Source of the DNA: Chitinophagaceae bacterium
Lineage (GTDB): Bacteria; Bacteroidota; Bacteroidia; Chitinophagales; Chitinophagaceae
NCBI GenBank assembly: GCA_019745155.1
Contig: JAIETM010000002.1
Coordinates: forward strand, 1-64,000
Direction of reading: 5' to 3'
Length of the DNA stretch: 64,000 bases
How positions within the stretch are numbered: the stretch's first letter is position 1; every line of letters begins with the position of its first letter. The notes below the pieces were generated by a model, which saw only the letters and a list, made by a program, of their open reading frames with translations, was not told the DNA's origin and made no database searches. Shown piece by piece: positions 1-64,000 of the stretch. A program made the translations under genes and the position numbers.

Positions 1-330
1 GCCTTATTCCACCCGTTGTTCTTTCTAGATTTGAATTAATCCTATTTATTAAATTTATTGATTTGTAAACATAGGATTGGGTTTGCTGCTATGCTGGCTG
101 ACGAATAAATACTCATCTTTTTGTTCGCTATCATCAGCAGTTCCAGCCGACGTAATTCTATTTAGCTTTTTGTTGTTAACTTCATCTTCATATTTTCAAT
201 CAGCAGCGGTACCGGGCTGGACGTTCAATGAATACCAGCACAGCAGCAAGCCCTGTCCGTTAGACTTCGATAAACCCCAAAAACCAAATTTCCCACTCAT
301 CCCTTTTTAAAAGCAACTGCTCAATAAAAC
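1..330. other. Intergenic window edge, no supported gene
   Basis: This stretch is AT-rich and holds only short open frames. The longest runs from a TTG at 77 to 310 on the plus strand and encodes 77 residues with Ser/Leu/Phe-rich composition and no recognisable family, signal peptide or ribosome-binding site, so I do not call it. I see no tRNA, strong terminator or repeat. A gene lying mostly to the left of the window could end just before position 1. Confidence 0.5.
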
Positions 331-361
331 TTGGCCGAAACAAAAAGATGCATTTACTTTG
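331..361 (+). promoter_or_regulatory. Possible promoter for the 381 gene
   Basis: TTG at 331-333 and TACTTTG at 355-361 resemble the Bacteroidota -33 (TTTG) and -7 (TAnnTTTG) elements, although the -7 is one base short and the spacer is 21 rather than 19 bases. The -7 element overlaps the palindrome at 356-372, so a repressor bound there would block polymerase. The leader before the ATG at 381 would be very short. Confidence 0.35.
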
Positions 362-380
362 AATTTAAAAGTACTTTTTA
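356..380 (+). promoter_or_regulatory. Putative operator, copy 1 (ACTTT...AAAGT palindrome)
   Basis: The sequence has ACTTT at 356-360 and AAAGT at 368-372 as inverted arms, followed by CTTTTTA up to the ATG at 381. A second copy, identical at 21 of 25 positions, lies at 1304-1328 before the third gene of the cluster. The middle gene encodes a winged-helix regulator, the natural candidate to bind both sites (inference). Confidence 0.55.
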
Positions 381-989
381 ATGAAGGAAGAAAAGGACGC
401 ACTCAGGGATATTGCCGAGATCCGCTCCATGATGGAAAGGTCTTCTAAATTCCTATCCCTCTCCGGAGGAACCGGTGCCCTGGCTGGTGTTTATGCATTA
501 GCCGGTGTCTATATTGTGCATCAATTATTGGGTTTTGCACCAAAGGATATCCTGAATACAGGCGGACAAACACAATTGTCGGCTTTATTCATTGTAGCCG
601 CCTTGGTCTTAGCCTTATCTATCACTACTGCTGTTTATTTCTCTTTGCAGAAAGCCACCAGAAATGGAGAACCCTTTTTTACACCAGCAGCCAAGCAACT
701 CTTATGGCATATGGCTGTACCCTTGGTTTCAGGCGGCATATTTGCACTGATAGCAATGGATAAGGGTTGGTTTGGTTTATTAGCGCCCATTACCCAGATC
801 TTCTATGGTATTGCTTTATTCATGGCAGGAAAATATACCTATGCAGAAGTGAAGAGTCTGGGATTACTCCAAATACTGCTTGGCTTGATCGGATTGTACT
901 GGATACCCGGCGCATTGATCTGCTGGGCAATTGGATTTGGTGTATTACATATTATTTACGGCATCTACATGCATATTCGCCATAAGTAA
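381..989 (+). CDS. Integral membrane protein of a regulator-linked cluster
   Basis: The 202-residue protein starts with a charged cytoplasmic stretch (MKEEKDALRDIAEIRSMMER, a short amphipathic helix) and then has about six hydrophobic segments, near residues 30-50, 70-90, 108-128, 134-150, 157-172 and 178-196. No catalytic motif is visible. Its stop overlaps the ATG of the winged-helix regulator by one base, so the two are translationally coupled. Such membrane protein plus small regulator pairs are common in Bacteroidota, but I do not know a function. The ATG directly follows the putative operator, and the start is well defined because no in-frame ATG lies upstream. Confidence 0.8.
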   Translation: MKEEKDALRDIAEIRSMMERSSKFLSLSGGTGALAGVYALAGVYIVHQLLGFAPKDILNTGGQTQLSALFIVAALVLALSITTAVYFSLQKATRNGEPFFTPAAKQLLWHMAVPLVSGGIFALIAMDKGWFGLLAPITQIFYGIALFMAGKYTYAEVKSLGLLQILLGLIGLYWIPGALICWAIGFGVLHIIYGIYMHIRHK

Positions 990-1288
990 TGGAGATTTCT
1001 ATCGACGGATTATATAAGGCTTTTGATCATCGTATCCGCTTGGGTATCATGAGTGCATTATCTGTAAATGATGCGCTGGATTTTAATGCATTGAAAACAT
1101 TACTCAACCTAACCGATGGCAACCTAGCCAGTCATATTAAAGCGTTGGAAAGAGAACAATATATCGTGGCAAAAAAATCATTCATTGAAAAAAAACCCAA
1201 CACACAATACTCAGTAACACGTGCCGGCAGAAAAGCTTTTGAGCAACACCTGAAAGCATTAGAAAAACTGATCAAAACACAGAAATAA
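989..1288 (+). CDS. Winged-helix transcriptional regulator
   Basis: This 99-residue protein is a single winged-helix DNA-binding domain of the MarR/ArsR-like small family (similar to the Pfam winged-helix family PF13601). The segment DFNALKTLLNLTDGNLASHI around residues 30-50 forms the helix-turn-helix, followed by a recognition helix and a basic wing (KKSFIEKKPNTQYSVT). There is no ligand-binding domain, so it probably works as a dimer sensing its membrane partner or acting as an autorepressor. It is sandwiched between two membrane-protein genes that carry near-identical palindromes upstream. The ATG overlaps the preceding stop (TAATG). Confidence 0.85.
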   Translation: MEISIDGLYKAFDHRIRLGIMSALSVNDALDFNALKTLLNLTDGNLASHIKALEREQYIVAKKSFIEKKPNTQYSVTRAGRKAFEQHLKALEKLIKTQK

Positions 1289-1303
1289 TTTTTTTACCCA
1301 AAC

Positions 1304-1328
1304 ACTTTGCAATTCAAAGTTCTTTTTA
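1304..1328 (+). promoter_or_regulatory. Putative operator, copy 2 (ACTTTG...CAAAGT palindrome)
   Basis: ACTTTG at 1304-1309 and CAAAGT at 1315-1320 are perfect six-base inverted arms, followed by TCTTTTTA. The block differs from the copy at 356-380 at only four positions, three of them in or next to the centre of the palindrome. It lies 11 bases before the ATG at 1340. Confidence 0.55.
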
Positions 1329-1339
1329 AAAAAACCAAT

Positions 1340-2581
1340 ATGGAAACTACACTCACCCAACAGATACAAGCCCACCTGGATCAACCAGAAAAAATAGAGC
1401 AACTGTATCGCGAACAGCCTAAACAATTTACGCAAGCATTTGATGCCGTCTATCCACAAATTGCCGAAACAACGATTGCGGCTGTTTGGCGTGCAAGATT
1501 ACAGTATACAAAAGAAAGCATGATTGCGTTTGGACAAAAATCAGAATGGATCTTGGTCTTTGTATTAAGTATGCTAGCAGGCTTTGCTGCAAGACTACCC
1601 CTGTTTTGGTTAATTGGCGACCAACAGCCGGAATGGTACCAACAGCACATTGGCTTTCTGGTCTTTCCTTTTTTGTTGGTCTATTTTGCTTACAAGCAAT
1701 CCATACCCAAACAACAATGGTTATTGGTTGGCGGCGCATATCTTTTTGCTTTTGTATTGAATGAATGGGTAACCAAGAATAGCCAGACACAAATACTCAG
1801 CAGTATTCACTTGCCCATATTATTTTGGTTATTGCTTGCTTTTGTATTCAGACAAGACGGTCGCGCAGACCGCATGGCTTATTTGCGTTTGAATGGAAAC
1901 CTGCTCCTCTTATCCGGATTAATCCTGATTGCAGGCGGCATGGTTACCGGTGTTACGATGGGCTTGTTTGAATTACTGGGTATCAAAATAGGTGATTGGT
2001 ATTTTCAAAACATCCTACCCTTTGGTTTACCCGCTGTTCCCATTATTGCAGCCTACCTGAATGAAAACAATCCCAATCTTGCCGGAAAGATTACACCCGT
2101 GTTGGCCAATCTGTTTGGTCCGGTTGTGTTGTTGATTCTCTGGGTATACTTGGGAAGCATGGTGGTGGTGGGAAAAGATCCTTATAACGATCGCGAGTTC
2201 TTACTACTCTTTAATGTGGTGTTATTGGGTGTGATGTTGATCATCTTTTTTATTGCCGCAGAAAACACCACACAACAATTACAAAAATGGAATGCTTGGT
2301 TATTAACCTTATTGGCCACAACAACCATATTGGTCAACACTATTGCACTGTCCGCAATCGTTTTCAGAATTAGCCAATGGGGTTTTAGTGCAAATCGTTT
2401 AGCGGTGTTGGGCGCAAATCTCTTATTGCTCGTCCACCTCATCATGATCTGTGAACGGCTGTACAGACAACTGCGCGAAACGGGCTCACAGCAGTCTTTG
2501 CTGCAAACCATTGTTTCTTTTTTACCGGTGTATGCGGTTTGGGCGGCAATAGTCTGTTTTATTTTTCCTTTCGTATTTTAA
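1340..2581 (+). CDS. DUF4153-like multi-spanning membrane protein
   Basis: From the ATG at 1340 the protein has 413 residues; a TTG at 1307 would add 11 residues but lies inside the putative operator, so I prefer the ATG. A soluble N-terminal part of about 60 residues is followed by roughly ten to eleven hydrophobic segments. The pattern, including the middle motif VTMGLFELLGI and a polar loop with YNDREFLLLFNVVLL, matches the DUF4153 family of Bacteroidota membrane proteins, whose function is unknown. It sits in the same direction behind the membrane protein/regulator pair and probably belongs to the same regulon. The family call rests on general pattern only. Confidence 0.75.
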   Translation: METTLTQQIQAHLDQPEKIEQLYREQPKQFTQAFDAVYPQIAETTIAAVWRARLQYTKESMIAFGQKSEWILVFVLSMLAGFAARLPLFWLIGDQQPEWYQQHIGFLVFPFLLVYFAYKQSIPKQQWLLVGGAYLFAFVLNEWVTKNSQTQILSSIHLPILFWLLLAFVFRQDGRADRMAYLRLNGNLLLLSGLILIAGGMVTGVTMGLFELLGIKIGDWYFQNILPFGLPAVPIIAAYLNENNPNLAGKITPVLANLFGPVVLLILWVYLGSMVVVGKDPYNDREFLLLFNVVLLGVMLIIFFIAAENTTQQLQKWNAWLLTLLATTTILVNTIALSAIVFRISQWGFSANRLAVLGANLLLLVHLIMICERLYRQLRETGSQQSLLQTIVSFLPVYAVWAAIVCFIFPFVF

Positions 2582-2586
2582 TTATC

Positions 2587-2625
2587 ACGCGTATCATAAA
2601 GGAGCCCCAATGAAGGGGCTCTTTT
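2587..2625 (+). repeat. Direct repeat copy 1 (contains terminator)
   Basis: This 39-base block matches 3413-3451 at 36 of 39 positions; the differences are one base before the hairpin and two in its loop. It carries the terminator hairpin of the upstream gene. Together the two copies frame the toxin-antitoxin pair. Confidence 0.75.
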
Positions 2626-2627
2626 TT
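2602..2627 (+). terminator. Rho-independent terminator
   Basis: GAGCCCC at 2602-2608 pairs with GGGGCTC at 2615-2621 over a six-base loop and is followed by six T residues. It ends the transcript of the DUF4153-like gene. Confidence 0.85.
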
Positions 2628-2661
2628 GTAGGGAATATTGGTGTGTAGACAAGTATTTACT

Positions 2662-2692
2662 ATTGATTCAGTCATGATTATACGTATATTTG
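2662..2692 (+). promoter_or_regulatory. Promoter of the toxin-antitoxin pair
   Basis: TATATTTG at 2685-2692 fits the Bacteroidota -7 consensus TAnnTTTG exactly, and ATTG at 2662-2665 lies 19 bases upstream, the expected spacing for the -33 element. The ATG of the antitoxin follows 17 bases after the -7 element. Confidence 0.65.
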
Positions 2693-2709
2693 AAAAAAAC
2701 ACACGTGTT

Positions 2710-2952
2710 ATGACTACGAAATTGACACTTACCGTTGAAAAAGACGTTATTGAACGCGCTAAGTCATACGCAAAGGAGTCGGGCAGAAGCCTTTCAGAAA
2801 TTATTGAACAATACCTGAATACCATAACGCAAGAAAACAGCACACAACAGCTTTCGCCAAGGTTAAAAAAACTGGTTGGCGCGGTTAAATTGCCAAAAGA
2901 CTTCGATGAAAAAAAGGAATTACAAACCTATTTTGAAAAGAAACATGTATGA
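2710..2952 (+). CDS. Antitoxin of a PIN-type toxin-antitoxin pair (DUF6364-like)
   Basis: From the ATG at 2710 the protein has 80 residues; a longer frame from 2638 would run through the promoter and is rejected. The N-terminal TKLTLTVEKDVIERAKSYAK with SGRSLSEIIEQYL is a ribbon-helix-helix-type DNA-binding segment, as in the DUF6364 antitoxins. The charged C-terminal tail (PKDFDEKKELQTYFEKKHV) would wrap the toxin. The stop overlaps the toxin start by four bases, the usual arrangement. Members of such pairs normally repress their own promoter, so the promoter at 2662-2692 is the likely target. Confidence 0.85.
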   Translation: MTTKLTLTVEKDVIERAKSYAKESGRSLSEIIEQYLNTITQENSTQQLSPRLKKLVGAVKLPKDFDEKKELQTYFEKKHV

Positions 2953-3362
2953 AAAAGGTTTTTGTTGACACCAATATTTTGGTAGATCTATTGGCCGACC
3001 GAAAGCCCTTTAGCAAGTATGCGGTTGAAATTTTTAATGCCTCAGAAAACAAAAAAGCAAAACTGTATACATCTTCTCATTCTATAGCAACGACTTACTA
3101 TTTATTAAAGAAGTTTTTAGATGATAAAGCGCTTCGAAAAACGCTTTTAGGATTGTTAGAATATGTATCCGTTATACCAGTTGACACGGAAGTGCTCTCA
3201 AAAGGACTTAGATCAAAGCACAAAGATTTTGAAGACGCAATTCAAATAAATTGTGCATCATCCATCGACAAAGCCTATTGTATTGTAACAAGAAATGTAA
3301 AAGACTTTAAAGCAAGCGAATTACTTGTATTAAGTCCAGACGAGCTGTGCGCTAAACTGTAG
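2949..3362 (+). CDS. PIN-domain toxin (VapC-like ribonuclease)
   Basis: The 137-residue protein is a complete PIN domain. Asp7 lies in FVDTNILVDLL, a second acidic cluster in KDFEDAIQ at residues 92-98 and another Asp near residue 119 (TRNVKDF); these are the metal-binding acidic positions of Mg-dependent PIN ribonucleases. Known VapC-type toxins cut tRNA or rRNA and are held inactive by their co-encoded antitoxin. The gene overlaps the antitoxin by four bases. Both genes lie between two nearly identical terminator-bearing repeats, which suggests that the pair was inserted here. Confidence 0.88.
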   Translation: MKKVFVDTNILVDLLADRKPFSKYAVEIFNASENKKAKLYTSSHSIATTYYLLKKFLDDKALRKTLLGLLEYVSVIPVDTEVLSKGLRSKHKDFEDAIQINCASSIDKAYCIVTRNVKDFKASELLVLSPDELCAKL

Positions 3363-3412
3363 CGGTTTCTTATAATTTAACTTAAAATAGGTCCTTTTAA
3401 AATTTAATCAAT

Positions 3413-3451
3413 ACGCTTATCATAAAGGAGCCCCCATGATGGGGCTCTTTT
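3413..3451 (+). repeat. Direct repeat copy 2 (contains terminator)
   Basis: This is the second copy of the 39-base block seen at 2587-2625, identical at 36 of 39 positions. It lies directly downstream of the toxin gene. Confidence 0.75.
3428..3451 (+). terminator. Rho-independent terminator of the toxin-antitoxin pair
   Basis: GAGCCCC at 3428-3434 pairs with GGGGCTC at 3441-3447 and is followed by TTTT. The hairpin is a copy of the one at 2602-2627 with a changed loop. Confidence 0.8.
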
Positions 3452-3482
3452 GTATTTTTAAGAAAGCACCAAACACAAAATC

Positions 3483-4163
3483 ATGGAACAACAACAAGCC
3501 ATTCGTACAGCCAGACTTGCGGGATTGTGGTATTTGCTGCTCGCGATTTCGGGTATGCTTGGCTTTCTATTGTTCCATGGGCAAATATTTGTGAAAGATA
3601 ATCCCGCTCAAATCCTGAACAACCTAATTCAGAAAGAATCTGTTGCAAGCATTAGGTTGGTGATGGAATTGATCATCATTGTATCGCAGTCACTTGCGGC
3701 ATTCTATTTTTATAAACTATTCGTCAAAAGAGATGCAACTGCTGCGCTTGCTTTGTTGATCTGGGGCACCGTGAATGCGGTGCTGATTACCATCAGCGCT
3801 ATATCTATGAGCGTAGCGATTGACCTTGCACACAACAGCACCATCGCGCTTCAAGAAAAACTACCACTGATACAAGTATTGAGTAATATCATTGGTGAGG
3901 TCTGGTCTGTTGGCGGACTTTTCTTCGGACTCTGGCTCTTGCCCATGGGCTATATCGTGATCAAACACAAAACAATGCCCACTTGGCTTGGCTACACACT
4001 GTTGCTGGGCGGACTAGGTTATCTCCTACAAACATTCCTGAAATCTGCCGGCTATCAAAACAGCAATCTTGGATTACTGGTGATGCCCGCAACCATTGGC
4101 GAACTGTGGATGATTGTTTATTTGCTTGTTTGGGGTATTCGTCCAGTAAAATCAACGGCATAA
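3483..4163 (+). CDS. DUF4386 family membrane protein
   Basis: The 226-residue protein has six predicted membrane segments (about residues 14-32, 58-78, 86-110, 134-158, 172-190 and 200-220). The opening IRTARLAGLWYLLLAISGMLG and the central stretch with a conserved Trp-Gly before membrane segment 3 are typical of the DUF4386 family, which is widespread in Bacteroidota and has no established function. It has its own transcription unit behind the terminator at 3428-3451. The 2H phosphoesterase gene follows 11 bases later and may be co-transcribed. Confidence 0.85.
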   Translation: MEQQQAIRTARLAGLWYLLLAISGMLGFLLFHGQIFVKDNPAQILNNLIQKESVASIRLVMELIIIVSQSLAAFYFYKLFVKRDATAALALLIWGTVNAVLITISAISMSVAIDLAHNSTIALQEKLPLIQVLSNIIGEVWSVGGLFFGLWLLPMGYIVIKHKTMPTWLGYTLLLGGLGYLLQTFLKSAGYQNSNLGLLVMPATIGELWMIVYLLVWGIRPVKSTA

Positions 4164-4174
4164 AAAACAATCCT

Positions 4175-4678
4175 TTGAATCAGCAGATCAGGCGACAGCT
4201 TACACTATTTGTCAACCCTACAGATGCTCAGGAAATTGAAGCTGTTCGCAATCGGTTCAATCCAATTCAACAGGAATTAATCGCCTGTCATGTGACAATT
4301 TGCAGAGAAGATGAGATTGACAATATCGAAGCAACACTCGCCAATCTACAAAAACTCAATTCGATCGAAATTTCTATCAACTTCGGAAGGCTAATAAGAT
4401 TTGACAATGGCAAGGGAGTTATGTTACCAGCGTACGGTGATAATGAATCTTTTCATCAACTACGTACGAAGATTTTAACCGGCGTAGTGGAAACCATCCG
4501 CAGACCAGAGCCACACATTACTTTAATGCATCCAAGAAATTCAAGCTGCACAGATGAAATATTTGAGGAAATTCAAAAGCAAAATTTTCCTTCTAAAATT
4601 GCTTTTACTCAAATAAGCTTAATAGAACAAATTGATGGTGGAAAATGGTCGGTTTTGCAAGAATTTCCGATCTACTAA
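4175..4678 (+). CDS. 2H phosphoesterase (2'-5' RNA ligase-like)
   Basis: Read from the TTG at 4175 the protein has 167 residues. It carries the two HxT motifs that define the 2H superfamily: HVT at residues 39-41 (CHVTICRE) and HIT at residues 114-116 (PHITLMHP). Members hydrolyse or ligate 2',5' or cyclic phosphodiester bonds in RNA or small nucleotides. No ATG exists in frame; the open frame extends upstream into the DUF4386 gene in another reading frame, so the TTG 11 bases after that stop is my choice. The substrate cannot be told from the sequence. Confidence 0.75.
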   Translation: MNQQIRRQLTLFVNPTDAQEIEAVRNRFNPIQQELIACHVTICREDEIDNIEATLANLQKLNSIEISINFGRLIRFDNGKGVMLPAYGDNESFHQLRTKILTGVVETIRRPEPHITLMHPRNSSCTDEIFEEIQKQNFPSKIAFTQISLIEQIDGGKWSVLQEFPIY

Positions 4679-4704
4679 AGTACAAAATTGGCAATCCCTC
4701 CAAT

Positions 4705-4753
4705 GCGCTTCTGTTCAAAACAGCAAAGCTCATTCAAGGAAAAACAGAAGCGC
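4705..4753. repeat. 11-bp perfect inverted repeat
   Basis: GCGCTTCTGTT at 4705-4715 is mirrored by AACAGAAGCGC at 4743-4753 with 27 bases between. No T-run follows, so it is not a plain terminator. It lies between two accessory genes and could be an RNA hairpin or a recombination-related site; the sequence alone does not decide. Confidence 0.6.
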
Positions 4754-4782
4754 AAGGCGCATAAATGTCGCAACCCTACATA

Positions 4783-4804
4783 ACACACTTACCAAAAAGT
4801 GTGT
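4783..4804 (+). terminator. Hairpin, possible weak terminator
   Basis: ACACACTT at 4783-4790 pairs perfectly with AAGTGTGT at 4797-4804 over a six-base loop. The following sequence ATGCTTTTACTG is only moderately T-rich, so termination strength is uncertain. It lies downstream of the 2H phosphoesterase gene. Confidence 0.45.
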
Positions 4805-4885
4805 ATGCTTTTACTGTCTTTAACTTGCTCGGGCCAACAGATTGTTAGAGTTTTGAATACAAGTCAAACCAACCATCTTATCATC

Positions 4886-5503
4886 ATGCAGATAGCCATC
4901 ATCGGAACGGGTAATGTAGGCGGCGCACTGGCCACCAAGTGGGCAAATGCGGGCCACACTATTTTATTGGGTACACAAGATACCAGCTCATTTAAGGGCA
5001 AGCATTTACTAAGCAATCCAAATACTTCGGTTCATACCATTGCAGAGGCAGTACAACAGGCAGAGCTTGTTTTACTCGCAACTCCAGCGCCTGCGGCTAT
5101 TGCTGTTGCGCAATCTTTGGGCGACACAAGCGGCAAGATCATTATTGATGCCATGAATGTGGTAATGAATCGGGGTCCGCAGGGTTTTAGCAATACTGCA
5201 GACGCCATATTGGCCAACACGAACACCAAGGATGTGGTGAAATGCTTCAATACCACAGGATTCAATAATATGCAAGACACCAATTATGATGGTGTAGCCC
5301 TGGATGCATTTGTTGCGGGCGATAGTGTTCGGGGAAAAGATGCCGCCAAACAATTGGCAAAAGATGCCGGTTTTGCAGAGTGTTATGATGTTGGTGGGAA
5401 TGATCGCTTTAACTTGATGGAGCAGTTTGCATTTTTCTGGATTAATCTCGCCATGTTCCAGGGTATGGGAAGGGAAATTGGATTCAAGCTATTGAAGCGA
5501 TAG
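4886..5503 (+). CDS. NADPH-dependent F420 reductase-like oxidoreductase
   Basis: The 205-residue protein begins with the Rossmann motif IAIIGTGNVGGALATKWANAGH (GxGxxG at residues 7-12) and continues as a short NAD(P)-binding domain of the F420:NADPH oxidoreductase/ProC-like group (COG2085). A stretch ending in IIDAMNV and a KCFNTTG segment match that family. In bacteria without F420 these proteins are usually annotated only as NAD(P)-binding oxidoreductases, so the substrate is unknown. The frame opens earlier at 4799, but the ATG at 4886 places the Rossmann strand at the N-terminus as in relatives. Confidence 0.82.
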   Translation: MQIAIIGTGNVGGALATKWANAGHTILLGTQDTSSFKGKHLLSNPNTSVHTIAEAVQQAELVLLATPAPAAIAVAQSLGDTSGKIIIDAMNVVMNRGPQGFSNTADAILANTNTKDVVKCFNTTGFNNMQDTNYDGVALDAFVAGDSVRGKDAAKQLAKDAGFAECYDVGGNDRFNLMEQFAFFWINLAMFQGMGREIGFKLLKR

Positions 5504-5601
5504 GATCATTTACCCTAAGCGTATTGGTTGAGTTAAGCAGATTGCGTAATTTAAATGGTGCAAAAGACAAGTGGTTTCGATCACCCACACAAGCATCTCC
5601 C

Positions 5602-5991
5602 ATGCAGGCCGATATTGCTCAATACCACGCAGGGCTTCCTGCGCACGAAAGACATGTTTGTATCCACCTAGCAGAACACATTAACCGCTACCTACTCGAT
5701 GCTTCAGCCAAAGTTTGGCATGGTCATCCGGTTTGGTTTATAGAAGACAACCCCATAGTTGGTTATAGCAAACAAAAGCAAGGCATTCAATTATTGTTTT
5801 GGAGCGGACAATCATTCGATGAACCATCGCTAAAGCCTGAGGGCAAATTCAAAGCAGCTGCATACTATTTACAAGATACAGCAGACTTGCCATCAGCAGA
5901 ACTGAGCGCATTATTAAAAAAAGCCCAGGAGATACAATGGGATTATAAAAACCTGGTTAAACGGAAGGGGATATTGGAAAGACTTACATGA
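5602..5991 (+). CDS. DUF1801 domain protein
   Basis: From the ATG at 5602 the protein has 129 residues; a TTG at 5524 would add 26 residues with no family similarity. It fits the DUF1801 fold: an N-terminal helix with the LPAHERHVCIHLAEHI stretch, then AKVWHGHPVWFIEDNPIVGYSKQKQGIQLLFWSG with the aromatic-rich sheet typical of the family. These small cytosolic proteins have no proven activity; relatives include iron-chaperone-like frataxin-fold proteins. It appears to be a single gene. Confidence 0.75.
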   Translation: MQADIAQYHAGLPAHERHVCIHLAEHINRYLLDASAKVWHGHPVWFIEDNPIVGYSKQKQGIQLLFWSGQSFDEPSLKPEGKFKAAAYYLQDTADLPSAELSALLKKAQEIQWDYKNLVKRKGILERLT

Positions 5992-6019
5992 TCAAAACCG
6001 AATACAGTATTTTTATTTC

Positions 6020-6499
6020 ATGAAAAGGAAAGCGTTATTTTTTATTCTATTCTTGTGCTGTTTGGGTTTCAGTAAGCTGAAAGCACAAGAGTACAAGTCT
6101 TTTATTGGTACATGGAGAGTGAATTACTGGAAAGACGAAAAAATGTATTTCAATACAGAAACAGACTCTGTGGCGTTTTTTAATTTGGACTCAACAACCG
6201 CTCTAAATGACGCACAAAAACAAGCTGCTAAATTTTTTGCTAGGATGATGAGGGCCGAGGTTTTTCTTATTTTTTCTGCTAACAACACCGCAATGTTTAA
6301 AATGCCAGGCATAGAAGCAGAAAAATATTCTGTGAGAATTGATAAAGCAAACAAAGCGATGATTTTAGCAGAAACAAATTCTGAAGAAGAGAAGGAGGAC
6401 GAGTCCCTTACTTTTCAAATAAAAGGAAACATCCTTGTTTGCAAAATATCGCAGGAGGAGGGGTTTATTGAGCTGGGGTTCAAAAAAGTAGGAAAATGA
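6020..6499 (+). CDS. Exported lipocalin-like protein
   Basis: The 159-residue protein has a signal peptide (MKRKALFFILFLCCLGFSKLKAQ, cleavage likely after residue 21-23). The mature part begins YKSFIGTWRVNYW, a GTW motif common at the start of lipocalin-like beta-barrels, and continues as alternating strands with an acidic insertion EEEKEDES. No catalytic residues are evident. Its stop overlaps the start of the DUF4256 gene by four bases, so the two form an operon. The family call is structural guesswork from pattern. Confidence 0.65.
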   Translation: MKRKALFFILFLCCLGFSKLKAQEYKSFIGTWRVNYWKDEKMYFNTETDSVAFFNLDSTTALNDAQKQAAKFFARMMRAEVFLIFSANNTAMFKMPGIEAEKYSVRIDKANKAMILAETNSEEEKEDESLTFQIKGNILVCKISQEEGFIELGFKKVGK

Positions 6500-7056
6500 A
6501 TTCAAAGCAAAGCCCATCACAAACGAAATCAGCCATAATTGAAGTGCTTGCAGAGCGAATTCAGACTAATCGCTTTGCCATCAGCGGGTTGAAATGGGAT
6601 AAGCTCTATACCAAACTGCAAAAGCAATCTAAAGCGATCGCCTCTCTACAAGAAATGGAAACTACCGGCGGAGCGCCGGATCTGGTACAATACGATGCGA
6701 AGAAGGAAGTATATACTTTTTTTGATTGCTCGCCCGAAAGTCCCGCTGGCAGAAGAAGTTGTTGTTATGACCAAGAAGGCTTGCTATCGCGCAAAGAACA
6801 TGCGCCAGCAACCAATGCTATCGACATGGCGAAAGCGATGGGCGTTCGGTTGTTAGATGAAACACAATATCGGTTTTTACAAACCCTGGGTGAGTTTGAT
6901 CTGAAAACATCCAGTTGGCTATTGACGCCGGCCCCTATTCGACAACTCGGCGGTGCGCTTTTTGGCGACAGGCGATATGATCATGTATTTATTTATCACA
7001 ATGGCGCGCAATCATATTATGCAGCAAGAGGTTTTCGGGCGGCGCTGATCTTGTGA
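6496..7056 (+). CDS. DUF4256 domain protein
   Basis: The 186-residue soluble protein matches the DUF4256 family along its length: KLYTKLQKQ near residue 35-43, METTGGAPDLV around 54-64, a Ser/Cys-rich segment with CSPESPAGRRSCCYDQEG and a C-terminal TPAPIRQLGGALFGDRRYDHVF block. The family is of unknown function. Two adjacent Cys (RSCCYD) are conspicuous. It is translationally coupled to the lipocalin-like gene before it (ATGA overlap). Confidence 0.85.
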   Translation: MNSKQSPSQTKSAIIEVLAERIQTNRFAISGLKWDKLYTKLQKQSKAIASLQEMETTGGAPDLVQYDAKKEVYTFFDCSPESPAGRRSCCYDQEGLLSRKEHAPATNAIDMAKAMGVRLLDETQYRFLQTLGEFDLKTSSWLLTPAPIRQLGGALFGDRRYDHVFIYHNGAQSYYAARGFRAALIL

Positions 7057-7087
7057 GCCTAGAACGATACACCAAATACCACTAGAT

Positions 7088-7537
7088 ATGACAACCGCAC
7101 ACAACCAAGCAAAATCCGACAAGCTGATTTTGTTAGGCCTTATCTTGTTCTTAATAGGCTTGGTCATTGGGCTATCCGTACCATTTTTGCAAAACCCAAG
7201 AATGGGTCTTTCCGCACACTTGGAAGCCATTACCAATGGAATGCTTTTGATGATACTTGGTTTGATTTGGCAAAGAATTGTATTGCCTTCAAAATGGCTG
7301 ACTATAGCTTACAGCCTCTTGGTTTACGGCACATTGGCTAACGTAACAGCAGTAATGCTCGCAGCAATTACGGGCTTTGGCAAAATGATGCCTATTGCAG
7401 GTGGAAAAGAAGGCACCAATCCAGTTGAAGCAATCATTTCTTTTTTATTGGTGAGTCTTGCATTAGCGATGTTGTTTGTATTGAGTGCGGTGATTATAGG
7501 TTATCGCAATTATATACAAACAAAAAAGGCAGCCTGA
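7088..7537 (+). CDS. HAB-mutase-like membrane protein
   Basis: The 149-residue protein has four membrane segments. The segment NPRMGLSAHLEAITNGMLLMILGLIW near residues 36-61 strongly resembles the core motif of (hydroxyamino)benzene mutase HabA/HabB, and a second motif with NPVEAIISFLL follows. HAB mutase rearranges hydroxylaminobenzene to 2-aminophenol in nitrobenzene degraders; most homologues have no tested activity and no other nitroaromatic genes are nearby, so I assign the family and not the reaction. The stop codon lies within the terminator stem. Confidence 0.72.
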   Translation: MTTAHNQAKSDKLILLGLILFLIGLVIGLSVPFLQNPRMGLSAHLEAITNGMLLMILGLIWQRIVLPSKWLTIAYSLLVYGTLANVTAVMLAAITGFGKMMPIAGGKEGTNPVEAIISFLLVSLALAMLFVLSAVIIGYRNYIQTKKAA

Positions 7538-7550
7538 TCGGCTGCCTTTG
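7526..7550 (+). terminator. Bidirectional terminator between the 7537 and katG ends
   Basis: AAGGCAGCC at 7526-7534 pairs with GGCTGCCTT at 7540-7548 over a five-base loop. A-residues precede and T-residues follow, so it can end transcripts from both convergent genes. The stop codon of the membrane-protein gene forms part of the loop. Confidence 0.8.
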
Positions 7551-7567
7551 TACACAAACAAGTTTGT

Positions 7568-9835
<2,268 letters not shown>

Positions 9836-9913
9836 TCAAGACAAGCGCTGAAATAACCTAGCAAGATTACACGCGATTAATCGATAAAGCAAATTGATTA
9901 TTTTTATGATTAT

Positions 9914-9928
9914 ATAGTTTTTGTCTAT
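9914..9928. promoter_or_regulatory. OxyR-like half site overlapping the oxyR start
   Basis: ATAG at 9914-9917 and CTAT at 9925-9928 with seven bases between fit the OxyR repeat ATAGnTnnnAnCTAT except for the inner A. A weaker copy (9893-9907) lies just upstream. The site covers the first two bases of the oxyR ATG, which would suit autorepression while bending DNA towards the katG promoter. The match is short and AT-rich, so chance is possible. Confidence 0.4.
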
Positions 9929-10862
9929 GACACTAACCCAATTGGAATATATCGTTGCATTGGATACCCACCGCCACTTTGTGTTGGCATCGGAAAAATG
10001 CTTTGTCACCCAGCCAACCTTGAGCATGCAAGTGCAGAAACTGGAAGAAGAATTGGGTGTGAAGATTTTTGACCGAACCAAACAGCCGGTGATGCCAACA
10101 GCGATGGGCGAGCGCATTATTGCACAGGCCAGACTGGTGCTGCGAGAAGCCGGCAGGATTCAGCAATTGATTGATGAGGAGAAGGATGTGATGACGGGCG
10201 AACTGCGCGTGGGCATCATTCCAACACTGGCGCCCTACCTGCTGCCACCGCTGTTTAAGCAAATGCGCGAGAAATATCCCCAGCTCAACCTCATTATTCG
10301 CGAAACGATTACGGAAGAGATTGTACACGAGTTAAAGCATAACCGACTGGATTGTGGATTAGTGGTAACACCCTTGAAAGATGCAGCCATCAAAGAATCG
10401 GTTTTGTTTTACGAGGAGTTGTTTGTGTATGTCTCGCGCAAGAATGCTTTGTATGATAAGCGCTATGTTTTGCCTAGTGAGATTGATCCGGAAAAATTGT
10501 GGTTATTAGAAGAAGGGCATTGCTTCAGGTCGCAGATACTGAACTTATGTGAGCTGCGCAGATCGAAGGATGATCATTTTAGATATGAGACTGGTAATAT
10601 TGAAACATTGAAAAGAATGGTTGATAAGAGCGACGGCCTTACCATTCTACCGGAACTTGCTGTGATGGAATTCAACAAGAACCAGCTGAAGTTAGTGAAG
10701 CAGATCAAGGAACCCAGACCGGCGAGAGAAGTGAGTTTGGTGACACATAGAGATCACCTCAAAACAAAATTGATAGAAACACTGAAAGCAGAAGTGCTGC
10801 AAATTGTGCCCGCACCCATGCAACAGCTCAAGAATAAAAAAGTGGTGGAGATCAGCGATTAA
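9927..10862 (+). CDS. oxyR: Peroxide-sensing LysR regulator OxyR
   Basis: The 311-residue protein has an N-terminal LysR helix-turn-helix (MTLTQLEYIVALDTHRHFVL, residues 1-20, through about 60) and a periplasmic-binding-protein-like effector domain. Cys199 and Cys208 in EGHCFRSQILNLCE sit at exactly the positions of the redox pair of Escherichia coli OxyR, so peroxide is expected to form a disulfide and switch the protein on. The ATG at 9927 is preferred over a TTG at 9921. The divergent katG is the obvious target. Confidence 0.93.
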   Translation: MTLTQLEYIVALDTHRHFVLASEKCFVTQPTLSMQVQKLEEELGVKIFDRTKQPVMPTAMGERIIAQARLVLREAGRIQQLIDEEKDVMTGELRVGIIPTLAPYLLPPLFKQMREKYPQLNLIIRETITEEIVHELKHNRLDCGLVVTPLKDAAIKESVLFYEELFVYVSRKNALYDKRYVLPSEIDPEKLWLLEEGHCFRSQILNLCELRRSKDDHFRYETGNIETLKRMVDKSDGLTILPELAVMEFNKNQLKLVKQIKEPRPAREVSLVTHRDHLKTKLIETLKAEVLQIVPAPMQQLKNKKVVEISD

Positions 10863-10867
10863 ACTGA

Positions 10868-11299
10868 TTAATACACTAACTCAGCCTTACCGTTATTGCA
10901 TTGCACAGATTTGGGCGTGGGCGGAACGCTGCAATCTGAGGCAATACCATAGCGCGTATTGAATAGTTGTTGCTGCTGTGTAAAATGATACACTTTTTGC
11001 AGAAAGCAGGTGGTATCAATATCTGTACTGTAGGGCAAAAAGCCGATGGGTCCGCCACAAGCTTTGGCGCCATAAGGTGTAATGCGCCAGGTTTTATCAC
11101 CGGTGCAGTTATTGCTTTGTGACAAGATGATTAATTCATCATACAAGGATTTCAAGACAGCCTCATCAGCGGTTTTATTATTTTGCTCGCCAATGCTCGG
11201 TGCATTATTCGTGCAATCACTACCAATGTCAATTGGCTTGCTGCAAGCAAGTACAAATAATGTCAAACCCAGAAAGCCGCCAAGTATTTTTCTACGCAT
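10868..11299 (-). CDS. Small lipoprotein of unknown function
   Basis: The 143-residue protein has a lipoprotein signal (MRRKILGGFLGLTLFVLACS, lipid-accepting Cys at residue 19). The mature part is Cys-rich, with at least six further cysteines (SDCTN, NNCTGD, KACGGP, TTCFLQ, SDCSVP, VQCNNG), and a central GPIGFLPYSTDIDTTCFLQKVYHFTQ segment. Paired cysteines suggest disulfides in the periplasm. I do not recognise a named domain. It converges on oxyR with five bases between the stops. Confidence 0.75.
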   Translation of the reverse strand: MRRKILGGFLGLTLFVLACSKPIDIGSDCTNNAPSIGEQNNKTADEAVLKSLYDELIILSQSNNCTGDKTWRITPYGAKACGGPIGFLPYSTDIDTTCFLQKVYHFTQQQQLFNTRYGIASDCSVPPTPKSVQCNNGKAELVY

Positions 11300-11404
11300 A
11301 AAACAAGATTATCTATCAGCCTGACGAAAAATTGTACTCAAGCGTTGCATCTATGCAATTGTTTAACAAATTTGATCCAAAGTTACTTGTTGTATCTTGT
11401 TGCA

Positions 11405-12130
11405 ATGAAAAGGATGCTTCTGTTATTGCTTATTTACCCAATTGGCATGCTTGCACAAAAACCTGGTTGGAATCTGAACCCATATTTCGTGAACTTTCTG
11501 GAAAGCCATCAGGACAGTGTGGTAAAGCAGTTTTTTTACAAAGCTGAAACAAAGAAGAAAGAAGTAGCACTCACATTTGATGATGGGGTTATTGAAAACA
11601 CACCCAACTTGGTCAACTACCTGAAAGCAAACAATATACCCGCTACCTTCTTTCTCATCATGCGCTCGGTGAATACCAGCAACCTTCGCTTATTTGATGC
11701 GCCACAATTTGAGCTCGGCATACACAGCTGGAAGCATGATGATTTTCGCAACCTAACTGAAGCACAAAAAATTGCTGATATGGACTCCTGCGAACGACGC
11801 TTGAAGGAGCTCCGTGTTATAGACCGATTTCCATATTATCGACCGGCCTATGGGGTGATTGATACCACCATTGCTCGCGAAATCAAGCGGCGAAACTGGA
11901 AGGGCGTTTTGTGGTCAGCAGAGTCTCAAGACTGGAATGGACTCAAGGGTGACACACTTATTAAGCACACAATGAAGGACTTAGACAGGGGCAGCATTAT
12001 CCTGTTTCATGATATTGTCTCCGTACAAGACCTGGATGCGGTATGTAAAGCCATTCGCGAGAAGGGATTCCGTATTGTACCGCTCAGCAAATTAATCAGG
12101 CGAAGACCACATTATCCCCGACATTTATAG
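11405..12130 (+). CDS. Exported polysaccharide deacetylase (carbohydrate esterase 4 type)
   Basis: From the ATG at 11405 the protein has 241 residues with a signal peptide (MKRMLLLLLIYPIGMLAQ). NodB-type motifs are in order: TFDDG with the catalytic Asp pair around residue 60, GIHSWKHDD as the metal-binding His motif (HSxxH), RPAYG (the RxPxG motif) and a final SIILFHD. Family members remove N-acetyl groups from chitin, peptidoglycan or similar sugars with a divalent metal. The protein is compact, close to the bare catalytic domain. Confidence 0.85.
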   Translation: MKRMLLLLLIYPIGMLAQKPGWNLNPYFVNFLESHQDSVVKQFFYKAETKKKEVALTFDDGVIENTPNLVNYLKANNIPATFFLIMRSVNTSNLRLFDAPQFELGIHSWKHDDFRNLTEAQKIADMDSCERRLKELRVIDRFPYYRPAYGVIDTTIAREIKRRNWKGVLWSAESQDWNGLKGDTLIKHTMKDLDRGSIILFHDIVSVQDLDAVCKAIREKGFRIVPLSKLIRRRPHYPRHL

Positions 12131-12149
12131 TCTGAATTGACTGTAAGCC

Positions 12150-12512
12150 ATGTCCATTCAAGCTACGTATACCCTTACCAACCAACGCATGCTTGTTGAA
12201 GCTTCCGGCATCAACGAGTCCGCAGAGCAGCTATTTGCCTTTGTGCGCGAAATGAACGCAAAAGCTGAAGCCGCTAATGTCTACAAAGTGCTCTGCGATG
12301 AAAGAAATCTGGATTATAAAGTATCAATCCTGTTGTTGTTGGAATTGGGAAAGGAAACAGCAACGTACACTGATTTTTTGAATAAAGTAGCCATCGTCGT
12401 TAAGCCACGCTATCTCGAAGACGGTAAATTCTACGAAAATGTTGTTCGCAACCACGGCGGTCAAATACTGGTTACTACAGATTATGCCGAAGCAGAACGC
12501 TGGCTCCAATAA
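12150..12512 (+). CDS. STAS/SpoIIAA-like domain protein
   Basis: This 120-residue soluble protein has the alternating strand-helix pattern of SpoIIAA/STAS-like proteins: YTLTNQRMLVEASG, then a helix FAFVREMNAKAEAANVYKVL, CDERNLDYKVS, and a C-terminal strand ILVTTDYAEAERWL. These folds usually mediate protein-protein contact. No catalytic residues are apparent. It is spaced 19 bases behind the deacetylase and may share its transcript. Confidence 0.5.
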   Translation: MSIQATYTLTNQRMLVEASGINESAEQLFAFVREMNAKAEAANVYKVLCDERNLDYKVSILLLLELGKETATYTDFLNKVAIVVKPRYLEDGKFYENVVRNHGGQILVTTDYAEAERWLQ

Positions 12513-12559
12513 ATAATTATAGATAAAAACTGTATTTTGTCGGCAACAAGTCTGCTGCT

Positions 12560-13303
12560 ATGGAAGTACATCATCATGCCCATCATCATGGTAAGAAAAA
12601 TTGGAAATCCTATTTCTGGGAGTTTCTGATGTTGTTTCTGGCCGTATTCTGCGGATCAATGGCAGAATATCAACTGGAGCACAAGATCGAGCGCGATAGG
12701 GAATATGCGTATGTTAAATCCATGATTGAAGACCTGCAGCAAGATACTGCTAAGTTACGCTTATCCATGATTGCGTTTGATTCACAGGATCCGCATTTTG
12801 ATACCATTATTAATCGTTTCGATTTACTTACTAAAGGCTATGATCATCAGTTGCGCAATAGTCTGGGCCTGATTATTGGCTATCGCGATTTTTTTCCAAC
12901 GGATAAAACCCTGCAACAGTTGAAGAATGCGGGCGGATTAAGATTAATCCGCAATAAGAAAGCTGCTGATGGAATCACGCTCTATGATACCAGACTAAAG
13001 GAGCACGAGAAAACACAAAACAACCTGGAAGAAATCTTCCTGAAGTTTTACGATCTGCATCAGGATTTACACGACAACCTTCATGCAGACAAGGATAAAG
13101 CTGCTATCGGTATTGAAGCAATGGAGCAGGGTAACAAAAACTACTTGTTACGTAGCGATGCGGCTACCCTTGGTCAGTACTACAATAAAATCAAAGTGTA
13201 CAGATCTATCCGCAAAAGAGCATATACACGTATGCAAACCTTGCAACAAGAAGCCGTTTCACTCATGCAGCTATTACGTGAAGCGTACAAGCTTACATCT
13301 TAA
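12560..13303 (+). CDS. Membrane-anchored protein with His-rich N-terminus
   Basis: The 247-residue protein starts MEVHHHAHHHGKKNWKSYFW, followed by one membrane segment (residues about 21-37, FLMLFLAVFCGSMAEY). The rest is helical and charged, with a DRE-type stretch EHKIERDREYAYVKSMIEDL. Proteins with this HHH/WEFLMLFLAVFCG start are common in Bacteroidota and lack a known function. The His cluster could bind metal. It stands alone between two deacetylase-type genes. Confidence 0.7.
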   Translation: MEVHHHAHHHGKKNWKSYFWEFLMLFLAVFCGSMAEYQLEHKIERDREYAYVKSMIEDLQQDTAKLRLSMIAFDSQDPHFDTIINRFDLLTKGYDHQLRNSLGLIIGYRDFFPTDKTLQQLKNAGGLRLIRNKKAADGITLYDTRLKEHEKTQNNLEEIFLKFYDLHQDLHDNLHADKDKAAIGIEAMEQGNKNYLLRSDAATLGQYYNKIKVYRSIRKRAYTRMQTLQQEAVSLMQLLREAYKLTS

Positions 13304-13350
13304 TGTAAGAATCAGCGCAGCTAATTGGTATCTTTAGTAAAAACCTAACC

Positions 13351-14214
13351 ATGCGCTGCTTTTCTATACTGCTAATTTTGTTTCTGCAGTTGTCTGCACG
13401 AGCACAAGACAGTGTGGCCTTATTAATAAGGTGTGATGATATTGGTATGAGCCGTAGCGTGAATATGGCTGCTAAGAAAGTATTGGAAACGGGTTTACCT
13501 GTTTCGATGTCAGTTATGGTTCCCTGCCCCTGGTTTGAAGACGCAGTAGCCCTCCTGAAACAATACCCGCATGTTGCAGTGGGCATTCACCTCACCCTTA
13601 ACAGCGAATGGAAACAATATCGGTGGGGGCCGGTATCAGGCAAACACATGGTACCCTCACTCGTAGATTCGATGGGTAATTTTTTCCCATCCCGGGCAAA
13701 ACTGTTTGCTAATAATCCAGCTTTACACGAAATAGAATTCGAGTTGCGCGCGCAAATTGAAAAAGCGAAACGTGCGGGATTAGCGATTAGCTATCTCGAC
13801 TATCATATGGGCGCAGCCATGCAAACATTGGAGACCAGAGCAATTGTAGAAAAACTTGCGAACGAATTTGGCCTAAGTATTTCCCGTTATTACGGCGAAA
13901 AAGATATGACAGGTATGTATTTCGCGGCGCCAGCCGATAAGAAAGCACGATTGATAGAACAAGTAAATGCGCTTAAATCAAGTACAGTTCAACTTTTGGT
14001 AACACACGTGGGTATTGATAACGATGAGCTTGCGGCTATGGATGATCTAAATCCTGGCGCGCCGGCAGAAATGAGTAAACACAGACAAGCTGAGTTGAAT
14101 GCATTGATTTCGCCAGAGCTGAGGAAGGCCTTGCAGAAAAACAGGATTAAGCTGGTGAACTATGCAATGCTCAACCAACAAATTGGTATCACGAAGATGA
14201 AAAGACCAATGTAA
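13351..14214 (+). CDS. Exported YdjC/ChbG-like carbohydrate deacetylase
   Basis: The 287-residue protein has a signal peptide (MRCFSILLILFLQLSARAQ). The mature part shows YdjC-family motifs: RCDDIGMS (metal-binding Asp) near residue 30, VGIHLTLNSEW (His) near residue 86 and YLDYHMGAAMQ near residue 150. Characterised relatives (ChbG, HpnK) remove acetyl groups from chito-oligosaccharides or hopanoid glucosamine; the signal peptide places this one outside the cytoplasm. Together with the gene at 11405 it suggests handling of acetylated amino sugars. Confidence 0.85.
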   Translation: MRCFSILLILFLQLSARAQDSVALLIRCDDIGMSRSVNMAAKKVLETGLPVSMSVMVPCPWFEDAVALLKQYPHVAVGIHLTLNSEWKQYRWGPVSGKHMVPSLVDSMGNFFPSRAKLFANNPALHEIEFELRAQIEKAKRAGLAISYLDYHMGAAMQTLETRAIVEKLANEFGLSISRYYGEKDMTGMYFAAPADKKARLIEQVNALKSSTVQLLVTHVGIDNDELAAMDDLNPGAPAEMSKHRQAELNALISPELRKALQKNRIKLVNYAMLNQQIGITKMKRPM

Positions 14215-14276
14215 AGAAACCAATTCACCGAAACGCTTCAAAACAAGATATTTGTACGAGCATCAAAATCATAACT

Positions 14277-14774
14277 GTGCAAAAGCGACAAGACTATATT
14301 TCCTGGGATGAATATTTTATGGGTGTTGCCTTGCTGTCAGCAAAGCGCAGCAAAGATCCCGGTACACAGGTAGGAGCCTGTATTGTGAACCAGCAAAACA
14401 AAATTGTGGGTGCAGGGTATAATGGACTACCCATGGGCTGCAGTGATGACATTTTTCCATGGAGCAGAGAAGGCGATTTTCTGAACACCAAGTACCCTTA
14501 TGTCTGTCATGCAGAACTCAATGCCATTCTCAATAATATTGGTATGGACCTGCATGGTTGTAAAATCTATACGGCTTTGTTTCCTTGTAATGAATGCACC
14601 AAAGCCATTATACAATCGGGTATTAAAGAAGTGGTTTATCTCTCAGACAAATATGCAGGTGAAGATGTATTCAAAGCTTCGAGAAAAATGTTAGAGAGTG
14701 CTGGTGTTGCTTGCAGACAGGTTCAAACCAATGTTGAGGAATTGGTGCTTTCGTTTCAGGCACACAAAGTATAG
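14277..14774 (+). CDS. dCMP deaminase
   Basis: The 165-residue enzyme belongs to the cytidine/deoxycytidylate deaminase superfamily. The zinc site is visible as CHAELNAI (His and catalytic Glu near residues 79-81) and FPCNEC (Cys pair near residues 102-105). Family members convert dCMP to dUMP for thymidylate synthesis. The substrate loop GYNGLPMGCSDD matches dCMP deaminases. The start is GTG at 14277; no in-frame ATG lies close. The stop directly abuts the stop of the convergent methyltransferase. Confidence 0.9.
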   Translation: MQKRQDYISWDEYFMGVALLSAKRSKDPGTQVGACIVNQQNKIVGAGYNGLPMGCSDDIFPWSREGDFLNTKYPYVCHAELNAILNNIGMDLHGCKIYTALFPCNECTKAIIQSGIKEVVYLSDKYAGEDVFKASRKMLESAGVACRQVQTNVEELVLSFQAHKV

Positions 14775-15866
14775 TTACTGTTTGGTGAATACCATCATAG
14801 GATATTCTCCTTTTCTACCACATTCAGCTGGACTGTGCTCTTCTTTTTGATAAATCCAGTTGAGAATTGTTTTGCCGCCCAGCCAATCGTGTATATAATA
14901 GCGCATAAAGGGCACACTTAAGCTGCGCCATACCTTTAACTCATGTTTGGGCAGGGCCGCAAGAAAGCTGGCAGGTGGATGTATAAAATAATATAACTGT
15001 CTGGGTGCTTTATGATGGAAAAACATATTGGATAAACCATCAACAAATCGATTCTTTAACCAGTTGATACCACGGAAAGGCAGTAGTGACAAATTCATCC
15101 AACTGGAATATTTGAACCATTCATACACGAGTACACCTTTACCGCCGGGCTTTAGTGAACGATATAATTCATGCACGGCATGAATCTGCTCATCTGCAGG
15201 AATGTGGTAAATGGTATTCAGTGAAATAAAGCCATCCATTGTATTGTCGCGCAGCGGCAGGTTAGCAATATCGCATAACAAGAAGATGCCCTTGCGCCCA
15301 ATTTTTTGTTTGGCTTCTTTCAATGCACGAAATGAAAAGTCAACACAAACACGATACGTGTATTGCTCAGCATAGCTATGGTAAATATCAAACTGTATGG
15401 CGCCAGAAGCAGCATCCAATAAAAATTCACCAGAAGGCAGCAGATTGGTCTTTACACGCTCATGGCAGCGTTGGATATATTCGGCAGAAACAGGTCTGAG
15501 GTCTTCATAAATAACAGCATCTGTATAATCTCCTTCTGCATTACTGACCCAGCCTTGCTGATCATAAAAGTTGCGTACCAGTTGTTTATCGCTGTTCAGG
15601 TCTTCTTGTAATAATTTATGCGGAGCGTCTACTACAGCAAGATCTTTTAACAGCAACACGATTCCATCGATAACTGGATAGACATATTGATTGTCTTCAG
15701 AAATAAGTGCATCTACTACGGCCGTATTGAAAGTGGTACCATTGGCATGCCACAATTGGAGGCGTGCGGCTTTATGGTTGAGATCGGTAATCTCTTCCAA
15801 ATGCAGCAGGCGTAAAGGTTTGCCCGTTATCGGGCATTTAAGGATGTGGATCCAGTTATTGATCAT
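14775..15866 (-). CDS. SAM-dependent methyltransferase with Trm112-like N-terminus
   Basis: The 363-residue protein combines an N-terminal Trm112-like segment (ILKCPITGKPLRLL, then YPVIDGIVLLL) with a class I methyltransferase domain. The SAM-binding motif is FLLDAASGAIQFDIY near residue 147, followed by CDIANLPLRDNTMDGFISLN and KPGGKGVLVYEW. The zinc-ribbon start keeps only one Cys of the usual CPxC, so metal binding is probably lost. The substrate is unknown; glycolipid, quinone or sugar targets are possible. Confidence 0.8.
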   Translation of the reverse strand: MINNWIHILKCPITGKPLRLLHLEEITDLNHKAARLQLWHANGTTFNTAVVDALISEDNQYVYPVIDGIVLLLKDLAVVDAPHKLLQEDLNSDKQLVRNFYDQQGWVSNAEGDYTDAVIYEDLRPVSAEYIQRCHERVKTNLLPSGEFLLDAASGAIQFDIYHSYAEQYTYRVCVDFSFRALKEAKQKIGRKGIFLLCDIANLPLRDNTMDGFISLNTIYHIPADEQIHAVHELYRSLKPGGKGVLVYEWFKYSSWMNLSLLPFRGINWLKNRFVDGLSNMFFHHKAPRQLYYFIHPPASFLAALPKHELKVWRSLSVPFMRYYIHDWLGGKTILNWIYQKEEHSPAECGRKGEYPMMVFTKQ

Positions 15867-15973
15867 CAGGATTAGCGAAATAAAAGTACGGTTTATTTAT
15901 ACTTGAAGTTTTGTGTGAAGATTAAAAATGTACAATCAGCTTTGACTGTATTTTTGTGTCTTATACTACGATT

Positions 15974-16465
15974 ATGGCCATCAGAATATTCATCACAGGC
16001 GGAACATTCGATAAAGAGTACAACGAACTCAATGGACAACTCTTTTTCAAAGACACCCATCTGCCTGAAATGCTGAAGCTGGGTCGTTGCAGGTTAGAAC
16101 TGGATGTGCGCACCTTGATGATGATTGATAGCCTGGAGATGACAGATGCAGACAGGGAGTTGATTGTTCGGCAGTGCGAGAACACAGAAGAAAGCCAGAT
16201 CATCATTACACATGGTACTGATACCATGGCAGAAACAGCAAGGGTAATTGCTGAACACATTCAAGACAAAACAATTGTACTTACAGGCGCCATGATTCCT
16301 TATAAGTTTGGTAGCTCTGATGGTTTATTCAACCTCGGCAGCGCATTGGCTTTTGTACAAACTTTGCCACCGGGCGTATATGTAGCCATGAATGGCCGCT
16401 ATTTTCATTGGCACAATGTGCGCAAGAATAAGCAGACTGGCGAATTTGAAGAGTTGAGCAAGTAA
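15974..16465 (+). CDS. Single-domain asparaginase-like protein
   Basis: From the ATG at 15974 the protein has 163 residues and covers only the N-terminal domain of type I/II asparaginases. The catalytic motifs are present: TGGTFD (Thr11) and HGTDTM (Thr82, Asp83), with a Lys in MIPYKFGSSDG. Full-length asparaginases have about 330 residues with a second domain; there is no sign of a lost second half because the convergent tlpA-like gene begins at the next base. Short forms of this kind exist as a separate group; the activity is unproven. Confidence 0.8.
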   Translation: MAIRIFITGGTFDKEYNELNGQLFFKDTHLPEMLKLGRCRLELDVRTLMMIDSLEMTDADRELIVRQCENTEESQIIITHGTDTMAETARVIAEHIQDKTIVLTGAMIPYKFGSSDGLFNLGSALAFVQTLPPGVYVAMNGRYFHWHNVRKNKQTGEFEELSK

Positions 16466-17680
16466 TTATTCCGCGAGCAGCGACTGCACTTTTCTATAAA
16501 AATCAGCCATAAAGGCCTCATGCTCCTTACCTGTTGCGGGTCCTGCATAGCCCTGATGTAAGTATCGAACGGTGCCGTCTTTTCCTATAAATATGGTTGA
16601 AGGGAAATAGTGAATACCCGTTAACTGAGGCAATGTTTTCTCGGCACGCTTTTCATCGGTTACTGTAACACCTGTTACCAACATTGGGTATTGCACATCA
16701 AAACGTTTTCTGAATCGATCAATGCTTTTGCGTGAACGCTCAAAGTCAGTAGAGTATTCATAAGCAAGCGCCAACACTTCTATGCCCTTGTTGCGATACT
16801 GTTTATAAAATGTACTCAGCATTGCTGTTTCATCCATACAATTGGGACACCAGGACCCCATGATTTGAATGATAACAGGTTTGTTTCTAAAACGCGCATC
16901 ACTAAGTGAAACCGTATCTCCATCAATCGAAGGAAAACGAAAATTCAATTTGTTTTCTCCTGGTTTCATGGCAAAGACAAGTGGCGCATCTGGTAAACTA
17001 GCTTTAGCATCTTTAGTGGCCTTCCAGTTTTCTTTACCGGCGAGTCCGGCGTAGAATACACCTTCTGAAATTGTAGAATCGTTCAAAACCTTAGCCGTGA
17101 ATAGATATGCATGCGAACCATCGAAACAAGCAAGCTGTAATTGTTGGTTCTGAATAAAACCTTCGAGGAAACGATAATCACCAGAAGGGTTCAGAAACGT
17201 ACCGGTTATGCGGGTATCTTTTTGCTCAAATAAGCCAACTGATGGACGCCAGCTGCCATTGCTTCTTTGAAAAGAGACACGCCAACGGCCTTGAATATCC
17301 TGACTGCTTTTGCTTGCAGATATAGCCTGTAAAGGCTTTGCTTCAAAGGGAATGGAAAAAGGTTCTGTGGCTGTTTTTTTCATCCATCGGCCGCGCATAT
17401 GTCCGTCTTTCTCTACATAGACTTTAAATGCAGATTCAAAAAAGGGCATTTGAACCAGTAAGCTATCACCAGCATGCTGAAAATCATCTACCAGTAAACG
17501 TTCAGAGGCGTTAAGAATGAACCAGCGTAATTTATTTTGTTCGCGAACCTGTTCAAAACGAAAAGGAATTTGCACGCCATCTGGTCGCGTTAATACAGCA
17601 GCATATTCTTGACGCACGGTTTGTGCGAAGATGAAAGTGGGAATACAGGATAGCAATACCAGGAACCAGTTTCTTTTCAT
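16466..17680 (-). CDS. Exported TlpA-like thiol-disulfide protein
   Basis: The 404-residue protein has a signal peptide (MKRNWFLVLLSCIPTFIFAQ), an N-terminal beta-rich domain of about 230 residues found in Bacteroidota TlpA proteins, and a C-terminal thioredoxin fold with MGSWCPNC as the redox CxxC near residue 280. The cis-Pro segment is FPSTIFIGKDG. These proteins reduce or transfer disulfides in the periplasm. The stop abuts the asparaginase stop with no base between. Confidence 0.88.
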   Translation of the reverse strand: MKRNWFLVLLSCIPTFIFAQTVRQEYAAVLTRPDGVQIPFRFEQVREQNKLRWFILNASERLLVDDFQHAGDSLLVQMPFFESAFKVYVEKDGHMRGRWMKKTATEPFSIPFEAKPLQAISASKSSQDIQGRWRVSFQRSNGSWRPSVGLFEQKDTRITGTFLNPSGDYRFLEGFIQNQQLQLACFDGSHAYLFTAKVLNDSTISEGVFYAGLAGKENWKATKDAKASLPDAPLVFAMKPGENKLNFRFPSIDGDTVSLSDARFRNKPVIIQIMGSWCPNCMDETAMLSTFYKQYRNKGIEVLALAYEYSTDFERSRKSIDRFRKRFDVQYPMLVTGVTVTDEKRAEKTLPQLTGIHYFPSTIFIGKDGTVRYLHQGYAGPATGKEHEAFMADFYRKVQSLLAE

Positions 17681-17747
17681 ACCGCAAGATTACTTGAATT
17701 GATGCAACTGATCACAACGAAGCAATATCTTTAACAAAACAAGCACC

Positions 17748-18269
17748 ATGCACCATAAGTTTTTTTTGATAGGCTGTTTCGTCTGCCTGGCACTATGCAC
17801 AAAAGCGCAGCAAGCAGAGGCCAAGCTGAAAGAGTTGAATATTCAATTACCTGCTGTGGGTAAGCCAATTGCGAATTATGTGAAATGGGTAAGAACGGGT
17901 AACCTGATTTTTTTGTCAGGCCATGGTCCGCAAAAACCAGATGGAACCTATATCACGGGCAAACTTGGAAAAGACATCAGTATTGAGCAGGGGTATGATG
18001 CAGCGCGCTTAACAGCCATACAATTATTGGCTTCATTAAAAGATGCACTTGGCGATTTGAATAAGGTAAAGCGTATCGTAAAAGTCTTGGGTATGGTGAA
18101 CTCAATACCCGAGTTTTCAGATCAGCCCAAAGTAATCAATGGCTGCTCAGACTTACTGGTAGCAGTTTTTGGTGATAAAGGCCGTCATGCAAGAAGTGCT
18201 GTGGGTATGAATGCATTACCCGCAGGAAATATGTGCGTTGAAATAGAAATGGTTGTTGAAGTAGAGTAA
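17748..18269 (+). CDS. Exported RidA (YjgF) family protein
   Basis: The 173-residue protein has a signal peptide (MHHKFFLIGCFVCLALCTKAQ) followed by a complete YjgF domain. FLSGHGPQKPDG matches the family core, and HARSAVGM retains the conserved Arg that binds the substrate carboxylate in RidA enamine/imine deaminases. RidA normally acts in the cytosol on PLP-derived imines, so an exported form must do something else or act on periplasmic substrates. A second exported paralogue is at 62554-62991. Confidence 0.85.
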   Translation: MHHKFFLIGCFVCLALCTKAQQAEAKLKELNIQLPAVGKPIANYVKWVRTGNLIFLSGHGPQKPDGTYITGKLGKDISIEQGYDAARLTAIQLLASLKDALGDLNKVKRIVKVLGMVNSIPEFSDQPKVINGCSDLLVAVFGDKGRHARSAVGMNALPAGNMCVEIEMVVEVE

Positions 18270-18270
18270 A

Positions 18271-19743
18271 CTATTTGCGCAGTTTAGGCGCATCTGTTTT
18301 CTTTTCAGCAGGAAGCATCATCGTTGATTCCTTACCGGGCATAAGACTGGAGCCGGGTAATAAGATGGTTGCTGGCTGCGTTGTCTTTTCAACCAGTGCT
18401 GCAGTTTCTGTAACCAGTTTTTCATAGTTGGTGTTTGATGGCGCTGTGGCCGGTTTGTTTGTATTGGTTACGGCAACAGCTTTAGTGCTGATGGGAGAAG
18501 CCGAATCTTTTTTGTTATCTGTTTGAACCGGGGTTGTTATCTTTTTTACCGGATCTATTGTTTTAGTCTTGTACTGCTGAGAAGCTACCGCATGGTAATA
18601 GCGATAATCGTAAGCGCTGCTGTAGAAGGTTTTGGTGTTCTCTAAGGCAAATTCTCTTCTTTGAACAGAATACTTGATTTTATCATTCGCGTTTTTCACA
18701 AATAAACTTGCTTCATCGGCAACAGCATAAGGGTATTGCTTCAGGATCTTCATTTGTGGCTTATCAATATTGTCTGCAATTGGGTTAACAGACAAAGCAT
18801 AATCATCAGACCACAACGGACCAGCAGCCCAGTAGCAACCATTCATACCCAGATCACTGATATAGCGCATGAATACATCTAAAGCTTTTAACCAGCGGGG
18901 ATCATTTCCGGGTACACCAAACTCACCAACCATACCTTTTAAATTGTTCTTCTCCAGCCAATCTACAAAAGGCTTGATGCGTCTCACGCCAACATACTCA
19001 TCTACCTGGTTTAACTCATATGGCAACAAATACTTTCCGGTATAGTCGCGGTCGAAATAGCAATGTGCATCAAAAATCAGGTTATCAGAAGGGTCTTTCA
19101 GTTTGCGAAGACCATCGTTGTACTTAACCCAGGTGTCTGGATTGGAATAGTTTTCACCGGGAACGATGATGGCATTGCGCGCATCCACAGAGCGGATGGC
19201 CATGATTGCCTGTTGAGCAGTTTCGCTCCAGCTGTAAGCGCCCATGTGGTGAGGCTCGTTCATGATGTCGAAGCCATAGATGTTTTTGAAACCCTTGAAC
19301 TCTTTGGCCAATCTTTTCCAAACATCATTGTAATCGGCGCGTGTAACATAGGGACTGCCAATAACGATATCGCGGTTGTTGATGCGATAGCGGCCAAAAT
19401 TGTGCATGCCCAGAATAACTTTGATGCCCCTGCTCTCGCAAAAGGCAACAACTCGTTTCATTTCCTTCAGTTGAAAAGCGTCCAGCTCTTCGCCCAGTTT
19501 GGGTTGAACGCGCTCCCATTTAAAGGGCAAATCAATCAAACGGAAACCTTTCTTATAGAAGTACTCAATATCAGTATTAGAGGGGTATTGATAGGTAACA
19601 CCATAAGTACCGGAAAAATCTTTTTCACCAAACTCACCGCCGCACATATTAATACCGAAGGGCTGGGTTTGGCCATACGACCCCAGGGCCAATAAAGCGC
19701 TAAGTAAAAAAGTGAAACAAATATGGCGTACCGGTTGCTGCAT
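18271..19743 (-). CDS. Glycoside hydrolase family 5 (cellulase-like), paralogue 1
   Basis: The 490-residue protein has a signal peptide (MQQPVRHICFTFLLSALLALGSYGQ) and a GH5 TIM barrel. Glu163 in DIMNEPH is the acid/base and Glu274 in VGEFGVP the nucleophile; His227 and Tyr229 (DAHCYF) are further active-site residues. Substrates in the family are beta-glucans or mannans. A long Thr/Lys-rich linker (residues about 380-440) ends in LLPGSSLMPG and a basic LRK terminus. It is a tandem duplicate of the next gene upstream. Confidence 0.88.
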   Translation of the reverse strand: MQQPVRHICFTFLLSALLALGSYGQTQPFGINMCGGEFGEKDFSGTYGVTYQYPSNTDIEYFYKKGFRLIDLPFKWERVQPKLGEELDAFQLKEMKRVVAFCESRGIKVILGMHNFGRYRINNRDIVIGSPYVTRADYNDVWKRLAKEFKGFKNIYGFDIMNEPHHMGAYSWSETAQQAIMAIRSVDARNAIIVPGENYSNPDTWVKYNDGLRKLKDPSDNLIFDAHCYFDRDYTGKYLLPYELNQVDEYVGVRRIKPFVDWLEKNNLKGMVGEFGVPGNDPRWLKALDVFMRYISDLGMNGCYWAAGPLWSDDYALSVNPIADNIDKPQMKILKQYPYAVADEASLFVKNANDKIKYSVQRREFALENTKTFYSSAYDYRYYHAVASQQYKTKTIDPVKKITTPVQTDNKKDSASPISTKAVAVTNTNKPATAPSNTNYEKLVTETAALVEKTTQPATILLPGSSLMPGKESTMMLPAEKKTDAPKLRK

Positions 19744-19940
19744 AAACAGTGTTTTAACCGGTTCTTCCAGGATAAAAATTACATGGATTGATCTCGGGTT
19801 TTCCGAATCAGGATTTGGATCAGCTTGTGGTTAGAGGAGGAAATGGATGGAGGTTTTCCGAGGATCTTGGACTTCAAAGCAACACAATAAAAAGCAACAA
19901 AATCATTAAAAAACAATAAAAAATCGGCCATACAATAAGA

Positions 19941-19963
19941 AAACCGGCAGTTAATGCCGGTTT
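19941..19963 (-). terminator. Terminator of the second GH5 gene
   Basis: AAACCGGCA at 19941-19949 pairs with TGCCGGTTT at 19955-19963 over five bases. Read on the minus strand the hairpin ends in TTTTC and lies 30 bases after the stop of the GH5 gene at 19993. Confidence 0.75.
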
Positions 19964-19992
19964 TTCTCTTTATGAAGCACCCCACTATAAAC

Positions 19993-21255
19993 TTATTTTC
20001 TCAAGCGCAACTCTGCACTTGTGGTATTTCTTGTGTTTGTTTGAGTTTGGTTGGCAGGCAGTATAGTAGTGCCAGGCAGATACACCGCAGATGCGGTATT
20101 GGCAGGTGTAGCTGAAGAAACAGTTGGTTTGGCTGTCTGTGTTTGAGTAGCAACTGCAACAGTATTAACGATTGCTGTATTATTCTGAGGACCTGCGATC
20201 ATCGCATTCATTGTTGCAACATATACGCTGGAACTAACAGGGCGAACATTGGTATACCTACTCATCACGCTCATTTGCGGACGATCTTTCCCTTTTCTGG
20301 GTGTTAGCGCAAGGGTATAATCATTATCCCACATATGTCCGCCAGCCCAATAATTACCTGAAATGCCGCTTTCGCTGATATAGCGCATAAACACATCCAG
20401 GGCTTTTAACCATCTTGGATCGTTATCAGGAACACCAAACTCACCAATAAACCCTTTTTTATTGTTGGCCTTCAACCAATCGAGAAATGGTTTTGCTCTG
20501 CGCACGCCAATATATTCATCAATGCCGTTTTCGTCATAGCCCATTTTGTATCTGCCGGAATAGTCGATGTCGAAATAACAATGCGCATCATATATAATCT
20601 TTCCGGAGGGATCTTTCAGGTCCTTCAGTACATCGCTGTATTGCACCCACTGCTCAATGCGCGCATAGTTATCGCCAGCAATCATGATCTGGTTAACCGC
20701 ATCTTCCTGTCTGATTGCATAAATCACCGTCTGTGCAGTTTCAAACCATTTGAATGAACCCATATGATGTGGCTCATTCATGATATCGTAAGCATAAATG
20801 TTTTTATAATGACGCATCTCTGAAGCCATCTTTCTCCAGAAATCACCTAAATGCTCTTTACTTACACGTGATCCACCAATGATGAACTCCTTACCGCCCA
20901 TTGTATAGCGACCGAAATTGTGCATACTGAGAATAACGCCAATGCCCAGATTTTGGCAATGTGCTACAATCCGTCTGATCTCATTCATTTCAGCATTGTC
21001 TAATTGCCCACCCAGACTGCGTTGTACGCGTTCCCATTTAAAAGGCAGATCAATCAGGCGAAAACCTTTCTTATAGAAATAATCAATTTCTGCATTGGTG
21101 GGATAACTATAATGAAGATTAAGGGTACCCGGTAAATGGCTCTCACCAAATTCACCGCCACACATGTTGATGCCATATTGAACAGGCGATTTTTGTGCTT
21201 GTAATGTAGTATGGACGAATGCCCATATGAGCACAGCGAGTAGCGGCTTTTGCAT
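19993..21255 (-). CDS. Glycoside hydrolase family 5 (cellulase-like), paralogue 2
   Basis: The 420-residue protein has a signal peptide (MQKPLLAVLIWAFVHTTLQAQ) and the same GH5 barrel as its neighbour. Glu161 (DIMNEPH) is the acid/base and Glu272 (IGEFGVP) the nucleophile. The C-terminal tail is a Thr/Ala-rich linker ending in YLPGTTILPANQ and LRLRK, matching the tail end of paralogue 1 although the linkers differ. It has its own terminator, so the two copies are separate units. Both are expected to act on beta-glycans outside the cytoplasm. Confidence 0.88.
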   Translation of the reverse strand: MQKPLLAVLIWAFVHTTLQAQKSPVQYGINMCGGEFGESHLPGTLNLHYSYPTNAEIDYFYKKGFRLIDLPFKWERVQRSLGGQLDNAEMNEIRRIVAHCQNLGIGVILSMHNFGRYTMGGKEFIIGGSRVSKEHLGDFWRKMASEMRHYKNIYAYDIMNEPHHMGSFKWFETAQTVIYAIRQEDAVNQIMIAGDNYARIEQWVQYSDVLKDLKDPSGKIIYDAHCYFDIDYSGRYKMGYDENGIDEYIGVRRAKPFLDWLKANNKKGFIGEFGVPDNDPRWLKALDVFMRYISESGISGNYWAGGHMWDNDYTLALTPRKGKDRPQMSVMSRYTNVRPVSSSVYVATMNAMIAGPQNNTAIVNTVAVATQTQTAKPTVSSATPANTASAVYLPGTTILPANQTQTNTRNTTSAELRLRK

Positions 21256-21514
21256 AGAAAATCAGATTTTGGATTTGGATAAGCACCCTTTCAGTAACAC
21301 TTACGAAGCAGGTTTGCCGAAAGATTGCTACACCGAAAATAGCAAAGCCTGCAGCCAACGCTGTTTAAAAAGGCCTTAAAGGGCGCCGATTGTTTGTTCT
21401 AACCGGATTATCCTGTTTTATTTATAGTATCCGGATGCAAGAAAGCGCCGGTTTCTTCGTTTATAATGTGCTAATATTGTTTGTGTTACCAATCATACAA
21501 CCAAGATTAATCCA

Positions 21515-23914
21515 ATGAGGCAAAGTGCGGTTGATAAAAGCACTCCTTTGCTATTGAGTATCTGCTCATTGGTGCTCTTTGGTATGCTTTTATTTGCTGC
21601 CTGCAGACCCGGTCCCAAACTGCACAGAATTACGGCACAACAGGGGGTAATAGACCTTCAAAAAGCCGATTTTACCAAAAACACCTATTCTCTGAACGGC
21701 GAATGGCTGATTCATCCGCACAGGCTCCTTTATCCGGGAGACACTGCAGCGGGTACAGGGGTTCGCTTTCCGCTGATTTGGAATAAGTTAGCATTAAACG
21801 GGGTGGACTTATCGTCCATGGACTATGCAACTTATCAGTTGCGTGTCTACCTTCCGCCCGGGCACAAGCCATTAGCCATCACCGTACCAGACGTCTATTC
21901 CTCCCAGCGGATTTTTGTGAACGGAAGAATACTGACTGAACACGGCAAGCCCGATACTTCCGAAGCCCAATACATTCCTAAGTGGAAGAAAGAAACAGTC
22001 TTGCTTCCCGAAGGTGATACCCTGCAGCTCTTGTTGCAGATAGCCAATTTCTCGCACGCTACTGGCGGTCCTTATGAAGAAATGCGGATTGGTGACGCAC
22101 AAAAACTCTTGAGCCAACAGCAGAAAAGCAATGCAGTTGACTTTTTATTATCTGGTGGTTTGCTTTTAGGTGGCTTATTCTTTTTTGGGTTATATCTATT
22201 CGGCAGACACGATAAATCTATTCTCTACTTCGCGCTGTTTTGTATTGCATACAGCTATCGAATAGTAGGAAGTGGTGGTTATGCGCTGCACAATGTGTTT
22301 CCCGATGTAAGCTGGTATGTCAATATCCGATTAGAATACCTCACATTATTTGCATCGGTTATTTTCTTGATTCAATACATCAGTCATTTATATCCGGAAG
22401 ATGCTAACCGACAAATCGTTCGGTGGATGATTGGTTTTTGTCTGGTCTTTTTTGTGGGTGGAATATTTCTGCCAACAACCCTATTTACCAGAACCATCAA
22501 CTATTTCCTAATTACAACATTCTTGTTTATTGCTTACGGTACTTATGTTTTCTTCCGGGCAATTTATTTGAAGCGATTGGCATCTGGTTATATCGTAGCC
22601 AGTCTGCTTGTTTTGTTGATGATATTGGTGAATGTAAACCTGCAACACTTTGGTATTACCAGAGATAGTCGTGTACTGGAAACCATGGGCTATGTGGTGT
22701 TTTTCTTTTTGCAGTGTTTGATTCTGGCTTATCGTTTTTCTTACGAGCTCAATAAAGCGAAGACGCTTGCAGAAAGTGGCTTACGCGCCAAGTCGGAATT
22801 CTTATCAGTGATGTCGCACGAAATACGCACACCGCTAAACTCGGTGATTGGTATGACGCACTTGATGCTGAAGAACAATCCAAGAGAAGATCAGAAGGAA
22901 CAATTGAATGTGTTGTTGTTTTCTGCAGACAATCTTTTGTCTATTGTCAACAGCATTCTCGATTATAACAAGATTGAGGCAGGTAAAATTGATTTCTATC
23001 CGGAAGAAGTTGATCTCTTATCTATTGCCCGAAATGTGATGTTGGGTATGCGTGCTTATGCCAAAGAAAAGGGCATTGAGTTGCGCATGCGTTTAGACGA
23101 TAAGTTAACGCATAAAGTGATGGCAGACCCAACACGTGTTGCGCAGGTGTTTACAAACCTGGTGCACAATGCCATCAAGTTTACGCAAGAAGGCTGGGTA
23201 TGCTTAAGCATATTAGTAGAAGACCAAACCGATAAAGATGTAACCGTTAAGGTGATGGTGGAAGACACGGGTATTGGCATTGAAGAACAAAAGCAACGAT
23301 TCATCTTTGAAAGATTTACACAGGCAGACTCTTCTACATCAAGAAGATTTGGAGGCACAGGACTTGGCTTGGCTATCAGTAGATTGATCTTAGAAAGACA
23401 AGACGCTAGCTTACAATTGCAAAGCGAGCCGGGTAAGGGTTCTACATTCTCTTTTGTGCTTACCTATCCGCTGAGTGAAAAAGAAGCCACGAGCATACAT
23501 GCGGAGCAACAGAAATCAACGCCGAACAATAATCAGGACAATACACTGAATGGCGTAGATATATTGTTGGTAGAGGATAATGAGATGAATATTCTTGTAA
23601 CGGAATCCTTCCTGAAGAAATGGGGCGCAAAAGTTGAGGTGGCAAGAAACGGTGAAGAAGCTATCCAAAAGCTGGATACAGACAGACACAAACTGATCTT
23701 AATGGATATGCACATGCCGGTGATGGATGGCTATGAAGCTACTAAGATCATCCGCGAACGCGGCGATAACCTGCCCATTGTTGCATTAACCGCAACAGTT
23801 CCAAGTGAGATAGAAAGCAAAACATTCTCTACTTATTTTAATGGAATTATTGTAAAGCCATTTAATCCGCGCGATCTGTACAATATGGTCTACCATCATA
23901 CGATTGGGAGTTAA
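21515..23914 (+). CDS. 7TMR-DISM hybrid sensor kinase/response regulator
   Basis: The 799-residue protein has a lipoprotein-like start (LLFAAC, Cys30), an extracytoplasmic jelly-roll domain (residues about 45-195, with SLNGEWLIHP), seven membrane segments (about 208-410), a HisKA domain with His435 in SHEIRTP, an HATPase domain (HNAIKFT, DTGIGI, GGTGLGLA) and a C-terminal receiver with phospho-acceptor Asp731 (LMDMHMPVMDG) and VKPF. The outer domain resembles carbohydrate-binding folds. It lies next to two GH5 genes, so it could sense glycans (inference). No DNA-binding output is present. Confidence 0.93.
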   Translation: MRQSAVDKSTPLLLSICSLVLFGMLLFAACRPGPKLHRITAQQGVIDLQKADFTKNTYSLNGEWLIHPHRLLYPGDTAAGTGVRFPLIWNKLALNGVDLSSMDYATYQLRVYLPPGHKPLAITVPDVYSSQRIFVNGRILTEHGKPDTSEAQYIPKWKKETVLLPEGDTLQLLLQIANFSHATGGPYEEMRIGDAQKLLSQQQKSNAVDFLLSGGLLLGGLFFFGLYLFGRHDKSILYFALFCIAYSYRIVGSGGYALHNVFPDVSWYVNIRLEYLTLFASVIFLIQYISHLYPEDANRQIVRWMIGFCLVFFVGGIFLPTTLFTRTINYFLITTFLFIAYGTYVFFRAIYLKRLASGYIVASLLVLLMILVNVNLQHFGITRDSRVLETMGYVVFFFLQCLILAYRFSYELNKAKTLAESGLRAKSEFLSVMSHEIRTPLNSVIGMTHLMLKNNPREDQKEQLNVLLFSADNLLSIVNSILDYNKIEAGKIDFYPEEVDLLSIARNVMLGMRAYAKEKGIELRMRLDDKLTHKVMADPTRVAQVFTNLVHNAIKFTQEGWVCLSILVEDQTDKDVTVKVMVEDTGIGIEEQKQRFIFERFTQADSSTSRRFGGTGLGLAISRLILERQDASLQLQSEPGKGSTFSFVLTYPLSEKEATSIHAEQQKSTPNNNQDNTLNGVDILLVEDNEMNILVTESFLKKWGAKVEVARNGEEAIQKLDTDRHKLILMDMHMPVMDGYEATKIIRERGDNLPIVALTATVPSEIESKTFSTYFNGIIVKPFNPRDLYNMVYHHTIGS

Positions 23915-23937
23915 TCAAAAGCCTTACTTTTAATTGC

Positions 23938-24492
23938 TTGTCATTATTCTGGAAAACATATTTACGCATTAACGGTTGGTCGCAGCGCGGTGAATTCCCC
24001 TATCATCTGCGCAAGTGTGTTATTATAGTTGGTCCACACACCAGTGCTTGGGACTTTGTGATTGGTCTCGGTTTCAGAAATACCATGAAGCTCAAGCATT
24101 CTCATTTTCTCGGCAAGCAGGAATTGTTTCAAGGGCCCTTTGGCTGGTGGTTCAAAAGTTTGGGTGGCACACCTGTAGACCGCTTCAGCAGAAAGAATAT
24201 GGTGGAGCAGGCGGTAGATATGTTTCGTGGTAAGGACGATTTTATGCTGGCCTTATCGCCGGAAGGCACCAGAAAAAAAGTAGATAAACTGCGCAGTGGG
24301 TTTTATCATATTGCCAAAGGTGCAGGTGTACCGATTGTAATGATTGGACTTGATTTTGGCAAGAAGCAATGTGTTGTGGGTGATCATTTCTATCCATCCG
24401 GTGATGAAGCTGCAGACTTCAAACGCATCATCGAATTTTTTGCTTCAGTAGAAGGCAAGATTCCAGAAAACGGCGTAGCTCATTTGCTTTAA
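23938..24492 (+). CDS. PlsC-type lysophospholipid acyltransferase
   Basis: The 184-residue protein carries acyltransferase motifs: HTSAWD (the HxxxxD catalytic pair) near residue 34-39, a GGTPVDR segment near 76-82 and SPEGTRKK near 107-114. Such enzymes acylate lysophosphatidic acid or other glycerolipids at the inner membrane. It lacks an N-terminal membrane helix and is shorter than classical PlsC, matching the compact Bacteroidota group. The start is TTG at 23938, since no in-frame ATG precedes the catalytic motif. Confidence 0.85.
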   Translation: MSLFWKTYLRINGWSQRGEFPYHLRKCVIIVGPHTSAWDFVIGLGFRNTMKLKHSHFLGKQELFQGPFGWWFKSLGGTPVDRFSRKNMVEQAVDMFRGKDDFMLALSPEGTRKKVDKLRSGFYHIAKGAGVPIVMIGLDFGKKQCVVGDHFYPSGDEAADFKRIIEFFASVEGKIPENGVAHLL

Positions 24493-24510
24493 AGCATTTG
24501 CATCAATAAA

Positions 24511-24539
24511 AATCCCGGCTCCTTTTGAGAACCGGGATT
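24511..24539. terminator. Bidirectional terminator
   Basis: AATCCCGG at 24511-24518 pairs with CCGGGATT at 24532-24539. It separates the acyltransferase end from the convergent pckG end. Confidence 0.7.
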
Positions 24540-24563
24540 ACCCTATTTATCTTTCATATGGCA

Positions 24564-26420
24564 TTAATGTCTTTCCGGTGCCAAACCCCAATGCTCGGGG
24601 CTTCTCCAGAGGGAAGACAAGAATAACTCGCGCATGTAGAAGAATTCTTTCGGCAGTCTATCGTATAGCTGTGCAAACAATTCTTCGTGACCCAACAGTT
24701 CTTTTTTCCAAGGCTCTCTATCGATGGTCATCACCTTATCAAAATCTTCCTTGGTGAAACCACTTTGTGTCCAGTCCATATCTCTATAACGAGGCACCCA
24801 GCCAATCGGACTTTCTACGCCTGCACCTTTTCCGCGTATGCGGCCTACAATCCACTTCAGTACACGCATGTTCTCACCAAAGCCCGGCCAAATGAAATTG
24901 CCTTGATCGTCTTTGCGGAACCAGTTCACGCCGAAAATGCGTGGAGGGTTAGGCAGATCGCGACCAAACTGTAACCAATGGTTGAAATAGTCGCCCATAT
25001 GATAACCCATGAACGGAAGCATGGCAAATGGATCGCGACGTACTTTACCAATTTCACCAAATGCTGCAGCAGTCATTTCACTACCCATTGTAGCAGCGAG
25101 GTAAACACCAAACGACCAGTTGAATGATTGATAAACCAATGGTACAGCGGTGCTTCTGCGTCCACCAAACACGAATGCATGCATAGGCACACCTTCTGGA
25201 TTATCCCAATCTTTATCAATTACCGGGTTTTGATAAGCCGGTGCAGTAAAGCGGGCATTGGGGTGTGCGGCTGGTTTACCGCTGTTCTTATCATAAGGCT
25301 GTCCGTGCCAATCGATCAATCCATCAGGTACTTCTTTGGTCATGCCTTCCCACCATACATCACCATCAGGTGTGATAGCAACGTTGGTGAAAATGGTATT
25401 GGCCGAGATAGAAGCCATCGCATTTGGGTTGGTCTTGGTATTGGTACCCGGTGCTACGCCGAAATAACCGGCTTCGGGGTTGATGGCGCGCAAGCGACCT
25501 GTTTCGTCTTTGTGAATCCAGGCAATATCATCACCGATGGTCGTGATCTTCCAACCGTCTAGTCCATCAGGTGGAATCAGCATGGCAAAATTGGTTTTAC
25601 CACAAGCGCTTGGGAAAGCACCACCGATATAGGTTTTCTCTCCTTCAGGAGATTCAACGCCTAAGATCAGCATGTGTTCTGCCAACCAGCCTTCATCGCG
25701 GCCCATCACACTGGCAATACGTAAAGCGAAACATTTTTTACCCAGCAAAGCGTTACCACCATAACCACTACCATAAGAGATGATCAATCTTTCTTCAGGG
25801 AAGTGTGTGATATATTTTACGGTTGGGTTGCAAGGCCATTTGGCATCTGCCTGACCAGGCTGCAGTGGCGCACCAACAGTATGGATACATTTTACCCATT
25901 CGTTGGATTGTAGGTAAGGCATGATCTGCGCGCCCATGCGTGTCATAATCTTCATATTGATCACCACATATTCGCTATCGGTGATTTGTACGCCATAACG
26001 AGAAAGTGGCGAACCTACAGGGCCCATACAGAAAGGAATCACATACATGGTACGGCCTTTCATGGCACCAACTGTAAGGTCTTCCAGCAATTTTTTCATT
26101 TCCTTAGGCTCCATCCAGTTATTGGTGGGGCCGGCATCTTCTTTTCTGCGGCTGCAGATATAGGTTCTGTCTTCTACGCGGGCCACATCGCTTGGGTCGC
26201 TGAAGCAGGCAAAACTATTCGGACGTTTTTCGGGATTGAGTTTAATGAACGTGCCCTTGTCTACTAATTGTTGACATAAAGCATTGTATTCTGCATCGCT
26301 GCCATCGCACCAATGAACAGCATCAGGAGTAAAATGTTTCTCCATAATGCCAATCCATTCCTGCAAGCCCGGAGGCGCAGTAAAAGTGCTGTTTGAGGCA
26401 AATGTTTTGGTTTCGAACAT
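24564..26420 (-). CDS. pckG: Phosphoenolpyruvate carboxykinase (GTP)
   Basis: The 618-residue enzyme makes phosphoenolpyruvate from oxaloacetate with GTP at the start of gluconeogenesis. The nucleotide-binding loop is [12 protein letters not shown], with the catalytic Cys of GTP-type enzymes in the loop. The metal-binding region (GDDIAWI) and a [13 protein letters not shown] block also match. Full length and sequence pattern place it with animal-like and actinobacterial GTP enzymes rather than ATP-dependent PckA. It is divergent from the OmpA-like gene with 251 bases between the starts. Confidence 0.96.
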
Positions 26421-26512
26421 AGTAGAAATGTTTATTAATTGAAATTAGGTGTTAAAGGTTGCTTGGCAAATTTTTGCTATTCAAAGGAAGTTTTAGATCA
26501 GGGATTAAAAAA

Positions 26513-26524
26513 TGATAATTATCA
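26513..26524. promoter_or_regulatory. TGATAATTATCA palindrome between pckG and the OmpA gene
   Basis: A perfect 12-bp palindrome lies 93 bases before the pckG start and about 150 bases before the OmpA start. It could be a regulator site. Its AT-rich sequence recalls part of a Fur box, but the second repeat needed for that is missing. Confidence 0.3.
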
Positions 26525-26602
26525 GTGGCTTTGTTAAAATGACGGTTGTAAGACAATGCAAACATTAATTTTTCGTTTTAACGTAAATCGTTTTGCATCT
26601 GT

Positions 26603-26610
26603 TAATTTTG
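26603..26610 (+). promoter_or_regulatory. Probable -7 element of the OmpA-like gene
   Basis: TAATTTTG fits the Bacteroidota -7 consensus TAnnTTTG exactly. The matching -33 region is T-rich but has no clean TTTG at 19 bases, so the promoter is only probable. The leader to the ATG at 26672 would be about 55 bases. Confidence 0.45.
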
Positions 26611-26671
26611 CTGCCATCAACTCCGGTTGGTGCAGTTATTGCTAATAATGACCACAATTATCTGAATGATC

Positions 26672-27565
26672 ATGAAAAAAATCTACGCCTTAGCTAAAGT
26701 GTTGACAGCATCGCTGTTCCTGTTTTCTTGTGTATCGAAGAAACAATTTCAAGCTGCCGAAGCCAAGTATGCCCAGTTGAATGGTTCTTACCTGGATCAG
26801 CAGGCTAAACTGCGCGATTGCGAAGCCAATCTGCGTAATATCACCGACAAGAATGCAGAATTGATGCGTCAGCGCGGTTTGCTGGAAGACAATGTGAACA
26901 ACCTGAACAAGCAGATTGATTTCCTGAAGCAGAACAACAATCAGGTATTGGGTCAGCTGAAAGACCTGTCTGTTATCAGCAGCTCTCAGGCAGAAAGTAT
27001 TAAGAAGTCTTTGGAAAGTATTGGTATGAAGGATGCGTATATCCAGGACCTGCAGGGTGCTATCTCTAGAAAAGACTCTTTGAATATGGCGCTGGTGATG
27101 AACCTGAAAGGTGCTATCGGTAATCTGGATGACAAAGACATCAATATAAAAGTAGACAAGGGTGTGGTATATATAGATATCTCAGACAAGCTGCTGTTCA
27201 AGAGCGGTAGCTTCGATATCACTGACCGTGCTACAGAAGTGCTGGGTAAAGTAGCCAAGGTATTGGCTAACCAGCCCGAGATTGAATTCATGGTAGAAGG
27301 TCATACAGACTCTGTTGACTTTAAGGGTAACAATCTCTTGTTAGACAACTGGGATCTGAGCGTAAAGCGTGCAACATCAGTAGTACGCATGCTGCAGAAG
27401 AAATATGGTATCGAGCCTAAGCGTATGACTGCTGCCGGCCGTGCACAATACGTACCTGTTTCAGAAAACGTAACAGAGAATGGTCGTGCAGCCAACAGAA
27501 GAACACGTATTGTGGTATTGCCACAGCTGGATCAGTTCTTCAAATTGTTGGAGCCAAAGCGATAA
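26672..27565 (+). CDS. OmpA family peptidoglycan-binding lipoprotein
   Basis: From the ATG at 26672 (an alternative is 26666) the protein has about 297 residues. It has a lipoprotein signal (AKVLTASLFLFSC), a long coiled coil (residues about 35-125, with repeated Leu/Asn heptads) and a C-terminal OmpA domain. The peptidoglycan-binding motif is FMVEGHTDSVDF with the later NGRAANRRTRIVV. It should tether the outer membrane to the wall. Codon use is C/G-richer than its neighbours, as expected for an abundant protein. Confidence 0.92.
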   Translation: MKKIYALAKVLTASLFLFSCVSKKQFQAAEAKYAQLNGSYLDQQAKLRDCEANLRNITDKNAELMRQRGLLEDNVNNLNKQIDFLKQNNNQVLGQLKDLSVISSSQAESIKKSLESIGMKDAYIQDLQGAISRKDSLNMALVMNLKGAIGNLDDKDINIKVDKGVVYIDISDKLLFKSGSFDITDRATEVLGKVAKVLANQPEIEFMVEGHTDSVDFKGNNLLLDNWDLSVKRATSVVRMLQKKYGIEPKRMTAAGRAQYVPVSENVTENGRAANRRTRIVVLPQLDQFFKLLEPKR

Positions 27566-27595
27566 TAATAAGTCCTTAACTGAGTTTTGAATCAA

Positions 27596-27621
27596 CAGCC
27601 CCGTGTATACGGGGCTGTTTT
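27596..27621 (+). terminator. Terminator of the OmpA-like gene
   Basis: CAGCCCCGT at 27596-27604 pairs with ACGGGGCTG at 27609-27617 over a four-base loop and is followed by TTTT. It isolates the nuo operon downstream. Confidence 0.9.
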
Positions 27622-27725
27622 ATTATAGCTTATACATCAAAAAAAATTATGGCATATGCGAAATGTCATTTTTTACGGGAATTTTTTTTCGCTAACTTGT
27701 CCGTACACTAAATGTGATTCGCATT

Positions 27726-28076
27726 ATGGGTGCCGCCTCCATGATTGTTTTGATTCTTGCAGCTTTGGCCTTCTCGGGTTTTGCGGTACTTATTTCAAAA
27801 GCATTATTGAAAGCCACGAAAAATCCCCAGAAAGGAGAAGCGTACGAGTGCGGTATTCCCACACAGGGTAAAACCTGGGTACAGTTTAATGTGGGCTATT
27901 ATTTGTTTGCACTCATCTTTTTGATTTTTGATGTAGAGCTGGTTTTTCTCTATCCCTGGGCCGTGGTAGCCAAAGCCACCGGTTGGCTGGCATTAGTTGA
28001 AATCATCATTTTTCTATTCATACTCTTCATGGGCTTTTTATATGCACATAAAAAAGGCGCTTTGAAATGGGTATGA
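27726..28076 (+). CDS. nuoA: Complex I subunit NuoA
   Basis: The 116-residue membrane subunit has three predicted helices. The loop segment [13 protein letters not shown] between helix 1 and 2 contains the conserved ECG motif of NuoA, which lies near the quinone channel. The protein begins with the ATG at 27726; a GTG at 27714 is also possible. It is the first gene of the nuo operon, 100 bases behind the terminator at 27596-27621. Confidence 0.93.
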
Positions 28077-28089
28077 GTTAACTTATAAA

Positions 28090-28647
28090 TTGTTCTGCTT
28101 GCAACCGATCTCTTCTTCAGCAGCCAAACAGGCCGGATTTCCCGGCGAGGTGCATGAAACACCTGGTGGTGGCGTCGTGCTCAGCAAGCTGGACGACCTC
28201 ATTAACTGGGCACGCTCCAACTCTTTGTGGCCTTTGACTTTTGCTACCAGTTGTTGTGGTATTGAGATGATGGCCGTAGCTTCTGCCAAATATGATTTTT
28301 CCCGTTTTGGTTTTGAAGTGGCGCGCGCTTCTCCCCGTCAGGCCGATGTGATCATCATCGCTGGTACCATCGTGAACAAAATGGCGCCGGTATTAAAGCG
28401 ATTGTATGATCAGATGGCCGATCCCAAATACGTGATTGCGATGGGTGCCTGTGCAATCAGCGGTGGTCCATTTTTTTACAACACATATTCGGTAATCAAA
28501 GGTGCAGACCATATTATTCCTGTGGATGTGTACATCGCAGGTTGTCCGCCCAGACCAGAAGCTTTGCTGCATGCATTGATAACGCTGCAGGAAAAAATCA
28601 AGAAAGGATATACGAGAGAACAAATCAGACAAGGATCAAACACTTAA
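28090..28647 (+). CDS. nuoB: Complex I subunit NuoB
   Basis: The 185-residue soluble subunit carries the N2 [4Fe-4S] cluster next to the quinone site. Cluster ligands are visible as the tandem Cys in TSCCGIEM, the Cys in GACAISGG and the Cys in AGCPPRPE. The frame begins with TTG at 28090, since no in-frame ATG precedes the tandem Cys; 13 bases separate it from the nuoA stop. A short Gly-rich stretch (HETPGGGVV) precedes the conserved domain. Confidence 0.95.
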
Positions 28648-28648
28648 T

Positions 28649-29101
28649 ATGAACAACGAAGCCCTGCAGGCAATCCTCACCGAACAAGTTCCAGACGCCA
28701 CTTTTGACACTAGTGGTGAATGGCTCAATGTTCAAGTAAGCGTTGCAGCGTTTCGCCCGCTTGCAGAAAAGTTGAAGAAAGAATTACAGTTCAATTTTCT
28801 TTTCTGTCTTACTTGTGTTGATTGGAAAACACATTTGACTATGGTGTATCACCTGCGTTCAACACAGGAAGGACATCATTTGGTGGTGAAAGTGAATTTG
28901 GATACACAGCAACCACAAATACACACGGTGTGTGATTTATGGCGTACTGCAGAATTTCATGAGCGTGAAGTGTATGAGTTGTTTGGAGTGGATTCTCTGC
29001 AACATCCTGATTTGCGTTTGCTGATTCTTCCGGATGGATGGGAAGGAAAGAATCCGCTGCGGAAAGATTTTGATGATCCTGTAAACATGATCAAACTATA
29101 A
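28649..29101 (+). CDS. nuoC: Complex I subunit NuoC
   Basis: The 150-residue peripheral-arm subunit has the 30-kDa subunit pattern, including FCLTCVDWKTH, the WRTAEFHEREVYELFGV block and the end block LPDGWEGKNPLRKDF. It packs against NuoD and NuoI in the Q-module. It is separate from NuoD, unlike the fused NuoCD of some bacteria. The ATG follows the nuoB stop by one base. Confidence 0.95.
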   Translation: MNNEALQAILTEQVPDATFDTSGEWLNVQVSVAAFRPLAEKLKKELQFNFLFCLTCVDWKTHLTMVYHLRSTQEGHHLVVKVNLDTQQPQIHTVCDLWRTAEFHEREVYELFGVDSLQHPDLRLLILPDGWEGKNPLRKDFDDPVNMIKL

Positions 29102-29122
29102 ACATCCCGCGTAAGCGGAACT

Positions 29123-30259
29123 ATGTATCAAACTACCGACATACTGGTGAACGAAACCGCCAATGACCCCATGGGTCAGATGGTGATCAATGTGGGTCCA
29201 CAACACCCGGCAACGCATGGTGTGTTGCATCTGGTGATTACATTGAATGGAGAAACGATTCAGAAAGTAGAACCACACTTAGGCTATATCCATCGCTCCA
29301 TTGAGAAAATGTGTGAGAGTCTTACTTATAGACAGTTCATTTATGTAACGAGCCGGATGGATTATCTCTCATCACATATCAATAACCACGCCTGTGCTCT
29401 ATGCGTTGAAAAAGGTTTGCAGGTAGAAGTACCAGAACGTGCGCAGGTGATACGTGTGTTGATGGATGAACTCACACGCATTGCCTCACATGAGTTGTGG
29501 TGGGGTGCGATGGCCATGGATTTGGGTGCGTTTACGCCATTCTTTCACGCATTTCGCGAAAGAGAAACAATTAATGATATCATGGAAGAGACCTGCGGCG
29601 CCAGATTAACCATGAACTATATGGTGCCCGGCGGTGTGATGCATGATATTCATCCCAACTTTCAAAAAAGAGTGAAGGATTTTCTGCAACTCTATAAGCA
29701 GAAGATTCATGAATACGATGAGCTGGTTACGGGCAATATTATTTTCCAAAACCGAATGAAGGGCGTTGGGTATATATCACCGGAAGATGCCATCTCTTAT
29801 GGATGCTCTGGTCCTGTTGCGAGAGGCAGTGGCGTGAGTTGCGATGTGCGCAAGCATTTTCCTTATGAGATTTACGATAAGCTGCAGTTTGATGAAGTGC
29901 TGGAAACAGCAGGCGATTCATTTGCGCGTTATCTGGTGCGTGTGAAAGAAATGCATCAGTCGGTGCGCATTGTTGAGCAGTTGATCGACAATATTCCGGA
30001 AGGTGATTTTCAGGCTAAGACCAAAGCGGTGTTGAAATTGCCAAAAGGAGAATTTTATCAGCGCGTAGAAACGGCACGTGGCGAATTAGGTGTATACATT
30101 GTGAGTGAAGGAGGAACAACGCCGTATCGTATCAAGTTTCGTTCACCCGGATTTTCCAATCTTTCTATTCTCGATCATATGACGCGTGGCAGTAAGATTG
30201 GCGATCTGGTTGCAGCGATGGGGACATTAGATTTAGTGATACCAGATATAGATAGGTAG
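29123..30259 (+). CDS. nuoD: Complex I subunit NuoD
   Basis: The 378-residue subunit forms the quinone cavity with NuoB. The N-terminal NVGPQHPATHGVLHLV holds the conserved quinone-binding His motif, followed by EPHLGYIHRSIEKM, the RMDYLS stretch and the C-terminal SPGFSNLSILDHM. The stop at 30257-30259 is followed almost at once by the left arm of the S23 element. In 14-subunit operons nuoE, nuoF and nuoG would come next. Confidence 0.96.
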   Translation: MYQTTDILVNETANDPMGQMVINVGPQHPATHGVLHLVITLNGETIQKVEPHLGYIHRSIEKMCESLTYRQFIYVTSRMDYLSSHINNHACALCVEKGLQVEVPERAQVIRVLMDELTRIASHELWWGAMAMDLGAFTPFFHAFRERETINDIMEETCGARLTMNYMVPGGVMHDIHPNFQKRVKDFLQLYKQKIHEYDELVTGNIIFQNRMKGVGYISPEDAISYGCSGPVARGSGVSCDVRKHFPYEIYDKLQFDEVLETAGDSFARYLVRVKEMHQSVRIVEQLIDNIPEGDFQAKTKAVLKLPKGEFYQRVETARGELGVYIVSEGGTTPYRIKFRSPGFSNLSILDHMTRGSKIGDLVAAMGTLDLVIPDIDR

Positions 30260-30261
30260 TT

Positions 30262-30862
30262 GTTGGTTGATTGTTACTAGTTGCTAGTTAGTGGTTGAGG
30301 GTTAGATTGTAAAATGTTTTTAAACTAAAAATGAATAAGAAAAGGAAGAATAAATAATCAGTTGTTATTGTTTGATAAAAGCAGCGATTATTATGGCTAC
30401 AGTAAAAAGGTTTGAAGACTTAGAGGTTTGGCAACAGGCTAGAAAGCTGGCAACAGCTATTTATCAGCTCACCAGTAATGGAACAATTGTAAAAGATTAT
30501 GAGTTGGTTAAACAAATGAATAGATCGGTAGGATCGATTATGGATAATATAGCAGAGGGGTTTGATAGAGGAGGAAAGCGGGAGTTTATTCAGTTTTTGG
30601 CTATTGCTCGAGGATCGTGTGCCGAGTTGAAGTCGCAGTTGTATAGGGCTTTAGACCGAAAACACATTGGTGAAGAGATAATGAAACAAGCATATGAACA
30701 AATAGAAGCGATAACAAGAATGATCAGCGGGCTAATCAAGTATCTTAATAACAGTAATATAAAAGGCAACAAATATCAAGATCAAAAAACATAACAAAGA
30801 ACAAAAAGCAGACAACAAAAAACCAGAAACCCCAAACTACTAACCATAAACCACCAACCAAC
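30262..30862 (+). mobile_element. Putative S23 (four-helix-bundle) element with inverted arms
   Basis: Between the nuoD stop and the nuoH start lies a unit of about 600 bases. Its left arm (30262-30306) is rich in G and T with repeated GTTAGTGGTTG-like stretches, and its right arm (30827-30862) is rich in A and C with the complementary pattern. The ends match exactly as GTTGGTTG at 30262-30269 and CAACCAAC at 30855-30862. The single gene inside encodes an S23-type four-helix-bundle protein. The layout recalls intervening sequences of 23S rRNA, in which an S23 reading frame sits within a stem. No transposase is present, so mobility is inferred. Confidence 0.55.
30393..30794 (+). CDS. Four-helix-bundle protein, S23/IVP family
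   Basis: From the ATG at 30393 the protein has 133 residues. It shows the S23 ribosomal-intervening-sequence family pattern: FEDLEVWQQARKLATAIYQL, then QMNRSVGSIMDNIAEGFDRG and EFIQFLAIARGSCAELKSQLYRA. Family members form four-helix bundles and are found inside 23S rRNA intervening sequences or as orphan genes; a related protein (Avd) accompanies diversity-generating retroelements, but no reverse transcriptase is here. It interrupts the nuo operon in the same direction, with lower GC than the nuo genes. Its cellular role is unknown. Confidence 0.9.
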   Translation: MATVKRFEDLEVWQQARKLATAIYQLTSNGTIVKDYELVKQMNRSVGSIMDNIAEGFDRGGKREFIQFLAIARGSCAELKSQLYRALDRKHIGEEIMKQAYEQIEAITRMISGLIKYLNNSNIKGNKYQDQKT

Positions 30863-30864
30863 TT

Positions 30865-31941
30865 GTGATTTCTTTTTCAGACATAGCAACCCAAATAGAC
30901 AGCTGGCTCAACGCACAGTTTGATCCAACCATTGCCTTGTTGATTGAAGGCGTGATCATTGGTGTTGCAGCGATTGGCTTGTTTGCGGGATTAGGTTTGG
31001 TATTGGTGATCATGGAACGTAAAGTGTCTGCATGGATGCAGATTCGTTTGGGACCTAACCGTGTTGGTCCGAAAGGTTTGTTGCAATCATTAGCTGATAC
31101 GGTGAAATTGTTGGTGAAAGAGGGACTTACACCAAGTGGTTCAGATAAATTTTTATTCAACCTCGCACCGTTTATTGCCATGATCGCTGCTATGCTGTTG
31201 TTGGCACCTATTGGCTTTGCACGTAACCTGTATATTTGGGATTTGAATATAGGCGTACTCTATGTTGCTGCTATTTCCTCTATCTCAGTTATTAGTGTGT
31301 TGATGGCGGGTTGGAGTAGTAATAATAAATATTCTTTGCTAGGTGCAATGCGCAGTGGCGCACAGATTGTGAGCTATGAATTATCTGCAGGTTTATCAAT
31401 TCTTACCATCGTGGTATTGACGGGTAGTTTGCGCGTCTCTGATATCATCATGGCGCAGGAAAATGGCTGGTGGATTTTTAAAGGGCATATTCCAGTGATC
31501 ATTGCCTTTATCATTTTCCTCATCGCAGCTACCGCTGAAACCAATCGTGCACCTTTTGATTTGGCAGAAGCTGAATCAGAATTAACTGCGGGCTTTCACA
31601 CTGAATACTCGGGTATGAAGTTCGCGTTGTTCTTTTTGGCTGAATACATCAACGTCTTCATTGTATGTGCGATGGGCGCTACGCTATTCTTAGGTGGATG
31701 GATGCCTTTCCATATTGGTGGCTGGACTGGCTTCAATACCATCATGGATTATATTCCATCCAGCATTTGGTTCTTTGGCAAAACATTCTTCCTGATTTTC
31801 GTGATGATGTGGTTTCGCTGGACCTTCCCGCGTTTGCGGATTGATCAGTTGCTGAACCTGGAATGGAAATACTTATTGCCGATAGGCATGGTGAATATTT
31901 TATTGGTAACCCTTATCGCCATCATGGGCTGGCATTTTTAA
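30865..31941 (+). CDS. nuoH: Complex I subunit NuoH
   Basis: The 358-residue membrane subunit has about eight helices and joins the Q-module to the pump arm. Typical motifs are MERKVSAWMQIRLGPNRVGP, the loop AETNRAPFDLAEAESELTAG and FRWTFPRLRIDQLL. The start is GTG at 30865, two bases past the right arm of the S23 element, so insertion of the element may have replaced the original leader and start region. Confidence 0.95.
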   Translation: MISFSDIATQIDSWLNAQFDPTIALLIEGVIIGVAAIGLFAGLGLVLVIMERKVSAWMQIRLGPNRVGPKGLLQSLADTVKLLVKEGLTPSGSDKFLFNLAPFIAMIAAMLLLAPIGFARNLYIWDLNIGVLYVAAISSISVISVLMAGWSSNNKYSLLGAMRSGAQIVSYELSAGLSILTIVVLTGSLRVSDIIMAQENGWWIFKGHIPVIIAFIIFLIAATAETNRAPFDLAEAESELTAGFHTEYSGMKFALFFLAEYINVFIVCAMGATLFLGGWMPFHIGGWTGFNTIMDYIPSSIWFFGKTFFLIFVMMWFRWTFPRLRIDQLLNLEWKYLLPIGMVNILLVTLIAIMGWHF

Positions 31942-31950
31942 ACGCAGACT

Positions 31951-32427
31951 ATGTTCTTAAAAGAGTACATCAGGAATATCGCAGGCGGATTGAAGTCGCT
32001 GGTAACCGGTATGCGCATGACGGGTTATTATTTTACCCATCATAAAGAAATCATTACCCAGCAATATCCAGATAACAGAGATACGCTGGAATTGCCCGAA
32101 CGTTTCAAGGGTGAAGTAGTGATGCCGCACAATGAGCACAATGAACATCGTTGTACAGGTTGTACAGCTTGCGAACTGGCTTGTCCCAATGGAACCATCA
32201 AAGTCATCACCAAGTTTGATGTAACACCGGAAGGCAAGAAGAAAAAAGCGATTGATAAACTCGTCTATCACCTGGAGCTCTGCACCATGTGTAATCTCTG
32301 CGTGGAAGCTTGTCCCTCAGACGCCATCAAAATGGCGCAGACATTTGAGCACAGTGTGTTCGATCGCAATCAGCTGACCAAAGTATTGAATAACCCCGGC
32401 TCTAAAATCATGGAAGGTGTAGAATAA
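31951..32427 (+). CDS. nuoI: Complex I subunit NuoI
   Basis: The 158-residue ferredoxin-like subunit carries clusters N6a and N6b. Two complete motifs are seen: CTGCTACELACPNG near residue 69-82 and CTMCNLCVEACPSD near residue 111-124. In an EFG-less complex these clusters are the likely entry for electrons from a soluble donor. The gene ends in TAATG overlap with nuoJ. Confidence 0.95.
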   Translation: MFLKEYIRNIAGGLKSLVTGMRMTGYYFTHHKEIITQQYPDNRDTLELPERFKGEVVMPHNEHNEHRCTGCTACELACPNGTIKVITKFDVTPEGKKKKAIDKLVYHLELCTMCNLCVEACPSDAIKMAQTFEHSVFDRNQLTKVLNNPGSKIMEGVE

Positions 32428-32957
32428 TGGATGCAGCAACGATCATATTTTATTTGTTGGCCGCAATGACGCTTGGTAGTGCTTTGTTGGCTGTTACCAG
32501 CAGACAGATATTTCGCTCAGCTATCTATTTGTTGTTTTCGCTGATTGGTATTGCGGGTATTTATTTCTGGCTGGATTATGCTTTCATTGCTGCCGTACAA
32601 ATTGTGGTGTATGTAGGTGGTATTGTGGTCTTGATTATCTTCTCCATTTTTCTAACCCAACAAGCGGGTGAGGATTTACCTAAACCAAAATGGACGCAAC
32701 AACTGTTTGCCGCATTAGCAGCATTCTGTGGCTTTGCTTTGGTATTGGTACAAATACTGCAATATGGTTTTACAGAAGTAACACAAACAGGTACAGCGGA
32801 AGAAGATCGTATTGGTCGGTTAATGCTGAGCACGGGCGAAGGTGGTATGGCTTTTCCATTTGAATTGGTGAGTGTGCTGTTATTAGCAGCCATGATTGGC
32901 TGTATTGTAATTGCGATGCGCAAATCAAGTAATGAATCATCTGCAATAGAATCATAA
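32427..32957 (+). CDS. nuoJ: Complex I subunit NuoJ
   Basis: The 176-residue membrane subunit has five predicted helices. The segment VQIVVYVGGIVVLIIFSIFL near residue 56 matches the conserved central helix with the pi-bulge of NuoJ. The ATG overlaps the nuoI stop by one base. The C-terminal tail is polar (RKSSNESSAIES). Confidence 0.93.
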   Translation: MDAATIIFYLLAAMTLGSALLAVTSRQIFRSAIYLLFSLIGIAGIYFWLDYAFIAAVQIVVYVGGIVVLIIFSIFLTQQAGEDLPKPKWTQQLFAALAAFCGFALVLVQILQYGFTEVTQTGTAEEDRIGRLMLSTGEGGMAFPFELVSVLLLAAMIGCIVIAMRKSSNESSAIES

Positions 32958-32958
32958 C

Positions 32959-33267
32959 ATGATCGGACTCGAACACATATTATTCATCAGTACTGCTTTG
33001 TTCTTCTTGGGTATTTATGGATTTCTTACCCGCAGAAACCTCATCACCATGTTGATGAGTGTAGAACTCGTCCTGAATAGTGTTAACCTGAACTTTATCG
33101 CTTTTCATAAATATCTATGGCCCTCTGGAATGGATGGTGTTTTCTTCACGGTGTTTGTGATTGCCATTGCAGCAGCAGAAGCAGCTGTGGCCATTGCCAT
33201 CATCATCAACTTATATAAAACACACCGCTCCATTCTGGTAGATACCGCCGAAGAGTTGAAGTATTAA
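32959..33267 (+). CDS. nuoK: Complex I subunit NuoK
   Basis: The 102-residue subunit has three helices like the Mrp antiporter subunit MrpC. Helix 2 contains the conserved Glu in MLMSVELVLNSVNL and helix 3 the second Glu in AIAAAEAAVAIAI; both form the proton path. It starts one base after the nuoJ stop. Confidence 0.95.
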   Translation: MIGLEHILFISTALFFLGIYGFLTRRNLITMLMSVELVLNSVNLNFIAFHKYLWPSGMDGVFFTVFVIAIAAAEAAVAIAIIINLYKTHRSILVDTAEELKY

Positions 33268-33276
33268 ACAAACCTT

Positions 33277-35196
33277 ATGCTGAGTGCAACCAATATAGCC
33301 CTGATTCCTCTACTGCCATTGCTTGGCTTTGTTTTGCTGAGCCTCTTTGGCAAACAACTCAAACCATTTGCAGGAGTACTCGCTACAGTGTTGATCCTTG
33401 TTTCTGCTGTTCTGACGGGAGGTGCTGCTTGGACCTATTTTTTTGCCAACGGCAGGGTGAATGATGTTTATCAAACAATCATTCCATTGAACATCGAATG
33501 GTTGCGTTTTAATGATCAGCTGTCTATTCAGATGGGTTTGTTGTTAGATCCTATTTCTGTGATGATGTTGGTGGTGGTTACCCTGATTAGTTTGATGGTG
33601 CATATTTATAGCAATAGTTATATGCATGGTGAAAAGCGCTTCGCCACCTATTTTGCTTATCTGCAATTATTTACTTTTTCCATGTTGGGACTGGTGCTGG
33701 CCACCAATATTTTTCAAACCTATTTCTTTTGGGAGCTGGTGGGTGTATCCTCTTTTCTGTTGATTGGTTATTACTATGATAAGCCATCTGCGGTTGCAGC
33801 TTCTAAAAAAGCATTCATCGTTACGCGCTTTGCGGATCTGGGTTTCTTAATTGGAATTCTGGTCTTGAGTTTCTATGGAGGCTCATTGGATTTCCAGACA
33901 TTGATACAACAACTCACCACACCACATACACCCGCATTAGATGCGGCAAACAAAGCCAGTTTCTTAGGTGTATCTGCTTTAACATGGGGCTTGTCGCTCG
34001 TGTTTATCGGTGGTGCAGGTAAGAGCGCATTATTCCCATTACATATCTGGTTACCCGATGCAATGGAAGGTCCTACACCAGTATCGGCTTTAATCCACGC
34101 AGCAACCATGGTGGTAGCGGGTGTTTACTTAGTAGCAAGATTGTTTCCAATTTATGCCATCAGCGCGCCTGAGCTGTTAGCAGCAATTGGATGGGTTGGC
34201 GCAATATCTGCGGTGATTGCAGCACTTATCGCTTGTACACAAACCGATATTAAAAGGGTGTTGGCTTACTCTACCATGAGCCAGATTGGTTACATGATGT
34301 TTGCCTTGGGTGTATCAGGTTATGGCGGCGAGGCCGGATTGGGCTTCACGGCTTCTATGTTCCACCTTTTCACACACGCCTTGTTTAAAGCATTGTTGTT
34401 CTTGGGTGCGGGTGCAGTGATTCACGCAGTGCATAGCAATGAAATGCATGATATGGGCGGACTCAGAAAGCAAATGCCTATCACACATATTAGTTTCCTG
34501 ATTGCTTGTTTGGCGATTGCGGGTGTACCACCACTATCCGGTTTCTTCAGCAAAGAAGAAATCTTGTTAGCGGCTTATCAAAACAATACACCGATTTATT
34601 GGATAGCGCTGATCACTTCCGGTCTTACTGCTTTTTATATGTTCCGTTTGTATTTCCGCATCTTCTGGAACAAACCACATACTGGTCATGCACACGAAGC
34701 AAGTGCGATCATGTGGTTACCATTGGTGCTCTTGGCCGTTGGTGCAGCATTCGCGGGGTTGATTCCATTCGGTGAGTTGGTGAGCAGCGACGGAAAAGCA
34801 TTACACAGTGAATTGCATCTCAGCTTCTCTATTGCACCAGTAGCTTTGGGCGTGTTCGGTATCTTGATAGCCGCATGGTTGTATGGCAAGCAGAATGCAA
34901 AGCCTGCAAGTATTCAAAGCAGTTTGGGTGGATTATTTCAAGCGGTGTACCACAAATTGTATATCGATGAGTTGTATCTCTTCCTGACCAAATCTGTTGT
35001 ATTTGCACTGATTGCTAAACCAGCCGCATGGATTGATCAACACATCATCAATGCAGCAGTAAATGGTTCGGCATCCATCACACAAAAAATTTCTAGCAAT
35101 ATCAAAACCTGGCAATCAGGTAAGGTGCAGGAGTATGGATTGTATTTTTTAGGTGGTGTAATTGGTTTAGCCGTATTGGTATTGTATATCTGGTAA
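33277..35196 (+). CDS. nuoL: Complex I subunit NuoL
   Basis: The 639-residue antiporter-like subunit lies at the far end of the membrane arm. Conserved features include FFWELVGVSSFLLIGYYYDK with the key Glu, the KSALFPLHIWLPDAMEGPTPVSALIHAATMV block of antiporter subunits with its Lys and His, and a long C-terminal amphipathic helix region (GGLFQAVYHKLYIDELY) ending in a last membrane segment. Its length is normal for the family. Confidence 0.96.
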   Translation: MLSATNIALIPLLPLLGFVLLSLFGKQLKPFAGVLATVLILVSAVLTGGAAWTYFFANGRVNDVYQTIIPLNIEWLRFNDQLSIQMGLLLDPISVMMLVVVTLISLMVHIYSNSYMHGEKRFATYFAYLQLFTFSMLGLVLATNIFQTYFFWELVGVSSFLLIGYYYDKPSAVAASKKAFIVTRFADLGFLIGILVLSFYGGSLDFQTLIQQLTTPHTPALDAANKASFLGVSALTWGLSLVFIGGAGKSALFPLHIWLPDAMEGPTPVSALIHAATMVVAGVYLVARLFPIYAISAPELLAAIGWVGAISAVIAALIACTQTDIKRVLAYSTMSQIGYMMFALGVSGYGGEAGLGFTASMFHLFTHALFKALLFLGAGAVIHAVHSNEMHDMGGLRKQMPITHISFLIACLAIAGVPPLSGFFSKEEILLAAYQNNTPIYWIALITSGLTAFYMFRLYFRIFWNKPHTGHAHEASAIMWLPLVLLAVGAAFAGLIPFGELVSSDGKALHSELHLSFSIAPVALGVFGILIAAWLYGKQNAKPASIQSSLGGLFQAVYHKLYIDELYLFLTKSVVFALIAKPAAWIDQHIINAAVNGSASITQKISSNIKTWQSGKVQEYGLYFLGGVIGLAVLVLYIW

Positions 35197-35206
35197 AAGC
35201 AAGCAC

Positions 35207-36691
35207 ATGAACTTACTCTACATATTAGGCATTCCATTACTAACAGCGTTGCTGCTGCTGGTGATGCGTTCGCCCGACTGGATCAGGCGCACAGCACTGT
35301 ATGGTGCATTGCTGCAATTGGGGATGGTGGTTTGGTTATTCATTGCCTATCAGCAACAGCGCACGATGGGATATGCGATGGCTGCCTTCTTTGAACAGAA
35401 CTATGCTTGGTTTAGTGTGTGGAATATTCATTTCCATATTGGTGTGGATGGTATGTCCATTGCGATGATGTTGCTCACAGCGTTTGTGGTATTGGCGGGA
35501 GTATTGGTTTCCTGGAATGTACAGCGCATGGTAAAAGAGTATTATTTTTTGTTATTACTCTTGTCATTCGGGGCTTATGGCTTTTTCATGTCGCAAGACC
35601 TGTTGCTTTTATTCTTCTTCTTAGAAATAGCCGTGATTCCTAAATACCTACTTATTGCAGTTTGGGGTTCAGGTAATAAAAACTATAGCGCCAATAAACT
35701 GGCTTTAATGTTGATGGGCGGCTCTGCACTCATCTTTGTAGGCATACTCGGTATTTTCTACGCAACGCCTGCCGATCAGCGCAGTTTTGATATCCTGCAA
35801 TTGGCTAACCAACAATTGGGCCCAGGTTCACAGAAGATTATCTATCCCTTATTGTTTGGTGGATTTGGCGTGTTCTCTGCATTGTTTCCTTTTCACACCT
35901 GGGTGCCTGATGGTCACTCTTCTGCACCAACAGCGGGTTCTATGTTTCTGGCGGGTATTTCTATGAAACTCGGTGGTTATGGTTGTTTGAAAGTAGCTAC
36001 ACTCTTATTACCTGAAGGCGCTAAGGTTTATGCTGATCTGGTGATTGCACTTTCTGCTATTGCCATTCTATATGGGGCTTTTGCTACGCTTATCCAGAAA
36101 GACCTCAAGTATATGAATGCGTATTCATCCATTAGTCACTGCGGATTTGTATTACTCGGTATTGGCATGCTCACGAAAACTGCATTCAATGGTGCAGTCT
36201 TACAAATGGTGTCACACGGTTTGATGACAGCACTTTTCTTCGCCGTGATTGGTATGATTTACGAAAGAACACATACACGTACGATTGCGGAGATGGGCGG
36301 TTTATTAAAAGTGATGCCTTTTGCTGTTACTGCTTTGTTCATCGCGGGTCTTGCTTCGCTTGGTTTGCCCGGACTCAGCGGTTTTGTGGCAGAGATGACG
36401 GTATTTGTTGGTGGATGGGAGCATCAAGACATCTATCATCGTGCCGCAACAGTGATTGCCTGTATGTCGATAGTGGTTACTGCAGTCTATATTCTTCGTG
36501 CAATTGGTCAGGTGGCGATGGGTCCGATAAAAGAAAACTTTGCATCACTGCAGGATGTGGCTTGGTATGAGAAAATGGCTGCGGTGGTCTTGATTGCAGG
36601 TATGCTGGCCATGGGCTTAGCACCACAATGGTTGAATGAATTGATTCAGCCATCTACTCAATTCATCATGGATAAACTGGCTGCCAAATGA
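35207..36691 (+). CDS. nuoM: Complex I subunit NuoM
   Basis: The 494-residue antiporter-like subunit shows the key Glu in LFFFLEIAVIPKYLLI, the block PFHTWVPDGHSSAPTAGSMFLAGISMKLGGYG and QKDLKYMNAYSSISHCGFV. It pumps protons in the middle of the arm. The last four bases overlap nuoN (ATGA), indicating coupled translation. Confidence 0.96.
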   Translation: MNLLYILGIPLLTALLLLVMRSPDWIRRTALYGALLQLGMVVWLFIAYQQQRTMGYAMAAFFEQNYAWFSVWNIHFHIGVDGMSIAMMLLTAFVVLAGVLVSWNVQRMVKEYYFLLLLLSFGAYGFFMSQDLLLLFFFLEIAVIPKYLLIAVWGSGNKNYSANKLALMLMGGSALIFVGILGIFYATPADQRSFDILQLANQQLGPGSQKIIYPLLFGGFGVFSALFPFHTWVPDGHSSAPTAGSMFLAGISMKLGGYGCLKVATLLLPEGAKVYADLVIALSAIAILYGAFATLIQKDLKYMNAYSSISHCGFVLLGIGMLTKTAFNGAVLQMVSHGLMTALFFAVIGMIYERTHTRTIAEMGGLLKVMPFAVTALFIAGLASLGLPGLSGFVAEMTVFVGGWEHQDIYHRAATVIACMSIVVTAVYILRAIGQVAMGPIKENFASLQDVAWYEKMAAVVLIAGMLAMGLAPQWLNELIQPSTQFIMDKLAAK

Positions 36692-38088
36692 ATTACGACT
36701 GGATCATAGGATTAAAATCTGAACTGTTTACCACATTGATCATCGTGGTTTTACTGCTGATCAAATTAGGTAAGGGCATGCGTAATGGTAGCCTTTTGCA
36801 AATCACGCAGCTACTATTGCTGGTGAATTTGGCACTTGCCTTTGGTTGGAATGGTAACGGTTATTTGTTTGGCAATATGTTTCAAGCATCACAGCTGTTT
36901 GGTTTTGAAAAAGCCATTTTGATTGCAGGTGTTTATTTATTGATATTGGTCAATCACCAATGGTTGGAAAAGCAGGAACACTTGCCAGAGTTTCTAGTAT
37001 TAATGTTGAGTGCTTTGCTGGGTATGCAGACCATGATATCCTCAGGCAACTTCTTAATGCTATATCTCTCTTTAGAGCTTGCAACAATTCCTGTTGCAGC
37101 AATGGCCAATTTTGATTTGGATAAAAAACGTTCTTCTGAAGCCGCAATGAAGATGATATTGTCTTCAGCACTTTCATCTGGCATATTGCTCATGGGTATT
37201 TCTTTACTCTATGGTGCAACGGGAACCATCAGCTTTGAAGCCTTGCCTCAAGCATTAAAAGCAGATAATGGGTTGCATTTGTTATCACTGGTGATGATCT
37301 TCGCTGCTTTTGCCTTCAAGCTGTCTGCTGTACCTTTTCATTTGTGGACAGCCGATGTGTATGAAGGTTCGCCCATGCCGGTAACTGCATTCTTATCTGT
37401 GGTATCCAAGGGCGCAGTTGCTTTTGTACTCACCAGTACATTCTATCGCGCATTTCAACCTATGTTCGAAACCTGGTATCAACTACTTGCAATTATTGGG
37501 TTAATCACCATCATCATTGGTAATCTTTTCGCCATTCGGCAGGACAATATCAAGCGTATGCTGGCTTTCTCTTCTATTGCGCAAGTGGGTTTTGTGTTGA
37601 TTGGTATCAGCGCGAATAGCCCCGCAGGACTTGCATCTGTGATTTATTTTGTACTGATCTATGTCTTTTCCAATATTGCTGCATTTGGTGTGGCTGCAGT
37701 CATTGCTGCGCAAACAGGCTCAGAACAAATCAGCGATTACAAGGGGCTTTATGCCAATAATAAATTGCTCACCTGGATAATGGCATTGGCCTTGTTTTCT
37801 TTAGCGGGTATTCCGCCTACGGCGGGATTCTTCGGTAAGTTTTTCTTATTAACTGCAGGTGCAGTAAGAGCAGATTTCTGGTTGGTGATTATTGCTGCAC
37901 TGAATATGATGGTGTCATTATACTACTATTTACGTGTGGTAAGAAATATGTTTAACACAGAAACAGCGCAACCAACAATAGCCATACCTGTAACCGTGAA
38001 GCTGGGATTGTATCTCTGTGTAGCGGGTATTTTAATTACGGGTATTGCGGGTTGGATTTATGATTATATCGCTATGTTGAACCGATAA
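36688..38088 (+). CDS. nuoN: Complex I subunit NuoN
   Basis: The 466-residue antiporter-like subunit is the third pump unit, with LYLSLELATIPVAAM holding the conserved Glu, SAVPFHLWTADVYEGSPMPVTAFLS, and DNIKRMLAFSSIAQVGFVLIG. It closes the recognised nuo set; nuoE, nuoF and nuoG were not found in the window. Confidence 0.95.
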   Translation: MNYDWIIGLKSELFTTLIIVVLLLIKLGKGMRNGSLLQITQLLLLVNLALAFGWNGNGYLFGNMFQASQLFGFEKAILIAGVYLLILVNHQWLEKQEHLPEFLVLMLSALLGMQTMISSGNFLMLYLSLELATIPVAAMANFDLDKKRSSEAAMKMILSSALSSGILLMGISLLYGATGTISFEALPQALKADNGLHLLSLVMIFAAFAFKLSAVPFHLWTADVYEGSPMPVTAFLSVVSKGAVAFVLTSTFYRAFQPMFETWYQLLAIIGLITIIIGNLFAIRQDNIKRMLAFSSIAQVGFVLIGISANSPAGLASVIYFVLIYVFSNIAAFGVAAVIAAQTGSEQISDYKGLYANNKLLTWIMALALFSLAGIPPTAGFFGKFFLLTAGAVRADFWLVIIAALNMMVSLYYYLRVVRNMFNTETAQPTIAIPVTVKLGLYLCVAGILITGIAGWIYDYIAMLNR

Positions 38089-38097
38089 CTATTATCT

Positions 38098-38463
38098 ATG
38101 GCCATCAACAAGAACCATGAATTTGAAGAGCTGAATGGCGTTAAGTGTGGTATTGTGGAACGCAATGCATCTGAAGCGCGTTGTGTATTTCTACGCGCTA
38201 TATTGGAACGCAACGGATATGAAGTGGTAGTCGTGCCCTCACCGCCGCCAAAAGGTGCACCTGCTCCTGCTGAAGGCGAAACACCCCCTGCACCAACAAG
38301 TTTCACCATTGGTGTAACCGATTATACTTTCAATACAATCAATGCCATATTTGGCCGACTACTGAAGGATGTTAATGGAAATTTTGTTACTTGGTCCTAC
38401 TGGAATCAGGAAACACCTGTCAATGATGACACCACGCCTTATTATCTTGCTGCAAAATCTTGA
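38098..38463 (+). CDS. Small conserved protein behind nuoN
   Basis: The 121-residue soluble protein has no domain that I recognise. An N-terminal part with two Cys (GVKCGIVER, ARCVFLRAI) is followed by a Pro-rich loop with PSPPPKGAPAPAEGETPPAP and a C-terminal segment TIGVTDYTFNTINAIFGRLL. It lies nine bases behind nuoN and probably belongs to that transcript. A role in complex I assembly would be guesswork. Confidence 0.7.
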   Translation: MAINKNHEFEELNGVKCGIVERNASEARCVFLRAILERNGYEVVVVPSPPPKGAPAPAEGETPPAPTSFTIGVTDYTFNTINAIFGRLLKDVNGNFVTWSYWNQETPVNDDTTPYYLAAKS

Positions 38464-38465
38464 TC

Positions 38466-38780
38466 ATGTTTGCATGGGTGATTGGTATCTTTTTGATTGT
38501 ATTGGGCTTTGCTGTAAAAATTCGGCCGAGTTTGATAGCCGGATACAAACAATTACCTGAGTCAAAAAAGCAAAGAATTAATATGAAAAAACTAACCAGC
38601 ATGTTACGTAATATGCTGGTGTTGATGGGTTTTTCAGGTATTGCACTTCACTATATATTCGGCTGGTTGGGTTGGATGAATATTCAACCATTTGCTACAT
38701 CTATTGCTATCTTCTTTGTAACACCTTTGTTGGTCATTCGCTTGAACGAAATGATTCCGCCCAAGCGACCAAGAGAATAA
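38466..38780 (+). CDS. Small membrane protein (DUF3784-like)
   Basis: From the ATG at 38466 the protein has 104 residues. It begins with a membrane segment (residues 1-18), continues with a cytoplasmic stretch PSLIAGYKQLPESKKQRIN and ends with two more membrane segments. This layout fits the DUF3784 family, whose function is unknown. It starts two bases after the preceding stop, so it is the last gene of the nuo transcript. Confidence 0.7.
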   Translation: MFAWVIGIFLIVLGFAVKIRPSLIAGYKQLPESKKQRINMKKLTSMLRNMLVLMGFSGIALHYIFGWLGWMNIQPFATSIAIFFVTPLLVIRLNEMIPPKRPRE

Positions 38781-38864
38781 TTTTACCTGTTTATTGGTAT
38801 TGCTGCTTTGCGGTAGTCGTTATAGGTTTGTATTGTTCCCCCCATCATACCAAAACCAACTGAC

Positions 38865-39257
38865 ATGCAAACAAAAAAATTATTGGGGGCACTCTGCTTC
38901 CTGCTGGCAACAAGTTTTTCTTCCTGCGAATTATTAGGGGAAAAAGAAGAAGATAACGGTAAGTGCTTTACCGGTAGCTGGAAAAGAAGCATCTGCGGTG
39001 GAAGCTACACAGCGTATTTAACTTTAAATGGATCTGGCAACTCGGGAACGGGTTCTTTAAATGATCGTGATTGTAATCTAGGATGGTCACGTGTTTTTCG
39101 TTTCAATTGGACAGATAACGGCAATGGTACACTCAAGCTTACGTATACCTATTTTGCCATTAATGGTCAGGAAGGTAACTTACCAACGGGAGGTAATCAG
39201 CCATATACCTGTAGCGGCAGCTCGCTTACTTTTGGCAATACCTACACGAAGAACTAA
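38865..39257 (+). CDS. Small lipoprotein of unknown function
   Basis: The 130-residue protein has a lipoprotein signal (GALCFLLATSFSSC, Cys at residue 21) and a Gly/Asn/Thr-rich beta-type mature part with several Cys (GKCFTG, SICGGS, DRDCNL, YTCSGS). Two disulfides are likely. I do not recognise a family. Its stop overlaps the end of the convergent response-regulator gene by four bases. Confidence 0.72.
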   Translation: MQTKKLLGALCFLLATSFSSCELLGEKEEDNGKCFTGSWKRSICGGSYTAYLTLNGSGNSGTGSLNDRDCNLGWSRVFRFNWTDNGNGTLKLTYTYFAINGQEGNLPTGGNQPYTCSGSSLTFGNTYTKN

Positions 39258-39853
39258 AGAAACTTCTCTGCCCATTGTACAAGCATAGCAGTGTTTTTCA
39301 TATTTAGTTTGCGCAGAATATTTCTGCGATGTGTTTCAACAGTATAGTTACTGAGAAAAAGTTGCGCAGCAATTTCTTGACTAGTTAGTCCTTGTCTAAC
39401 CAGTTGTACAATCTCTTGCTCTCTTGGGCTCAGTAACTGTACTTCTGTTGCCTGTCCTGCGCTTTGTTCGGGCCACATAAACACTTTCTCGCCAGAGAAC
39501 ACTTGTTGCATGGCTTCTAATAGTTCTGCCGAAGAAAGATTTTTTATCAAATATGCTCGCACACCCAATTGCTCTGCCTGCCGCATCGTTGGTAAATCAT
39601 TCTCCATACTCAGTATCACAATCTTGATGGGTAGCCCAGCTTTATGTACAAACTCAGCCACATCAATTCCTTTTCCGTCTGGGAAATGATAATCCAATAA
39701 GAGGATAGATGCTTTTGTAGTTTGAAGCGTTTCTATAGTAGAAGCAACGGTATGCGTGATGCCAGCAACTTTAAATAGGTTGTTTTCCTCAAGCATGCCT
39801 GCGAGGCTTTCTGCAAAAATCTTATGATCGTCTGCTATAATGATGGTGTTCAT
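39254..39853 (-). CDS. NarL/FixJ-type response regulator
   Basis: The 199-residue regulator has a receiver domain with acidic residues in ADDH and phospho-acceptor Asp54 (LLLDYHFPDG), and a C-terminal LuxR helix-turn-helix (LSPREQEIVQLVRQGLTSQE and YTVETHRRNILRKL). It is the partner of the kinase encoded next to it, whose stop overlaps its start by four bases. The targets are unknown. Confidence 0.92.
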   Translation of the reverse strand: MNTIIIADDHKIFAESLAGMLEENNLFKVAGITHTVASTIETLQTTKASILLLDYHFPDGKGIDVAEFVHKAGLPIKIVILSMENDLPTMRQAEQLGVRAYLIKNLSSAELLEAMQQVFSGEKVFMWPEQSAGQATEVQLLSPREQEIVQLVRQGLTSQEIAAQLFLSNYTVETHRRNILRKLNMKNTAMLVQWAEKFL

Positions 39854-41679
39854 TTGGGGGCAATATTTTCTAATGGCATCGATATAATAATGGTAGTACC
39901 CTTTGCACTTGTGTCAATATGCATGGTACCTCCAAAATAGTTAGTTCTGTATTGCATATTACGCATACCAATGCCTGTGCTATCTGGAACTTGCATACCG
40001 ATGCCATCGTCCTCAACGGACAGTATGAGGTTGTGTTGTTCCGTCCAGATTTGAATAGACACTTGCTTGGCTTTGGCGTGTTTGTGCATATTCTGTAAGA
40101 GTTCTGCAACAATGCGGTAAATAGATACTTCTGCTAAATCGCTGAAACGTTGCGTAACTGTATTGTGGTAATAGAGTTGATAAGCGCCCCCATCCTGCCA
40201 TCTTTGAATTAATCCATCCAAAGCCACTTTTAAACCAGCTTGTTGTAAAGTGTTTGGCAGCATATTGTGTGCAATACCTCTTAATTCTTCAATGGCTTGC
40301 CCCAGTTGTGTATTCAGCCATTCACCAGCTTGGGAAGGCGCGGTGTCTATTTTTTTATTTGCAGCCATCTTGATGCTTGCTAATGTTCCACCCAGCCCAT
40401 CATGCAATTCTCTAGCCAATCTTTGTCTTTCATCTTCCTGAATCTGCATAATCTTCACTGCTGCTTCAGCTTTTTCTTGTACCAAGGCGTTTTCTGCTGC
40501 TAATTTTTCTTTCTTATAAAAGTTATAGCGTTGTGCAATACCAAATGACAGCACGGTGCTTTCAAATAGCAAACCAATTGCGCTGCTATTGTCTCTGAAG
40601 AAATATTGCCAGCCATCATTACCGCCAAACTCAAATGTTACATTGATGCCGGCAAATACGATCAGGATAATTTGGGCTACAGTGAAGAATAACGCAAAAG
40701 GGCGCTTTTCTCGCAGCATTTGATACAAATAATAAAGGGCAGTAATGGCTGCAATCAACCAAACAATACTAGAGGCGCGCAGGTAGGTGATTTTGTTGAT
40801 TGCCGGTATAGTTTTATAATCATAGATCAAGATGTAAGCGAGTTGAATAAGAATCATTAACTCGGCAACCCGCATCCATTTAGTGGCTGTAGATCTTTGT
40901 TGAGTACCATATTGAAAAAACTGTACCATTAATTCCAGCGCGGTTAAGAAAGATAGGCCTGCAAAAAAAGGACGAGCGATACTCGGAAAAGAAGTGGTGT
41001 TTGGCCAGAGCCATTGAAACCCTATTCCCCATTGTGCCATCAACCACAAACCTCCGGCCAGTAGGTAGGCTATATAAGCGAGGTGAATTTTTTCTTTTAA
41101 TGAAATCGCAAGAAATAGATTGCTAACCAACAATAGTAATAACCAGCCAATGAATAATCCGCGAGAGATGTTTTGATCCTGAATGGTTTGCTGAAAGCCA
41201 TCCGCATCTGTATAGAAGATGGGTATTTGTAAGGACTCATTACGTTTGTCGATACGCAGTAAAATGGTGACGATACTATCTCCCGCAGGAGGAATCCAAA
41301 AATCTGTATGCTGAACTTTTCTTTGATGGAAAGGATAGAAATCACCCAGTTGAAACTGATCCGACACATGTTGTGCTTTGTTCAACAAAAACACATCTAT
41401 TAGATTAATGTGTCCATTGGCAATTTGTACCCAGCGATTGGTAAAGCCAGCTGGCATGTGTAGACGCACCCACCAAACGGTTTCGGTAAAGCCTGGATTA
41501 TATACGCCCTCAACCCGCGTTCCTTTTTGTTCTAATTGAATTGCTGCCTGCTCTGGGGATAAGGATGCGCTACTATCTGCCAAAACAGTAAATGCAGCAG
41601 GTAATTTTTCCGCCGCAAAACTTGGGGCAAGAAAACATAAGCAGCTAAGCAGCAATGTTAGTAATCGGGGGCGATACAT
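39850..41679 (-). CDS. 7TMR-DISM sensor histidine kinase (HisKA_3 type)
   Basis: The 609-residue protein has a signal peptide, an extracytoplasmic DISM domain (residues about 25-165), seven membrane helices (about 172-385), a coiled-coil linker and a HisKA_3/HATPase module. His426 in ARELHDGLGG is the phospho-acceptor; the ATP lid lies in VEDDGIGM and GIGMRNM. Kinases of this type signal to LuxR-type regulators, here the downstream gene. The ligand of the DISM domain is unknown. Confidence 0.92.
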   Translation of the reverse strand: MYRPRLLTLLLSCLCFLAPSFAAEKLPAAFTVLADSSASLSPEQAAIQLEQKGTRVEGVYNPGFTETVWWVRLHMPAGFTNRWVQIANGHINLIDVFLLNKAQHVSDQFQLGDFYPFHQRKVQHTDFWIPPAGDSIVTILLRIDKRNESLQIPIFYTDADGFQQTIQDQNISRGLFIGWLLLLLVSNLFLAISLKEKIHLAYIAYLLAGGLWLMAQWGIGFQWLWPNTTSFPSIARPFFAGLSFLTALELMVQFFQYGTQQRSTATKWMRVAELMILIQLAYILIYDYKTIPAINKITYLRASSIVWLIAAITALYYLYQMLREKRPFALFFTVAQIILIVFAGINVTFEFGGNDGWQYFFRDNSSAIGLLFESTVLSFGIAQRYNFYKKEKLAAENALVQEKAEAAVKIMQIQEDERQRLARELHDGLGGTLASIKMAANKKIDTAPSQAGEWLNTQLGQAIEELRGIAHNMLPNTLQQAGLKVALDGLIQRWQDGGAYQLYYHNTVTQRFSDLAEVSIYRIVAELLQNMHKHAKAKQVSIQIWTEQHNLILSVEDDGIGMQVPDSTGIGMRNMQYRTNYFGGTMHIDTSAKGTTIIISMPLENIAPK

Positions 41680-41720
41680 CTGCCGGTAAAATACTCAAAA
41701 ACAGGTATTGATTCAATCTT

Positions 41721-41734
41721 TGTTTACTGGCAAC
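41721..41734 (+). promoter_or_regulatory. Repeat TGTTTACTGGCAAC, copy 1, possible ECF promoter element
   Basis: This 14-base block recurs as TGTTTACTGCAAC at 41860-41872, with one base missing. The GGCAAC/TGCAAC end resembles the AAC-containing -35 elements of ECF sigma promoters. One copy lies before the hairpins, the other between them and the sigma gene, so both could be autoregulated promoters (inference). Confidence 0.35.
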
Positions 41735-41776
41735 TTTGAGCTGTCATCTCATGTGTTTAGTCGCACAGTAAGAAAT

Positions 41777-41838
41777 CCGGCAGTTTACCGGGGGGGTAAT
41801 ATTGCCGGCGGGGTCGCATATACTGCGACCTCTTTTTT
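41777..41838 (+). terminator. Two adjacent hairpins plus U-tract in the leader of the sigma gene
   Basis: The first hairpin pairs CCGGCA at 41777-41782 with TGCCGG at 41803-41808 and has an inner TTACC/GGTAA stem. The second pairs GGTCGCA at 41812-41818 with TGCGACC at 41824-41830 and is followed by TCTTTTTTT, an intrinsic terminator on the plus strand. No plus-strand gene ends here, because the left neighbour is on the minus strand. It is therefore either an attenuator of the sigma operon or the end of a small RNA. Confidence 0.6.
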
Positions 41839-41859
41839 TAAACCATTGTAATAAAAGCC

Positions 41860-41889
41860 TGTTTACTGCAACCAATCCTCCTGTAAACA
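41860..41889 (+). promoter_or_regulatory. Second TGTTTACTG(G)CAAC copy and TGTTTAC/GTAAACA inverted repeat
   Basis: TGTTTACTGCAAC at 41860-41872 repeats the upstream block at 41721-41734. TGTTTAC at 41860-41866 is also mirrored by GTAAACA at 41883-41889, ending seven bases before the TTG start of the sigma gene. The site could be an operator or a hairpin over the start region. Confidence 0.4.
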
Positions 41890-41896
41890 AGCAAAT

Positions 41897-42379
41897 TTGA
41901 GCGAAGCGGCATTTTTAGAAATGGTCAAAGCCAATCAGGGCATTCTCTACAAACTGGTGGGTCTCTATGCGGCCGATCAGGAAGAGAAGAAAGACTTGTA
42001 TCAGGAGATTCTCCTACAAGCCTGGCGTGCCTGGCCGGCATTCAGAGGAGAAGCCAAGTTTAGTACATGGCTGTACCGCATTTCTTTAAATACCATTCTT
42101 ACCCAAAAAAGAAAGCCACAGCGGGTTGATTACAAAGAATCTCTAGAACCGTTTGCGCCCAATGTGCCACATGGATCAGAGCAACAAATGGAAGTTGCAC
42201 GCTTAAGGCAGGCTATCCGTTCGCTGGCAGAAACAGATCGTGCAATCATTAGTCTGCATCTGGATGGGTATGAGAATGGAGAAATCGCTGCTATGATTGG
42301 TATTACCACGAATCATGTTGGCGTGAAACTGCATCGCATCAAACAGCAATTAGCTGACCGTTTAAATCAGGGAGCATGA
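41897..42379 (+). CDS. ECF-type RNA polymerase sigma factor
   Basis: The 160-residue protein has only regions sigma-2 and sigma-4. Region 2 includes DLYQEILLQAWRAWPAFRGEAKFSTWLYRISLNT; region 4 includes LDGYENGEIAAMIGITTNHVGVKLHRIKQQL as the helix-turn-helix for the -35 element. The start is TTG at 41897. Its end overlaps the next membrane-protein gene by four bases, the normal layout of ECF sigma and anti-sigma pairs. Confidence 0.92.
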   Translation: MSEAAFLEMVKANQGILYKLVGLYAADQEEKKDLYQEILLQAWRAWPAFRGEAKFSTWLYRISLNTILTQKRKPQRVDYKESLEPFAPNVPHGSEQQMEVARLRQAIRSLAETDRAIISLHLDGYENGEIAAMIGITTNHVGVKLHRIKQQLADRLNQGA

Positions 42380-43011
42380 GTACAGAATCTATTTGGAAGC
42401 AAATACCTGAGCCGGAAGATGCTGATCTGAGTAAATTATTGAATCAGATCAAACTAAATGATCTGCAAAGCAGACACCCCTTAGAACAACTGCGCAAAAA
42501 CTTTTTGATGAACATTATCTGGGGTATTGTTATCAACTCCGGATACATTGTCTTGCTATGGGCTTATCCGCTCTGGCAATTATTCATCACAATAGGATTA
42601 GTATTTATTGCCGGACTAGTTGCCATTGTTCAAGGTATTGGTTTGTATCGTTCGCTGCATCGTTCTGTTTCATCTAAAGCACCTTTGTTGCAGGAGATGA
42701 AAGAGCAGTATGCATCTATCTCTAAAGTCATTAAGCAACAAGAGTTATACTTTCTTATTATCTATCCTTTTGCAGGTGCCGGAGGATTTATGCTGGGTGG
42801 AATGATTGGTTCGGGAAAATCAATAGAAGTATTCCTGAGTAAGCCTGTTATTTGGATATCTATGTTGATAATTGTACCCTTGATTGCAACAGGTGGTCAT
42901 TACTTGGGTAAGTGGTTGAATAAAATAGCTTTCGGCAAGCACCTTAGTCAGCTAAAAGAGAATATTGACGCGTTGGAAGCAGAACAGCAACAGATAAACG
43001 AAGCATCATGA
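42376..43011 (+). CDS. Membrane protein, probable anti-sigma partner
   Basis: The 211-residue protein has a soluble N-terminus of about 45 residues (EDADLSKLLNQIKLNDLQSR), four predicted membrane segments (about 46-66, 71-91, 127-148, 160-182) and a charged helical end. It has no recognised anti-sigma zinc motif. The four-base overlap with the sigma gene on one side and with a HExxH membrane protein on the other makes a role in holding or sensing for the sigma factor likely (inference from context). Confidence 0.6.
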   Translation: MSTESIWKQIPEPEDADLSKLLNQIKLNDLQSRHPLEQLRKNFLMNIIWGIVINSGYIVLLWAYPLWQLFITIGLVFIAGLVAIVQGIGLYRSLHRSVSSKAPLLQEMKEQYASISKVIKQQELYFLIIYPFAGAGGFMLGGMIGSGKSIEVFLSKPVIWISMLIIVPLIATGGHYLGKWLNKIAFGKHLSQLKENIDALEAEQQQINEAS

Positions 43012-43616
43012 AACTGCAGCCACAAGAATTAGTACAAGAAGGTTTTATGTTGATGGACGAACTGGAGCATCAGGATCTGATGCCATTTATTCAACGATAC
43101 ATTAAAAAGGGAACACAAGCCACCATTCTATATTATGTAGCCAATATCCTGATGATGGGGCTGGTAGTGGGCTTATTGATTCGTTTCAGCAAAGCTGGTT
43201 TTGCTGATGCGTTTGCACATTTTGCTTATGGCGTTACTTTGGCTTTTTTACTGATACCTGTGCATGAGTATATCCACGCGTTGGCCTATAAGTCGCAAGG
43301 CGCGAAACAGACTTCTTATGATGCCAATCTGCGCAAATTTTATTTTATGGCCATGGCCGATCAGTTTGTGGCCAACAGAAGAGAATTTCAAATTGTAGCA
43401 CTAGCACCTTTTGTGGTGATTAGTTTGATGCTTACAATATTACTCTTCATTGTACCTGGCGTGTGGATGGTAACAGTAGCTGGTGCTATGCTTACACATA
43501 CTTCTATGTGCTCTGGTGATTTTGGTTTGCTGAGTTATTTAGATGTGCATCGAGATAAGGAAATGGTTACTTACGACGACAAAGCAGCAGGCCGATCTTA
43601 TTTCTATGGAAAATAA
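43008..43616 (+). CDS. DUF3267 membrane zincin-like protein
   Basis: The 202-residue protein has about four membrane segments. HEYIH in LIPVHEYIHALAYKSQG (near residue 86-90) is a HExxH zinc motif inside or at the edge of a membrane segment, as in DUF3267 and site-2-protease-like families. A later Asp-rich loop (MCSGDFGLLSYLDV) could supply the third metal ligand. It is the third gene of the sigma operon. Protease activity is plausible but unproven. Confidence 0.75.
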   Translation: MKLQPQELVQEGFMLMDELEHQDLMPFIQRYIKKGTQATILYYVANILMMGLVVGLLIRFSKAGFADAFAHFAYGVTLAFLLIPVHEYIHALAYKSQGAKQTSYDANLRKFYFMAMADQFVANRREFQIVALAPFVVISLMLTILLFIVPGVWMVTVAGAMLTHTSMCSGDFGLLSYLDVHRDKEMVTYDDKAAGRSYFYGK

Positions 43617-43617
43617 A

Positions 43618-43645
43618 AATCCCCCGAACGAATCAGGGGATTGTT
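43618..43645. terminator. Bidirectional terminator
   Basis: AATCCCC at 43618-43624 pairs with GGGGATT at 43636-43642 and is followed by GTTT. It lies between the sigma operon and the convergent pyruvate oxidoreductase gene. Confidence 0.7.
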
Positions 43646-43674
43646 TCATATGGGTTATTAGAGGCTTCGCTATT

Positions 43675-46600
43675 TTATAGACCCTTCAGGGTGGTGAGTT
43701 TGTGCCACTTATCATTACGCATATCTTCCGCTTCATGCAGGAATTTTTCTGCTAACTCAGGATCTTTTGCTTTGATCACATTGAAGCGGTTTTCATGGTA
43801 CATGAAATCAGCCAATGGCATACTTGGCTCCTTGGAGTCAATGACAAAACGTTGTCCTTTTTCTTTGAGCGGATTGTAATGGAACAAAGGCCAGTAACCA
43901 CTCTTCACCGCAAAATCTTGCTCCTCTGCACCATGGCTCATATCAATACCGTGAGCAATACAATGGCTGTATGCAATGATCAGTGACGGACCAGGATATG
44001 CTTCTGCTTCTAGAATGGTTCTGATGGTATGCATATCGTTACCACCCATCGCAATCTGCGCTACATAAGCGGTACCGTGTGCAATGGCTTGCATAGCCAA
44101 GTCTTTCTTACCTGTTGTCTTACCATTCACAGAGAATTTGGCAGAACTGCCTATTGGTGTTGATTTGGATTTTTGTCCACCTGTATTACTATACACTTCT
44201 GTATCCAATACGAGTATGTTCACATTCTCTCCGGTTGATAACACGTGATCCAAACCACCATAACCAATATCATAAGCCCAACCATCACCACCAATGATCC
44301 ACAAAGATTTCTCTGCGAGAAAATCTGCGAGGTGATAGAGATTATTGGCTACGCTACCACCCATGCCTTTCAGTTTGTCTTTCAGGGCACCAATCAAATC
44401 GTGTTTGAATTTGATTTCTGCTTCATTGCTTTCTGTTGCATGGGTTAATTGATCCACCATATTATCGCCCAACTCCGGTCTCAGTTGATCTAATAAGAAG
44501 AGGGCCATTTCCTTTTTCTTTTCATTGGCCATCTTAATACCTAAACCAAACTCCGCATTGTCTTCGAATAAGCTATTGGCCCATGCTGGTCCTACACCTT
44601 GTTTATTGGTGCTCCATGGCGTAGTGGGCAGGTTACCACCAAAGATGGATGAACAACCTGTTGCGTTGGCAACAATCATTCTTTCACCAAACAATTGTGT
44701 CAGCAGTTTGATATAAGGTGTTTCACCACAACCGGCACAAGCACCACTGAATTCAAACAAAGGTTGGAAGAACTGAGAGCCTTTAACTGTGCTCTTGTTT
44801 ACGCGTGTTCTGTCTACTTCTGGTAATTCCAAGAAGAAATCCCAGTTAGCTTTTTCTGCTTCCACAATGTCCATCTTGTCTTGCATATTGATGGCTTTGT
44901 GACCTGCATCAGCTTTGCTTGTCATAGGACAAAACTCTACGCATAAAGTACAACCGGTACAATCTTCTGTAGACACTTGTAAAGTGTAAGCTTCGGTTTC
45001 TTTATTCCATTCTTTACCGATAGGGTCAACATGCTTGAATGTTTCCGGCGCATCGGCTAGCAATGATTTGTCATACACTTTTGGACGAATAGCTGCGTGC
45101 GGACAAATCATGAAACACTTACCGCATTGTGTACATAGGTTAGGATCCCAAACGGGCACTGCATCGGCAATACTGCGTTTCTCCCACTTGGTTGTAGCAG
45201 AAGGATAGGTTCCATCTACAGGGAATGCACTCACCGGTAACTCATCCCCTTCACCAGCCATGATCTTGGCCAATACATCTTTCACAAAATCGGGTGCATC
45301 TTCAGAGACATGTTCACCAATTGGATTATCACCAATGGCAAACTTGCTATAATCTATTTCATACAAGTTTGCGAGGGTTTGATCTACTGCTTCGTAGTTT
45401 TTCTGTACGACCGCATCACCTTTCTTCCAATAAGTTTCATAAATCGCTTCCTTAATCTTGGCTATCGCTTCTTCACGTGGTAATACATTACTAATGGCGA
45501 AGAAACAAGTTTGCAGAATGGTATTGATGCGGTTGCCCATGCCTGTTGCTTTGGCAACGGTGTAGGCGTTGATGGCGTAGAATTTTAATTTTTTGTGTAC
45601 AATCTCTTCCTGAATTTTTCTGGGCAGCTTACCCCACACTTGATCTTTTTCATAAGGTGCATTCAATAAGAAGGTAGCACCGGGTTCTGCATCTTTTAGC
45701 AGATCGTATTTGGTGAGGTAATTGAAGTGGTGACAAGCCACGAAATTGGCAGAGTTAATCAGGTAGGTGGAACGAATGGGTTTTTCACCAAAACGCAAAT
45801 GCGATACGGTTAATGAACCAGACTTCTTAGAGTCATACACAAAATAACCTTGCACATGGTCATTGGTTTTATCACCAATGATCTTGATGGAGTTTTTGTT
45901 GGCACTCACGGTACCATCGGCACCCAGACCGAAGAACAAACCGCGGAACAGGTGTTGAGATTCTAGTGAGAACTGCTTATCGTAAGTAAGGCTGGTATGT
46001 GTAACATCATCATCAATACCAACGGTAAAGTGATTCTTGGGTTGTGCTTTCTTGAGTTCTTCGTACACAGCCATCACCATGCCTGGTGTAAATTCTTTGG
46101 ACGATAAACCGTATCTACCACCAATGATTCTTGGGTGTGCGCTGTTCCATGCTTCGTTAAAAGCATTCACCACATCCATGTACAAAGGCTCACCAATACT
46201 GTTGGGTTCTTTGCAACGATCCAGCACAGCAATCTGCTTCACAGTTGCAGGAATGGCTTGAATAAAATCTTCCAGTGCAAATGGTCTGAAGAGACGAATC
46301 TGCAATACACCTGTTTTTTCGCCACGCGCATTCAGGTAATCAACTGTTTCCTGAACAGCACCGGTTCCGGAACCCATGATGATGATGATACGATCTGCAT
46401 CAGCAGCACCATAGTATTCATACAATTCATAGGCACGGCCAGTTAATGCTTTCAGCTGTGCCATTTTTTCTTTCACGATAGCGGGCACTTGCAGAAAATA
46501 AGGATTGGCAGCTTCTCTGTTCTGGAAATACACATCAGGGTTTTGTGCGGTACCACGGATAAATGGATTATCCGGATTCAATGCACGATCTCGGTGTGCG

Positions 46601-47220
46601 TGAATGGCATCTTTGTCCAACATGGCTTCAATCACCTCATCTGGTAATACCTGAACTTCATTCAATTCATGAGAAGTACGGAAACCATCAAAGATGTTGA
46701 GGAAGGGTACGCGTGAAGGTAGTGTGGATGCGGTCGCAATCATGGCCATATCCATTACTTCTTGTGGGTTGCTGCCAAACAACATGGAGAATCCTGTTGA
46801 GCGCACAGCCATCACATCACTATGGTCACCGAAAATGGAGAGCGCATGTGTTGCTAAACTTCTTGCTGCAATATGAAAAACGGTGGGCGTAAGCTCACCG
46901 GCAATCTTGTACATATTGGGTATCATCAGGAGTAAACCCTGAGAGGCGGTAAAGGTTGATGCGAGTGCACCACCTTGTAAAGCGCCGTGAATAGCACCAG
47001 CGGCGCCGGCTTCACTTTGCATTTCCATCACGCGGGGTACAGCACCGAATATGTTCTTCATATTCTTGGCGCTCCATTCATCTGCCCATTCGCCCATGGT
47101 AGAAGATGGAGTGATAGGGTATATCGCACAGACTTCGCTGGTCTTGTAAGCAATATAGGCCGCAGCCTCGTTACCATCCATGATTTCGAGGTCGGGGTGC
47201 TTCTGATGTTTCGTTTCCAT
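43675..47220 (-). CDS. nifJ: Pyruvate:ferredoxin (flavodoxin) oxidoreductase
   Basis: From the ATG at 47220 (a TTG at 47244 is less likely) the single-chain enzyme has 1181 residues. It oxidises pyruvate to acetyl-CoA and reduces ferredoxin or flavodoxin. The domain order is normal: pyrimidine-binding domain at the start (YPITPSSTMGEWAD), central gamma domain, two [4Fe-4S] motifs CTQCGKCFMICP and CTGCTLCVEFCP, and the thiamine-diphosphate domain with CAGCGETPY and GGDGWAYDIGYGGLDHV. It is a low-potential electron source and could supply the EFG-less complex I. Confidence 0.96.
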   Translation of the reverse strand: METKHQKHPDLEIMDGNEAAAYIAYKTSEVCAIYPITPSSTMGEWADEWSAKNMKNIFGAVPRVMEMQSEAGAAGAIHGALQGGALASTFTASQGLLLMIPNMYKIAGELTPTVFHIAARSLATHALSIFGDHSDVMAVRSTGFSMLFGSNPQEVMDMAMIATASTLPSRVPFLNIFDGFRTSHELNEVQVLPDEVIEAMLDKDAIHAHRDRALNPDNPFIRGTAQNPDVYFQNREAANPYFLQVPAIVKEKMAQLKALTGRAYELYEYYGAADADRIIIIMGSGTGAVQETVDYLNARGEKTGVLQIRLFRPFALEDFIQAIPATVKQIAVLDRCKEPNSIGEPLYMDVVNAFNEAWNSAHPRIIGGRYGLSSKEFTPGMVMAVYEELKKAQPKNHFTVGIDDDVTHTSLTYDKQFSLESQHLFRGLFFGLGADGTVSANKNSIKIIGDKTNDHVQGYFVYDSKKSGSLTVSHLRFGEKPIRSTYLINSANFVACHHFNYLTKYDLLKDAEPGATFLLNAPYEKDQVWGKLPRKIQEEIVHKKLKFYAINAYTVAKATGMGNRINTILQTCFFAISNVLPREEAIAKIKEAIYETYWKKGDAVVQKNYEAVDQTLANLYEIDYSKFAIGDNPIGEHVSEDAPDFVKDVLAKIMAGEGDELPVSAFPVDGTYPSATTKWEKRSIADAVPVWDPNLCTQCGKCFMICPHAAIRPKVYDKSLLADAPETFKHVDPIGKEWNKETEAYTLQVSTEDCTGCTLCVEFCPMTSKADAGHKAINMQDKMDIVEAEKANWDFFLELPEVDRTRVNKSTVKGSQFFQPLFEFSGACAGCGETPYIKLLTQLFGERMIVANATGCSSIFGGNLPTTPWSTNKQGVGPAWANSLFEDNAEFGLGIKMANEKKKEMALFLLDQLRPELGDNMVDQLTHATESNEAEIKFKHDLIGALKDKLKGMGGSVANNLYHLADFLAEKSLWIIGGDGWAYDIGYGGLDHVLSTGENVNILVLDTEVYSNTGGQKSKSTPIGSSAKFSVNGKTTGKKDLAMQAIAHGTAYVAQIAMGGNDMHTIRTILEAEAYPGPSLIIAYSHCIAHGIDMSHGAEEQDFAVKSGYWPLFHYNPLKEKGQRFVIDSKEPSMPLADFMYHENRFNVIKAKDPELAEKFLHEAEDMRNDKWHKLTTLKGL

Positions 47221-47360
47221 TACTTGTTGTTTTAGGTTGGACAAAGCAGCAGCCCGCAGACAGACTGCTAACCATGCTCAAGGTAGACAGATCGCCAAGC
47301 CTATTAGCTGATATACATCAGCAGGGAATATGATTTTCGTCAGGTAAGCGATGGGCAATA

Positions 47361-47392
47361 AAAAACCCTGTTAACCAATCGGTTGAACAGGG
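47361..47392 (-). terminator. Terminator of trxA
   Basis: CCCTGTTAACC at 47366-47376 pairs with GGTTGAACAGGG at 47381-47392 with a single bulge. Read on the minus strand it ends in a T-run (A-run at 47359-47365 on the plus strand). It follows the thioredoxin stop. Confidence 0.8.
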
Positions 47393-47420
47393 CCATCGGG
47401 GGGGTTATTTGTTGGGTTGA

Positions 47421-47795
47421 TTACTCGGCAGCAGCTTCGCTGGGCAACAAATGCTCAGCAATTACCTGCTGAAAAGCCTTCTTGGGCAAAGCACCAGGCT
47501 GTAGCATAGGCAAACCTTCCATTGGGATGAACAGGAAAGTAGGAATGCTCTGAATGCCAAATACGGCAGCAAGCTCTTGTTCCACCTCCGTATCTACTTT
47601 ATAGATGGTGAGGCTGTCTTTGTATTCGCCTGCCAATTCTTCCAATACAGGAGCGACCATTTTACAAGGGCCACACCAGTCTGCATAGAAATCAATAATG
47701 GCGGGCTTGGTGCCTTTGTATTTCCATTCTTTTTCCTGTGTATAGTCGAAAATATCCTGCTTGAATGCTTCGGTGGTGAGTTGTACGGTCTTCAT
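47421..47795 (-). CDS. trxA: Thioredoxin
   Basis: From the ATG at 47795 (the frame opens 13 codons earlier) the protein has 124 residues. The redox site is WCGPCKMVAP near residue 42, the cis-Pro lies in SIPTFLFIP. An N-terminal segment of about 25 residues precedes the fold, as in many Bacteroidota thioredoxins. It has no signal peptide and should act in the cytosol. Confidence 0.9.
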   Translation of the reverse strand: MKTVQLTTEAFKQDIFDYTQEKEWKYKGTKPAIIDFYADWCGPCKMVAPVLEELAGEYKDSLTIYKVDTEVEQELAAVFGIQSIPTFLFIPMEGLPMLQPGALPKKAFQQVIAEHLLPSEAAAE

Positions 47796-47916
47796 TGATT
47801 TGATTTGATACGCAAAACTAGTTTTTTGCAGCACCTGTTTTGGTGATATTCGTCACAACCATGATTTTACCCGAAAACCCTGCAGGCTTCACTATTTTTG
47901 CGCACAAATCAACCGA

Positions 47917-48792
47917 ATGAGTAAAGTACAGGTAGGTCTGGTACAAATGAGCTGTACCGCCAATAAAGCGGAGAACCTGCAGAAAGCTATCGAGAAAGTA
48001 CGCGAAGCTGCGGCCAAGGGCGCGCAAATCGTTTGCCTGCAGGAACTGTTCACATCCTTGTATTTCTGCGATGTGGAAGACTACGATAATTTCCAATTGG
48101 CAGAACCCATTCCTGGTCCATCTACCGATAGTCTGAGTGCAGTAGCCAAAGAATTAGGCGTGGTGATCATTGCTTCTTTGTTTGAAAAACGCACACAAGG
48201 TATTTATCATAACACTACTGCGGTTTTAGATGCTGATGGTAGTTATTTGGGTAAGTATCGCAAGATGCATATCCCCGATGATCCTGCGTATTACGAGAAA
48301 TTCTATTTCACACCCGGTGATCTGGGCTATAAAGTATTCAAAACAAAATTTGCTACCATCGGTATCTTGATTTGTTGGGATCAGTGGTATCCTGAAGCAG
48401 CGCGTATCACCGCTTTGATGGGCGCAGAAATCTTATTCTATCCCACAGCTATTGGTTGGGCAACATCTCAAGATGCAGCCACCAATACTGAACAATACAA
48501 TGCATGGCAAACCATTCAGCGCAGCCATGCTGTGGCCAATGGCGTACATGTGGTGAGTGTGAATCGTGTGGGACTGGAACAAAATGGCGCGATGCAATTC
48601 TGGGGTGGTTCCTTCATTTCGAATCCTTTTGGTTCTTTATTATACCTCGCTTCGCACGACAAAGAAGAAGTGCATGTGCAGGAATTAGATTTGACCAAAA
48701 CAGATCGCTATAGAACACATTGGCCTTTTCTGCGCGACAGAAGAATTGATTCTTACAGTCCAATTGTGAAAAGGTATATCGACGAAGATTAA
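47917..48792 (+). CDS. aguB: N-carbamoylputrescine amidase
   Basis: The 291-residue nitrilase-family enzyme hydrolyses N-carbamoylputrescine to putrescine, CO2 and ammonia. The catalytic triad is visible as Glu43 (CLQELF), Lys116 (KYRKMHIP) and Cys153 (ILICWDQW). The gene for agmatine deiminase follows 26 bases later, which supports the substrate assignment. The pair forms the two-step agmatine-to-putrescine route. Confidence 0.93.
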   Translation: MSKVQVGLVQMSCTANKAENLQKAIEKVREAAAKGAQIVCLQELFTSLYFCDVEDYDNFQLAEPIPGPSTDSLSAVAKELGVVIIASLFEKRTQGIYHNTTAVLDADGSYLGKYRKMHIPDDPAYYEKFYFTPGDLGYKVFKTKFATIGILICWDQWYPEAARITALMGAEILFYPTAIGWATSQDAATNTEQYNAWQTIQRSHAVANGVHVVSVNRVGLEQNGAMQFWGGSFISNPFGSLLYLASHDKEEVHVQELDLTKTDRYRTHWPFLRDRRIDSYSPIVKRYIDED

Positions 48793-48818
48793 TTTTCTCA
48801 GCAAGCATTTCGAACAGC

Positions 48819-49865
48819 ATGACGCATCCTACACCGCAAGCACAGGGTTATTATTTTCCTGCAGAATTCGCACCTCATGTGGCTACCTGGTTAAGCTGGC
48901 CGCATAAAGAGGCTTCCTGGCCGGGAAAAATTCATACCATCTATCCTTACTATGCACAGTTTGTAAAAGTGCTGACGGAAAGTGAATTGGTGCGCATCAA
49001 TGTAGTAGATGCAGCGATGCAAGATTTTGCAACAGCACATCTGCTGAAGGCGGGCGTGCCGATGGATAAGGTGGAATTCTTTTTGCATCCAACCAACGAT
49101 GCCTGGTGCAGAGACCATGGTCCGGCTTTTCTGATCAATCCGAATGCAGCAAATAAAAAAGTAATTGTCGACTGGAATTACAATGCATGGGGCGATAAAT
49201 ATCCGCCCTATGATTTGGATGATGTGATCCCTACACGCATTGCAGAACACTATGGTTTGCCCGTCTATTATCCCGGCATCATCATGGAAGGTGGATCTGT
49301 TGAGTTCAATGGTGCAGGAACACTGCTTACTTCAACTGCTTGTTTGTTGAATCCCAATAGAAACCCACAGTTGAATCAGGAGCAGATTGAAGGATATCTG
49401 CGAAACTATTATGGAGTAGAGCAAATTCTTTGGGTGGATGAAGGCATTGTGGGTGATGATACTGATGGACATATTGATGATACCGTTCGTTTTGTGAATG
49501 CAGATACGGTGTTAACGGTTGTTGAACCCAATAAGCAAGATGAGAACCACGCCATCCTGCAACACAACCTGAAGCAATTGCAACAAATGCGTTTGCTGAA
49601 TGGCAAACAACTGAATATTGTTGAATTGCCCATGCCGGATGCCGTGGTGTATGAAGACCAGCGACTGCCTGCATCATACGCCAATTTCTATATTTCCAAT
49701 CAACACGTGATAGTGCCTACATTCCGTTGCGATAAGGATGATCAGGCTTTGTCGATTATTCAGCAATGTTTCCCTGAGCGCACAGTGGTGGGCATTGATT
49801 CAACTGAAATTATTTGGGGATTGGGCAGCTTCCACTGCTTGAGTCAGCAAGAGCCGGCTGTTTAA
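48819..49865 (+). CDS. aguA: Agmatine deiminase
   Basis: The 348-residue enzyme converts agmatine to N-carbamoylputrescine and ammonia. It belongs to the guanidino-modifying fold: PTNDAWCRDHGPAF near residue 92, EGGSVEFNG near residue 153, GHIDDTVRF near residue 216 and the catalytic Cys340 in GSFHCLSQQEP. It forms an operon with aguB. Its stop overlaps the end of the convergent gene by four bases. Confidence 0.95.
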   Translation: MTHPTPQAQGYYFPAEFAPHVATWLSWPHKEASWPGKIHTIYPYYAQFVKVLTESELVRINVVDAAMQDFATAHLLKAGVPMDKVEFFLHPTNDAWCRDHGPAFLINPNAANKKVIVDWNYNAWGDKYPPYDLDDVIPTRIAEHYGLPVYYPGIIMEGGSVEFNGAGTLLTSTACLLNPNRNPQLNQEQIEGYLRNYYGVEQILWVDEGIVGDDTDGHIDDTVRFVNADTVLTVVEPNKQDENHAILQHNLKQLQQMRLLNGKQLNIVELPMPDAVVYEDQRLPASYANFYISNQHVIVPTFRCDKDDQALSIIQQCFPERTVVGIDSTEIIWGLGSFHCLSQQEPAV

Positions 49866-51412
49866 ATACGGTGCTTGCGGCTGTTGAGGTATTTCTCGCG
49901 AATGATGCTGCTCATGCTGCGGTGATGCACTTTGCTTTCCAGCCAGGAGATGATATCCATGTAAGCGAATGATCTGGTCTGGTGACGGTTTTTCTCCAGG
50001 TGCTTAATTTTCTGCAATAATTTTTCCAACTCCGGTTGCAGCTGCCTTGGCGATACAGCGAAACTATGTTTTACAAAACGGAAGATCTCTTCTTCTACTA
50101 CGTTTAGGTTTTTCATTTTGGACATGAAGCGATATACTGACTTAATGAGTGAGTCCATGATATCGAAATTCCCTAACTCATAGTGCGCCATCATGTGCAA
50201 GAGTCGCGCGTAAGATTGTAGATCAATACGCAGATCAACCGGACCGTTGATGATGCGCATCAAGTAATCGATAGAACGCTCGTATTGTCCTGCACCAAAA
50301 TAGAGCATGGCAATTTTGTAGTTGAATACCAGGATGCGGTGTCTGTCAACATACATGGCATATTCTTCTAGCTTGCTTTCTATTTCTTGTACCAGTTGCA
50401 AGCCTTCTTCAAATGAGCCCTTCATCAAATGTCCGTTGATGCGGGCGCTGTTGATATAGATAGAGGTATGTGTGCGGAAATTATCATGACGTGAGGCTTC
50501 ATTGGTGACAGCGAATGCTTTAAACTCGCGAAGCGTTTCATCAAATGCTTTGTAATTGCGTAGATCGAAATGCGCATTCAATAAAGTGTGCATGCCTTTG
50601 ATGTAGTGCCCCGTTTCAATCGCAATCATGTGTGGTGATGCTTTGAACAGATCAACCCATTTCTGGCTATAGCGATAGTAAAGTAAAAAGTCTTGTCTGA
50701 TAAACGCATACCAACAATAACTCTGGTAGAGATAGAGATATTCGTAAAAGAAATTGATATCGTTTAGATCAGGCAAGTTGCTTTTGAAGAAGGCACGGAT
50801 ATCTTTTTCGTCTTCTGTGTTTCTGCTGTGGCCATGCATCACAAACCACTGGTATAACAACAGTGTAAGGTTGCTGAGTTTAGTAACGCGATCAATATGT
50901 CCGCTTACGGCAGAAGACTCCGCAGCGAGTTCACTTGTTTTGGCTGGCGTACTGCGCGTGATGTGCAGAATCTCAATCTTCTTTTCCAGCGATGTAACCT
51001 GTGCAAGTGCGTTGATCTTTTGATTGGCACGAGCCAGTTCCTTGGCTTTTTCCAGAATCTTGAGGCTTTGTTGTTTTAGTCCCTTGTTGTACAAAAGCCG
51101 GGCATAATCCAGGTGCTCACTCAGTTGTAAATCGATGTTTTCTGTGCTTTTCAAGAGGCGCAGACTGGCCAAGAGTTCTTTATAGAGGTGTGATTTAAGG
51201 TTGTATAACTGAGTCTTGGTGATTGGGGCCAGTTTCTTCAACAAAACCTTCTCATCATAGTCCTTCATGCTGTCAATGGCATCGAATAGTTGTACGATAC
51301 GCAGGTCTTCTTTGGAAGAACTACGCTTGATATAGAGCTTGAAATGGCGTTTTTCTGATTTTTCCAGTGTCTGGATGAGCTGAAAAAGTATGTCAGAAAC
51401 ACGGTTGGACAT
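49862..51412 (-). CDS. Large helical-repeat protein of unknown function
   Basis: From the ATG at 51412 the protein has 516 residues; the frame opens 44 codons earlier but that part is not family-like. It is entirely helical, with TPR-like stretches (LDYARLLYNKGLKQQSLKILEKAKELARANQ around 98-128 and a later pair at about 390-440). There is no signal peptide or enzymatic motif. Similar long cytosolic helical proteins are conserved in Chitinophagaceae without a function. The leader contains the candidate small-RNA locus on the opposite strand. Confidence 0.72.
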   Translation of the reverse strand: MSNRVSDILFQLIQTLEKSEKRHFKLYIKRSSSKEDLRIVQLFDAIDSMKDYDEKVLLKKLAPITKTQLYNLKSHLYKELLASLRLLKSTENIDLQLSEHLDYARLLYNKGLKQQSLKILEKAKELARANQKINALAQVTSLEKKIEILHITRSTPAKTSELAAESSAVSGHIDRVTKLSNLTLLLYQWFVMHGHSRNTEDEKDIRAFFKSNLPDLNDINFFYEYLYLYQSYCWYAFIRQDFLLYYRYSQKWVDLFKASPHMIAIETGHYIKGMHTLLNAHFDLRNYKAFDETLREFKAFAVTNEASRHDNFRTHTSIYINSARINGHLMKGSFEEGLQLVQEIESKLEEYAMYVDRHRILVFNYKIAMLYFGAGQYERSIDYLMRIINGPVDLRIDLQSYARLLHMMAHYELGNFDIMDSLIKSVYRFMSKMKNLNVVEEEIFRFVKHSFAVSPRQLQPELEKLLQKIKHLEKNRHQTRSFAYMDIISWLESKVHHRSMSSIIREKYLNSRKHRI

Positions 51413-51501
51413 AATGAGTTTTTTCCCGTACAAGTCAATGTCAGTAAGGGTTTGGCATTTTTTGCTACCCTTTTGCCATGATGAAAAGCCGCCGAATCTG
51501 G

Positions 51502-51532
51502 TTTGTACGGCCCAGTGTTCGGTACTACTTTC
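51502..51532 (+). promoter_or_regulatory. Possible promoter of the candidate small RNA
   Basis: TTTG at 51502-51505 and TACTTTC at 51526-51532 resemble -33 and -7 elements with a 20-base spacer. The -7 is imperfect (one base short and ending in C). Transcription would start near 51538-51540, directly before the first repeat. Confidence 0.35.
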
Positions 51533-51537
51533 ACATA

Positions 51538-51680
51538 GCAGCAATCGTTAGAGGTCTGGTAATCGTTAAAGGGCCAAAGATGAACTGCTCACCGAGAGGT
51601 GTACGAATTCGATCTATCTTTTTTTCATATGGCAAGCAATCGTTAGAGGGTCGTTCCGTTTCTACGGAAAGACCTTTTTT
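51538..51680 (+). ncRNA. Candidate small RNA with three CAATCGTTAGAGG-type repeats
   Basis: This 143-base plus-strand segment lies between two minus-strand genes and codes for nothing. It holds GCAATCGTTAGAGG at 51541-51554 and exactly again at 51636-51649, plus a version with two changes at 51559-51572. A CACC-GAGA-GGTG hairpin with a GNRA-type loop is at 51590-51601. It ends in a strong terminator (51649-51680). The arrangement of possible promoter, repeats, hairpin and terminator suggests an independent RNA; expression is not shown. Confidence 0.5.
51649..51680 (+). terminator. Terminator of the candidate small RNA
   Basis: GGTC at 51649-51652 pairs with GACC at 51671-51674, and TTCCGT at 51654-51659 with ACGGAA at 51664-51669, with one G/A mismatch between the two stems and a four-base loop. 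Six T residues follow. Both neighbouring genes are on the minus strand, so it does not belong to them. Confidence 0.65.
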
Positions 51681-51733
51681 CTTTTGGGCAAGCGTTGCCG
51701 AAATTACGGGAAGTTTATTGATCAAATTACAGC

Positions 51734-52252
51734 TCAGGAAAATTTCTTTTCTAAGACCCAGAAAACCATGGGCACTTTAGCTTGACCGTAGATACCAAAA
51801 TCAGGAAAAGGCTCCGTCACACCTTCAAACAAATAACCATTGCGTTGGTACCAGGCGATGAGTTCTGAGCGCAGGTTGATGACGCGCATGAATACAGCAG
51901 AACATTGTTTTTCTTTTGCGTAAGCATCAGCGGCTTGCAGTAATTGCTTGCCAATACCAAAGCCCTGCTGATTAGGCCATACACTCAGCATGCCCAGATA
52001 GATTTTATCGCCCTGTTGTTGTAGGTACACACAACCCAATATTTCCTGTTCGGCATTGCGGCAGGTAAGTATTATGCCTGTAGGATCTTGCAATAGCGAC
52101 GCCAACTGTGTTTCATCGGTTCGTATCTCTCCTTCTATTATATCTGCTTCGGTGGTCCAGCCTTGTCTGCTGGCTTCGCCTCTATAAGCATTGTTGACGA
52201 GCTGTTTCAACATCGGAATATCTGCATGTGTGGCAGGAATAATCTGCATCAT
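51734..52252 (-). CDS. GNAT family N-acetyltransferase
   Basis: The 172-residue enzyme has the GNAT fold. The acetyl-CoA-binding motif is VWPNQQGFGIGKQLLQAADAYA (Q/RxxGxG/A) near residue 92-113, followed by a C-terminal strand with WYQRNGYLFEG. The substrate is unknown. Its start overlaps the cyclophilin stop by four bases, so the two are co-transcribed. Confidence 0.87.
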   Translation of the reverse strand: MMQIIPATHADIPMLKQLVNNAYRGEASRQGWTTEADIIEGEIRTDETQLASLLQDPTGIILTCRNAEQEILGCVYLQQQGDKIYLGMLSVWPNQQGFGIGKQLLQAADAYAKEKQCSAVFMRVINLRSELIAWYQRNGYLFEGVTEPFPDFGIYGQAKVPMVFWVLEKKFS

Positions 52253-52824
52253 AATTGTTTGATTCTATAAATAGCTACTGGCGGATCAAAGCGTTGATCA
52301 TATTCATTCGAGCGATAAATCTTGCGCACGATATCCATTCCGGAAACCACTTTTCCAAATGCAGCATAGCCTTGTCCGTCTGCATTATTCTCTCCGCCAA
52401 AATCAAAGCCGGGTTGATCATCAACACAAATAAAGAACTCTGTGCCTGCTGTGCCAATAGCTCCGCGTGCCAGAGAGATGGTGCCATTCAAATGTTTAAG
52501 TCCGCTCTGTTGTGTGGTTTCATGTGGAATGCCCGGAATAGCCGCAGCCAGATTGTTATTACTTTTCCAAATGCCACCCTGTATCAAATTGGCTTTGGGT
52601 GCATTGCTGGGTTGGTTTTCATCATTTAATACCCGGTAGAATGAACTGTTTTCATAGTAATTAGAATCCACAAAACGCAGGAAAGTAGCAACAGTCTTAG
52701 GTGCTTGTTTAGGATACAATTCTAACTCTATCGTTCCATGCTCGGTTTCGATTTCGATGTGTGGGTTCTCGTAAGAGGGCTTGCAAGTCCAAAAACAAAT
52801 AATGATGAATAGATAGCGCCACAT
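52249..52824 (-). CDS. Exported cyclophilin-type peptidyl-prolyl isomerase
   Basis: The 191-residue protein has a short lipoprotein-like signal (LFIIICFWTC, Cys at residue 14) and a cyclophilin domain: IELELYPKQAPKTVATFLRF, the catalytic-Arg segment SSFYRVLND, ISLARGAIGTAGTEFFI and YAAFGKVVSGMDIV. It should help to fold envelope proteins. It is coupled with the downstream GNAT gene by a four-base overlap. Confidence 0.9.
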   Translation of the reverse strand: MWRYLFIIICFWTCKPSYENPHIEIETEHGTIELELYPKQAPKTVATFLRFVDSNYYENSSFYRVLNDENQPSNAPKANLIQGGIWKSNNNLAAAIPGIPHETTQQSGLKHLNGTISLARGAIGTAGTEFFICVDDQPGFDFGGENNADGQGYAAFGKVVSGMDIVRKIYRSNEYDQRFDPPVAIYRIKQL

Positions 52825-52841
52825 ACGGTGAAGTTAGGATA

Positions 52842-53537
52842 TCAAATCATACTGATGGTTAATGCAAATGCAGTGGCCATCAATGTGCTCAAAAAATTCA
52901 CCGCATCATTACCAAGCCATCCTTTGTTTTCTGCATACTCGCCCAGCCAAGTATCTGTAAGATTACCCAATAAACCTGCGGCGATGAGTAAGCCATATGC
53001 CGGAAAATGCAGTAAATGAAAAACTAGCGCAATCAAGAGACTACCTGCGAGACCGGCCAGTGTGCCTTCTAGTGATACTACTCCATTATCGCCTGTGTGT
53101 GCGGGTGATTTGCTAAAAGGTCTGAAGACTGTTTTTCCCCAGACAACACCTAATTCAGACGACCAAGTATCTGCGGTAGCAGAAGAAAAAGCGGCAGCTA
53201 TCCCTAATAGCCATAGGTCTTGTTGCTGCGGAAATAACAGTAGAGCAATCACACACAATAAAGCTGCACCGCTATTGGCAAGCACTTGTGTAGTTTTTCT
53301 TGCAGGTTTATCGGCGTCAGCAAATCCTTTGCGGCGTTTTTCATCCCCGCGATAGCGGGTAACCAAAGTGCCTGTAATAAAAAAGGTTGCTAGTAATAAT
53401 AAGCCGGTATTGCCTGCACTATAGAACAAGCTTGCTGCAACCAGCATACCTGTTAGCGCGCCAGCAAGCGTAACTGCTCGCAGAGACCAAGCCAGCCAGG
53501 CTGTTGCAATTATTACTGCGTAGATAAACCAATGCAT
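52842..53537 (-). CDS. DUF92 family membrane protein
   Basis: The 231-residue protein has about six membrane segments. The motif block RKTTQVLANSGAA near residue 79-91, ATADTWSSELG near residue 118 and NLTDTWLGEYAENKGW near the end are typical of DUF92 (TIGR00297). Plant relatives include the phytyl-phosphate kinase VTE6; bacterial members are untested. It is divergent from the helicase gene with 71 bases between. Confidence 0.88.
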   Translation of the reverse strand: MHWFIYAVIIATAWLAWSLRAVTLAGALTGMLVAASLFYSAGNTGLLLLATFFITGTLVTRYRGDEKRRKGFADADKPARKTTQVLANSGAALLCVIALLLFPQQQDLWLLGIAAAFSSATADTWSSELGVVWGKTVFRPFSKSPAHTGDNGVVSLEGTLAGLAGSLLIALVFHLLHFPAYGLLIAAGLLGNLTDTWLGEYAENKGWLGNDAVNFLSTLMATAFALTISMI

Positions 53538-53608
53538 GGCACTAAGTTCAGGGATAAAACTTATTCACGATATGGTTTTTACCTAGGTAGCCACCTTAAC
53601 TTGCGCCC

Positions 53609-55975
53609 ATGCAGAACATTTTACAGGGATTGAATGAACCGCAGCGCGAAGCCGTTCTGCATATGAACGGGCCGCTGATGATTGTGGCAGGCGCAGGCAG
53701 CGGTAAGACCAAGGTGCTCACTACACGTATTGCACACTTAATGTCGCAAGGTGTGGATGCTTTCCGTATTCTGGCTTTGACTTTTACAAACAAAGCCGCT
53801 GCAGAAATGAAGGAACGTATCGAACGCATTCTCGGTAATAACGATGCCCGTAATTTATACATTGGAACATTCCACAGTGTGTTTGCACGCATCCTGCGTG
53901 GCGAAGCAAACCGCATCGGCTATCCAAACAATTTCACGATTTATGATACAGATGATAGTCGCTCCGTACTCAAGACTGTCATCAATGAACTAAACTTAGA
54001 CGATAAACATTACAAACCCAATGTAGTGCATAACCGCATTTCTCAGGCTAAAAACGCATTAGTCGGCCCTGCAGAATATGCAACCGACTATTATATACAG
54101 CAAGAAGATATGCGCGCCAACCGTCCGGCCATTGCACAGATCTATCAGGCTTATGCAGCGCGTTGCTTCAAGAACGGCGCCATGGATTTTGATGATCTAT
54201 TGCTGAAGATGTATGAGCTGCTGAAAGATTTTCCGGAAGTATTGCATAAGTACCAGCACAAGTTTCAGTACATCTTGATTGATGAGTACCAGGATACCAA
54301 CCCGGTGCAGTACCAGATCACAAAGTTGCTGGCCGCAGTGCATGAGAATATTTGTGTGGTGGGCGATGATGCACAGAGTATCTATAGTTTCCGTGGTGCC
54401 ACTATTGAAAATATTCTGCAATTCCAGAAAGATTATGAAGATGTAAAAGTGGTGAAGCTGGAGCAGAACTACCGCAGTACCAAAAGCATCTTACATGTAG
54501 CCAATCATGTGATTGCCAATAATAAGGGACAGATACCAAAAGAACTTTGGACAGACAATGATCATGGTGAGAAGATTCGTTTGGTGCGTACTATGACAGA
54601 TAATGAAGAAGGCAAGTTTGTATCTGATACCATTCAAGAACAAAAATTGCGCAATCATTATAACAACAGAGATTTTGCGATTCTCTATCGTACCAATGCA
54701 CAGAGCCGTGCATTTGAAGAAAGCCTGCGCCGCATGGGTATTGCTTACCGCATTTATGGTGGTGTAAGTTTCTATCAGCGCAAAGAAATCAAAGACTTCC
54801 TCGCTTATCTCCGAATCATTGTAAATACGAAGGATGAAGAGAGTCTGAAGCGTATCATTAATTATCCGGTAAGAGGGATTGGTAAAACTACAATTGAAAA
54901 AATCGGCATTATTGCTTACGAACAGAACATCACTTTCTGGGAAGTATTGACGCGTGCTGCTGAATTTGGTTTCAAAGCGGGTACGTTGGAATCGTTGAGC
55001 AATTTTGTGACCATGATGCGTTATTTCCAGAGCCTGCTCACAGATAAGAATGCGTATGATGTGGCTGTGCAAGTCGGCAAGCATACCAATCTGGTGAAAG
55101 AGCTCTTCAACGATAAGACTACAGAAGGTTTGGCGCGATACGAGAATATTCAGGAATTGTTGAACTCTATTAAAGAATGGACGGAGAGTCCCGATAATGA
55201 AGATGGCGAAGTAGGCAGCAAATCATTGGGGGCGTATCTACAACAGATTACTTTGTTAACCGATGCCGATAATGAAGAAGAGAATAGTGATGTGGTAAAG
55301 CTGATGACCATTCACGCGGCCAAGGGCTTGGAGTTTCCAGTAGTATTTGTAGCTGGTGTGGAAGAAACTATTTTTCCCAGCGGCATGAGCATCAATACCC
55401 GTGAAGAACTGGAAGAAGAAAGGCGTTTGTTTTATGTAGCTGTTACCCGCGCCAAGCACAGACTTTGGTTAACCTATGCTAATGCGCGTTATCGTTTTGG
55501 TAGTCTGGTACAAAATGAGCCCAGTCGGTTCTTAGAAGAAATGCCGGAAGAATTTTTGGATAAGTCGTATGCGGGCGGTGGCGCACGCAATAGCGGCTTT
55601 GGCAATATGGGTTCAGCATTTGAACGCATGCAAAGAGGTTTTGGTGGCAATGATTATAACGATGTTAGAGATGCAGAAAAGAGATACGGTCCGCCACCAA
55701 GCAAAAAGCCTGCAGCACCATCTAAGCCAAGTTATTTACCGGTACAACCACCCGCACCCAAAGTAGTAGAGCATAAACCATCGGCAGATTTTGTAGCGAG
55801 CGATACGAGTAATCTGCAAGCAGGACAAAAAGTTGAGCACCAGAAATTTGGTTTTGGTGTAGTGGTGAAGGTGGAAGGCAGTGCACATAATCCGATTGCC
55901 AATATTCAATTTGAGTTGAATGGCGAGAAGAAGATCATGCTGAATTATGCCAAGCTGCGGATTGTAGAGGAATAG
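53609..55975 (+). CDS. UvrD/PcrA-type DNA helicase
   Basis: The 788-residue superfamily 1A helicase has all motifs: Walker A VAGAGSGKTKVL near residue 24-36, Walker B ILIDEYQDTN, GDDAQSIYSFRGA, motif IV with LEQNYRST, MTIHAAKGLEFPVVF and YVAVTRAKHRL. The C-terminal part holds a Pro-rich linker (PPPSKKPAAPSKP) and a last KVEHQKFGFGVVVKVEG domain that contacts RNA polymerase in PcrA relatives. It acts in excision repair and removal of stalled complexes. UvrD and PcrA cannot be told apart from sequence here. Confidence 0.93.
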   Translation: MQNILQGLNEPQREAVLHMNGPLMIVAGAGSGKTKVLTTRIAHLMSQGVDAFRILALTFTNKAAAEMKERIERILGNNDARNLYIGTFHSVFARILRGEANRIGYPNNFTIYDTDDSRSVLKTVINELNLDDKHYKPNVVHNRISQAKNALVGPAEYATDYYIQQEDMRANRPAIAQIYQAYAARCFKNGAMDFDDLLLKMYELLKDFPEVLHKYQHKFQYILIDEYQDTNPVQYQITKLLAAVHENICVVGDDAQSIYSFRGATIENILQFQKDYEDVKVVKLEQNYRSTKSILHVANHVIANNKGQIPKELWTDNDHGEKIRLVRTMTDNEEGKFVSDTIQEQKLRNHYNNRDFAILYRTNAQSRAFEESLRRMGIAYRIYGGVSFYQRKEIKDFLAYLRIIVNTKDEESLKRIINYPVRGIGKTTIEKIGIIAYEQNITFWEVLTRAAEFGFKAGTLESLSNFVTMMRYFQSLLTDKNAYDVAVQVGKHTNLVKELFNDKTTEGLARYENIQELLNSIKEWTESPDNEDGEVGSKSLGAYLQQITLLTDADNEEENSDVVKLMTIHAAKGLEFPVVFVAGVEETIFPSGMSINTREELEEERRLFYVAVTRAKHRLWLTYANARYRFGSLVQNEPSRFLEEMPEEFLDKSYAGGGARNSGFGNMGSAFERMQRGFGGNDYNDVRDAEKRYGPPPSKKPAAPSKPSYLPVQPPAPKVVEHKPSADFVASDTSNLQAGQKVEHQKFGFGVVVKVEGSAHNPIANIQFELNGEKKIMLNYAKLRIVEE

Positions 55976-55986
55976 CGAATCATACT

Positions 55987-56508
55987 TTGTCCCTCATCCA
56001 ACCATATCAGACAAAATGGGCTGAAGATTTTCAGCTACTAGCAGAACATTTGCAAGCGGCATTGGCGGACTTACCTATTCGCATTGAGCATGTAGGCAGC
56101 ACATCGGTAGTTGGTTTGGCTGCCAAGCCAATTATTGATATTGATATCGTCTTTGCGCAAGCAATCAGTTTTGATGCTATTCGCACCAAACTAGAAGCTA
56201 CAGGTTATTACCACAACGGCAATCAAGGAATCATTGACAGAGAAGTTTTCAAAAGACTCGATACTGTTGCGCATCCTGTATTCGATAACATTGAACATCA
56301 TTTATATGTATGTCCGGAAAATAGTATTGAACTGAACAGACATTTGCGTTTTCGCGATGCATTAAGGGCGAGTGCTGCAGCAAGAAATGCTTACGAGCAA
56401 ATTAAGTTGGAGTTAGCTGCCCTTGCGGGGCAGGATCGGAAGCTGTATGCTGAAATGAAAGAGGCGCACGCAACTGCATTGATACAGCAGGTTCTGGAAC
56501 AGTACTGA
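55987..56508 (+). CDS. GrpB family protein
   Basis: The 173-residue protein matches the GrpB family, a branch of the nucleotidyltransferase fold: IEHVGSTSVVGLAAKPIIDIDI near residues 33-54 holds the GST-x-DID motif. Known members include CoaE-linked domains; the substrate is not defined. It starts with TTG at 55987, 11 bases after the helicase stop, and may be co-transcribed with it. Confidence 0.87.
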   Translation: MSLIQPYQTKWAEDFQLLAEHLQAALADLPIRIEHVGSTSVVGLAAKPIIDIDIVFAQAISFDAIRTKLEATGYYHNGNQGIIDREVFKRLDTVAHPVFDNIEHHLYVCPENSIELNRHLRFRDALRASAAARNAYEQIKLELAALAGQDRKLYAEMKEAHATALIQQVLEQY

Positions 56509-56521
56509 ATATTGTTGTTCT

Positions 56522-56983
56522 ATGCTTACCTTGTTCAAAAAATGTATGCGGTATCTTATTCTGTTCTTACTGCTGTTGGCGGGTTTTTTCACACAGGCGC
56601 AAAGTAAAGTGCGCATCAACCACACTGCTATCTATGTAATTAACCTAAAAGCCGCTGCTGATTTTTACAGAAACATCATTGGTTTGGATACTATTGCAGA
56701 GCCATTTCATGACGGTAAACATGCATGGTTTAAGACAGGTGAGAAAACTGCATTGCACATTATTGAGGGTGCCAATGCAAAGCTTACTTACTATAAAAAT
56801 CAGCACACTTGTTTCAGTGTACCCAATTTGCAGATGTTTATAGAGAAGTTGATTGAGCGAAAGATTGCTTTTGAAGACGTACAAGGCCAGAAGGGTAAGT
56901 TTACAACCCGTGTGGATGGGGTACACCAGATCTGGTTACAGGACCCGGATGGATATTGGGTGGAGGTGAATGATGAACAATAG
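56522..56983 (+). CDS. Exported VOC (glyoxalase/dioxygenase fold) protein
   Basis: The 153-residue protein has a signal peptide (ending in AGFFTQAQ; a Met at 56546 is an alternative start). The mature part is a glyoxalase-type domain: INHTAIYVINLKAAADFYRNIIG with the first metal His, ALHIIEG with the second, and the end DPDGYWVEV with the metal Glu. Exported VOC proteins are uncommon; the reaction is not known. Confidence 0.83.
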   Translation: MLTLFKKCMRYLILFLLLLAGFFTQAQSKVRINHTAIYVINLKAAADFYRNIIGLDTIAEPFHDGKHAWFKTGEKTALHIIEGANAKLTYYKNQHTCFSVPNLQMFIEKLIERKIAFEDVQGQKGKFTTRVDGVHQIWLQDPDGYWVEVNDEQ

Positions 56984-57022
56984 TCTGCGTGCAGAAATGA
57001 TACTCGATTTTGTTTAACCCTT

Positions 57023-57040
57023 TTTCTTATTGATAAGAAA
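57023..57040. promoter_or_regulatory. TTTCTTAT/ATAAGAAA palindrome
   Basis: A perfect eight-base inverted repeat with a two-base centre lies in the 234-base intergenic region downstream of the VOC gene. The short spacing suits a DNA-binding site rather than an RNA hairpin. Confidence 0.35.
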
Positions 57041-57087
57041 TAAGTTCTACATATAAGTTTTTTTCATGCATTCATAATTGTTGTAAT

Positions 57088-57127
57088 ATGCTGAAAATCA
57101 AGTGCAAATACCAAAATTTTTCAGCAT
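57088..57127 (+). repeat. 10-bp inverted repeat ATGCTGAAAA/TTTTCAGCAT in the leader of the GcvH-like gene
   Basis: ATGCTGAAAA at 57088-57097 is mirrored by TTTTCAGCAT at 57118-57127 with 20 bases between. It is about 90 bases before the ATG at 57218 and could form a leader hairpin. Confidence 0.5.
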
Positions 57128-57217
57128 TGAATAGTGAAAAGCCATAAATTGCAATCCAAGCATCCTTGCCCAAAGACTACCCCCCCCAATTGTTAAAAAT
57201 GAAAGGCAAGTAATTTA

Positions 57218-57631
57218 ATGTGCATGAACTATCTGTTGGACGACCCCCAACTCAAGGACAGGCTTTATTTCACCAAGAACCATGAATGGGTTTTTTTGGA
57301 TGGAAGAATTGCGTACATCGGTATTACGGAATACAAATGTGCGCCCTGTAAGGAGGGGCCTGCATTTGAGATGAGCAGTATTTTTACCTATAAGCACGAA
57401 GGCACTGCTTATGGTAAAGTTCGCTGCGGCGAGCTCTTTATTGATATCAATATGCCTGTAAGCGGAAAGTTGGTACAAGTAAACAGACAACTATTGACCA
57501 AGCAGAATCTCGATTTCAAGTCGATTCGTGTGCCTGATAACTGGCTGGGTATGATTTTGTCTGATGAAGTGAGCACTTCCGACTTACTTTCTCCTCAAGC
57601 ATATCTGGAGGTACTTGCTTCAAAGCAATAA
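57218..57631 (+). CDS. GcvH-like protein lacking the lipoyl lysine
   Basis: The 137-residue protein aligns with glycine-cleavage H protein: YFTKNHEWVFLDGRIAYIGITEYK, the MPVSGKLVQVN turn and DNWLGMILSDE. The lipoylated Lys of H protein lies eight residues before the Pro of PVSG; here that residue is Glu72 (RCGELF). It also carries a CAPC pair (Cys41, Cys44) and Cys70, which H proteins lack. It cannot be lipoylated at that position, so a carrier function is unlikely. No gcvT or gcvP is nearby. Its role is unknown; GcvH-like proteins in other operons are suspected to work in sulfur or lipoate relay. Confidence 0.75.
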   Translation: MCMNYLLDDPQLKDRLYFTKNHEWVFLDGRIAYIGITEYKCAPCKEGPAFEMSSIFTYKHEGTAYGKVRCGELFIDINMPVSGKLVQVNRQLLTKQNLDFKSIRVPDNWLGMILSDEVSTSDLLSPQAYLEVLASKQ

Positions 57632-57636
57632 TGCAA

Positions 57637-58527
57637 TTACCGAAGCCATTGTGTTTGCCTCGAACTCAATTGAAGGGCAGTTAATTCAGCGTTGACTAAT
57701 TGCTGGTCTTCCACAGCCAAGGCCCCACAGATGGCGCCATATTGCATACATGTAGATAAGGCTAGCTGCTGCATCCAACCAAAGAGAAAGCCGGCAAAAA
57801 AACTATCACCTGCGCCATTGCTATCAACAATTCTATCAACAGGATAAGCCGCTTGCTCTATCCATTCTCCCTGCTTCGTAAGCAGGCTTGCGCCTTTTTT
57901 TCCATGTGTACAGACCACCAATTCTTTTCCTTGACCAATCAATTGCTGCATCACTGATCGATAATCTTGTAGATTGTCAGAGCTTAAGTGGATGTATTGT
58001 GCAGCATTGATAAAGTCTTGGTGATAAGCATTGTGTCCATCATAATCATGCAGATCAGTCCAAATTGGTTTTGCATCAGTTTTAAGTAGTGGAATAAGCT
58101 GTCTGCAATAACTAATGATATTCAACACCACTATATCCGCTTTCTGTATTGCCTGCTGTATAGCAGCAATATTGTGTTGGATGTTTTCAGACGACTGTGT
58201 AATGAACATAGAAATTCTGCCACCATCTGCATCCATGATATTAATATGTCTTTCCGTGCCCTTGGGATCAAGCGCATAAAAAAAGTCAACACCTGATTCT
58301 TGCAGAAAAGAGGCTATCTGCATACCGTAAGCATCATCACCAATTACCGAATACAAGGTATTGGGGACGCCCAGCTTTGTCAATGCAAGTGATTTACCCG
58401 CACCGGTAGAACCACAGCCTTCATGAAAAGGTGCTTCATGAATGGTGGTTGGTACTGGTGCAGGTAACTGTTCCAGATGTACAATATGGTCAAAAGTGGT
58501 TCCTCCAATAATAAACACTTGCTGCAT
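57637..58527 (-). CDS. PfkB family carbohydrate kinase
   Basis: From the ATG at 58527 the protein has 296 residues. It shows PfkB motifs: GCGSTGAGKSLALTKLG near residue 38-54 and the catalytic DSNGAGDSFFAGFLFG near residue 236-251. Family members phosphorylate sugars or nucleosides with ATP; the substrate is not evident. It lies one base after the DHFR-like gene, so both share a transcript. Confidence 0.88.
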   Translation of the reverse strand: MQQVFIIGGTTFDHIVHLEQLPAPVPTTIHEAPFHEGCGSTGAGKSLALTKLGVPNTLYSVIGDDAYGMQIASFLQESGVDFFYALDPKGTERHINIMDADGGRISMFITQSSENIQHNIAAIQQAIQKADIVVLNIISYCRQLIPLLKTDAKPIWTDLHDYDGHNAYHQDFINAAQYIHLSSDNLQDYRSVMQQLIGQGKELVVCTHGKKGASLLTKQGEWIEQAAYPVDRIVDSNGAGDSFFAGFLFGWMQQLALSTCMQYGAICGALAVEDQQLVNAELTALQLSSRQTQWLR

Positions 58528-58528
58528 A

Positions 58529-59059
58529 TCAGGCGCCAAATTGATAGGTTAACTGTACAAGACCTTTAGGATAGGCTTTACTGCTTTGAAGCCTTAAGGG
58601 CTGCATCGTAGTATTGTCACCGAACAAGCGAATACCATCCCTCAATACTACCGGAATGATGGAGACGATTAATTCATCAACCAATTGTAAACGCAGTAAT
58701 TGCTGTACAATACTTGCGCCACCATCACAAAAGATATGCTTATCGCTTGTTTCGTTTTTCAGTTGTGTTACTAATTCTTTCAGGTCACCTGTATAAAAGT
58801 GCAGCTTGCCCTTGGGTTCCTGCATTTTTGATGAGATGATATAACATTGTTTGTCCGCATGCGGAAACTGATCGGTTAATTGCATGACTGTATCATAGGT
58901 TCTTCTACCGATGATAACCGTATCAATGGTTTGTATGAAATCAGCATAGCCATAATCCTCTCCTTCTTGCTCAACACTTTGCAGAAAGCTGAGGTCATCA
59001 TTGTTGCCGGCGATAAAGCCATCAACACTCATAGCGATATACACAATTAGTTTGCGCAT
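58529..59059 (-). CDS. Dihydrofolate-reductase-like (RibD C-terminal) protein
   Basis: The 176-residue protein has the DHFR/RibD fold: IVYIAMSVDGFIAG at the N-terminus, IGRRTYDTVM near residue 50 and the NADPH-binding IFCDGGASIVQQLL near residue 109. Members of this group reduce pteridine- or flavin-like substrates; most are uncharacterised. It lies upstream of the PfkB gene and downstream of the cytochrome c gene. Confidence 0.87.
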   Translation of the reverse strand: MRKLIVYIAMSVDGFIAGNNDDLSFLQSVEQEGEDYGYADFIQTIDTVIIGRRTYDTVMQLTDQFPHADKQCYIISSKMQEPKGKLHFYTGDLKELVTQLKNETSDKHIFCDGGASIVQQLLRLQLVDELIVSIIPVVLRDGIRLFGDNTTMQPLRLQSSKAYPKGLVQLTYQFGA

Positions 59060-59082
59060 GCTTGTAACAGTTAAGTTACAGA

Positions 59083-59640
59083 TTAGGGCTGAGGTGCAAT
59101 GGGTTCAGGTACTACGTTTTTTACCGGAGGAATACTTTTCAGATAAGCAAAAATGGCGCGCACATCTTCCGGCTTCATTGCCTGATAAGCCTGCCAGGGC
59201 ATGGGTGGCAATAATTTTCTGTTGCCTGCTAATCCTTTTGCATCGCCATGCTGAAATGCGCGAATAAACTGCGCTTCAGTCCACATACCAATACCGGTAG
59301 AATCTGGTGTTAGATTGGCTGCGAAGGACGTTCCCCATGGTCCTTTTACTGCCGTACCATTAAAATGGAATAGCGCCCAGTTTCTGGATGTCATTGGATC
59401 TGCGGCGGGTAAACTCAATGCTGCCGGGTGACCAGCAAGTAGCAAATTACTATCTAAAGCCGGGCCTTTATCGGTCATAATTTTAGAAGTATGGCAATCA
59501 TTACAACCTGTAACACTCACCAGGTATTTCCCTTGATTAATCAGAGCAGTATCCGTTAGTGGCAAGTCTGCTGTTTGCTTTGTTGTTTGTTGGCAGGCAA
59601 TCATTGATAAGAATCCTGCTGCAAATAAGATCTTTTTCAT
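59083..59640 (-). CDS. Cytochrome c lipoprotein
   Basis: From the ATG at 59640 the protein has 185 residues with a lipoprotein signal (KKILFAAGFLSMIAC, Cys at residue 16). A single haem motif GCNDCH lies near residue 43-48 and a Met-containing MPWQAYQAMKPEDVRAIFAYL near the C-terminus may supply the sixth ligand. It resembles the small cytochromes of Bacteroidota oxidases or dehydrogenases. No partner oxidase is in view. Confidence 0.88.
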   Translation of the reverse strand: MKKILFAAGFLSMIACQQTTKQTADLPLTDTALINQGKYLVSVTGCNDCHTSKIMTDKGPALDSNLLLAGHPAALSLPAADPMTSRNWALFHFNGTAVKGPWGTSFAANLTPDSTGIGMWTEAQFIRAFQHGDAKGLAGNRKLLPPMPWQAYQAMKPEDVRAIFAYLKSIPPVKNVVPEPIAPQP

Positions 59641-59658
59641 GTTAGTCTGGATAAAACA

Positions 59659-59683
59659 AACAATGCCCATCACGGGCATTGTT
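59659..59683 (-). terminator. Terminator/hairpin behind the interrupted barrel gene
   Basis: AACAATGCCC at 59659-59668 pairs with GGGCATTGTT at 59674-59683 over five bases. It lies 15 bases after the natural stop of the interrupted gene and before the cytochrome gene. Confidence 0.65.
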
Positions 59684-59697
59684 GATGAATTAAAAAA

Positions 59698-60231
59698 TTA
59701 AAATGCGATACCTACAGTTAAACCGGCTCTTACACCAAATCCATTTACACCACCGGGTAAATCAAAATTATCTGTGCCGTCAATTACCTTAACAGAGCCC
59801 GTGTTGTAAGAAGGACCGGCAAACATGTCTACACTGATGCCTTTAGTAAAAATTCATTGCTTACCAATCAGTAAACCACCACCAAAAGTATTGAGGGTTC
59901 CTTTGTTCATCAGCTCAGTGATTTCATAGTGCTGATAGCGTAGAAAAGGTGCCAGATAAAATCCTTCCATGGCGCCCTTCTCTGATGCGTAGTAGCGAAA
60001 CTCGGGCGTAATACCAAAGCCTCTGAGTTTAAGTTCATCGAATTTGCTGCCGGTATAAAAAACACCGAGTTGTAATGAGCTGTTAGTGCCAATTTTTCTT
60101 TCATAGAAAAATGAACCTGTTCTTACTAAGGGACTCAGCATATTCACCTTAACCAAATTCTTTTTCTCTCCGTCTTGTGCGCTTGCAACCAGGCTTACCA
60201 GCAGCGCACCTGCAATCAATAATTGTTTCAT
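59698..60231 (-). pseudogene. Outer-membrane barrel protein (DUF3575-like) broken by a TGA codon
   Basis: The first frame encodes 125 residues with a signal peptide (MKQLLIAGALLVSLVASAQ) and a barrel-like body. A TGA at 59854-59856 interrupts it, but the same frame then continues without a stop for 51 more codons to the TAA at 59698-59700, giving SVDMFAGPSYNTGS and a C-terminal VRAGLTVGIAF that ends in Phe, the typical last residue of an outer-membrane barrel. One change of TGG (Trp) to TGA explains it. It could be a real loss, a sequencing error or a recently inactivated gene. Confidence 0.75.
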
Positions 60232-60279
60232 GTTTTTATTATTTTGTGCGAAGCTATTTTCGTGAGTAGTATTTCAGCA

Positions 60280-60295
60280 TCACATGAATGTGTGA
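60280..60295. promoter_or_regulatory. Palindrome TCACATGAATGTGTGA, site 1
   Basis: This 16-bp site lies 48 bases before the start of the interrupted barrel gene. It matches the sites at 61787 and 63630 in all central positions and has dyad symmetry. Confidence 0.6.
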
Positions 60296-60307
60296 ATCTG
60301 AACATGA

Positions 60308-61738
60308 TTACCGAATAGAACTGCTGTTTAATGGCATAATGATGTAGTTACCCTGATCATAGATGAGGATACCGGTTACATAAACTTTATGTGTTGGAAT
60401 AATCTGGTTACGAAAACTTGCAAATGCATGTGTTCTTACAATTGCTGTTTTGCTGCCATCGCTGATGGTTCTATCACCATAGAAACTCAACTGGCCATTG
60501 GCTTCAGGAAAACGTACATCTGTGATGGTAACCAGCTGACCTTCTTTATTAGGTCCTTGATACAATTCACTTAAAGTATAGCTCTTCACCAATTTAAGAT
60601 CCCAGCCAATTACTTGCGCATCGGTTGTGCTAACCCCACTCATTTCCAAAGCGCCATTTCGCTCTCTTAATTCACTGCCTTGTTGCAGCTGTATTGTTAC
60701 AAGTTCACCCGCACGAAGGTTATGTGATTGATTGAAGTGAATTGCAATACCTCCGGTTTCGTCTTCAACATATGCAACGCTTGATTCTATATTGTCTTTA
60801 ACAGATGTGATGACGCCGCCAATGGTAATCGGCGCAAAGAGATACATGGGTGTGCCGGAGTAATTATTCCTCAGACTGGCAATTTTGGTGTTTGCAATAG
60901 CTTGTTTATCGTCTTCTTCTATGGTTAATGTGTGAAGATTACTTATACCAACTTCAAATGCACCTTGTGTATGTACAACGCTGAAACGAATTGTTCTGTC
61001 GGGTTGAATCTGTTGATCGTTTACCGGCTTTACATAAAAGCGAACGCTTGTTTCTCCCATTCTTACAGGTACACGAATTTTTCCATTATTCAATTCAGGA
61101 GTCGTGGTAAAATGTGTACCATATCCACCAAGGGTAGTATTAAAGGCAATATCTACATAGCCATCTGAAATGGCAAGAGGATTGATATTGAGAACAACTT
61201 CTTTGTGATGGTTGCTGGCTTCATTTACCTTACTGTCATTTTGTGCAAAGCCGATTACTGCAACAGTTTCATCATCTAAGAGCTGAAGCCTTACACTATG
61301 TCTATTGTCTAGAGCAACGCTGCTTTTTTGCGCATCAATTTCTACTACAACAAGTCGTTCTCCATTCTTAATTTGATTGTTGATTGGGATAATTTGAAGT
61401 GCAGCTTCTCTGCTACCCCGGGCTATAGGAATTTCAATAAATCCATCTACTGCCACAGGATTGGTTGTAAAATCTATCCCATACTGTGCGGTTTGAGGAT
61501 TCAGTTTTAAGACCAGCTTTTCTTCTTTATTGCTAGAGGCGGATAATTGAATTTGGGTAGTGGTTTCTGTCCCTGATTCGGTAACATGAATTACATCTTG
61601 TACAAATCCTGCTTTGATAGGCAACAATTGCTGTGAACGATCTGGTATCGGTGTATCCTTTTTGTTACAAGCGGTCAGTAATAATATTGCTACTACTATA
61701 GCAATACATGTCTTCAAAGAAAAATGCAGCTTCTCCAT
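60308..61738 (-). CDS. Lipoprotein with Calx-beta-like repeats and DUF5689-like end
   Basis: The 476-residue protein has a lipoprotein signal (IAIVVAILLLTAC, Cys24). Residues about 45-155 and 160-275 look like two Calx-beta domains (LQLLDDETV and LTIEEDDKQ ends), followed by an OB-fold-like C-terminal domain (IGGVITSVKDN to VYVTGILIYDQGNYIIMPL) as in DUF5689. It is probably surface-exposed and may bind ions or polymers. A shared palindrome lies 48 bases before its start. Confidence 0.78.
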   Translation of the reverse strand: MEKLHFSLKTCIAIVVAILLLTACNKKDTPIPDRSQQLLPIKAGFVQDVIHVTESGTETTTQIQLSASSNKEEKLVLKLNPQTAQYGIDFTTNPVAVDGFIEIPIARGSREAALQIIPINNQIKNGERLVVVEIDAQKSSVALDNRHSVRLQLLDDETVAVIGFAQNDSKVNEASNHHKEVVLNINPLAISDGYVDIAFNTTLGGYGTHFTTTPELNNGKIRVPVRMGETSVRFYVKPVNDQQIQPDRTIRFSVVHTQGAFEVGISNLHTLTIEEDDKQAIANTKIASLRNNYSGTPMYLFAPITIGGVITSVKDNIESSVAYVEDETGGIAIHFNQSHNLRAGELVTIQLQQGSELRERNGALEMSGVSTTDAQVIGWDLKLVKSYTLSELYQGPNKEGQLVTITDVRFPEANGQLSFYGDRTISDGSKTAIVRTHAFASFRNQIIPTHKVYVTGILIYDQGNYIIMPLNSSSIR

Positions 61739-61786
61739 ATGTTTTGATTTGAATGCAAAACAATATGAGGAGCTGCACTATAAAAA

Positions 61787-61802
61787 TCACATGATAATGT
61801 GA
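61787..61802. promoter_or_regulatory. Palindrome TCACATGATAATGTGA, site 2
   Basis: This is the most symmetrical copy: TCACAT and ATGTGA are perfect inverted arms around GATA. It lies 48 bases before the Calx-beta lipoprotein start, the same distance as site 1 has from its gene. Confidence 0.65.
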
Positions 61803-61837
61803 ATATGTGCTATTAGCTGTTGATGGCAATCACATAT

Positions 61838-62551
61838 TTATTTGTGTGCAGACATCGACTGCTCCCAAACCAATTGTCCTTTATTGTTAAAGAACTTGAT
61901 GCCGGTAAACGCATCTTTATTTTGAAACCAAGCTCCATTTGGTTTTGACATGCCAATGAGCAATCGACCATTTTCGCCACCAATCACCAAGCCCTTGGTG
62001 CCATCTTCTAAAGCTATCACATGTACTGCTTCTCCCTGTCCGTCATCTACGCCCATAATACTTCTGGCTTTACCATCTTTAGCGGTGTTCACGCCTAGTC
62101 CGCCCATTTCCCAACCTTCTTTATTGTTCCAAGTCATACCCGAAGATTCAAACATTCTTTTGCCGCTGTTTGGATCTGCAAGTTTATCACCCATAAGTAC
62201 GCGATCAAAACCTTGCTCATTCATAACAACCATACCAATTGTACTATGGTAATAGTTTTTATACCATTCCATGTATTGATTCGGATCATCATAGTTCTTG
62301 GCCCAGTATTTTCTAACGAGTGCTGTATCTGTTCTTACTCTGTATCGGGAAGCCGGAATAGGTGCACCAATCAGGATTCTGTCTCTACCTAAACTATCCT
62401 CAATAATGATACCCTTGGTACGAATCAGTTTTGAATCGTCGTTTTTTGTGAAGCTGCTGACAATAAAAAATGTCAGCACCATACTGCAACTAAGCAAACC
62501 AAGACTTAAGTATCTGATTTGCTTTTTGAGTTGATTGATTTCTGTATGCAT
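61838..62551 (-). CDS. Membrane-anchored protein of unknown function
   Basis: The 237-residue protein has one N-terminal membrane segment (residues about 13-33) and an exported domain of repeated short blocks of the form G-x-x-x-x-x-D-R-x-L-I/M-G (SLGRDRILIGAP, EQGFDRVLMGDK, GENGRLLIGMSK), which suggests a beta-solenoid. I do not recognise a function. The start follows the RidA stop by two bases, so it is in an operon with it. Confidence 0.7.
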   Translation of the reverse strand: MHTEINQLKKQIRYLSLGLLSCSMVLTFFIVSSFTKNDDSKLIRTKGIIIEDSLGRDRILIGAPIPASRYRVRTDTALVRKYWAKNYDDPNQYMEWYKNYYHSTIGMVVMNEQGFDRVLMGDKLADPNSGKRMFESSGMTWNNKEGWEMGGLGVNTAKDGKARSIMGVDDGQGEAVHVIALEDGTKGLVIGGENGRLLIGMSKPNGAWFQNKDAFTGIKFFNNKGQLVWEQSMSAHK

Positions 62552-62553
62552 GG

Positions 62554-62991
62554 TTATTTGTTTTCGGGCAATACCGCAACCACTTCAATTTCCAGCTTTG
62601 CCTCGGGCATAAACAGTCTGCTTATCTGTACCCAAGTAGAAGTTGGATAATCACCGCCATAGGCTTTTTTTCGCACGTGATTCAAAGCCTTCATCGCTTC
62701 TATATCGGTAGTGTAGATGGTTTCTTTCATGACATGTTTTAGTGATGCACCAAAATGTGCTAGGCTTTTCTCAATCACCTTATACACATAAGACACATCT
62801 TTCTCGGTGATGTTGGTAGCCACTGTTCCAGACACATAGATCGTATTACCCGTTCTAATCACCTGTGTATATCCACCCACTGTATCTTGTTGACCCAGTG
62901 TAAAGTGGAACTTTTCTTTATACGGGTGTGTTTGTGCAAATGTTACACATCCCATAAATAATGCTAACATGATTAAGCTTAGTTGTTTCAT
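62554..62991 (-). CDS. Exported RidA-like protein without the catalytic Arg
   Basis: The 145-residue protein has a signal peptide (ending in MGCVTFAQ) and a YjgF fold: IYVSGTVAT near residue 51 and a last strand KLEIEVVAVLP. The segment PTSTWVQI replaces the PARSxVxV of active RidA, so the substrate-binding Arg is missing. Deaminase activity is therefore unlikely. It sits between two exported or lipid-anchored proteins in one operon. Confidence 0.8.
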   Translation of the reverse strand: MKQLSLIMLALFMGCVTFAQTHPYKEKFHFTLGQQDTVGGYTQVIRTGNTIYVSGTVATNITEKDVSYVYKVIEKSLAHFGASLKHVMKETIYTTDIEAMKALNHVRKKAYGGDYPTSTWVQISRLFMPEAKLEIEVVAVLPENK

Positions 62992-63000
62992 AAAAATGTT

Positions 63001-63588
63001 TTACTGACCTGCAAGAATGGGTTTATTGGGTGTTGTACACCAGGCTGCGCGATGTAGGGTAATGGTGCCATTGTGGACATTGGTGCTGATTTCAACCCAT
63101 CCATAGTGTACCTGTTGTGCTTTTACCAGCTGAAAAGGCAGGTATTTTCTGGATTGCCCCAGCCAATTACCAAACCACTGTACCGTTCCTGTTTCATGTT
63201 CATGTCTTTCTATCAAAGCCACTTCTGAAAACTCATACCAATTATGTCCAGTAACTGTTGTACCAATCGACGTATTTTTTTGTAGTGCTGGTACGGTTTC
63301 TTCCGGACTCACCGGCAAGCGCGTAGTGATACTACTGAGTACGAGGTATCTTCTTTTATCGGTTTTATTGATAAAGTCGCCAACCAGTTCTGTATAGAAC
63401 ACGAGGTCAAAGCGTTGATTATTATCGAAGTCATACACAATTGGATCGGCACCCCATCTTAGTGTAGTATCCTTCAATTGATGATAAGTGATATCGGCAG
63501 GAGGCGCCGGATTTGCAGGCGTTGTCGGTTGTTTACTGCAAGACACCAGTATTAAGGCCAGTGCGGAGAGCAATAAGTATGGTCGCAT
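63001..63588 (-). CDS. Lipoprotein of unknown function
   Basis: From the ATG at 63588 the protein has 195 residues; the open frame extends 32 codons further but that part crosses the palindrome. It has a lipoprotein signal (LLLSALALILVSC), a Pro-rich linker (TTPANPAPPADI) and a beta-rich body with YDFDNNQRFDLVFY, similar in style to FG-GAP calcium-binding loops, and VHYGWVEIS near the end. It is the first gene of the three-gene operon. Confidence 0.75.
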   Translation of the reverse strand: MRPYLLLSALALILVSCSKQPTTPANPAPPADITYHQLKDTTLRWGADPIVYDFDNNQRFDLVFYTELVGDFINKTDKRRYLVLSSITTRLPVSPEETVPALQKNTSIGTTVTGHNWYEFSEVALIERHEHETGTVQWFGNWLGQSRKYLPFQLVKAQQVHYGWVEISTNVHNGTITLHRAAWCTTPNKPILAGQ

Positions 63589-63629
63589 GTTTTTTTTGCA
63601 AACATGCTTATTTGCGTAAGTTTTTACAA

Positions 63630-63645
63630 CCGCATGAATATGTGA
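63630..63645. promoter_or_regulatory. Palindrome CCGCATGAATATGTGA, site 3
   Basis: This copy has two changes in its left arm compared with the perfect form TCACAT-GAAT-ATGTGA. It lies 41 bases before the ATG at 63588 and would control the three-gene operon down to 61838. Confidence 0.5.
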
Positions 63646-63699
63646 AAAGACGGTAATTGCTGCCTGTTTAAACCAGCTATTCAATACGTAAAAATCGAT

Positions 63700-64000
63700 T
63701 TACCGAATTAGCTCAAACTGCTCAACATAAATACCTAATAAGATGTGCCAGATACAATAATGGCCAAGGCGTAAAATCAACGAAGCCAGAAAGCCCGCCT
63801 TTTTGTAATACCATGCTTGTAGAAAATTCATCGCAAAGCCAGTGGCAAAAGCATAGACAATAAACCACCAATCGCCATCCGGCCATTGTTCTAGCGGTTC
63901 TCTCAAAGCGCTTAATATGGCTACTACTATGAAGTAATGGTATTGCCATTTTGGTGCAATCCATTTTTTCCCAATCAATAATAAAATAGTGAGCGGTATC
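63700..64000 (-). CDS. Membrane protein, partial at window end
   Basis: The frame stays open to position 64000, so the start is outside the window; at least 99 residues are visible. Three hydrophobic segments (the first with PLTILLLIGKKW) and a motif GHYCIWHILLGIYVEQFELI near the C-terminus suggest a CPBP-like or small exported membrane protein, but I cannot assign a family. A TTG at 63978 would be an internal start. Confidence 0.6.
   Translation of the reverse strand, partial: IPLTILLLIGKKWIAPKWQYHYFIVVAILSALREPLEQWPDGDWWFIVYAFATGFAMNFLQAWYYKKAGFLASLILRLGHYCIWHILLGIYVEQFELIR

Follow-up and report, generated by a model that had tools for sequence, protein, structure and literature searches.

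Why does an S23 gene, of the kind found in 23S rRNA intervening sequences (IVSs), sit between nuoD and nuoH in an otherwise tightly packed run of genes? In the window (the whole 64,000-nt stretch of DNA analysed here, from the Chitinophagaceae genome G000), the nuoD stop codon TAG lies at 30257-30259 and the nuoH start codon GTG at 30865. The gap between them is 605 nt, whereas the other gaps among the genes listed from 27714 to 36691 measure only −1 to 21 nt (nuoD and nuoH were identified by profile, the remaining nuo names by eye from ORFs). A reading of this DNA made from the letters alone (the sequence-only reading) had noticed a single S23-type gene in this gap, and the profiles bear it out. 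The ORF that starts with ATG at 30393 and ends with the stop codon at 30792-30794 encodes a protein that matches PF05635 with 121.1 bits (curated cut-off 33.8) and TIGR02436 with 114.4 bits (cut-off 24); of the three NCBIfam models that match, TIGR02436 alone exceeds its cut-off. The only Pfam domain is 23S_rRNA_IVP, and neither a transposase nor a recombinase domain was found in the protein. Lying between nuoD and nuoH, the gene is not within a 23S rRNA gene, and no Rfam family matched positions 29000-32000 at gathering cut-offs. The features of the junction are as follows.

29123..30259, forward strand: nuoD, the upstream host gene (PF00346, E = 2.3e-93; ORF)
30257..30305, forward strand: left arm, seven degenerate heptads (TAGTTGT TGGTTGA TTGTTAC TAGTTGC TAGTTAG TGGTTGA GGGTTAG)
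30393..30794, forward strand: S23 / 23S_rRNA_IVP gene, 133 aa (PF05635, E = 2.9e-35; TIGR02436, four helix bundle protein)
30821..30862, forward strand: right arm, six degenerate heptads (AACCAGA AACCCCA AACTACT AACCATA AACCACC AACCAAC)
30865..31941, forward strand: nuoH, the downstream host gene (PF00146, E = 1.1e-118; ORF)

The two ends of the gap had also been read as complementary arms. Paired in register, positions 30262-30303 and 30821-30862 are complementary at 30 of 42 positions (71%), and none of 2000 dinucleotide shuffles of both arms reached this value (maximum 26 of 42), which confirms the arms and, together with the PF05635 and TIGR02436 matches, supports the assignment to S23 units of the 23S rRNA intervening-sequence kind. 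The terminal words of the arms are GTTGGTTG and CAACCAAC. A feature absent from the sequence-only reading is that both arms are heptad repeats: the frequency of matches at lag 7 is 0.60 on the left (30257-30308) and 0.68 on the right (30816-30862). The arms abut the host genes closely, with the nuoD stop codon inside the first left-arm heptad, TAGTTGT, and the nuoH GTG start two bases past the end of the right arm. On the gapped score that we used for the survey below (the complementarity of the 400 nt before a gene with the 300 nt after it), the window's arms are moderate, at 14, compared to a 95th percentile of 12 and a 99th percentile of 15.5 in swapped pairs. In three genomes of the window's genus we found no second full copy of the unit; a left-arm-like stretch of 31 nt occurs at G000:C11:95147, with no S23 in the sequence inspected. 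With arms this weak, the window's unit may be a copy that is ageing or no longer active.

To place the unit among its relatives, we collected 122 S23 loci from 40 genomes of the window's family, taking the better-scoring loci, such that weak S23s are under-sampled. Arms were scored in 120 of these (the flanks of L051 and L101 were too short). The median arm score was 18 in S23 loci vs. 9 in swapped pairs; 78 of the 120 loci scored at least 16, compared to 0.98% of swapped pairs, and in 72 of the 120 the locus's own right side was the best partner of its left side. Among control genes, 6 of 376 reached a score of 16 (this set includes the window's S23), as did 1 of 85 control genes of similar length, by eye a repeated tRNA region. 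The arms of the 78 high-scoring loci have a period of 7, with a match frequency of 0.604 at lag 7 vs. 0.307 in shuffled arms (z = 33), 0.557 at lag 14 and 0.505 at lag 21 (shuffled 0.31), and their left arms are poor in C (9.9%). Aligned arms are mostly 20-40 nt long. Agreement between the arms was 87% in register vs. 66% after a 7-nt slide, and the in-register alignment was better in 67 of 71 loci. Since the in-register match beats a slide by one heptad, the arms look like a copied pair and more than just two arrays of one word. Eukaryotic foldback elements likewise enclose a gene between inverted ends that consist of short tandem subrepeats, although their genes are unrelated to S23.

The search for further S23 genes with the same arms, which the sequence-only reading had proposed, succeeded for the genes and failed for the arms: G000 contains seven S23 genes besides the window's, and the arms differ at each locus. 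Across the survey, a single arm sequence per genome was rejected, as swaps within the same genome scored at least 16 in 0.6% of 462 cases, and swaps between different genomes in 1.0% of 13,818. Arms are thus private to each locus and complementary only within it. The S23 gene was co-oriented with both neighbours in 101 of 120 loci vs. 149 of 290 controls, and in these 101 loci the median distance to the neighbouring gene was 75 nt upstream and 47 nt downstream.

We then compared the sites in close relatives, namely a sister species (G002, approximately 95% DNA identity around nuoD) and a more distant genome (G001). The empty site that had been suggested as a check on the nuo unit was nearly found: in G002, 25 nt separate nuoD from nuoH, with no S23 gene. 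G002 retains, before nuoH, the heptads AACCATT AACCAAA AACCAAC, which resemble the window's right arm. With these three heptads in place, the difference at this site may reflect either a loss in G002 that left an arm behind or a gain in G000. More widely, in the 92 of 96 nuoD loci in which nuoH was readable (4 were left out), only the window's own nuoD-nuoH junction contained an S23 match. This count bears on the reading of the S23 gene as a fixed, immobile accessory gene of the nuo operon accompanied by a regulatory intergenic hairpin. Such a reading would fit the purifying selection on S23 (dN/dS of 0.09-0.37 in four ortholog pairs) and the old age of some S23 sites, but with S23 present in 1 of 92 readable junctions and the other S23 genes of G000 lying in unrelated operons, we consider it very improbable. 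Several other nuoD-nuoH junctions hold small hairpins of their own, as judged by eye. A stretch close to gtgcgacgcaac recurs in the junctions L017, L237, L183, L241 and L254 and is possibly another repeat family, and L212, L197, L252 and L241 contain complementary stretches resembling CCCCTAAAGGGG, another class of intergenic hairpin.

The eight S23 genes of G000 are intergenic in all flanks read, and their proteins are 16-51% identical to one another. Four of the eight sites (L002, L005, L006 and L007) are filled in both G000 and G002, and at the other four (L001, L003, L004 and L008) S23 is absent from the orthologous site in G002. S23 units have therefore been gained or lost between close relatives. 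In G001, S23 is missing at L004 and L008, and also at the L002, L005 and L007 sites. As both G002 and G001 are without S23 at L004 and L008, and the L008 site is an overlapping stop/start, TAATG, in both relatives, these two sites are most simply explained by gain in the G000 line. The best evidence of gain or loss and the best examples of arms come from different units: those missing in G002 score 14, 10.5, 13 and 9.5, and only 3 of the 8 G000 loci score at least 16. The junctions of the relatives were too diverged for a target-site duplication to be read. By profile, the host junctions include hisD-hisC (L002), argD-acetylornithine carbamoyltransferase (L003) and hisA-hisF (L004), and the L006 unit lies upstream of hypD. 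The sequence upstream of the L007 S23 gene is identical in G000 and G002 over the aligned part; we take this adjacent sequence to be a probable SRP RNA gene.

Of the traits of a DNA transposon, inverted repeats and presence/absence at orthologous sites were found, whereas a transposase domain was not. A transposase acting from elsewhere could be of the Y1 (RAYT/IS200-like) type, mobilising the units in the manner of REP elements, and G000 does contain 6 Y1_Tnp matches. Of these six loci, four were read: nearby repeats at two of them are simple palindromes unlike the S23 arms, and the other two lack an arm match (scores 9.5 and 10.5). As the S23 arms also differ from locus to locus instead of forming one palindrome family, we give this explanation hardly any credence. 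The Y1 genes at L357 (G000:C3:58572) and L359 (G000:C13:1404) are flanked by simple palindromes, for example CCGCGGACTAAAGTCCGCGG, and resemble REP/RAYT sets.

How often S23 units move can be gauged from shared sites. Of the 122 loci, 66 fall into 21 groups that share the same two neighbours, and one site, argC-argD by the profiles at L044, is common to 11 genera. In a protein tree of S23 (without L098 and L059), the site groups require 22 label changes, compared to a minimum of 20 and a mean of 50 after shuffling, such that shared-site groups are mostly one S23 clade each. Many S23s keep their site from genus to genus, so sites are often old and movement is rare. The same clades also turn up at other sites. 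L003 (G000:C3:95768) lies at argD-carbamoyltransferase, the S23 closest to it in the tree, L070, is a member of the argC-argD group, and the argC-argD junction of G000 is short and has no S23, which suggests a short hop to the next junction downstream within the arginine operon. Two S23 units at unrelated sites of G006 (L146 and L152) have common arms and a 455-nt block with 80% DNA identity. This pair was rejected as a recent copy, since a dS of 1.64 makes the copy old. The G006 arms recur at further sites, at least five of which (L275, L278, L280, L281 and L286) are hairpins of approximately 100 nt with no room for an S23 gene, resembling the non-autonomous copies of transposons.

We further compared arm words between related S23 proteins, retaining the 95 of 120 loci with an arm score of at least 13 (25 were dropped) and pairs of S23s that are at least 55% identical, come from different genomes and share no flanking homolog. 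In 92 such pairs from 57 loci, arm similarity was 10.02 vs. 4.88 in shuffled pairings (sd 0.24), a value that none of 1000 shuffles reached. With the largest (GTGAA) clade removed, the similarity was 8.13 vs. 4.87 (sd 0.28; 47 pairs; 0 of 1000 shuffles). The words of two different clades are, for example, TCGTGAG at L126 and AGCTATG at L076. There was no such link for the inner spacer between arm and gene (6.19 vs. 5.97, sd 0.25; 67 pairs) or for the DNA outside the arms (5.82 vs. 5.88, sd 0.21; 84 pairs). As unconstrained DNA is no longer alike at such protein distances, the arm word must be held by something. The word tracks the S23 clade across genomes and sites, and the neighbouring DNA does not, so the simplest cause is that the S23 protein probably recognises the arms of its own element. 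When the comparison was confined to the phylum set (17 loci with arms), the link was not significant (9 pairs; 5.51 vs. 4.99, sd 0.71). Exceptions are some pairs that involve L107, L067 and L092, and the word changes within one site group at L053 (site A) and at L050 and L073 (site C). An initial statement that related S23s have unrelated arms, drawn from L132/L139 and L096/L107, was overturned by the full test, with L096/L107 remaining an exception. The window's S23 falls below the 55% limit of the test, as its closest relative is at most 51% identical; compared to L118 (51% identity), its arm similarity is 5.9 (95th percentile 6.8), with no clear likeness.

The link between word and protein also weighs on another explanation, under which heptad hairpins commonly occur between genes anyway and their loops simply offer S23 genes a place to settle. 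Hairpins without S23 do exist: 12 of 185 gaps of 50-400 nt contain one at a score of 16, some of them heptad-like by eye (this count is made within a gap and thus differs in geometry from the arm count around a gene), and further examples are found in several relatives' nuoD-nuoH junctions and in the mini hairpins of G006. However, a pre-existing host hairpin would not follow the S23 clade, as the arm word does, in place of merely the site. Genes other than S23 seldom lie between such arms (the 6 of 376 controls), and no hairpin was seen by eye at the empty L003, L004 and L008 sites, though the arms of those units are weak. We therefore regard this explanation as unlikely. Instead, we slightly favour the interpretation that the nuo unit is a mobile element, a small insertion of the S23/IVS type in which an S23 gene lies between terminal inverted repeats made of degenerate heptads.

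The model of the window's S23 (pLDDT 93.6) has four long helices in the S23/Avd fold. In a re-check restricted to Foldseek's own ranking of structural neighbours, it superimposed on 2gsc with Z = 19.4 (rmsd 1.3 over 114 residues) and on 2rld with Z = 17.6 (rmsd 2.1 over 111 residues), and on Avd with Z = 14.6 (4dwl) and 14.4 (8ub8) at 11% sequence identity. Avd belongs to diversity-generating retroelements and has the same fold; in G000, however, no RVT_1 match was found (a search of this genome only, whose assembly is 97% complete), which speaks against a reverse-transcriptase route there. The glutamate E55 is invariant across 50 aligned sequences. The solved relative 2gsc has five chains, and the title of its paper, as given in the reference list of PMC3936711, speaks of five four-helix bundles.

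If the unit is a mobile element, it might work as follows. Lying in the sense direction between operon genes, it would allow the host promoter to express S23. The S23 protein, whose solved relative is an assembly of five, would bind the heptads of its own element and thereby mark the ends for copying or insertion. We know of no catalytic domain in S23, so it would be an end-binding protein, with the cutting left to an enzyme of the host or one supplied in trans. Insertions between a stop and a start codon would survive because they break no gene, and the RNA stem of the arms may be cut as in rRNA IVSs.

This last step can also be taken as an explanation in itself: an intervening sequence at the RNA level. 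Here the arms would fold into a stem within the polycistronic mRNA, and cleavage of this stem by RNase III would free the S23 piece and separate the nuoD message from that of nuoH. This explanation is compatible with a mobile element, and both may hold. We folded 79 elements, i.e., 78 picked for strong arms plus the window's. In the minimum free energy (MFE) structure, the arms were paired over at least half of the left arm in 73 of 79 elements vs. 8 with swapped right arms, which is in line with RNA processing, as is the rRNA IVS of Coxiella burnetii, with its S23 gene, its 28-bp stem and its heptamers, which is cut by RNase III (PMC4990558). The fold of the nuo unit itself, which the sequence-only reading had put forward as a check, goes the other way: the window's arms are unpaired in the MFE structure and the whole fold has a z of −0.07, although as two free strands the arms pair better than shuffled ones (−30.8 vs. 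−21.8 kcal/mol, sd 3.7; 8 of 300 shuffles were as low). In addition, arm mismatches show no preference for G-U (79 G-U vs. 68 A-C, p = 0.41), which would be unexpected under selection for an RNA stem. Processing of the nuo mRNA in this way is conceivable, with a probability that we put noticeably below even. Given the unpaired arms of the window and the lack of a G-U preference, we lean to the view that S23 reads the arms as ends of DNA; RNA processing may come in addition.

In the Coxiella IVS, as described in PMC4990558, tandem GACAGAT heptamers precede the S23 start, the terminal stem is 28 bp long, and the S23 ORF is decaying and probably not expressed. The nuo unit resembles this IVS in that S23 lies in the loop of complementary ends, in sense with the host transcript. 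The differences are the host, which is an operon junction, the locus-specific arrays of degenerate heptads, and the purifying selection on S23 where it was tested. The survey of rRNA insertions in PMC11270868 reports this ORF from insertions in both 16S and 23S rRNA of CPR bacteria, where some insertions carry ORFs and others none. Thus, the S23/IVS kind of element is known; new are its large-scale home in protein operons, heptad arms that are private to each locus, and an arm word that goes with the S23 clade. In the open-access literature, a scope outside which most subscription journals fall, we found no report connecting S23 genes to heptad arms in operons.

S23 genes are widespread, with PF05635 present in at least 45 of 60 genomes of the family and at least 90 of 118 genomes sampled across the phylum. 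In other Bacteroidota, heptad arms with a score of at least 16 were found in 10 of 30 loci (swapped pairs, 0.6%). A tblastn search with the window's protein returned no S23 match in phage records. On plasmids, relatives occur in 23 records, mostly cyanobacterial; of the 15 loci read, 8 scored at least 16 (4.8% of 208 swapped pairs) and six scored 12.5 or less, with arm words such as TAGGGAG, AACAGGG and AGGTGAC. Intergenic seven-base tandem repeats are known in cyanobacteria as STRRs. The intergenic TAACTGA and related heptamer repeats of Beggiatoaceae, which occur also in cyanobacteria and Bacteroidetes, among others, are likewise seven-base tandem units between genes (PMC4679880); the main text of that paper mentions neither S23 nor four helix proteins.

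A wider proposal, which we advance as speculative and doubtful, is that S23 forms a five-fold assembly that reads sequence, with each clade having its own heptad and approximately one word per subunit. Without help from any known transposase, it would spread short inverted-repeat elements through the operons of several phyla. The rRNA IVSs and the hairpins that consist of arms only would then have this one system as their source, and so, perhaps, would the classical heptamer repeats of cyanobacteria and Beggiatoa. In 2016, what S23 intervening sequences do and where they come from was still called unclear (PMC4990558); an arm word linked to the protein makes this a question of binding. Such a word would also supply one source of the heptad repeats between bacterial genes, and would show an element spreading in operons without a known transposase.

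The same family is found in cas loci, again at operon junctions: PMC3936711 counts 18 23S_rRNA_IVP genes among the functions in cas loci, and a legend in PMC10910872 mentions 23S_rRNA_IVP at such loci. Two of our 15 plasmid loci lie in cas operons, with S23 between cas6 and cas4 on plasmid pANA02 of Anabaena sp. 90 (L366, arm score 28) and between cas10 and a Cmr3-family gene on a plasmid of Picosynechococcus sp. PCC 7003 (L373, score 14.5). Whereas PMC3936711 treats S23 as a cas-locus function, the heptad arms seen here suggest insertion, and caution is warranted, as S23 genes considered operon-associated may be insertions and not functional partners.

Finally, G000 encodes a second, distant NuoD-like protein (40% identity) at G000:C4:217502-218317, and similar proteins occur in many relatives; on account of this second protein, G000 may have two gene sets of the complex I type.
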